Part shown: positions 1-34,307 of the stretch, in pieces
Position numbering within the stretch: the first letter of the stretch is position 1
Layout of the letters: every line of letters starts with the position of its first letter
DNA from: Betaproteobacteria bacterium
Lineage (GTDB): Bacteria; Pseudomonadota; Gammaproteobacteria; Burkholderiales; SG8-39
Reading direction: 5' to 3'
DNA length: 34,307 nucleotides
NCBI GenBank assembly: GCA_016177575.1
Contig: JACOVA010000053.1
Coordinates: forward strand, 1-34,307
The notes under the pieces: generated by a model
Databases searched by the model: none
What the model was told of the DNA's origin: nothing
What the model saw: the letters and a program-made list of their open reading frames with translations, nothing else
Position numbers and translations under genes: made by a program

Positions 1-554
1 TCCTGGGCGAGCTGCTGCATGACGTCGAGCACCTCGTTGATCATCTCCGGGTCGAGCGCGGAGGTGGGCTCGTCGAACAGCATCGCGATCGGGTCCATGG
101 AGAGCGCGCGCGCGATGGCGACGCGCTGCTGCTGGCCGCCCGAGAGCTGGCCGGGGTACTTGTCCTTGTGCGCGAGCAGCCCCACGCGGTCGAGGAGCTT
201 CAAGCCCTTCTCGCGCGCGGCGTCGGGAGTGCGGTTGAGGACCTTGACCTGCGCCAGGGTCAGGTTCTCGGTCACCGAAAGGTGCGGGAACAGCTCGAAG
301 TTCTGGAACACCATGCCGATGCGCGAGCGCAGCTTGGGCAGGTCGGTCTTGGGATCGCCGACCGGGACGCCGTCGACCAGGATGCTCCCCTTTTGGAACG
401 GCTCGAGCGCGTTGACGCACTTGATGAGCGTCGACTTGCCGCTGCCCGAGGGGCCGCAGACCACCACCACTTCGCCCTTGCTCACCTCGGCCGAGCAGTC
501 GGTGAGCACCTGGAACGGGCCGTACCACTTGCTGAGGTTCTTGACGACGATCAT
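1..554 (-). CDS. gltL: Glutamate/aspartate ABC transporter ATP-binding subunit (3'-truncated by window edge)
   Basis: This is the cytoplasmic ATPase of a polar amino-acid importer; it energises the GltJ/GltK permease pair. The minus-strand frame begins [17 protein letters not shown] at an ATG at 554 and stays open to base 1, so about 184 residues are visible of a family that is usually about 240. Walker A ([10 protein letters not shown]) lies near residues 37-46. The Q-loop ([14 protein letters not shown]), the signature [15 protein letters not shown] and Walker B with its D-loop ([14 protein letters not shown]) follow in order. Only 9 bp separate its start from the gltK stop, so it is the last gene visible in the gltIJKL operon. 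The short helical-domain motif with Q-Q-Q in the signature is typical of the GlnQ/GltL group. GlnQ is the main alternative name, but the permeases and binding protein upstream favour GltL. Confidence 0.93.
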
Positions 555-563
555 GCCGACCCC

Positions 564-1253
564 TTAGCGACCGGCGCCGTACTTGACCTGCAGCCGCTTG
601 ACCGCGTACGACGCCGAAAAGCAGAGAAGGAAATAGACGAGCGCGGCAAAAAGGTACATTTCGACGAGCCGGCCGTCGCGCTGCGCGATCTTTGACGCCG
701 CGCCCATGAAATCCGTAAGTCCAACCACATAAACGAGCGAGGTATCCTGGAACAGGATGATTCCCTGCGTAAGCAGTATAGGTACCATATTGCGGAACGC
801 CTGAGGAAGAATTACCCGGCGCATCCCCTGCCCGTAGGTGAGGCCGAGCGCGAAAGCGGCGTCGGACTGTCCGCGCGGCACGCTCTGGATCCCCGCGCGG
901 ATGATTTCGCAGTAGTACGCCGCCTCGAACATCGTGAACGCAATGAGCGCCGAGTAGAAAGGGCCGATTCCGGTCGCGTAAGCATCGCCCGAGATCTTCT
1001 TCATCGCCAGCGGCACGAGGAAATAGAACCAGAAGATGACAAGTATCAGCGGAGTCGAGCGCGTCAGGTTGACGTAGCCGGCGGCGGGGGCGTTGAGCAC
1101 CCTGAAGGAGGACAGGCGCATCAGCGCGAGCAGGGTGCCGAGAAATATGCCGCCAATCATCGAAAGGAATGTCAGGCCGAGGGAGAACAGCATGCCTTCG
1201 CCCATATACGGCATGGAGCGCGAGATGACGTCGAAATCGAAATCGGAAAACAT
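564..1253 (-). CDS. gltK: Glutamate/aspartate ABC transporter permease
   Basis: This inner-membrane permease subunit has 229 residues, the normal length for GltK, and forms the translocation pore together with GltJ. Hydrophobic segments cover about residues 20-45, 60-85, 95-120 and 185-215. The conserved cytoplasmic EAA loop, which docks on the ATPase, is seen as [20 protein letters not shown] around residues 136-155. [14 protein letters not shown] is a hallmark of His/Glu/Gln-type permeases. The gene starts 4 bp after the gltJ stop and ends 9 bp before gltL, consistent with one transcript. The N-terminus ([17 protein letters not shown]) matches the E. coli GltK style, which separates it from GltJ and GlnP. 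Confidence 0.93.
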
Positions 1254-1257
1254 GGCG

Positions 1258-1986
1258 CTATTTCCCGCCGCTGCCCATGTAGCCGGGCACCCGTACCCTG
1301 TTCTCCAGCGCGCGCATCGCGACCGTGACGGCCAGCGTAATCAGCACGTATACGACGGTCGCAACGGTGAAGACCTCGAACGTGCGGAAGGTGTATTCGG
1401 ATATCTGGCGCGCCTGCGCCGTGAGCTCGAGCACGCCGATGGTGAGCGCCACCGAGGAGTTCTTGAATATGGTGAGGAATTCCGAGGTAAGCGGCGGAAT
1501 GATGATGCGGTAGCCCATCGGCAGCAGCACGTGCCGGTAGACCTGCGCCCGCGTGAGGCCGACGGCCAGACCGGCGTAGGTCTGGCCATCCGGAATGGAC
1601 TGAATGCCCGAGCGCACCTGTTCGGCGACGCGCGAGGCGGTGTAGAACCCGAGGCACAGGACCGCGTTCCAGAACTCCGGCATCGGCATCTCGCCCTTCA
1701 TCCAGTTGCCCAGGCCCTCCGGCACGATCTCGGGCAGGACGAAATACCAGATGAACATCTGCACCAGCAGCGGGATGTTCCGGAATACCTCCACGTAAGC
1801 CGTTGCCGGTGCGCGCAGGGCGACCGGATGGGTCGTGCGAAGGACGCCAAGGACGGATCCGACCGTGAACGCGATGATCCAGGCAAGGATGGAAACGAGC
1901 AGCGTCCACTTGATGCCGGAGAACACCCAGTCGAGGTAAATGCCTCCCCCCGAGAACGCCGGCTGGAAAAAAACGCTGAAATCCAC
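1258..1986 (-). CDS. gltJ: Glutamate/aspartate ABC transporter permease
   Basis: This is the second pore-forming subunit of the importer, with 242 residues. The N-terminus (FFQPAFSGGGIYLDWVFSGIKWTLLV) is characteristic of GltJ, which carries a longer periplasmic lead than GltK. About five membrane spans follow, along with the ATPase-docking loop AVGLTRAQVYRHVLLPMGYR near residues 137-156 and the family segment EFLTIFKNSSVALTIGVLEL. The start is a GTG at 1986; no ATG gives the conserved N-terminus, and upstream ribosome binding is weak. It lies 86 bp downstream of gltI, and this gap contains a strong hairpin. That arrangement fits the common practice of making far more binding protein than permease. 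Confidence 0.92.
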   Translation of the reverse strand: MDFSVFFQPAFSGGGIYLDWVFSGIKWTLLVSILAWIIAFTVGSVLGVLRTTHPVALRAPATAYVEVFRNIPLLVQMFIWYFVLPEIVPEGLGNWMKGEMPMPEFWNAVLCLGFYTASRVAEQVRSGIQSIPDGQTYAGLAVGLTRAQVYRHVLLPMGYRIIIPPLTSEFLTIFKNSSVALTIGVLELTAQARQISEYTFRTFEVFTVATVVYVLITLAVTVAMRALENRVRVPGYMGSGGK

Positions 1987-2020
1987 GGCTGCGGTACGGG
2001 TGGCTGGATGCGGCGGCGGA

Positions 2021-2051
2021 AAAAATTGGGGACGCGAGGTCCCCAGTTTTT
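2021..2051 (-). terminator. Intercistronic hairpin with T-tracts on both sides (gltI/gltJ attenuator)
   Basis: Positions 2021-2033 pair with 2039-2051: 13 bp including one G-T wobble and a 5-nt loop. The arms run A5-TT-GGGGA and TCCCC-AG-T5, so each strand shows a GC-rich stem followed by a T run. It sits between gltI and gltJ, so it probably stops part of the transcription after gltI or protects the gltI 3' end, lowering permease output. The symmetric A/T flanks could let it act on both strands, and could also mark it as a dispersed repeat. Confidence 0.7.
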
Positions 2052-2072
2052 AGATGCGGCCTGCTCCTGCGG

Positions 2073-2984
2073 CTAGCATTTCATCTTGCCGCAAGCCTCG
2101 ACGCCCTTGTCGTTCGGATTCTTGATCAGTTCCTTCAGCGCGGCCGACATCGGAAATCCCAGATTGATGTTCTTGGGCGGGATCTTCGACTGGAACCATT
2201 TGGCGTAGATCTTGTTGATCTGGCCGCTCTTGTAGAGACCCATCACCGTCTTGTCGACGAGCTTCTTGAACGCCTCGTCGCCCTTGCGCATCATGATCCC
2301 GTAAGGGTCGTCCGACAGGAACTCGCCCACGATCACGTAGTCCGCGGGTTTCTTGGCGCTCGCCCGCAGGCTGTAGAGCAGGATGTCGTCCATGGGGAAC
2401 GCCGCCGCACGGCCGGTTTCCACCGCCAGGAACGATTCGGCGTGATCCTTGGACGGGATGAAGTTGATCCCCAGTTTCTTCTCGTCGTTATATGCCTTCA
2501 TCGCACGCTCGTTGGTGGTGCCGGCGGTGAATACGACGGTCTTGCCCTTCAGGTCGTCGTAGCCTTTGATCTTGGACGACTTCTTGACGATGATCTTGGT
2601 GCCGGTCATGAAGTACGTGGGCGCGAACGCCACCTGCTTCTGGCGCTCCACGCTGTTGGTCGTGGATCCGCACTCGATGTCGATGTTGCCGCCGGTCAGA
2701 ATCGGGATGCGGGTCTGCGACGTGACGGGCACGAACTCGACTTTCAGCTTGGGCATTTTCAGCTCGGCCTTGATCGCATCGACGATCTTCAGGCAGATGT
2801 CGACGCCGTAGCCGATCGGGCGCTGCTTGTCGTCGAGGTACGAGAACGGGATCGAGGCGTCCCGGTGGCCGATCTTGACGACGCCGGTGTCCTTGATTTT
2901 CTTCAGCGTGCCTTCCTGGGCCGCGGCCGTGCCGGCGAGCGCGAGCGCCGCGGCAGCGGCGAGCAGGACCTTGACCGGTTTCAT
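2073..2984 (-). CDS. gltI: Glutamate/aspartate periplasmic binding protein
   Basis: This is the solute-binding protein that captures acidic amino acids in the periplasm and delivers them to GltJK. It has 303 residues, typical for GltI. A Sec signal peptide is clear (MKPVKVLL, then an Ala/Leu core, with likely cleavage after AAA at 22). The SBP_bac_3 fold is recognisable from DTGVVKIGHRDASIPFSYLD, GYGVDICLKIVDAIK, and RIPILTGGNIDIECGSTTNSVERQKQVAF, a GltI hallmark that holds the substrate-contacting Arg/Ser/Thr. Two C-terminal cysteines (VEACGKMKC) suggest a disulfide. The start at 2984 has a strong Shine-Dalgarno, AGGAGGAG, 5 nt upstream. It is first in its operon and lies opposite aspA, which would degrade the imported aspartate. 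Confidence 0.95.
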   Translation of the reverse strand: MKPVKVLLAAAAALALAGTAAAQEGTLKKIKDTGVVKIGHRDASIPFSYLDDKQRPIGYGVDICLKIVDAIKAELKMPKLKVEFVPVTSQTRIPILTGGNIDIECGSTTNSVERQKQVAFAPTYFMTGTKIIVKKSSKIKGYDDLKGKTVVFTAGTTNERAMKAYNDEKKLGINFIPSKDHAESFLAVETGRAAAFPMDDILLYSLRASAKKPADYVIVGEFLSDDPYGIMMRKGDEAFKKLVDKTVMGLYKSGQINKIYAKWFQSKIPPKNINLGFPMSAALKELIKNPNDKGVEACGKMKC

Positions 2985-3010
2985 TGAGCTCCTCCTCTGG
3001 GGAAAAATGC

Positions 3011-3039
3011 ATTCTCGGTATCCCCTTTCGGCGTGTCAA
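3011..3039 (-). promoter_or_regulatory. Sigma70-type promoter of the glt operon
   Basis: Read on the minus strand, TTGACA (3039-3034), a 17-bp spacer and GAGAAT (3016-3011) stand about 27 bp before the gltI start. The -35 is a perfect consensus and the -10 matches four of six positions. Confidence 0.7.
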
Positions 3040-3041
3040 GC

Positions 3042-3060
3042 CAACGCCGGTCCGGCGTTG
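3042..3060. promoter_or_regulatory. 19-bp perfect inverted repeat between gltI and aspA (possible operator)
   Basis: Arms CAACGCCGG and CCGGCGTTG (9 bp each) flank a single central T. The element lies just upstream of the glt -35 box and just upstream of the aspA -10 box, so one bound regulator could touch both divergent promoters. A one-base loop cannot form a normal RNA hairpin, which favours a protein-binding palindrome. No regulator gene is nearby to name. Confidence 0.5.
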
Positions 3061-3071
3061 CTCGCCTGGCC

Positions 3072-3077
3072 TAGAAT
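3072..3077 (+). promoter_or_regulatory. Probable -10 box of aspA
   Basis: TAGAAT ends 12 nt before the aspA ATG, which predicts a 5' leader of only about 5-7 nt. No convincing -35 or Shine-Dalgarno is visible. Confidence 0.45.
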
Positions 3078-3089
3078 CCGGGACTGGCC

Positions 3090-4520
<1,431 letters not shown>

Positions 4521-4545
4521 CGCGCGCCAGGCCGCGCGACGGTCT

Positions 4546-4575
4546 TACAATTCCGCACAACTCCAGGGAGGAGGG
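4546..4575 (+). promoter_or_regulatory. Promoter -10 and ribosome-binding site of the PhoX-type gene
   Basis: TACAAT (4546-4551) is a good -10 box. GGGAGGAGGG (4566-4575) is a strong Shine-Dalgarno 4 nt before the GTG start at 4580 and decides that start. I saw no Pho-box-like direct repeats here. Confidence 0.5.
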
Positions 4576-4579
4576 TACC

Positions 4580-6397
4580 GTGCGCCGGACATTCTCGGAA
4601 GTGCTGCAGGCGCGCCGCGCGCTGCTGCAAGGCGCGCTGGCGGTGCCGGCGCTCGCTGCGCTGCCCGCCTGCGCAACGCGGCCGGCGGGCGTGAGCCCGG
4701 TGATCGGCTTTGCGCCGATCGCCGCCTCGCGCGAGGACGCGCTGCGCGTGCCGCCCGGCTACGAGGCAAGCGTGCTGTTTCGCTGGGGCGACCCGGTGGG
4801 CGTGCCGGGTGCGATGCCGGCGTTTCGCATGGACGCGTCGAACAGCGCCGCCGAGCAGGCGGTCCAGGCCGGAATGCACCACGACGGCATGCATTTCTAC
4901 CCGCTGCCGCCCGGCTCGGGGCGCTCGGACCACGGCTTGCTCGCGCTCAACCACGAGTACGCGGATGTGCGCCTGATGCACACGGACGAGCAGAACACCT
5001 GGAGCGCCGAGAAGGTCATGAAATCCCAGCACGCAGTCGGGGTTTCGGTCATCGAAGTCCGGTCCCGGGACGGCCGATGGCAAGTCGTCCGCCCCTCGAA
5101 GTACGCGCGGCGCGCGCACGCGCGCACGCCCTGTCGCGTCGCCGGCCCCGCCGCGGGACACGCGCTGCTGCGCACCGAGGCCGATCCCGCGGGACGCACG
5201 GTGCTCGGCACCTTCGGCGGCTGCGCGCATGGCTGGACGCCCTGGGGCACCTACCTGAGCTGCGAGGAGAATTTCCAGTCCATGTTCGTCGATCGCGGCG
5301 CGCTGCCGCCCGAACGGCGCCGCTTCGGCTTCTCCGCCGCCGGGCGCGGCTACCGCTGGCACGAGCACGACGAGCGCTTCGACGCCGCGCGCCATCCCAA
5401 CGAAACGAACCGCTTCGGCTGGGTGGTCGAGATCGATCCCTACGACCCCTCCTGGGCGCCGGTGAAGCGCACCGCGCTCGGCCGCATGAAGCACGAAGGC
5501 GCGGCCTGCTCGGTCGGCGCGGACGGCCGGCTCGCCATCTACATGGGCGACGACCAGGCTTTCGAGCACGTGTACAAGTTCGTCACCGCGCGGCCGTGGA
5601 ATGCGCGCGACCGCGCCGCCAACCGCGACCTGCTCGATGCGGGAACGCTCTATGCGGCGCGCTTCAACGCCGATGGGACGGGCGACTGGCTGCCGCTCGC
5701 CGGCGGCGACCAGGGGGAGATCGTGGTGAAGGCGCGCTTCGCGGCCGACGCCGCGGGCGCGACCCGGATGGACCGCCCGGAATGGATCGTGCCGCACCCG
5801 GTGACGCGCGCGGTGTACTGCGCCTGCACCAACAATGCGGCGCGCGGCGCCGGCAAGAACGAGGGGCCCAACCCGGCCAACCGCAGGCCGAACAACGTCA
5901 TGGGCCACATCCTGCGCTGGCGCGAGGCCGGCGACGATCCTGCAGCGACGAGCTTCCGCTGGGAGCTGTTCGCAGAGGCGGGCGACCCGGCGCGGCCCGA
6001 GCCGCACAAGAAGGGCAACATCAGCGGCGACATCTTCGGCAGCCCGGACGGGCTGTGGATCGACTCGATGGGCACGCTCTGGGTGCAGACCGATATGAGC
6101 GGGGGATTGATGAACCAGGGAGACCACGCCAATTTCGGCAACAACCAGATGCTGGCCTGCGACCCGGCGACGCGCGTCTACCGGCGCTTCCTCACCGGCC
6201 CCTCGGGCTGCGAGATCACGGGCTTCCACACCACGCCCGACAATCGCACGGCGTTCGTCAACATCCAGCATCCGGGCGAGGGCTGGCAGACGAGCCCGCG
6301 CCAGGTCTCCAACTGGCCCGACTACGACCCGGGCGGCCGGCCGCGCTCGGCGACGGTGGTGATCCGCAGGAAGGACGGCGGCATCATCGGGACGTGA
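4580..6397 (+). CDS. PhoX-family (DUF839) exported phosphatase, putative
   Basis: This 605-residue protein belongs to the PhoX family, Ca/Fe-dependent phosphomonoesterases exported by the Tat system. Family landmarks are NHEYAD, FGGCAHGWTPWGTYLSCEENF, KHEGAACSVGADGRLAIYMGDD, TNNAARGAGKNEGPNPANRRPNNVMGH (written here only as landmarks), SPDGLWIDSMGTLWVQTD and CEITGFHTTPDNRTAFVNIQHPGE. The N-terminus has ARRALLQGALAVPALA, a twin-arginine-like motif with a hydrophobic core, followed by LPAC, which could be a lipobox. It may therefore be a Tat substrate and perhaps a lipoprotein. It starts with GTG behind a strong ribosome-binding site. Its 3' end overlaps the convergent putA end by 14 bp. Not every DUF839 protein is proven to be a phosphatase, so the substrate is inferred. 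Confidence 0.85.
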   Translation: MRRTFSEVLQARRALLQGALAVPALAALPACATRPAGVSPVIGFAPIAASREDALRVPPGYEASVLFRWGDPVGVPGAMPAFRMDASNSAAEQAVQAGMHHDGMHFYPLPPGSGRSDHGLLALNHEYADVRLMHTDEQNTWSAEKVMKSQHAVGVSVIEVRSRDGRWQVVRPSKYARRAHARTPCRVAGPAAGHALLRTEADPAGRTVLGTFGGCAHGWTPWGTYLSCEENFQSMFVDRGALPPERRRFGFSAAGRGYRWHEHDERFDAARHPNETNRFGWVVEIDPYDPSWAPVKRTALGRMKHEGAACSVGADGRLAIYMGDDQAFEHVYKFVTARPWNARDRAANRDLLDAGTLYAARFNADGTGDWLPLAGGDQGEIVVKARFAADAAGATRMDRPEWIVPHPVTRAVYCACTNNAARGAGKNEGPNPANRRPNNVMGHILRWREAGDDPAATSFRWELFAEAGDPARPEPHKKGNISGDIFGSPDGLWIDSMGTLWVQTDMSGGLMNQGDHANFGNNQMLACDPATRVYRRFLTGPSGCEITGFHTTPDNRTAFVNIQHPGEGWQTSPRQVSNWPDYDPGGRPRSATVVIRRKDGGIIGT

Positions 6398-9335
6398 AAG
6401 TGGCAGGCGGATCGGAGAGCAGCTCGGTCACACCGCCAACGGCGGCGGTGTTGACCGTGAGCGTTCTTTCCGTCGCGAATCGCAGCAGGTAATTCGGCCC
6501 GCCTGCCTTGGGGCCGGTGCCCGAGAGGCCTTCGCCGCCGAAAGGCTGCACGCCGACCACGGCGCCGATCATGTTGCGGTTGACGTAGATGTTGCCGGCG
6601 CGCGCGGCGGCGACGACGCGCTCGACAAAGCCCTGGATGCGGCTGTGAATGCCGAGGGTGAGGCCGTAGCCGGTGCCGCGCAGCCACGCGAGCACTTCGG
6701 CAAGATTTTTTCTTTCGTAAACGCAGACATGCAGAACCGGTCCGAACACTTCCTCGCGCGGCAGAGCCTCGAGCGGCAGTTCGAAGGCGACTGGCGCAAC
6801 GTAGTCGCCCTCGAGTCCCGCGGCGAGCGGCGCCTCGCCGATCAGCCTGGCGCCGGCACGCAGCTGGCCGATGTGCGCGAGCAGCGCCGCGCGCGCCGCG
6901 GCGTCGATCACCGGCCCGACGTCGGTGTCGGGCTCGGCCGGGTCACCGACCTTCAGCTCCGCGAGCGCGCCGGCGAGCAGGCGCAGCACGCGCAGCGCGC
7001 TGCCCTCGTCGACGAACAGCACGCGCTGCGCAGAGCAGCGCTGGCCCGCGCTGTTGAAGGCCGAGATGAGGACGTCGTCCGCCACCTGCTCGGGCAGCGC
7101 CGAGGAATCCGCGATCATGGCGTTGACACCGCCGGTCTCGGCGACCAGGGGCACGATCGGTCCCGGGCGCGCGGCGAGCGCGCGGTGAATGCGCTGCGCG
7201 GTCTCCGTCGAGCCCGTGAAGGCGACGCCGGCGATGCGCGGGTCGGCCACCAGACGGGCGCCGATCGTCTCGCCATCGCCGATCACGCATTGCGCGGCAT
7301 GCGCGGGGATGTTCGCTTCGCGGAGTAATTGCATGACCTGCAGACCCAGCCGTGGAGTCTGCTCCGCCGGCTTGGCGACGACCGAGTTGCCGGCAGCGAG
7401 CGCGGCGGCGACCTGGCCGGTGAAGATCGCGAGCGGGAAATTCCACGGGCTGATGCAGGCAAACACGCCGCGGCCGTGCAGCGCGAGCTGGTTGCGCTCG
7501 CCAGCCGGTCCGGCAAGCAGCTCTGGCGCGGAGAATTTCCTCCTCGCTTCGAGGGCGTAGTAGCGGCAGAAGTCGGCCGCCTCGCGCACTTCGGACGCAG
7601 CGTCGACGCAAGTGCGCCTGCCCTCGCGGACGATGAGCGAAACAAGGTCGGTCATGGACGCCTCGATCAGGTCGGCGGCGCGCTCGAGCGTGGTGGCGCG
7701 CTCACCGGCAGGAGCTCGCGACCAGCTCTCGAAGGCCTGCGCTGCACGCGCGATCGCGGCGTCGAGCGCCTCAGGCGAAGTCGAGGCGATTCGGTCCGGC
7801 AAGGTCTTTCGATCAAGGGAAATTTTCTGCGCGAAATAGTCCAGAACATCCCGGCGCGAAAAGTCCACGCCGAGTGAATTCCTGCGGTCCGCATACAGCT
7901 CGCGCGGCAGCGCGATGCGCGGCGCGGGCGGGCAGGGATCGGGCAGGGCCGCGAGCGGGTCGGCGACCAGGGGTTCGAGCGGCACCGCGGGATCGGCGAT
8001 CTGGTGCACGAACGACGTGTTGGCGCCGTTCTCGAGCAGCCGGCGCACCAGGTAGGGCAGGAGATCGGTGAAGGGGCCGACCGGCGCGTAGATGCGGCAG
8101 GCGGTCCCCGGGTGCCCGGCGAGCAGGGCGTCGTACAGCGCGTCGCCCATTCCGAACAGCTTCTGGAACTCGTATTCGGCATCCTTTGCCAGGTGCAGGA
8201 TCGTCGCCACCGTGCGGCAGTTGTGGGTCGCAAAGGCGGGGCTGATCGCCGCGGGCGCGTCGAGCAGCCGGGCGGCGCAGGCGACGTAGGAGATGTCGGT
8301 CGCCGCCTTGCGCGTGAACACCGGGTAATCCGGCATGCCGAGCTGCTGCGCGCGCTTCACCTCGCCGTCCCAGTAGGCGCCCTTCACCAGGCGCACCGGC
8401 AGGCGCCGGCCGCAGCCGCGGCCGAGCGCGACCAGCCAGTCGCAGACGGCAAGGGCGCGCTTCTGGTAGGCCTGCACGGCGATGCCAACGGGAAATCGAT
8501 CCGCCATGCTTTCGAACAGGTCGAGCGAAAGCTCGAGGCGCTCGCTTTCCTCGGCGTCGATCGTGAGCGTGATGCTGCGCGCGCAGGCGGCGCTCGCCAG
8601 TTGCTCCAATCTCGGCAACAGCTCGCTGAAAACCCGCTGCCGCTTGGCTTCCTCGAAGCGCGGATGGAGCGCCGAGAGCTTGATCGAGATCGAGTCGGGC
8701 GCGCTCACCGAGTTGATCGCGCCCAGATAGGACTCCAGGTAGCGCGCCGCGTCCTCGGCGGTCCGCGCCGCCTCGCCCAGCATGTCGAAGGAAAAGCGAT
8801 ACGGCCGGCGCGTCGCGGCGAGGCGGGCCGCGCCCTCGATGGTTTCGGCCAGCACGAACTGCCCGGCGAGGATGCGCATCGCCTGGTGCACCGCGGCGCG
8901 GACGACGGGCTCGCCCATCCGGGAAAGAAGATTCTTGAGGGTAGAGGGGTCGTCGTGCCATTGCATCAGCGTTCCGGTAAGCAGCAGCGCCCAATCGGCC
9001 GCGCTCTCCGAGCTCCAATGTCCCGAGGCGAGCCTGTCCCTGAGCAGCGCATCCGCGGTTGCGGGGTCGGGAATGCGCAGCAGCGCCTCCGCCACGCACA
9101 TCAGCGCGACGCCCTCGCGCGTCGACAGGCCGTAGTGCCGCAGGAACGACTCGGCGCTGAGCGCAGCCGCGGGCGCGGTGCGAACGCGCTTGGCGAGGGT
9201 CATTGCAGCCAGCGTGATCTGTGCGCAAACCGCGGCCGCCGGCTGCAGCGCGCGCAGGCGCCCGACCGCGCGGGCTTCGTCGAGCCGGTGATCGTGCCTC
9301 AGCGCGGCGCGCAGGTCTGCCAGTTCCGGAGCCAT
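6384..9335 (-). CDS. putA: Bifunctional proline dehydrogenase / L-glutamate gamma-semialdehyde dehydrogenase
   Basis: This enzyme oxidises proline to glutamate in two steps, with the intermediate channelled between domains, and feeds electrons to the quinone pool. About 983 residues run from the ATG at 9335; a TTG at 9362 would add nine more. The length fits the short (type A) PutA, and no N-terminal ribbon-helix-helix DNA-binding domain is present, so it should not repress its own gene. The proline dehydrogenase barrel includes IKLSALHPRF and RLVKGAYWDGEVKRAQ (about residue 317). The aldehyde dehydrogenase part carries SPWNFPLAIFTGQVAAAL, the general base Glu in VAETGGVNAMI (about 730) and the catalytic Cys in NSAGQRCSAQR (about 766). 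It is transcribed divergently from aacS, and its tail overlaps the PhoX gene tail. Confidence 0.95.
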   Translation of the reverse strand: MAPELADLRAALRHDHRLDEARAVGRLRALQPAAAVCAQITLAAMTLAKRVRTAPAAALSAESFLRHYGLSTREGVALMCVAEALLRIPDPATADALLRDRLASGHWSSESAADWALLLTGTLMQWHDDPSTLKNLLSRMGEPVVRAAVHQAMRILAGQFVLAETIEGAARLAATRRPYRFSFDMLGEAARTAEDAARYLESYLGAINSVSAPDSISIKLSALHPRFEEAKRQRVFSELLPRLEQLASAACARSITLTIDAEESERLELSLDLFESMADRFPVGIAVQAYQKRALAVCDWLVALGRGCGRRLPVRLVKGAYWDGEVKRAQQLGMPDYPVFTRKAATDISYVACAARLLDAPAAISPAFATHNCRTVATILHLAKDAEYEFQKLFGMGDALYDALLAGHPGTACRIYAPVGPFTDLLPYLVRRLLENGANTSFVHQIADPAVPLEPLVADPLAALPDPCPPAPRIALPRELYADRRNSLGVDFSRRDVLDYFAQKISLDRKTLPDRIASTSPEALDAAIARAAQAFESWSRAPAGERATTLERAADLIEASMTDLVSLIVREGRRTCVDAASEVREAADFCRYYALEARRKFSAPELLAGPAGERNQLALHGRGVFACISPWNFPLAIFTGQVAAALAAGNSVVAKPAEQTPRLGLQVMQLLREANIPAHAAQCVIGDGETIGARLVADPRIAGVAFTGSTETAQRIHRALAARPGPIVPLVAETGGVNAMIADSSALPEQVADDVLISAFNSAGQRCSAQRVLFVDEGSALRVLRLLAGALAELKVGDPAEPDTDVGPVIDAAARAALLAHIGQLRAGARLIGEAPLAAGLEGDYVAPVAFELPLEALPREEVFGPVLHVCVYERKNLAEVLAWLRGTGYGLTLGIHSRIQGFVERVVAAARAGNIYVNRNMIGAVVGVQPFGGEGLSGTGPKAGGPNYLLRFATERTLTVNTAAVGGVTELLSDPPATFTSR

Positions 9336-9347
9336 GGGGGTCGCCGC

Positions 9348-9355
9348 AATATAAT
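9348..9355. promoter_or_regulatory. Overlapping divergent -10 boxes for putA (minus) and aacS (plus)
   Basis: TATAAT on the plus strand (9350-9355) and TATATT on the minus strand (9353-9348) overlap by four bases. The plus box lies 6 nt before the aacS ATG and the minus box 12 nt before the putA ATG. Neither strand has a good -35. Confidence 0.55.
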
Positions 9356-9361
9356 CGCCCA

Positions 9362-11323
<1,962 letters not shown>

Positions 11324-11326
11324 AGC

Positions 11327-11755
11327 ATGCGCAGGCTCCTTCTCATTCTTGCCCTCGCCGCCGCGCCGGCGCTCGCGTTCGCGCAGACCTACAAGTGCAA
11401 GGACGCGCTCGGCAGGACACAGTACACGAACCAGCCGGGCCCGGGGTGCACGGACATCGGCGGCAAGCCGGTCGAGGCGGCGCGGCCCGCCGCGCCCGCG
11501 CCTGCGGCGAAAACCAAGCAGGCTGCGAAGCCCACCGCGGCCAAGCCCGCCGCCAAAGCGAAGAGCGCTCCGAAGCCGGCGGCGAAGAGGGAAGCGGCGA
11601 TCGGCGCGCTGCCCGCCGACCCTGCGCGACGCAAGATCGACTGCCGCGCGCTGCAGCAGCAGCACGATTGGCTGATGAGCCCGGCCGGGCGCAAGGTCGA
11701 GATGCATTCTGCGCGCGTGTCGCAGGTGCAGCAGGCGATGCGCGGCTGCAAGTAG
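11327..11755 (+). CDS. DUF4124-like exported protein with Ala/Lys/Pro-rich linker
   Basis: This 142-residue protein of unknown function is probably periplasmic. Residues 1-19 form a signal peptide (MRRLLLILALAAAPALAFA). The next stretch, QTYKCKDALGRTQYTNQPGPGC, has the DUF4124 look: a small beta module with Tyr-Lys-Cys, Gly-x-x-Tyr and a second Cys. A low-complexity linker of Ala, Lys and Pro covers about 50-90. The tail (KIDCRALQQQHDWLMSPAGRK ... QVQQAMRGC) is helical with two more cysteines. It follows aacS by 3 bp and may be co-transcribed, though no functional link is evident. The linker's bias matches local codon use and gives no sign of transfer. Confidence 0.8.
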   Translation: MRRLLLILALAAAPALAFAQTYKCKDALGRTQYTNQPGPGCTDIGGKPVEAARPAAPAPAAKTKQAAKPTAAKPAAKAKSAPKPAAKREAAIGALPADPARRKIDCRALQQQHDWLMSPAGRKVEMHSARVSQVQQAMRGCK

Positions 11756-11800
11756 AGCGCCCGGCAAGCGCGCTGCCCGGTGCAACGCCGCGCGTCGGCG

Positions 11801-12451
11801 CTATTCGCCGAACAACGGCATGATCTCGTAGCGGCAGAACACCGGGCCGCAGCTGGCGAGCAGGGTGCTCATCAGCAGCAGCGCGGGCTTTTGCCAGGGG
11901 TTGCGGTCGAGCTTGCAGAGCAGCAGGTAACCGCCGGGATAGTCTGGCGGCTGCATCAACCGGTCGGCCGCGCGCTCCATGTCGATGCAGGACTCGATCT
12001 CGGCGCCCGAGCGCAGCAGCGGCTCGAGATCGGGCCGCGCTGCGACGGCGCGCGCCAGCCGGTCGCGCGCGTACTTCAACGCGAAGCGCGGCTGAAACAG
12101 CAGCCGCTCGGGAAAGACGCGGATCGCGTCGAAGATCTCCGCGCTGCTGCCGAACAGCACCGCGCATCCGGCTGCGAGCGCGCATTCGATCTTCACCTCC
12201 AGCGACGGCGCGTCTTCGCCGCCGGGAACGGGAAAGCGCGCCTCGTAGGCGCCCAGGAATGCGGCATCGACCGGCTCGGACGGCCAGCTTGGCGCCTGCG
12301 CGAGACCCTGCGCGGCGCAGAGCAGCAGGGCAGGAAGCGCGACCCTAGTGCAGCGTGGCGCGGCGGCGCTCGTAGATGCCCTGCAGCAGGCGCAGTGAGC
12401 CGCGGCAGATCGCCTCGTGGGTGAGGGCGTGGCCGAGGTGCTCGATGACAT
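11801..12451 (-). CDS. Hypothetical exported protein with unclear start codon
   Basis: I do not recognise this family. The convincing part begins VALPALLLCAAQGLAQA, which looks like the core and cleavage site of a signal peptide, just after the stop of the preceding gene (12345). It continues for about 165 residues with six cysteines, including CALAAGC, ESC, LLLC and CGPVFC. This suggests a disulfide-bonded periplasmic protein with repeated helices. No ATG, GTG or TTG exists in frame near the signal core. The only canonical start is the ATG at 12451, inside the esterase-like gene, which would give an unusually long 53-residue leader and a 107-base overlap. Translation may use that ATG, a non-standard codon, or coupling to the upstream gene; alternatively a start was lost. 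The C-terminal extent (to 11801) is clear. Confidence 0.55.
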   Translation of the reverse strand: MSSSTSATPSPTRRSAAAHCACCRASTSAAAPRCTRVALPALLLCAAQGLAQAPSWPSEPVDAAFLGAYEARFPVPGGEDAPSLEVKIECALAAGCAVLFGSSAEIFDAIRVFPERLLFQPRFALKYARDRLARAVAARPDLEPLLRSGAEIESCIDMERAADRLMQPPDYPGGYLLLCKLDRNPWQKPALLLMSTLLASCGPVFCRYEIMPLFGE

Positions 12452-13007
12452 CGAGCGTCACCGGCACGTGCAGCCCGGCGAGGATGCGCGCGGCGCGCTC
12501 GGCGTAGACGCGCGAGACCACCGAGTCGTAGCCGCCGTGGACGAGGTGGATGCGCGAGGCCATGCGCGTGCCGGACTGCGGCAGGCGCGCGAAGCGCGCC
12601 GAGTACGCGACCACCGCGCCGGCGAGCTCGGGCATCGCCTTCACGCTCTCCAGCGCCACGGTACCGCCCTGCGCGTAGCCGATCAGCACGGTGCGCTCGC
12701 GCGGCACGCCGTGGTTGGTCTGCTCGCGCCGCACCAGCTGCTCGATGCGCGGCAGGATGGCCGAGACCCGCGCCATGTGGTTCTCCGCGGAAAGATCCTT
12801 GGTCGAGAACCACTGCTTGCTTTCGGGGGTTTTCCCATACAGGGAAAATCCGCTCGGCACCACCAGCGCGGCGCTCGGGAAGCGGCCCTGGTACTTGAAC
12901 GCCGCCGGGATCATCGAGCGCGCGTCGGCGCCGCTCGCGTGCAGGAAGACGAAAAGGTGACGGGCGGGCTGCTCCGGGGTGGGCCCGAAGCGGTAGACCT
13001 GCTGCAT
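12345..13007 (-). CDS. Phospholipase/carboxylesterase-like alpha/beta hydrolase with Ala at the nucleophile position
   Basis: These 220 residues resemble the small YpfH/PHB-esterase type of alpha/beta hydrolase. LFVFLHASGADARSM forms the oxyanion-side loop, ALVVPSGF and ENHMARVSAILPRIEQLV follow, and HGGYDSVVS should supply the acid Asp. EHLGHALTHEAI should supply the catalytic His. The nucleophile elbow, expected as G-x-S-x-G, reads VLIGYAQGG: the codon at that place is GCG (Ala), so the normal Ser is missing while the other triad positions look kept. It may be catalytically silent, act as a binding protein, or use another residue. It is divergent from the ABC exporter gene, with 74 bp between starts, and the unknown exported protein follows on the same strand. 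Confidence 0.8.
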   Translation of the reverse strand: MQQVYRFGPTPEQPARHLFVFLHASGADARSMIPAAFKYQGRFPSAALVVPSGFSLYGKTPESKQWFSTKDLSAENHMARVSAILPRIEQLVRREQTNHGVPRERTVLIGYAQGGTVALESVKAMPELAGAVVAYSARFARLPQSGTRMASRIHLVHGGYDSVVSRVYAERAARILAGLHVPVTLDVIEHLGHALTHEAICRGSLRLLQGIYERRRATLH

Positions 13008-13081
13008 CGGCCCATTCTCGCCCCGCCGCGGGCGTTCTGTAAACTGCCCGCAGCAAACCGCGCCATCCCCGAGGTAACTCC

Positions 13082-14776
13082 ATGCAGAAAAAGCGCTTCT
13101 TCCCCATGCTGTGGGCCCTTACCCGCCCCTACTGGTTCTCGGAAAAGCGCGGCAGGGGGCTGGTGCTGCTCGCCACGGTGGTGGGGCTCGCCCTGATGCT
13201 GGTCTGGCTCGAGGTCCAGTTCAACAACTGGAACCGCGAGTTCTACAACACCTTCGAGAGCCGCGACCAGGCGGAATTCTTCCGCCAGCTCGGCATGTTC
13301 ACCCTGCTCGCGGTGCTGTACATCGTGCTGCAGGTCTATCGCCTGTATTTCCAGCAGATGCTGATCATCGAGTGGCGCACCTGGCTCACCGAGCGCTATC
13401 TCGGCAACTGGCTCAAGGACCGCGCCTACTACCGGCTGCAGCTGCTCGACAAGGGCACCGACAACCCCGACCAGCGCATCGCCGAGGACCTCAACATCTT
13501 CGTCGACCTGACGCTCTCGCTCTCGCTCGGGCTGCTCTCGGCGGTGGTGACGCTGGTCTCCTTCGTCGGCATCCTGTGGGTGATCTCGGGCGCGCTCACG
13601 GTGGCGGGCTTCGAGATCCCCGGCTACATGGTCTGGGTGGCGCTGTTGTACGCGGTGGCCGGAACCTGGCTCACGCACCTCATCGGCCGGCCGCTGATCG
13701 CTCTGGGCTTCGACCAGCAGCGCTTCGAGGCGAATTTCCGCTTTGCGCTGGTGCGCTTGCGCGAGAACTCGGAGGGCGTGGCGCTGTACCGCGGTGAAGG
13801 CGGCGAGCTCGCCAATTTCCGCGCGCGCTTCGCCAACGTCATCGCCAACTGGTGGGCCAAGATGCTCAAGCAGAAACAGCTCACCTGGTTCACCTCGTTT
13901 TACGGCCAGGTGGCGATCATCTTTCCGTTCGTGGTGGCCTCGCCGCGCTTCTTCTCGGGCGCCATGCCGCTCGGCGGCATCTTCCAGATCGCCTCGGCGT
14001 TCGGCCAGGTGCAGGGCGCGCTTTCCTGGTTCATCAGCGCCTACCCGAGCTTCGCCAACTGGAAGGCGACCGTCGACCGGCTGACCGGCTTCACCGAGGC
14101 GCTCGAGCATGCGCGCGCGGAGGCCGAGCGGCTGGACGGCGAGCGCGTCGAGGGCAGGCAGAAGACCCTGAGGCTCGAGCGCCTGGAGCTCGACCTGCCC
14201 GGGGGCAGGACGCTGCTCGCGCCGACCACGCTCGAGCTGAACGAAGGCGAGTCGGTGCTCGTCACCGGCCCCTCGGGCGCGGGCAAGTCGACGCTGTTCC
14301 GCTCGCTCGCCGGAATCTGGCCGTACTGGAAGGGCAGGGTCGCGCTGCCGCAGGGCGCGCGGCTGCTGTTCCTGCCGCAGCGGGCGTACCTGCCGATCGG
14401 GTCCCTGAAGCACGCGGTGTGCTACCCCGCGGATGCGGCGGGCATCGCGGATGACGCTGCGCGCGAGGCGCTCGGCGCCGTGGGGCTGCCGCACCTGGCG
14501 CAGGACCTCGCGCGCGAGGAGAACTGGGCGCAGGTGCTCTCGGGCGGCGAGCAGCAGCGCCTCGCCGTCGCGCGCGCGCTGCTCAACCGGCCGGACTGGC
14601 TGTTCATGGACGAGCCGACCGCGGCGCTGCCCGACGACACGCAGGCGGCGCTCTACCGCCTGCTCAAGGAGCGGCTGCCGGCGACGACGCTGGTGTCGAT
14701 CGGCCATCGCGCCGAGCTGGCGCAGTTCCACGCGCGCCAGCTCGCCTGGCAGGGGCTCGCCCTCAGCCCAGGATGA
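13082..14776 (+). CDS. YddA/SbmA-type ABC transporter, fused membrane and ATPase domains
   Basis: This 564-residue inner-membrane protein joins an ABC_membrane_2 domain (about 1-330) to a nucleotide-binding domain (about 350-560), as in YddA, BacA-related and vitamin B12/peroxisomal fatty-acyl transporters. Typical motifs in the membrane part are NNWNREFYNTFESRD, EWRTWLTERYLGNWL, YYRLQ and DNPDQRIAEDL. The ATPase part has Walker A GPSGAGKST (396-404), signature LSGGEQQRLAVARAL (from 486) and Walker B LFMDEPTAAL (from about 507). The substrate is not evident; homologues move peptides, cobalamin or fatty acyl compounds. GAGG 8 nt before the ATG supports the start. Its 3' end overlaps the convergent thioesterase gene by 14 bp. 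Confidence 0.9.
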   Translation: MQKKRFFPMLWALTRPYWFSEKRGRGLVLLATVVGLALMLVWLEVQFNNWNREFYNTFESRDQAEFFRQLGMFTLLAVLYIVLQVYRLYFQQMLIIEWRTWLTERYLGNWLKDRAYYRLQLLDKGTDNPDQRIAEDLNIFVDLTLSLSLGLLSAVVTLVSFVGILWVISGALTVAGFEIPGYMVWVALLYAVAGTWLTHLIGRPLIALGFDQQRFEANFRFALVRLRENSEGVALYRGEGGELANFRARFANVIANWWAKMLKQKQLTWFTSFYGQVAIIFPFVVASPRFFSGAMPLGGIFQIASAFGQVQGALSWFISAYPSFANWKATVDRLTGFTEALEHARAEAERLDGERVEGRQKTLRLERLELDLPGGRTLLAPTTLELNEGESVLVTGPSGAGKSTLFRSLAGIWPYWKGRVALPQGARLLFLPQRAYLPIGSLKHAVCYPADAAGIADDAAREALGAVGLPHLAQDLAREENWAQVLSGGEQQRLAVARALLNRPDWLFMDEPTAALPDDTQAALYRLLKERLPATTLVSIGHRAELAQFHARQLAWQGLALSPG

Positions 14777-15251
14777 TGCAGGTCGTGCTGCCGTGGGCGT
14801 AGAGCTTGCCCGCGGCATCCTCGATGCGCGCTTCGGCGGTCGCGGTCTGCCTTCCCAGGTGGATGACTTTCCCGGTCGCGCGGATCGGGCCGGTCTGCAG
14901 CGTGATCGGGCGCACCAGGTTCGCCTTGATCTCGAGCGTAGTGTAGCCCTTGCCCGGCGGCAGCATGGTGTGCACGCTGCAGCCCATCGCCGAGTCGAGC
15001 AGGGTGAAGGCGATGCCGCCGTGCACCACGCCGATCGGGTTGTAGTGCTGCTCTGCGGGCGTCAGCTCGAATACGGCCTCGCCCGCGTCGACCTTCGCCA
15101 GGCGCATGCCGAGCAGGCGCGCGATCGGCGGGGCGGGGATGCGGCCGGCGCACACCGCGCGCATGTACTCGAGCGGGGCGAGCTTCTTTCCTTCCTCGAA
15201 GGCGGCGAGCGGGTCTTCCCAGCTGACGGTCAGCGAGCGCTTCATTTCCAT
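14763..15251 (-). CDS. PaaI-like hotdog-fold acyl-CoA thioesterase
   Basis: This 162-residue protein of the 4HBT/PaaI group would hydrolyse an acyl-CoA to free acid and CoA. The family core is clear: HYNPIGVVHGGIAFTLLDSAMGCSVHTML, where HGG and the following Asp are the usual catalytic positions, then EIKANLVRPI and GRQTATAEARI. The start is either the ATG at 15251 or the one at 15245. It lies 12 bp behind the alpha/beta hydrolase gene and ends the tetR-hydrolase-thioesterase set, suggesting a TetR-controlled acyl-ester/acyl-CoA function. A TATACT on this strand at 15271-15266 could give it an extra promoter. The natural acyl group is unknown. Confidence 0.88.
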   Translation of the reverse strand: MEMKRSLTVSWEDPLAAFEEGKKLAPLEYMRAVCAGRIPAPPIARLLGMRLAKVDAGEAVFELTPAEQHYNPIGVVHGGIAFTLLDSAMGCSVHTMLPPGKGYTTLEIKANLVRPITLQTGPIRATGKVIHLGRQTATAEARIEDAAGKLYAHGSTTCIILG

Positions 15252-15263
15252 CCGGGTCTTCTT

Positions 15264-16163
15264 TCAGTATAGCGGCGCCGGATCCGGCAGCGCAGGCTCG
15301 GCGAGCGGCGCGACATCGGACTTGCCGTTGATGAATTCGGCGGCGGCGCGCGTCGCCGCGCCGCTCTCCAGTATCCGGCCGTGGCCGAGGCCCTCGGTGG
15401 TGAGCAGGCGCGCGCCCGGCCAGGCGCGCGCGACCTGCGCACCCTGCGCCCAGGGCGCCACCGGGTCACGCAGATCGTGGATCAGCAGCGCGGGGGTCTG
15501 CAGCCGCGGCGCGAGGCGCGCGAGCTCGAGCTCGGCCATCGCCACGCCGAAGCGCTCCTCGATCGCCGCCTGCATCAGGCTCCTCAGTCGCTCGGGCATC
15601 CAGTGCCAGCGCGCGAACTGGCGCGTGTAGCCTACGAAGTCGGAGGGCGCGCCGATCAGAGCCACGCGGCGCAGCGGCAGGCCGCGCGAGATCGCGATGG
15701 CGGCGCCGGCGGCGCCGAGCGAATGGGCGATCACGCCGTGCACGCCGCCGTGGTGGCGCGCGACCGTCGCGAGCGCATCGGCGAAATCCGGCAACCCGGT
15801 GAGCCGGCCTTCGGACATGCCGTGCGCCGGCTGGTCGTAAGCGATGACGCGGAAGCCCGCGGCGAGTAGGGGCGGTGCGAAGCCGCGCATCTGCGCGGCG
15901 CGCCCGCCCCAGCCGTGCGCCAGCAGCACCGCCGGCGCATCGGCCGGCCCCCAGCGCCAGCTGGCGAGGTGCCGGCCGCGGTGCTCGACGTAGCTCGCGC
16001 GCGCGTCGAGGAAGTCGAAAAAGGCGCTCTCGCCCTGGCGCTGGCGCGGCGGGGTGAGGAACAGCCGCTCGGCGAGCGCGGTGGCGAACTCGGGCAGCAG
16101 CAGCGATCCGGCAAAGAAGCGAACGTTCGTGCTAATTCTGCGCAACGCGGAGGCAAATGGCAT
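15264..16163 (-). CDS. Alpha/beta hydrolase
   Basis: This 299-residue serine hydrolase has the classic fold: AVLLAHGWGGRAAQM (oxyanion HGWG), FRVIAYDQPAHGMSEG, nucleophile elbow VIAHSLGAAGA with Ser in H-S-L-G, acid Asp in LIHDLRDPVAPW, and catalytic His in GLGHGRIL. The N-terminus (RRISTNVRFFAGSLLLPEFATALAERLFLTPPR) resembles membrane-peripheral YheT/BAAT-like hydrolases. AGAAGGAG 7 nt upstream marks the ATG at 16163. It follows tetR by 22 bp and precedes the thioesterase by 12 bp. Codons 12-15 contain a second copy of the TetR palindrome core. The substrate is unknown; an ester or lipid-like compound fits the neighbours. Confidence 0.88.
   Translation of the reverse strand: MPFASALRRISTNVRFFAGSLLLPEFATALAERLFLTPPRQRQGESAFFDFLDARASYVEHRGRHLASWRWGPADAPAVLLAHGWGGRAAQMRGFAPPLLAAGFRVIAYDQPAHGMSEGRLTGLPDFADALATVARHHGGVHGVIAHSLGAAGAAIAISRGLPLRRVALIGAPSDFVGYTRQFARWHWMPERLRSLMQAAIEERFGVAMAELELARLAPRLQTPALLIHDLRDPVAPWAQGAQVARAWPGARLLTTEGLGHGRILESGAATRAAAEFINGKSDVAPLAEPALPDPAPLY
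16120..16129. promoter_or_regulatory. Second copy of the TetR-type palindrome core, inside the hydrolase gene
   Basis: CGAACGTTCG is a perfect 10-bp palindrome and agrees with the tetR promoter operator at 11 of its 14 positions. It lies 34 bases into the hydrolase coding sequence, where a bound repressor could block elongation or cooperate with the upstream site about 720 bp away. Chance is possible. Confidence 0.4.
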
Positions 16164-16185
16164 GGCGGGCTCCTTCTGAGGTCTG

Positions 16186-16826
16186 CTAGCGGGAAGCGGC
16201 GCGCAGCGTGGGCTGCGCGGGTGAAACCGAGTGGCGCTCGAGCAGCGACTCGAACGCCGCGAGCGCGCGTGCGCGCGCCTTGGCGTCGCCCAGCAGGCGG
16301 CGGTGGTGGTGCATCACCAGGCCGATGCCGAACATCTCGAAGACGATCTGTTCGATGTCGGCCTCGGGGGCGAGATGGCCTTCATCTTTCGCCATCTGCA
16401 CCGACTTCTTCAGCGTGTCGATCCACTGCCACTGGCCCTGCTGCAGGCGGTCGCGCACCGGGCCCGGCCGGTCGTCGTACTCCGCGGCCGCGCCGATCAT
16501 CGGGCAGCCGCCCGGCAGGCGCGTCGATTCGGTCCAGGCGAGCCAGTTGCCGAACAGCGCTCGTACGCGCGGCAGCCCGCGCGGCGCCTTGAGCGCGGGC
16601 AGGAAAACCTGCTCGGTGAAAAGCGCGGTGCCGTAGTCGAGCGTGGCGAGCAGCAGCTCGTCGCGCGAGCCGAAGTGCGCGAACAGGCCGCTCTTGGACA
16701 TTTTCGTCGCTTCGGCGAGCGTGCCGATCGTCAGGCCCTCGAGGCCGAGCTGGCTCGTGATCTCCACCGCCTTGTCGAGGATGGCGGCACGGGTCTGCTC
16801 GCCCTTGCGGAGCTTTTCTGCCGCGT

Positions 16827-16830
<4 letters not shown>
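16186..16830 (-). CDS. TetR/AcrR-family transcriptional regulator
   Basis: This 214-residue one-component repressor has the TetR N-terminal DNA-binding domain: [48 protein letters not shown], with the recognition helix near 38-50. The C-terminal ligand domain has [16 protein letters not shown], found in YcdC/AefR-like members that respond to small hydrophobic molecules. Its ATG overlaps the uvrA stop as ATGA. A TTGACA-17-TATTGT promoter with a perfect palindrome in the spacer lies just upstream, so autorepression is very likely. The -10 box ends 6 nt before the ATG, which suggests a leaderless message. The hydrolase and thioesterase downstream are the obvious targets. Confidence 0.93.
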
Positions 16831-19670
<2,840 letters not shown>

Positions 19671-19698
19671 GATCGAAAATCAGCGCAGGGAAACTTGC

Positions 19699-19705
19699 TA
19701 CTATA
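19699..19705. promoter_or_regulatory. Overlapping -10-like boxes for uvrA (minus) and the MFS gene (plus)
   Basis: The same bases read TACTAT on the plus strand (19699-19704) and TATAGT on the minus strand (19705-19700). Each points to the gene start on its side, 32 and 29 nt away. No clear -35 is visible on either strand. Confidence 0.4.
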
Positions 19706-19736
19706 GCCCTTTCCCCTTGCGGCACTCCAGCTTTTC

Positions 19737-20939
19737 ATGCAGCCGGAACGAATGACGCGCACCGAGCTGCGCGCGGGCGTGAGCCTCGCGAGCGTGTTCG
19801 GGCTGCGCATGCTCGGGCTGTTTTTCATCCTGCCCGTGTTCGCGGTGCACGCGCCGCAGCTCGCCGGCGGCAACGACCTGACGCTGGTCGGCCTCGCGCT
19901 CGGCGCCTACGGCCTGACGCAGGCGCTGCTGCAGATCCCGTTCGGCATGGCCTCCGACCGCTGGGGGCGCAAGCCCCTGATCTACGCCGGCCTCGCGATC
20001 TTTGCCGCCGGCAGCTTCCTCGCGGCAATGGCGGGCGACATCTGGACCGCGATCGCCGGGCGCGCGCTGCAGGGGGCGGGCGCGGTCAACTCGGTGGCGA
20101 TGGCGCTCGCCGCGGACCTCACGCGCGAGCGCCACCGCACCAAGGTGATGGCGATGATCGGCTCGACGATCGGGCTGATGTTCGCGCTCTCGCTCGTCGC
20201 GGCGCCGGTCCTTTACCGGATGATCGGGCTGGCGGGGCTGTTCGCGCTCACCGGAATCCTCGCTCTGGCCGCGATCTGGGTCGTCGCCACCCAGGTTCCG
20301 GATGCGCCGCTGCCGGCGAGCGCGCCGGAGCCCGGCGCAGCGGCGCGCCAGGGCGCGCTGCACCCGGAGCTGCTGCGCCTGAATGTCGGCATCTTCGTCC
20401 TGCATGTCGTGCTGTACGCGATGTTCATCGTCGTGCCCGCGCAGATGATCGCCGCCGGTCTGGAGCTCTCCAGCCACTGGAAGCTCTACCTGCCGGTGGT
20501 GCTGGTTTCGTTCCTGATCATGATCCCGCCCATCGTGTACGCCGACCGGCGCAACCGGCCCAAGCCGGTGCTGCTGGGCGCGGTCGCCGTGCTGCTGGCG
20601 GTCGAAGCGGCGCTCGGCGTCACCCGCCCGGGCGTGGCCGGCCTGGCCGCGGCGATGCTCGCGTTCTTCGTCGCCTTCAACGTGCTCGAGGCGCTGCTGC
20701 CGTCGCTCGTCTCGCGCTTCGCCCCGGCGCAGGGACGCGGCGTGGCGATCGGGGTCTACAACACGACCCAGACGCTGGGCGTTTTCGTCGGCGGCGCCCT
20801 CGGCGGCTGGGTGGCGCAGCATTTCGGGCGCGCGGGCGCGTACGCGCTGTGCGCCGGGCTATGCTGCGCCTGGCTGGCGGTCGCGGGCGGCATGCGCGCG
20901 CCCGCGCGCATCGGCGTGGTCAACCCGGCGCAGGCCTAG
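19737..20939 (+). CDS. Major facilitator superfamily transporter (YajR-like, without C-terminal domain)
   Basis: This 400-residue inner-membrane transporter probably has 12 spans. The MFS loop motif between spans 2 and 3 is [13 protein letters not shown] (about 73-85). The motif [27 protein letters not shown] matches YajR-type drug:H+ antiporter relatives, but the extra C-terminal domain of E. coli YajR is absent. [18 protein letters not shown] is in the final third. The first ATG is 19737; a second ATG at 19752 gives [20 protein letters not shown], equally plausible. The gene order uvrA / MFS / ssb recurs in betaproteobacteria to my knowledge, so this is probably a vertically inherited gene. 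The substrate cannot be read from the sequence. Confidence 0.9.
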
Positions 20940-20940
20940 A

Positions 20941-20960
20941 CGTTGTATATTCATACAGTA
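20941..20960 (+). promoter_or_regulatory. LexA (SOS) box and -10 region of ssb
   Basis: The 20 bases match the E. coli LexA consensus at 15 positions. The core reads TTGT-N8-ACAG instead of CTGT-N8-ACAG, with a TATAT centre and flanking GTA. TATATT (20946-20951) inside it is a good -10, so bound LexA would cover the ssb promoter. The ssb ATG is 25 nt downstream. Confidence 0.7.
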
Positions 20961-20985
20961 ACTGACTAGCGGGAAAGGGACGCTC

Positions 20986-21456
20986 ATGGCATCGGTGAAC
21001 AAGGCGATCATCGTCGGCAACCTGGGACGCGATCCGGAGACGCGCTACATGCCCGACGGGGCGGCGATCACGAACATCTCGGTGGCGACCACCTTCAACT
21101 GGACCGACAAGGCGAGCGGCGAAAAAAAGGAGGAGACCGAGTGGCACCGCGTGATGTTCCGCGGCCGGCTGGCGGAGATCGCGGGCGAGTACCTGAAGAA
21201 GGGCTCGCAGGTCTACGTCGAGGGGCGGCTGCGAACCCGCAAATGGCAGGACAAGGAGGGCAAGGACCGCTACACCACCGAGATCGTCGCCGACACCATG
21301 CAGATGCTCGGCTCGAGAGCGGGCGCGGGCGAGCCCAGAGGCGAGGGCCGCGGCGCGCCGAAGGCGGAAGCGGCGGCCGCCAAGGGCGAGCCCAAGGCGG
21401 CGGAGAAAAAACCCGCCGGCAAGTTCGACGACATGGAGGACGATATTCCTTACTGA
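20986..21456 (+). CDS. ssb: Single-stranded DNA-binding protein
   Basis: SSB coats single-stranded DNA in replication, repair and recombination and recruits partners through its C-terminal tip. The 156-residue protein has the OB fold in residues 1-110: [79 protein letters not shown] flexible Gly/Ala/Lys-rich linker follows, and the acidic tip ends DDMEDDIPY. The usual last residue is Phe; Tyr is a mild variant at the partner-binding position. GGGAAAGGGA upstream of the ATG provides the ribosome site. A LexA-like box in its promoter suggests DNA-damage induction. The FmdB-type gene follows 20 bp downstream. Confidence 0.97.
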
Positions 21457-21464
21457 ATCAGCGA

Positions 21465-21470
21465 TATAAT
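21465..21470 (+). promoter_or_regulatory. Perfect -10 box 6 nt before the FmdB-type gene
   Basis: TATAAT is followed by six bases and then the ATG at 21477. No Shine-Dalgarno and no good -35 are visible. The spacing predicts transcription starting at or next to the ATG. Confidence 0.45.
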
Positions 21471-21476
21471 CCAGCC

Positions 21477-21773
21477 ATGCCGATCTACGAATACCAGTGC
21501 GCGGCCTGCGGCCACCGGGAGGACCACCTGCAGAAGGCGTCCGAGGCGCCGCTCGCCAGGTGCCCGGCGTGCGGCAAGGAGAAGTACGCGAAGCAGCTGT
21601 CGGCGGCCGGGTTCCAGCTGAAGGGCTCGGGCTGGTACGCGACTGATTTCAAGGGCAACGGCAAGCAACCGGAAGCGCAGGCGCAGGCCAAGGCCGAGAC
21701 CAGGAGCGACGCGAAGACGGAGACGAAGACGGAAACCAAGGCGGAGAAGAAGACCGCCAGCACCACCAATTGA
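21477..21773 (+). CDS. FmdB-family zinc ribbon protein
   Basis: This 98-residue protein is of the FmdB type, named after a putative regulator near formamidase and amidase genes; its true role is poorly known. It begins MPIYEYQCAACGHREDHLQK and has CxxC pairs at 8/11 and about 29/32 (CPACGK), which form a zinc ribbon, followed by GFQLKGSGWYATDFK, the family end. The last 35 residues are a charged low-complexity tail with repeated K-T-E-T units. The start at 21477 is set by the conserved N-terminus. It lies between ssb and a terminator. FmdB-DUF502-aspS order is common in this class, as far as I recall. Confidence 0.9.
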   Translation: MPIYEYQCAACGHREDHLQKASEAPLARCPACGKEKYAKQLSAAGFQLKGSGWYATDFKGNGKQPEAQAQAKAETRSDAKTETKTETKAEKKTASTTN

Positions 21774-21795
21774 TTGCCAGGGGGCCGCAGCACGG

Positions 21796-21820
21796 GCCCG
21801 GCATGCTGCCGGGCTTTTTT
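21796..21820 (+). terminator. Intrinsic terminator after the FmdB-type gene
   Basis: An 8-bp GC-rich stem, GCCCGGCA with TGCCGGGC, with a 3-nt loop is followed by six Ts. It stands 22 bp after the FmdB-type stop and only 11 bp before the DUF502 start. Confidence 0.85.
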
Positions 21821-21831
21821 GTTTCCAGCAC

Positions 21832-22434
21832 ATGAAAAAACACCTCATCACCGGTCTGCTGATCTGGATCCCGCTCGTCATCACGATCTGGGTGCTCAAG
21901 CTGGTCGTCGACACGCTCGACCAGATCCTGCTGCTGCTGCCGCCGGAATTCAGGACCGAGAACTGGCTCGGCTTTCACGTTCCCGGCATGGGCGTGGTGA
22001 TGACCGCGGTAATCGTCTTCCTTACCGGCATCTTCGCCACCAACTTCTTCGGCGCGCGGCTGGTCGAGTTGTGGCACGAGGTGCTGCACCGCATTCCGGT
22101 GGTGCGTTCGATCTACTCGAGCGTGAAGCAGATCTCCGACACGCTGTTCTCCTCCAGCGGCCAGGCGTTCCGCAAGGCGCTGCTGGTGCAGTGGCCGCGC
22201 GAGGGCATGTGGACCATCGCCTTCCTCACCGGCACGCCCGGCGGCACCGTCGCCGAGCACGTCAAGGGCGACTACCTGAGCGTCTACGTGCCGACCACGC
22301 CGAACCCGACCGGCGGCTACTTCGTGATCGTGGCGCGCAAGGACGTGATCGAGCTCGACATGAGCGTCGATGCGGCCATGAAATACGTCATCTCGATGGG
22401 CGTCGCGCCGCCGAACGGCAGGAACGGCAAGTGA
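21832..22434 (+). CDS. DUF502 family membrane protein
   Basis: This 200-residue inner-membrane protein has two N-terminal spans: [26 protein letters not shown] (about 4-30) and [22 protein letters not shown] (about 53-75). The DUF502 body reads [59 protein letters not shown] and MKYVISMGV. Its function is unknown; members lie near translation or lipid genes. The ATG at 21832 comes 11 nt after a terminator, so expression needs readthrough or a promoter I cannot place. Its TGA overlaps the aspS GTG in a GTGA junction, so the two are probably translationally coupled. Confidence 0.92.
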
Positions 22435-24209
22435 GCCTGCGCAGCCATTACTGCGGCGAGCTCTCCGCAGCGCTGGTCGGCAAGACCGTGACGCTCGCCG
22501 GCTGGACGCACCGCCGCCGCGACCACGGCGGGGTGATCTTCATCGACCTGCGCGACCGCGAGGGCCTGGCGCAGGTGGTGTGCGACCCGGACCGGCCGGA
22601 GGCGTTCCGCGTCGCCGAGCAGGCGCGCGGCGAATACGTCCTCAAAGTGACCGGAGCGGTGCGCCGCCGTCCCGAGGGCACCGTCAACCCGGAGCTCGCC
22701 TCGGGCGAGGTCGAGGTGCTGGCGCACGCGGTCGAGGTGCTCAACGCTTCGGCGCCGCCGCCGTTCCAGCTCGACGACGACAATCTGTCCGAGAACACGC
22801 GCCTCACCTACCGGGTGCTCGATCTGCGCCGCGAGCCGATGCAGAGGAACCTGCGGCTGCGCTACCGGGTGGCGATGGCGGTGCGCCGCTATCTCGATGC
22901 GCAGGGCTTTCTCGACATCGAGACGCCGATGCTGACGCGCTCGACTCCGGAGGGCGCGCGCGACTACCTCGTGCCCTCGCGGGTGCATCCGGGGGAGTTC
23001 TTCGCGCTGCCGCAGTCGCCGCAGCTGTTCAAGCAGCTGCTGATGGTGGCGGGCTTCGACCGCTACTACCAGATCGTGCGCTGCTTCCGCGACGAGGACC
23101 TGCGCGCCGACCGCCAGCCGGAGTTCACGCAGATCGACGTCGAGACCTCCTTCCTCGACGAGAACGAGATCCAGCGGCTGATGGAAGGGCTCATGCGCTC
23201 GGTGTTCCAGGAAGTGCTCGGCGTCGCGCTCGCCGAGCCGTTTGCGCGCCTGAGCTACACCGAGGCGCTCGCGCGCTACGGCTCGGACAAGCCCGACCTG
23301 CGCGTCGCGCTCGAGCTCACCGAGCTCACCGAGCTGATGAAATCGGTCGAGTTCAAGGTATTCCGCGCCGCCGCGGAAATGCCCGGCGGCCGCGTCGCGG
23401 CGCTGCGGCTGCCGGGGGGCGAGCTCACGCGCAAGGAAATCGACGACTACACGCAGTTCGTCGCCATCTACGGCGCCAAGGGGCTCGCCTACATTAAGGT
23501 GAACGACCCGGGCAGGGGTGCCGAGGGGCTGCAGTCGCCGATCGTCAAGTTCCTGCCCGCGCCCGTTCTGGGCGAGATCCTCTCCCGCACCAAGGCACAG
23601 GCGGGGGACCTGATCTTCTTCGGCGCCGACAAGGCGAAGATCGTCAACGACGCGCTCGGCGCGCTGCGCGCCAGGCTCGGCCACGACCGCGGCCTGGTGG
23701 CGCAGGGCTGGCGGCCGCTGTGGGTGGTGGACTTTCCGATGTTCGAATGGGACGAGGAGGAAAAGCGCTGGGCGGCGATGCACCACCCGTTCACCAGCCC
23801 CAAGGACGGCCACGAGGACCTGCTCGCAGCCGATCCCGGCCGGGCGCTCTCCAAGGGCTACGACATGGTGCTGAACGGCTGGGAGATCGGCGGCGGCTCG
23901 GTGCGCATCCACCGCGCCGAGGTGCAGTCCAAGGTGTTCGCGGCGCTTGGCATCTCGGCGCAGGAGGCGCGCCGGAAATTCGGCTTCCTGCTCGACAACC
24001 TGCAATACGGCGCGCCGCCGCACGGCGGCATCGCCTTCGGTCTCGACCGCATCGTCGCGCTGATGGCCGGTACCGAATCGATCCGCGACGTGATCGCGTT
24101 CCCGAAGACGCAGCGCGCGCAATGCCTGCTCACCCGGGCCCCCAGCCCCGTGGACGAGAAGCAGCTGCGCGAGCTGGGGCTACGGCTGAGGGAGCCGCCG
24201 AAGGCGTGA
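22431..24209 (+). CDS. aspS: Aspartyl-tRNA synthetase, probably non-discriminating type
   Basis: This class II synthetase charges tRNA-Asp with aspartate. The 592-residue, bacterial-type enzyme starts at a GTG at 22431 that overlaps the DUF502 stop and gives [18 protein letters not shown]. The anticodon-binding OB fold covers about 1-105. The catalytic domain contains [70 protein letters not shown] (motif 2) and [12 protein letters not shown] (motif 3), with the bacterial GAD insertion between. His32 (RRDHGG) and Gly83 (RPEGTVN) match the P. aeruginosa enzyme, which also charges tRNA-Asn; discriminating enzymes such as E. coli have Leu and Lys. It would then need GatCAB to make Asn-tRNA. Confidence 0.97.
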
Positions 24210-24261
24210 AGAGAGGAGAATGCGGTTCAACCGGGTTCACATGGGATCAAGGGAGCAACCT

Positions 24262-24501
24262 ATGGCCAAGCGTTTGCAGGACGCCGATCGCGCCCCGCTG
24301 TGGAAGCAAGCGGACGGGGCCCCGATCTCGTGTCTGGAGAAAATCAAGGTGCTGAATGAGAACTATGAGGAACTGCGCCAGATCGCCCAGGATGCGCTGG
24401 AGGATGCGGTGCTCATGGGCTGCAGCGAAGCACAGGTTCGGGAGGCATTGCATCAACTGGTCGACGAACTGGTCAGCACCTACCGCGATTCCGCGGCTTG
24501 A
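24262..24501 (+). CDS. Small conserved helical protein next to aspS, function unknown
   Basis: The best start is the ATG at 24262, which has AGGGAG 7 nt upstream, giving 79 residues; two upstream in-frame ATGs (24220, 24241) lack ribosome sites. The centre, EKIKVLNENYEELRQIAQDALEDAVLMGCSEAQVREALHQLVDELV, is predicted helical and looks like a conserved betaproteobacterial small protein. I cannot attach a function. No signal peptide or membrane segment is present, so it should be cytoplasmic. It lies 52 bp after aspS and just before the RNase gene. Confidence 0.72.
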   Translation: MAKRLQDADRAPLWKQADGAPISCLEKIKVLNENYEELRQIAQDALEDAVLMGCSEAQVREALHQLVDELVSTYRDSAA

Positions 24502-24526
24502 ACTTGCTTGATGTGACCGTTGGAGC

Positions 24527-24895
24527 GTGGATCGAAGGTCCCTGCAAAGGGTGACGCGCCTTCTCCCGGTCGCCTGGCTCTCGCTCGCGCTTGCGGCCCA
24601 GGCGTTTGCTGCTTCTGCAATCGGCGACATCATGGCCTCGGCGCTGCCGCCCGAGGCGCGCGCGACGATCGCGCTCATCCGCAAGGGCGGGCCGTTTCCG
24701 TACCAGAAGGACGGCGCCGCGTTCGGCAATCGCGAGAGGATCCTGCCGCGGCGCGAGCGCGGCTGGTACCGCGAGTACACGGTGCCGACCCCGGGCGCGC
24801 GCGACCGGGGCGCGCGCCGCATCGTCGCCGGCCGCGATGGTACGCTCTACTACACCGAGGATCACTACCGCAGCTTCAAGCGCATCCGCGAATAG
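24527..24895 (+). CDS. Secreted barnase-like (N1/T1 family) ribonuclease
   Basis: This 122-residue protein begins with a hydrophobic signal segment (RLLPVAWLSLALAAQAFA). The rest resembles barnase and other microbial guanyl-specific RNases: IRKGGPFPYQKDGAAFGNRERILPRR, then WYREYTVPTPG, with the likely general-base Glu, then GARRIVAGRDGTLYYTEDHYRSFKRI, with the catalytic Arg region and the final His in D-H-Y. The mature enzyme would cleave RNA after export, or threaten the cell if left inside. The GTG at 24527 is the outermost start; a second GTG at 24551 gives a more compact signal peptide, and neither has an ideal ribosome site. The stop abuts the ATG of the barstar-like gene, exactly the pairing seen in barnase/barstar systems. 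Confidence 0.85.
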   Translation: MDRRSLQRVTRLLPVAWLSLALAAQAFAASAIGDIMASALPPEARATIALIRKGGPFPYQKDGAAFGNRERILPRRERGWYREYTVPTPGARDRGARRIVAGRDGTLYYTEDHYRSFKRIRE

Positions 24896-25321
24896 ATGGG
24901 CAAGCTCCTGCAGAGACTGAGCGATGCATCGCGCTCCGGCGTCTACCGTGCGCCGCGCGCCGACGACATCCTCGATGCGGTGCGCGGCAGCGCGCTGCGG
25001 GTGGTGCGCGTCGGCCTTGAAGGCGTTTCTTCGAAGGAGCTTGTGCTTGAGCGCATCGCACGTGCGCTCGCGTTTCCCGATTGGTTCGGCGGCAATTGGG
25101 ACGCCCTCGAGGATTGCCTCACCGACCTGTCGTGGCTCGAGGCCGATGGCCACGTGCTGATTTTCGAGGACGGAGCGGCGATCCCGGCCGACGAGCGCGG
25201 GGTGCTCGAGGATGTTCTCGCTTCGGCGGCGGCCTACTGGGCCGAACGCAGGCACCCCTTCATCGCCGCTTTCGTCGGCGGCGGCTCGCACCTGGCCGAG
25301 CTCTACCGCAGCAGGAAGTGA
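24896..25321 (+). CDS. Barstar-like ribonuclease inhibitor
   Basis: The 141-residue cytoplasmic protein carries the barstar fold: ALRVVRVGLEGVSSKELVLERIARALAFPDWFGGNWDALEDCLTDLSW. In barstar, the Asp residues of the NLDALWDCL helix plug the RNase active site; here the helix reads NWDALEDCL. A later acidic segment, FEDGAAIPADERGVLEDVL, is where barstar has another contact Glu. About 40 extra N-terminal residues (MGKLLQRLSDASRSGVYRAP) precede the fold, an extension common in the proteobacterial members. It starts directly after the RNase stop (TAG-ATG). Its own TGA overlaps the nudB GTG. It probably protects the cytoplasm from the neighbouring RNase. Confidence 0.9.
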   Translation: MGKLLQRLSDASRSGVYRAPRADDILDAVRGSALRVVRVGLEGVSSKELVLERIARALAFPDWFGGNWDALEDCLTDLSWLEADGHVLIFEDGAAIPADERGVLEDVLASAAAYWAERRHPFIAAFVGGGSHLAELYRSRK

Positions 25322-25761
25322 GACCGAAGCTCCCCGTTTCGGTGCTCGTCGTGGTGCACACGAGGGAGCTGGAGGTGCTGCTGCTCGAGCGCGCGATGCG
25401 GCCCGGCTTCTGGCAGTCGGTCACCGGCTCTATCGATCACCCGGGCGAACCGCTGGCCGATGCGGCGCGGCGCGAGCTGCGCGAGGAAACCGGCGTCGCG
25501 GCACGGCCGCAGGACCTGGAGCGCTGGCCGCTGGTCTACACCTTCGAGATCTATCGGCAGTGGCGCGGCCGCTTTGCGCCCGGAACGACCCATAATACCG
25601 AGCACGTGTTCAGCCTCGAGCTCGACGGCAGGATCGGCGTGACACTGGCGCCGCAGGAGCACACGGCGAGCCTCTGGCTGCCGTGGCGCGAGGCGGCGCA
25701 AAGATGCTTCTCATGGTCGAACCGAGACGCGATCCGCATCCTGGGCGAGCGCTCGCGCTGA
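25318..25761 (+). CDS. nudB: Dihydroneopterin triphosphate diphosphatase (Nudix)
   Basis: This 147-residue Nudix hydrolase is predicted to remove pyrophosphate from dihydroneopterin triphosphate in folate synthesis. It has a GTG start at 25318 inside the barstar stop. FWQSVTGSIDHPGEPLADAARRELREETGV (31-60, cited in parts: G37, E44, R52-E53, E56-E57, G59) is the Nudix box with six rather than five residues before the first Glu, a spacing I recall in betaproteobacterial NudB. TFEIYRQWRGRFAPG and THNTEHVFSLEL follow, both NudB hallmarks. The position shortly after aspS is the common place for nudB. The C-terminus WSNRDAIRIL also fits. The next gene starts inside its last 60 bases. Confidence 0.92.
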   Translation: MRPKLPVSVLVVVHTRELEVLLLERAMRPGFWQSVTGSIDHPGEPLADAARRELREETGVAARPQDLERWPLVYTFEIYRQWRGRFAPGTTHNTEHVFSLELDGRIGVTLAPQEHTASLWLPWREAAQRCFSWSNRDAIRILGERSR

Positions 25762-26309
25762 GCCTCGCGCTGCTCGCCGCGCCGGCGGCGGCGAGCGCCG
25801 AGGAGGTCACGGTCGAAGCGACGCGGCGCGACGAGGCGCTCGAGGTGGTGTGCCGGGCATTGCTCGATGCGCCGCACGAGCTGGTCTGGCAGACGCTGAC
25901 CGACTACAACCGCCTCGCCGAGTTCATCCCCGGCATGCGCAGCAGCCGCGTAATCGAGCAGCGCGGCGCCGAGGCCATCGTCGAGCAGTCGGGCGAGGCG
26001 AGGTTCCTGTTCATTTCCTACCCGATCGACGTGACGCTCTCCACGGTGGAGCGGCCGCCGCACGCGATCGAGGCGACGCTGCTGAAGGGCAACCTCAAGC
26101 AGCTGCACGGCATCTACCGCATCGAGCCGCAGCGCGACGGGCGCATCCTGCTCAGCTGGAGCGGCACCGTCGAGGCGGAGTCGATGCCGCCGCTGCTCGG
26201 CGAAATGCTCATGCGCGCGAGCATCGAGGACCAGTTCCGCGGCATGGTGAGCGAGATCGAGCGCCGCGAGGCGCTGCGGCGCGCGCGGCGCCGGGATCCG
26301 GGCCGATGA
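25704..26309 (+). CDS. Exported SRPBCC/polyketide-cyclase-like (START fold) protein
   Basis: About 200 residues. A signal peptide is formed by RRDPHPGRALALSLALLAAPAAASAEE. The rest matches the Coq10/SRPBCC lipid-binding fold: VCRALLDAPHELVWQTLTDYNRLAEFIPGMRSSRVIE, SYPIDVTLSTVERPP, LKGNLKQLHGIYRIEPQ and LLSWSGTVEAESMPPLLGEMLMRASIEDQFRGMVSEIERR. Proteins like this bind a hydrophobic ligand in a cavity; export suggests a periplasmic lipid-handling role, which fits clsB four genes on. Starts at 25704 and 25713 are both possible, both inside nudB. Its TGA overlaps the ATG of the next gene. Confidence 0.85.
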   Translation: MLLMVEPRRDPHPGRALALSLALLAAPAAASAEEVTVEATRRDEALEVVCRALLDAPHELVWQTLTDYNRLAEFIPGMRSSRVIEQRGAEAIVEQSGEARFLFISYPIDVTLSTVERPPHAIEATLLKGNLKQLHGIYRIEPQRDGRILLSWSGTVEAESMPPLLGEMLMRASIEDQFRGMVSEIERREALRRARRRDPGR

Positions 26310-27775
26310 GGCTGCGCGCGCCCGCCGCTGTGCTCGTGGCCGCGCTTGCAGCCGGCTGCGCCAGCCTCGAAGCCCCGTTTGGCGCCCACCTGGGCGCCGA
26401 TGCGCCGGCGGTGCGCGAGTGCGCCGAGTGGTATCGCACGCTCGACGAGCGCGTGCAGGCTGCAGGCGTGCGCGACGCGCAGGACGCGCGCGTGCCGGGG
26501 TTCCCGTACCTGCGCGTAAGCCGCCTGCTCGCCGGCTTGCGTCCGGCGGCGGCGGCCGACGAGCTTGCGCTGCAGGCGCTCGGCGAGAGGATGCTGCTGC
26601 TCGATCTCGAGGCACGGCGCTACGAGCTGAAGAACCTGCCGCCGGAGCCGGCCGGCGCCGCGCTGCGGCGCACGCAGGAATGCGGGCGGCTGCTGCTCGA
26701 GATCGATCTCGCCAGGCCCGCGGCGCGCGCCGCGCTGCTCGCCCGCGCCGAGGTGCCCGACGACTACCTGCTCGCGCACCGTATCCTCGGCCTGTACCTG
26801 CTCAGCCGTTTCGCGTTTGCAGAGGGGGTGCGGCGCTACGAGGAGGACACGCGCGCGGCATTCCGGCGCGAGCGCTTGCGCGCGCCCGGCGCGAGCCTGG
26901 TGCGCCATGCGCCGGCGTCCGGCAGGCCGCTGCCGCGCGCGCGCGCCGCGGCGATTCTCCAGCGCGCCGCGCACAACCCGCTCGGCGTTCCGGAGCCCGC
27001 CGAGTCCGAGTTGCAGGAACTGCTCGCAGCCCACGCGCCGAGCTTCGAGATCGAGGTGCGGGGCGAGTACGACCGCTTCGGCGCGCTGCGCTGGCTGCGC
27101 GGCGAGGCGACGCCCGCGGTGGACGGCTCGCAGCCCGTCGCCTACGCGCATCCCGCCTGGACGCGCTATCGCGGGCGGGTGCTGCTGCAACTCGTCTACA
27201 CGATCTGGTTCCCGGAGCGGCCGGCGCAAGCGGCAGACGACATCTATGCGGGAAAGCTCGACGGCATCACCTGGCGCGTGACGCTCGCGCCGGACGGCGA
27301 GCCGCTCCTGTACGACGCGATGCATCCCTGCGGCTGCTTCCACATGTTCTTTCCTACGCCGCGCGCGCAGCCGCTCCCTGCGCCCGACAGCCTGGAGGAA
27401 TGGAATTTCTCGCCGCAGGCGCTGCCGCGCATCGCCGAGGGCGAGCGCCCGCTGCTGCGCCTCGCAAGCGGCACGCACGCGATCGAGCGCGTCTCCGTGG
27501 CGCGCGGCGGCGACAGCCCGGTGCGCTACCGGATCCGACCCTACGGCGAGCTGCGTTCGCTCGCACGTACCGACGGCGTGCACGCGAGCGCTTTCGGCCC
27601 CGACGGCCTGGTGCCCGGGACCGAGCGGCCGGAGCGGCTGCTGTTCTGGCCGATGGGAATCCGCTCGGCCGGGGCGATGCGCGTGTGGGGGCGGCAGCCG
27701 ACCGCGTTCGTCGGCCGGCGCCACTTCGACGACGCCGATCTGCTCGAGAAGCGCTTCGAGCTCGATCTGCGATGA
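26306..27775 (+). CDS. Large hypothetical lipoprotein
   Basis: This 489-residue protein has no family I recognise. The N-terminus RLRAPAAVLVAALAAGCAS ends in a good lipobox (L-A-A-G-C), so it should be lipid-anchored, probably in the outer membrane. An Ala/Arg-rich helical first half (about 30-220) is followed by a second part with LLQLVYTIWFPER, DIYAGKLDGITWRVTL, YDAMHPCGCFHMFFPTP (Cys-Gly-Cys-Phe-His, a possible metal or thiol site), RYRIRPYGELRSL and LLFWPMGIRSAGAMRVWGRQPTAFVGRRHFDDADLLEKRF. Conserved-looking Trp, Tyr, Cys and His residues suggest an enzyme or binding domain. The ATGA junction with the SRPBCC gene and 7 bp to the next gene place it firmly in the operon. Confidence 0.8.
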   Translation: MRLRAPAAVLVAALAAGCASLEAPFGAHLGADAPAVRECAEWYRTLDERVQAAGVRDAQDARVPGFPYLRVSRLLAGLRPAAAADELALQALGERMLLLDLEARRYELKNLPPEPAGAALRRTQECGRLLLEIDLARPAARAALLARAEVPDDYLLAHRILGLYLLSRFAFAEGVRRYEEDTRAAFRRERLRAPGASLVRHAPASGRPLPRARAAAILQRAAHNPLGVPEPAESELQELLAAHAPSFEIEVRGEYDRFGALRWLRGEATPAVDGSQPVAYAHPAWTRYRGRVLLQLVYTIWFPERPAQAADDIYAGKLDGITWRVTLAPDGEPLLYDAMHPCGCFHMFFPTPRAQPLPAPDSLEEWNFSPQALPRIAEGERPLLRLASGTHAIERVSVARGGDSPVRYRIRPYGELRSLARTDGVHASAFGPDGLVPGTERPERLLFWPMGIRSAGAMRVWGRQPTAFVGRRHFDDADLLEKRFELDLR

Positions 27776-27782
27776 GGCCGCG

Positions 27783-28532
27783 ATGAGTGCCAGGCTGCGC
27801 GTCGTCACGCTCAATATCCACAAGGGGCTGTCGCAGTTCAACCGCCGCATGGTGATCCACGAGCTGCGCGAGGGCCTGCGCGCGCTCGCGCCGGACCTGG
27901 TGTTCCTGCAGGAGGTGCAGGGACTGAACGAGCGGCACGCGCTGCGCTTCGCCGCCTGGCCCGGCGCGCCGCAGCACGAGTTCCTCGCCGGCGGGGACTG
28001 GCAGCACGTCTACGGCCTGAACCGCGTCCACCAGCACGGTCACTACGGCAACGCCGTGCTGTCGCGTTTTCCGTTCGTATCCTCCGAGAACGAGGACATC
28101 TCGGACCACCGCTTCGAGCGCAGGGGGCTGCTGCACGCCGTGGTCAAGGTGCCGGGCTGGAAGCGCAACCTGCACTGCCTGTGCGTGCACCTTTCGCTGC
28201 ACGAGCGCGGCCGGCGTCGCCAGCTCGACGCGATCGCGGAGCGGCTGGAGGAATTCGCCGACAAGCGCCTGCCGATCATCGTCGCGGGGGATTTCAACGA
28301 CTGGCGCCAGCGCGCCAGCCGCATCCTCGAGCGCAGCCTCGGCATGACCGAAGTATCGGTCGCCGCGGGCGGCCGGCACCTGCGCACCTTCCCGAGCTTG
28401 CTGCCGCTGCTGCGCCTGGACCGCATCTACGTGCGCGGTTTCGCGATCGTGCGCTCCCAGGTCCACCGCGGCGCGCCCTGGTCGCTGCTCTCCGACCACC
28501 TGGCGCTGAGCGCGGAGCTCGAGCGTGCCTGA
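27783..28532 (+). CDS. Endonuclease/exonuclease/phosphatase (EEP) family protein
   Basis: This 249-residue metal-dependent phosphoesterase of the DNase I/sphingomyelinase fold shows LRVVTLNIHKGLSQFNRR (metal-binding Asn), DLVFLQEVQG (catalytic Glu), YGNAVLSRFPF, LCVHLSLHERGRRRQL, IVAGDFNDWRQ (Asp-x-Asn) and LLSDHLALSAEL (Asp-His). It has no signal peptide. Paired with a cardiolipin synthase it resembles E. coli ybhP-clsB, so a role in membrane lipid metabolism is plausible, with DNA or RNA hydrolysis as alternatives. The GTG of clsB starts inside its last codons, an 8-bp overlap. Confidence 0.93.
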   Translation: MSARLRVVTLNIHKGLSQFNRRMVIHELREGLRALAPDLVFLQEVQGLNERHALRFAAWPGAPQHEFLAGGDWQHVYGLNRVHQHGHYGNAVLSRFPFVSSENEDISDHRFERRGLLHAVVKVPGWKRNLHCLCVHLSLHERGRRRQLDAIAERLEEFADKRLPIIVAGDFNDWRQRASRILERSLGMTEVSVAAGGRHLRTFPSLLPLLRLDRIYVRGFAIVRSQVHRGAPWSLLSDHLALSAELERA

Positions 28533-29715
28533 TTTCGTCGGCGGCAACCAGCTCACGCTGCTGCGCAACGGCGAGCAGTACTTCCCGGCGCTGGTGACGG
28601 CGATCGACGCCGCGCGGCACGAGGTATTCCTGGAAACCTACATCTTCGCCGACGACGAGACCGGCAGTCTGGTCGCCGACGCATTGGCGCGCGCCGCGGC
28701 GTGCGGCATCGCGACGCATCTGCTGATCGACGGCTTCGGCGCGCGCGACTTCGCGCCGCGCTTCCGCGACATGCTGGCACGCGCCGGCGCCCAGGTGCTG
28801 GTGTTCCGCCCCCAGGTCAGCCCCTGGCCGCTGTGGAAGCAGCGCAGCCGCCTGCGGCGCATGCACCGCAAGCTCGCGAGCATCGACGGCGAGGTCGCGT
28901 TCGTCGGCGGCATCAACATCATCGACGACTTCGACACGCCGCACCATCCCCCGCCGCGCTACGACTACGCCGTGCGCATCGAGGGGCCGCTCGCCGCCAA
29001 CGTGCGCGCGGCGGCGGCGCGGCTCTGGACGCGCGTTTCCTGGGCGACGCTCGGCCGGCGCTGGCCCGGGTTCGCGGCGCTGTCGGGCCGGGCCGTGCGC
29101 CGGGCGGCGCCGGCGCCCGGGGCCGAACGCGGCGGCCAGCGCGCGGCGCTGGTGGTGCGCGACAGCCTCAAGCACCGACGCGACATCGAGCAGGCCTATC
29201 TCGAGCTGATCGGCTCGGCGCGCGACGAGGTGCTGATCGCCATCGCCTACTTCTTCCCGGGCCGCAGGTTCCGGCGCGCGCTCGCCTTCGCGGCGCGCCG
29301 CGGCGTGCGCGTGACGCTGCTGCTGCAGGGCAGGGTCGAGTATGTGCTGCTGCACTACGCGTCGCGCGCGATGTACGGTCCGCTGCTCGGCGCCGGGGTG
29401 AGGATCCACGAGTACCACCGCAGCTTCCTGCACGCCAAGGTCGCGGTGTTCGACGGCCGCATCGCGAGCGTCGGCTCGTCGAACATCGACCCGTTCAGCC
29501 TGCTGCTCGCGCGCGAGGCGAACGTGTTCGTCGACGACGCCGGCTTCGCCGGCGCGCTGCGCGCCAGCCTGTACGAGGCCATGAAGAAGGGCGCGCGCGC
29601 CGTGCCGCGCCGGCGCTGGAAGCGCATGTCGTTCCTGCTCAAGGCGCGTATCTGGATCAGCTACCGGATCGCCCGGCTGCTGATGGCGTTCTACGGCTAC
29701 GGCCGCCCGCTCTAG
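28525..29715 (+). CDS. clsB: Cardiolipin synthase B
   Basis: This 396-residue member of the phospholipase D superfamily makes cardiolipin at the inner membrane; ClsB-type enzymes can use phosphatidylglycerol and related donors. Two HKD motifs are present: HRKLASIDGEVAFVGGIN (His114) and HAKVAVFDGRIASVGSSNID (His303). GNQLTLLRNGEQYFPALVTAIDAARHEVFLETYIF opens the protein, with no N-terminal membrane spans, as expected for ClsB rather than ClsA. The GTG start at 28525 overlaps the EEP gene. The stop shares the bases CTAG with the stop of the convergent MaoC-like gene, and no terminator hairpin separates them. Confidence 0.95.
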   Translation: MPDFVGGNQLTLLRNGEQYFPALVTAIDAARHEVFLETYIFADDETGSLVADALARAAACGIATHLLIDGFGARDFAPRFRDMLARAGAQVLVFRPQVSPWPLWKQRSRLRRMHRKLASIDGEVAFVGGINIIDDFDTPHHPPPRYDYAVRIEGPLAANVRAAAARLWTRVSWATLGRRWPGFAALSGRAVRRAAPAPGAERGGQRAALVVRDSLKHRRDIEQAYLELIGSARDEVLIAIAYFFPGRRFRRALAFAARRGVRVTLLLQGRVEYVLLHYASRAMYGPLLGAGVRIHEYHRSFLHAKVAVFDGRIASVGSSNIDPFSLLLAREANVFVDDAGFAGALRASLYEAMKKGARAVPRRRWKRMSFLLKARIWISYRIARLLMAFYGYGRPL

Positions 29716-30182
29716 GCGGCGGGCTTGCCGGCATCGCGGCGGCGGAACATTCCCCAGCCTTCCATGGTCATCACCAGCTCGCCGCGCTGGTTCACCGCTT
29801 CCCAGCGCGACTGCAGCAGGCCGATGTCGGGCTTGCTTTCCGAAACGCGCGCCGCCGTGGTGGTGCGGTGGTAGGTGATCGTATCGCCGGCGCGCACCGG
29901 CGCAAGCCAGCGGATGCTGTCGAGGCCGGGCGAGCCGAGACTCGCGGAGCGGTTGACGTACTTGTCCACCATCAGGCGCATGGCGACCGCGCAGGTGTGC
30001 CACCCGCTCGCGATCAGGCCGCCGAAAAAGGAGTTCTTCGCCGCCTCCGGGTCGACGTGGAAGGGCTGCGGGTCGAACTGGCGCGCGAAGGCGATGATCT
30101 CCTCCTCGGTGAACGTGTGACGCCCGATCTCGATCTTGCCGGGCTGCTGCAGGTCTTCCCAATAGAGAAGCTCGCCCGCCAA
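29712..30182 (-). CDS. MaoC-like acyl dehydratase
   Basis: The reading frame is open far upstream, but the real start is probably the TTG at 30182: GGAGGG lies 7 nt before it, and it comes directly after the stop of the upstream hotdog gene. This gives 156 residues (AGELLYWEDLQQPGKIEIG...). The hotdog/MaoC signature is present as FDPQPFHVDPEAAKNSFFGGLIASGWHT, with the usual catalytic Asp and His, followed by RWLAPVRAGDTITYHRTTT. Such enzymes hydrate enoyl-CoA or dehydrate hydroxyacyl-CoA in fatty acid, polyhydroxyalkanoate or branched-chain acyl pathways. It is co-transcribed with the thioesterase-like gene. The exact substrate is not visible. Confidence 0.9.
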   Translation of the reverse strand: MAGELLYWEDLQQPGKIEIGRHTFTEEEIIAFARQFDPQPFHVDPEAAKNSFFGGLIASGWHTCAVAMRLMVDKYVNRSASLGSPGLDSIRWLAPVRAGDTITYHRTTTAARVSESKPDIGLLQSRWEAVNQRGELVMTMEGWGMFRRRDAGKPAA

Positions 30183-30184
30183 CG

Positions 30185-30640
30185 CTATCCCTCCAGCGGC
30201 GGCATGCGCTCGAAGGCGCGCACGCGCGCGCGCAGGTCCTCGGGCAGCGGCGCGGGCTTCATCGTCGCCACCTCGACGTTGACGTAGACGAGCTCGGCGG
30301 TAATCAGCGGCGCGGCCGGCGGCACGGGCGCCTCGCGCCAGATCTCGAACGCGAAAGTCATGCTGCTGCGGCCGAGCTTCGCGGTGCGGCAGCGCACGCA
30401 CAGATCGTCCTCGTAGCGCGCCGAGCCCAGGTACTCGACGCTCGCCTTGCGCAGGTACACGTCGTTGGCGTAGCGCTCGACGTAGCCTTCCGGGTAGTGC
30501 AGGCCGATGGCGCGCCAGTATTCCGCGACCGCGGTGTCGATGTAGGTGAGGTAGTGGCCGTTGAACACCACCTTCTGCATGTCGACCTCGGCCCAGCGCA
30601 CGCGCAGCCGGTGCTGGCAGTTGAAGTCCTCTTTGGCCAT
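30185..30640 (-). CDS. YbgC/FadM-type acyl-CoA thioesterase
   Basis: The 4HBT-family hotdog protein has 151 residues from the ATG at 30640; an upstream codon at 30694 adds residues that look non-conserved. The core FNCQHRLRVRWAEVDMQKVVFNGHYLTYIDTAVAEYWRAIG is the family catalytic region with Asp, His and Tyr positions, followed by ASVEYLGSARYEDDLCVRCRTAKLGRSSMTFAFEIWRE. It would release acids from acyl-CoA in the cytoplasm. Its stop lies 2 bp before the TTG of the MaoC-like gene. A TATTAC on this strand at 30657-30652 could be its -10, overlapping the -10 of the opposite gene. Confidence 0.9.
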   Translation of the reverse strand: MAKEDFNCQHRLRVRWAEVDMQKVVFNGHYLTYIDTAVAEYWRAIGLHYPEGYVERYANDVYLRKASVEYLGSARYEDDLCVRCRTAKLGRSSMTFAFEIWREAPVPPAAPLITAELVYVNVEVATMKPAPLPEDLRARVRAFERMPPLEG

Positions 30641-30651
30641 ATTCTCAAAGT

Positions 30652-30658
30652 GTAATAT
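30652..30658. promoter_or_regulatory. Overlapping divergent -10-like boxes
   Basis: Plus strand TAATAT (30653-30658) lies 10 nt before the ATG of the unknown gene at 30669. Minus strand TATTAC (30657-30652) lies 11 nt before the thioesterase ATG. The two starts are 28 bp apart, and no clear -35 is seen. Confidence 0.4.
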
Positions 30659-30668
30659 GGCCCGCGCG

Positions 30669-31142
30669 ATGGACGAGGTGGTGTTGCGCAGCATGGCGAA
30701 ATGGCCGGACGTGCCCGATGTCTACGGCTGGCTCTCCCTCGACCGGCGTGGGAATTGGTTGTTGAGGAATGAAAAGATAGGCAATCTCGCACTGCGCGAA
30801 TTCATCTGCCGCAATTACCAGCCGGACGCGCGAGGATGCTGGTACTTCCAGAACGGCCCGCAGCGCGTCTTCGTCAGGCTCGCCTACACGCCGCTCGTCG
30901 TTCACCACGACGCGGACGCACTTGTCGACCACTGCGGGCGGCCCTTCCAGTCGACCGAGGCGTTCCTCGATGAAGAGGGGTCGGTCTTGTTCTCGGGAAC
31001 CGCTGGCGCGGCGCTGCTCGCTGACCGGGATCTCGAGCGCTATGCCGATCATCTCGGGAGGCTTTCCGCGGTGACAAAGGCGCAGGCAGGCAGGCGCTTC
31101 GGCTTCGAGGCGGATCCGAAGCCCCCTTCGATCCCTCGGTAA
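30669..31142 (+). CDS. Conserved proteobacterial protein of unknown function
   Basis: This protein has 157 residues from the ATG at 30669; an in-frame ATG at 30657 would add four. It opens with MDEVVLRSMAKWPDVPDVYGWLSLDRRGNWLLRNEKIGNLALREFI and continues CRNYQPDARGCWYFQNGPQRVFVRLAYTPLVV. I recall this W-P-x-V-P...Y-G-W-L-x-L-D-x-R-G-x-W pattern from a DUF2946-type family but cannot confirm the number. The sequence is soluble, with no signal peptide or membrane spans. It sits alone between a divergent thioesterase and the str operon promoter, which starts 3 bp after its stop. No partner suggests a role. Confidence 0.8.
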   Translation: MDEVVLRSMAKWPDVPDVYGWLSLDRRGNWLLRNEKIGNLALREFICRNYQPDARGCWYFQNGPQRVFVRLAYTPLVVHHDADALVDHCGRPFQSTEAFLDEEGSVLFSGTAGAALLADRDLERYADHLGRLSAVTKAQAGRRFGFEADPKPPSIPR

Positions 31143-31145
31143 ACC

Positions 31146-31174
31146 TTGCACCGCGGCAAAAAGCTCTTTATAAT
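31146..31174 (+). promoter_or_regulatory. Promoter of the str operon
   Basis: TTGCAC (31146-31151), an exact 17-bp spacer and perfect TATAAT (31169-31174) form the strongest promoter in the window. A GC-rich stretch follows the -10 (CCGGCC), typical of growth-rate-controlled ribosomal promoters. The leader to rpsL is about 73 nt. Confidence 0.9.
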
Positions 31175-31196
31175 CCGGCCTCTTTTTTGCACCCCG

Positions 31197-31229
31197 GGGC
31201 GGCGACGCGTGCATCGAGCGTGGCCGCCC
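31197..31229 (+). other. GC-rich stem-loop in the rpsL leader
   Basis: GGGCGGC (31197-31203) can pair with GCCGCCC (31223-31229) around a 19-nt loop; a bulge and two further pairs could extend it. There is no T run, so it is not a terminator. It may affect leader stability or rpsL translation. Confidence 0.45.
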
Positions 31230-31253
31230 GGTTTGTTTCTGGAAACGCAAAAC

Positions 31254-31631
31254 ATGCCTACCGTCAACCAGTTAATGCGCCACGGACGAGGGGAGAGACG
31301 GCCCAAGTCCAAGGTCCCGGCACTCGCCGGCTCGCCGCAGAAGCGGGGGGTCTGCACGCGCGTGTACACGACCACGCCGAAGAAGCCGAATTCGGCGCTG
31401 CGCAAGGTGGCGAAAGTGCGCCTCACCAACGGCTTCGAGGTGATCGGCTACATCGGCGGCGAGGGCCACAACCTGCAGGAGCACTCGGTGGTGCTGATCC
31501 GCGGCGGCCGCGTCAAGGACCTGCCGGGCGTGCGCTATCACATCGTGCGCGGCTCGCTCGACACGCAGGGTGTCAAGGACCGCAAGCAGGGGCGCTCGAA
31601 ATACGGCGCCAAGCTCGGCAAGAGCGCCTAG
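31254..31631 (+). CDS. rpsL: 30S ribosomal protein S12
   Basis: S12 lies at the decoding centre of the small subunit and controls translational accuracy. Its 125 residues are standard. [21 protein letters not shown] and [31 protein letters not shown] are nearly invariant. The lysines that mutate to streptomycin resistance (in TTTPKKPNS and GGRVKDLPG) have the wild-type residues, so sensitivity at this locus is expected. The N-terminal [25 protein letters not shown] is somewhat divergent from the usual betaproteobacterial form. It is first in the str operon, with rpsG 18 bp downstream. Confidence 0.99.
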
Positions 31632-31649
31632 AGAGGACCGGACGCAGCC

Positions 31650-32120
31650 ATGCCGCGACGCAGAGAAGTCCCCAAGCGCGAGATCCTGCCCGACCCGAAG
31701 TTCGGCAACGTCGAGCTGGCGAAGTTCGTCAACGTGCTGATGACGCGCGGCAAGAAGTCGGTCGCCGAGTCGATCGTCTACGGCGCGCTCGGGATGATCA
31801 AGCAGAAATCGGGCAAGGACCCGGTCGAGGTGTTCACGCAGGCGGTGCAGAACGTGAAGCCGGTGGTCGAAGTGAAAAGCCGCAGGGTCGGCGGCGCGAA
31901 CTACCAGGTCCCGGTCGAGGTGCGGCCGGTGCGGCGCGTGGCGCTGTCGATGCGGTGGATCCGCGAGGCGGCGCAGAAGCGCGGCGAGAAGTCGATGACC
32001 GCGCGCCTGGCGGGCGAGCTCGCCGAGGCGGCCGAGGGCCGCGGCGGGGCGATGAAGAAGCGGGAAGAGGTGCATCGCATGGCGGAAGCGAACAAGGCCT
32101 TTTCCCACTACAGGTTCTAG
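31650..32120 (+). CDS. rpsG: 30S ribosomal protein S7
   Basis: S7 starts assembly of the 30S head by binding the 3' domain of 16S rRNA and contacts the E site. The 156 residues are full length: [71 protein letters not shown] and [12 protein letters not shown] at the C-terminus, all typical. In E. coli S7 is the translational repressor of this operon; whether that holds here cannot be read. GAGAGGACCGG gives the ribosome site, and fusA follows after 13 bp. Confidence 0.99.
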
Positions 32121-32133
32121 GACCGACAGGAAA

Positions 32134-34233
<2,100 letters not shown>

Positions 34234-34255
34234 CAACGAGAACCGGGAACCCGTC

Positions 34256-34307
34256 ATGGCAAAGAGCAAATTCGAGCGCACCAAGCCGCATGTGAACGTG
34301 GGCACGA
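34256..34307 (+). CDS. tuf: Translation elongation factor Tu (N-terminus only, cut by window edge)
   Basis: The first 17 codons, MAKSKFERTKPHVNVGT, match the EF-Tu start. Only 22 bp separate it from fusA, completing the str gene order. The rest lies beyond the window. Confidence 0.95.
   Translation, partial: MAKSKFERTKPHVNVGT

Follow-up and report, generated by a model that had tools for sequence, protein, structure and literature searches.

A predicted RNase Sa-type ribonuclease and a barstar-family inhibitor recur as a two-gene cassette between aspS and nudB in Burkholderiales

What is a pair of genes for a guanyl-specific RNase and a barstar doing among core genes of a Gram-negative bacterium? 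Both families are classic textbook models, but what they do in nature has seen few tests, above all in Gram-negatives. Such a pair lies in a 34,307-nucleotide stretch of betaproteobacterial DNA (hereafter the window), in which a DUF502 gene, aspS, a gene for a 79-amino-acid protein, the RNase gene, the barstar gene and nudB follow one another on the forward strand. We consider it likely, although well short of certain, that the cassette encodes a constitutive periplasmic enzyme of the RNase Sa type together with a cytoplasmic barstar, and that it serves nutritional RNA breakdown.

The RNase open reading frame (24527–24895, forward strand, 122 amino acids) runs from a GTG at 24527 to a TAG at 24893–24895, and the barstar ATG at 24896 follows directly and in the same frame, which agrees with the abutting TAG-ATG genes of the first-pass annotation. 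The RNase start is uncertain, given that GGAG lies just one base 5′ of this GTG and that an alternative GTG is present at 24551. The Pfam search proposed by that annotation returned matches for both proteins: the RNase to the Ribonuclease family PF00545 (E = 8e-23; score 81 bits, cut-off 24; profile positions 13–97 of 98) and the inhibitor to PF01337 (E = 2.4e-24; score 86 bits, cut-off 23.4). No NCBIfam family matches either one. The solved structures closest to the RNase are those of Streptomyces RNases Sa3, Sa2 and Sa (E = 4e-28 to 4e-27), whereas the best match among barnase/binase-type chains is roughly 1e-4. Residues N68, E70, E83, R94, R98 and H113 are invariant in all 31 aligned RNases and align with N39, E41, E54, R65, R69 and H85 of RNase Sa. 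If these residues act as in RNase Sa, Glu83 and His113 presumably serve as base and acid, Arg94 and Arg98 as phosphate ligands, and Asn68 and Glu70 in guanine recognition, and the protein would be expected to cleave RNA after guanine. Thus, the signal peptide and the Glu/Arg/His residues noted earlier are recovered as a signal-peptide-like start and invariant catalytic positions, but the likeness is to RNase Sa and not, as had been claimed, to barnase.

The putative signal peptide, containing LLPVAWLSLALAAQAFA (24527–24610, forward strand, hydrophobic stretch 2.08), would be cleaved after AFA to leave a mature enzyme of 94 amino acids with a pI of 10.4 and no Cys. An export-like hydrophobic N terminus is present in 91 of the 96 RNases of the order, the window's included. 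The rule used to assign start codons placed some RNase starts oddly (that of locus L110 ‘overlaps’ aspS by 65 nt), and assigned starts served only for rough counts of N termini and spacing. Among 80 loci, 11 Streptomyces RNase Sa relatives carry a lipobox-like signal peptide (L134, L152, L153, L156, L161, L167–L169, L179, L182 and L204), which suggests membrane-anchored RNases. One genome of the order, G119 (loci L090 and L119), has RNase genes at two places; each encodes a lipoprotein-type N terminus, and one lacks an adjoining barstar.

The barstar-family protein (24896–25321, forward strand, TGA at 25319–25321) has 141 amino acids and a pI of 5.2, an N-terminal extension of about 35 amino acids ahead of the classical fold and, by inspection, no visible export signal. 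Alignment and the predicted structure place the inhibitory helix region WFGGNWDALEDCL at 25082–25120 on the forward strand. The NWDALEDCL helix described in the first-pass annotation is present, and its residues D69 and D73, which we take to correspond to barstar D35 and D39, occupy positions that hardly vary among paired barstars (D35 in 92 of 93; D or E at 39 in 93 of 93).

We modelled the RNase and barstar as a single chain with AlphaFold2, reading the TAG as Gln and using an alignment whose 66 further rows comprised 6 read-through pairs, 30 RNases and 30 barstars. The fusion model has a mean pLDDT of 87.7 and a pTM of 0.71; a lower pTM would be expected if the two domains had no fixed packing, and the value is at most an indirect sign of a complex. 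In Foldseek comparisons the RNase part reaches TM scores of 0.94 to RNase Sa2 (1pyl_A) and 0.91 to 1mgr, and the barstar part 0.79–0.80 to 1b3s_D/1b2u_D. The predicted barstar has an additional N-terminal helix-strand-helix, and WDALEDCL forms the helix W68–L75. Direct precedent for such a complex is provided by PDB entry 1ay7, in which chain A is RNase Sa and chain B is barstar.

The pair shares with Streptomyces RNases Sa, Sa2 and Sa3 its catalytic residues, its fold and 47–54% identity over the mature domain, and most of the Streptomyces relatives that we fetched likewise have a barstar-like gene adjoining the RNase gene. Unlike RNase Sa, whose disulphide is presumably C7–C96, the window RNase has no Cys and hence no disulphide, and the pair further departs from RNase Sa and the 1ay7 complex in its Gram-negative host, its core operon and the N-terminal extension of its barstar. 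With barnase/barstar of Bacillus amyloliquefaciens and balifase/YrdF of Bacillus licheniformis it would share the combination of an exported guanyl RNase and an intracellular barstar, although the RNase sequences are distant. The gene for balifase lies in an operon with that of its inhibitor, an arrangement called unique among the bacilli compared in that study (PMC5021464), whereas adjacency is the rule in the order studied here.

The first-pass annotation also held that the roles of such pairs in betaproteobacteria are little described. This view needs tempering, as simple barnase–barstar pairs and Tox-Barnase/Imm-Barstar are already known as a type, with β-proteobacteria listed, in Zhang et al. 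2012 (PMC3482391). The window pair has the toxin–immunity gene order given there, but it lacks a polymorphic toxin carrier and occupies a recurrent aspS–nudB site. Searches of the open-access literature for barstar in Betaproteobacteria, Burkholderia or the proteobacterial periplasm, or as an antitoxin, yielded no title on this locus. RNase/barstar pairs being known, the new side lies in the recurrent site and in the barstars retained in particular lineages.

The core gene 5′ of the cassette is aspS, for aspartyl-tRNA synthetase (22434–24209, forward strand, start approximate, profile match). On the other side, nudB, for dihydroneopterin triphosphate diphosphatase (25318–25761, forward strand; NF006961, E = 8e-56), begins with a GTG at 25318 that overlaps the barstar TGA as GTGA. 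This arrangement, with the pair between aspS plus a small gene and nudB, had been read from the sequence before, as had its place in a conserved core operon, and the survey of relatives upholds the latter. Among 95 loci fetched from the order, aspS lies 5′ of the pair in 36, with NudB present too in 35 of these; NudB occurs without aspS in 6, and neither gene lies within the fetched flanks in 53. The order aspS–RNase–barstar–nudB is found in records of Azonexus, Dechloromonas, Niveibacterium, Aromatoleum, Zoogloea and Candidatus Nitrotoga; in Niveibacterium and Aromatoleum, roughly 2 kb separate aspS from the RNase. Records of Burkholderia, Acidovorax and Herbaspirillum have the pair without aspS within 5 kb. 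In 30 of 37 aspS loci (window included) the RNase start is placed −4 to +68 nt from the aspS stop, and the longest distances are those of L061 (1,361 nt), L117 (536 nt) and the window (317 nt). This gap, along with the weak RNase start and ribosome-binding site, suggests that coupling to aspS is weaker in the window than in its relatives. A scan for sigma-70-type signals only, over 24150–25800, found neither a sigma-70-like promoter nor a terminator.

The aspS and nudB genes are often adjacent without the pair. Both were found in 68 of the 80 RNase-less genomes (of 155) that we examined for them, and in 43 of the 68 nudB follows at most 5 kb behind aspS in the same orientation (gaps of 20–2,346 nt), one of these (G144) having a barstar between the two. 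Because the two genes are often neighbours where the RNase is missing, the pair appears to be an insertion at an old junction, although nudB is not behind aspS in the other 25 genomes, which counts against this reading.

The 79-amino-acid gene between aspS and the RNase (24262–24501, forward strand), a local insertion, was considered as a third part of the cassette and rejected: tblastn at E = 1e-3 gave no match in the 95 loci of the order, and in 5 loci viewed (of 14 other genomes of the window's family that carry it) the gene is beside neither the RNase nor aspS. It is present in 15 of 98 family genomes, its own included, at 49–58% identity in the others, and has no Pfam match above cut-off and no NCBIfam match.

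The first-pass annotation had called for a survey of whether the two genes co-occur in relatives, and they do so nearly without exception. PF00545 is matched in 95 of 250 genomes of the order (96 places) and PF01337 in 137; in 94 of the 96 places a barstar in the same orientation lies no more than 1.5 kb 3′ of the RNase, and the genomes of the two unpaired RNases (G119 and G053) have barstars elsewhere. The nearest barstar start lies −4 to +12 nt from the RNase stop in 71 of the 94 (exactly −4 in 32), a count biased towards short spacings by the choice of the nearest start. In the window's family, the RNase is found in 77 of 98 genomes and the barstar in 81, with pairing at 73 of 78 RNase places. 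Of the five exceptions, one contig ends inside the RNase (G258), one has 224 bases left (G252), one has an N-run within the barstar (G329), and G286 and G323 are probably splits across contigs. The RNase is present in all 13 genomes of the window's genus (its own included), and positive genomes carry a single RNase gene in 94 of 95 cases in the order and 76 of 77 in the family. The window's own assembly, which is 64% complete, has one match to each profile; the nearest named relative in the scan is Nitrosomonadales bacterium Bin_11_1 (L129). The absence of a PF00545 match in 155 of the 250 order genomes indicates that the RNase is not essential.

On a tree of 93 RNase–barstar pairs, which omits L122 (RNase with an internal stop) and L093 and L119 (no adjoining barstar), genomic context changes 6 times, against some 31 changes when shuffled, and most families cluster. 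These few changes and family clusters point to mostly vertical inheritance. Among 35 loci (L066 and L082 left out), AspS and RNase distances are modestly correlated (Spearman 0.23, p = 0.014), whereas AspS and barstar distances are not significantly so (0.08, p = 0.13), which speaks against the vertical reading; mean protein distances are 0.65 for barstar, 0.37 for RNase and 0.27 for AspS. Overall, the pair seems to have entered between aspS and nudB long ago and to have passed down mostly by vertical descent, and a recurrent cassette of this kind makes its role testable in tractable environmental bacteria. A phage origin was rejected with matches in 0 of 50,697 phage records, as was a plasmid origin, with matches in 17 of 72,556 plasmid records and none spanning 80% of the query. 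Five plasmid records from Enterobacter, Citrobacter and E. coli (H11–H15) contain an RNase-like stretch with 53% identity over 64% of the query and no listed gene under it.

The first-pass annotation described the RNase as secreted, and the export-like N terminus sustains this as far as the inner membrane. Passage through the outer membrane by a type II system is another matter. The secretin GspD (TIGR02517, curated cut-off) occurs in 107 of the 250 order genomes, distributed over 7 of 37 with aspS-linked pairs, 5 of 6 with nudB-linked pairs, 32 of 52 with pairs located elsewhere and 63 of the 155 RNase-less ones. None of three congeners of the window's bacterium whose assemblies are 95–96% complete has a GspD match above cut-off, and the RNase is therefore probably periplasmic in this genus instead of fully secreted.

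Our best guess is a constitutive, periplasmic role in RNA degradation, which we infer, like the catalytic activity, inhibition and export on which it would depend. The RNase precursor would cross the inner membrane by its signal peptide, and the small basic enzyme would there cleave RNA after guanine as RNase Sa does. Barstar, translated directly after the RNase, would stay in the cytoplasm and plug the active site of any enzyme that folds before export. Expression of both would be tied to that of aspS and nudB, so that the RNase is probably constitutive; remaining cell-associated in the periplasm, it could degrade stray or incoming RNA to yield nucleotides, phosphate and nitrogen. E. coli RNase I is thought to carry out similar RNA breakdown, a comparison of supposed role and not of homology. 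RNase T2, the family of RNase I, is found in only 16 of the 250 order genomes. Replacement of one enzyme by the other was considered and set aside: Sa-type RNases are present in 2 of the 16 T2 genomes versus 93 of the 234 others (Fisher p = 0.033), an exclusion that is weak because T2 is confined to few families.

Two other readings would send the RNase beyond the cell that makes it. A competition pair, in which the RNase is released for delivery to other cells, with barstar as the immunity protein, draws support from the established place of Tox-Barnase/Imm-Barstar in polymorphic toxin systems (PMC3482391) and from the rapid divergence of barstar relative to RNase and AspS (0.65 against 0.37 and 0.27), as is often seen with immunity proteins. 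However, polymorphic toxins have long carriers and variable toxin tips, and the window RNase is a conserved single-domain protein of 122 amino acids with no delivery, carrier or trafficking domain. The missing secretin in the three good congener assemblies, the core-operon position, the mostly vertical inheritance (6 context changes against about 31 shuffled) and the near absence from mobile elements (0 of 50,697 phage and 17 of 72,556 plasmid records) also run counter to it, and we regard competition as improbable. We attach the same low likelihood to a fully secreted scavenging RNase, Bacillus-like and induced by phosphate starvation. Such an enzyme would suit the 32 of 52 genomes that have both a type II secretin and the pair in other contexts, but the secretin accompanies only 7 of 37 aspS-linked pairs, and the core operon has no sigma-70-like promoter of the cassette's own, which makes separate phosphate control unlikely.

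A selfish addiction module, in which loss of barstar would be harmful while the RNase is present, appears less probable still than either of these. Loss does look one-sided: barstar stands behind aspS without an RNase in G143, G336 and G338 (all genus g4 of the window's family), G144 (family f12), G265 and G295, and also in G334 (g4), where the contig ends inside barstar, while the five unpaired RNases of the window's family are accounted for by the N-run (one), contig ends (two) and probable contig splits (two). Yet type II toxins act in their own cytoplasm and are not exported, whereas the order's RNases have a predicted export signal in 91 of 96 cases. Moreover, the cassette is chromosomal, seldom changes context and has lost its RNase several times, and the intact catalytic residues of RNases from many families suggest that the enzyme is useful. 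The cassette is still best read as a constitutive periplasmic RNase with its cytoplasmic inhibitor, and the one-sided losses pose a different question: what function could a barstar-family protein have with no RNase to inhibit?

In genus g4, the RNase is present in 0 of 6 genomes and barstar in 4 of 6. A C-terminal stub of the RNase gene remains in G265 and G295. Away from aspS, barstars without an RNase have the same neighbours as pair-bearing relatives in family f31 (G031 and G076) and in one genome of family f8 (G141), and share only the downstream neighbours in another (G056). On the barstar tree, the f8 orphans group with four paired f8 barstars (support 97), and those of g4 with a paired barstar of their own family (88–95), together with those of G295 and G265; for f31, grouping of the orphans with their family's paired barstars is unsupported (1%), within a 17-row clade supported at 99.

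The binding helix has changed in g4, f8 and f31. Residues G31, N33, D35 and D/E39, in what we take to be barstar numbering, occur together in 92 of 93 paired barstars compared with 27 of 44 unpaired ones (Fisher p = 5e-9, a value that ignores kinship); the 44, from 40 of 46 places in RNase-less order genomes and 4 in the family, mix several subfamilies, and comparisons within lineages are cleaner. In g4, all four residues are lost, and the WFGGNWDALEDCL-like helix has become KLSxDWSAFxGGL in barstars that are 92–94% identical to one another; D39 is lost in both f8 barstars (one also lacks G31) and G31 in f31. Helix and core identities between retained barstars and their paired relatives are 42–48% and 59% in f31, 62–69% and 70–71% in f8, and 23% and 33–35% in g4, against 88 and 70%, 88 and 81%, and 92 and 44% among the paired barstars of the f31, f8 and g4 groups, respectively. 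In G141 of f8, helix and core are about equally conserved (69 and 70%), although the helix falls below the 88% of paired f8 helices. Conservation of the helix still exceeds that of the core in G144 (92 and 74%), G265 (73 and 41%) and G295 (81 and 35%, with all four residues kept), as expected if their RNase losses are recent.

The retained genes persist under constraint. Barstar dN/dS is 0.115–0.15 in g4 (AspS 0.09–0.10) and 0.006–0.03 in f31, where dS exceeds 2 and is saturated in two of three comparisons, and the f8 pair gives 0.19 at a dS of 1.3; on these ratios, the g4 and f31 genes are not decaying but are under purifying selection. The helix altered in three lineages after loss of the RNase, from which we take it to serve the RNase; this favours a true pair and hints that the rest of barstar serves another function, at least where the RNase is gone. 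These RNase-less lineages, with a constrained barstar and an altered helix, amount to a natural experiment on which surface serves the RNase. A second job for barstar that is independent of the RNase in the g4, f8 and f31 lineages is a tentative proposal, to which we give a little less than an even chance. Retention as orphan immunity is unlikely where the binding motif has been lost, and a search for literature on orphan immunity with barstar found no paper. The E. coli and B. subtilis control genomes have a barstar-family match and no PF00545 match; if the proposal is true, their orphan barstars would be examples of a hidden function and not relics.

The g4 barstars lie at L222:4920–5291 (G143), L285:4538–4918 (G336) and L284:3142–3513 (G338). 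Those of f31, with an altered helix (L224 and L231, open reading frame 4683–5303), sit between malic enzyme/PTA and RNA methyltransferase genes, and an f8 barstar with an altered helix (L209, open reading frame 4668–5303) lies behind a patatin gene. In the window's own genus, AspS is 69–70% identical to that of three congeners, and the RNase domain is 76–82% identical. With the window AspS as the tblastn query, congener L299 scores 1,032 bits compared with 822–857 in L297, L298 and L300–L302, and two kinds of aspS may exist in the genus.
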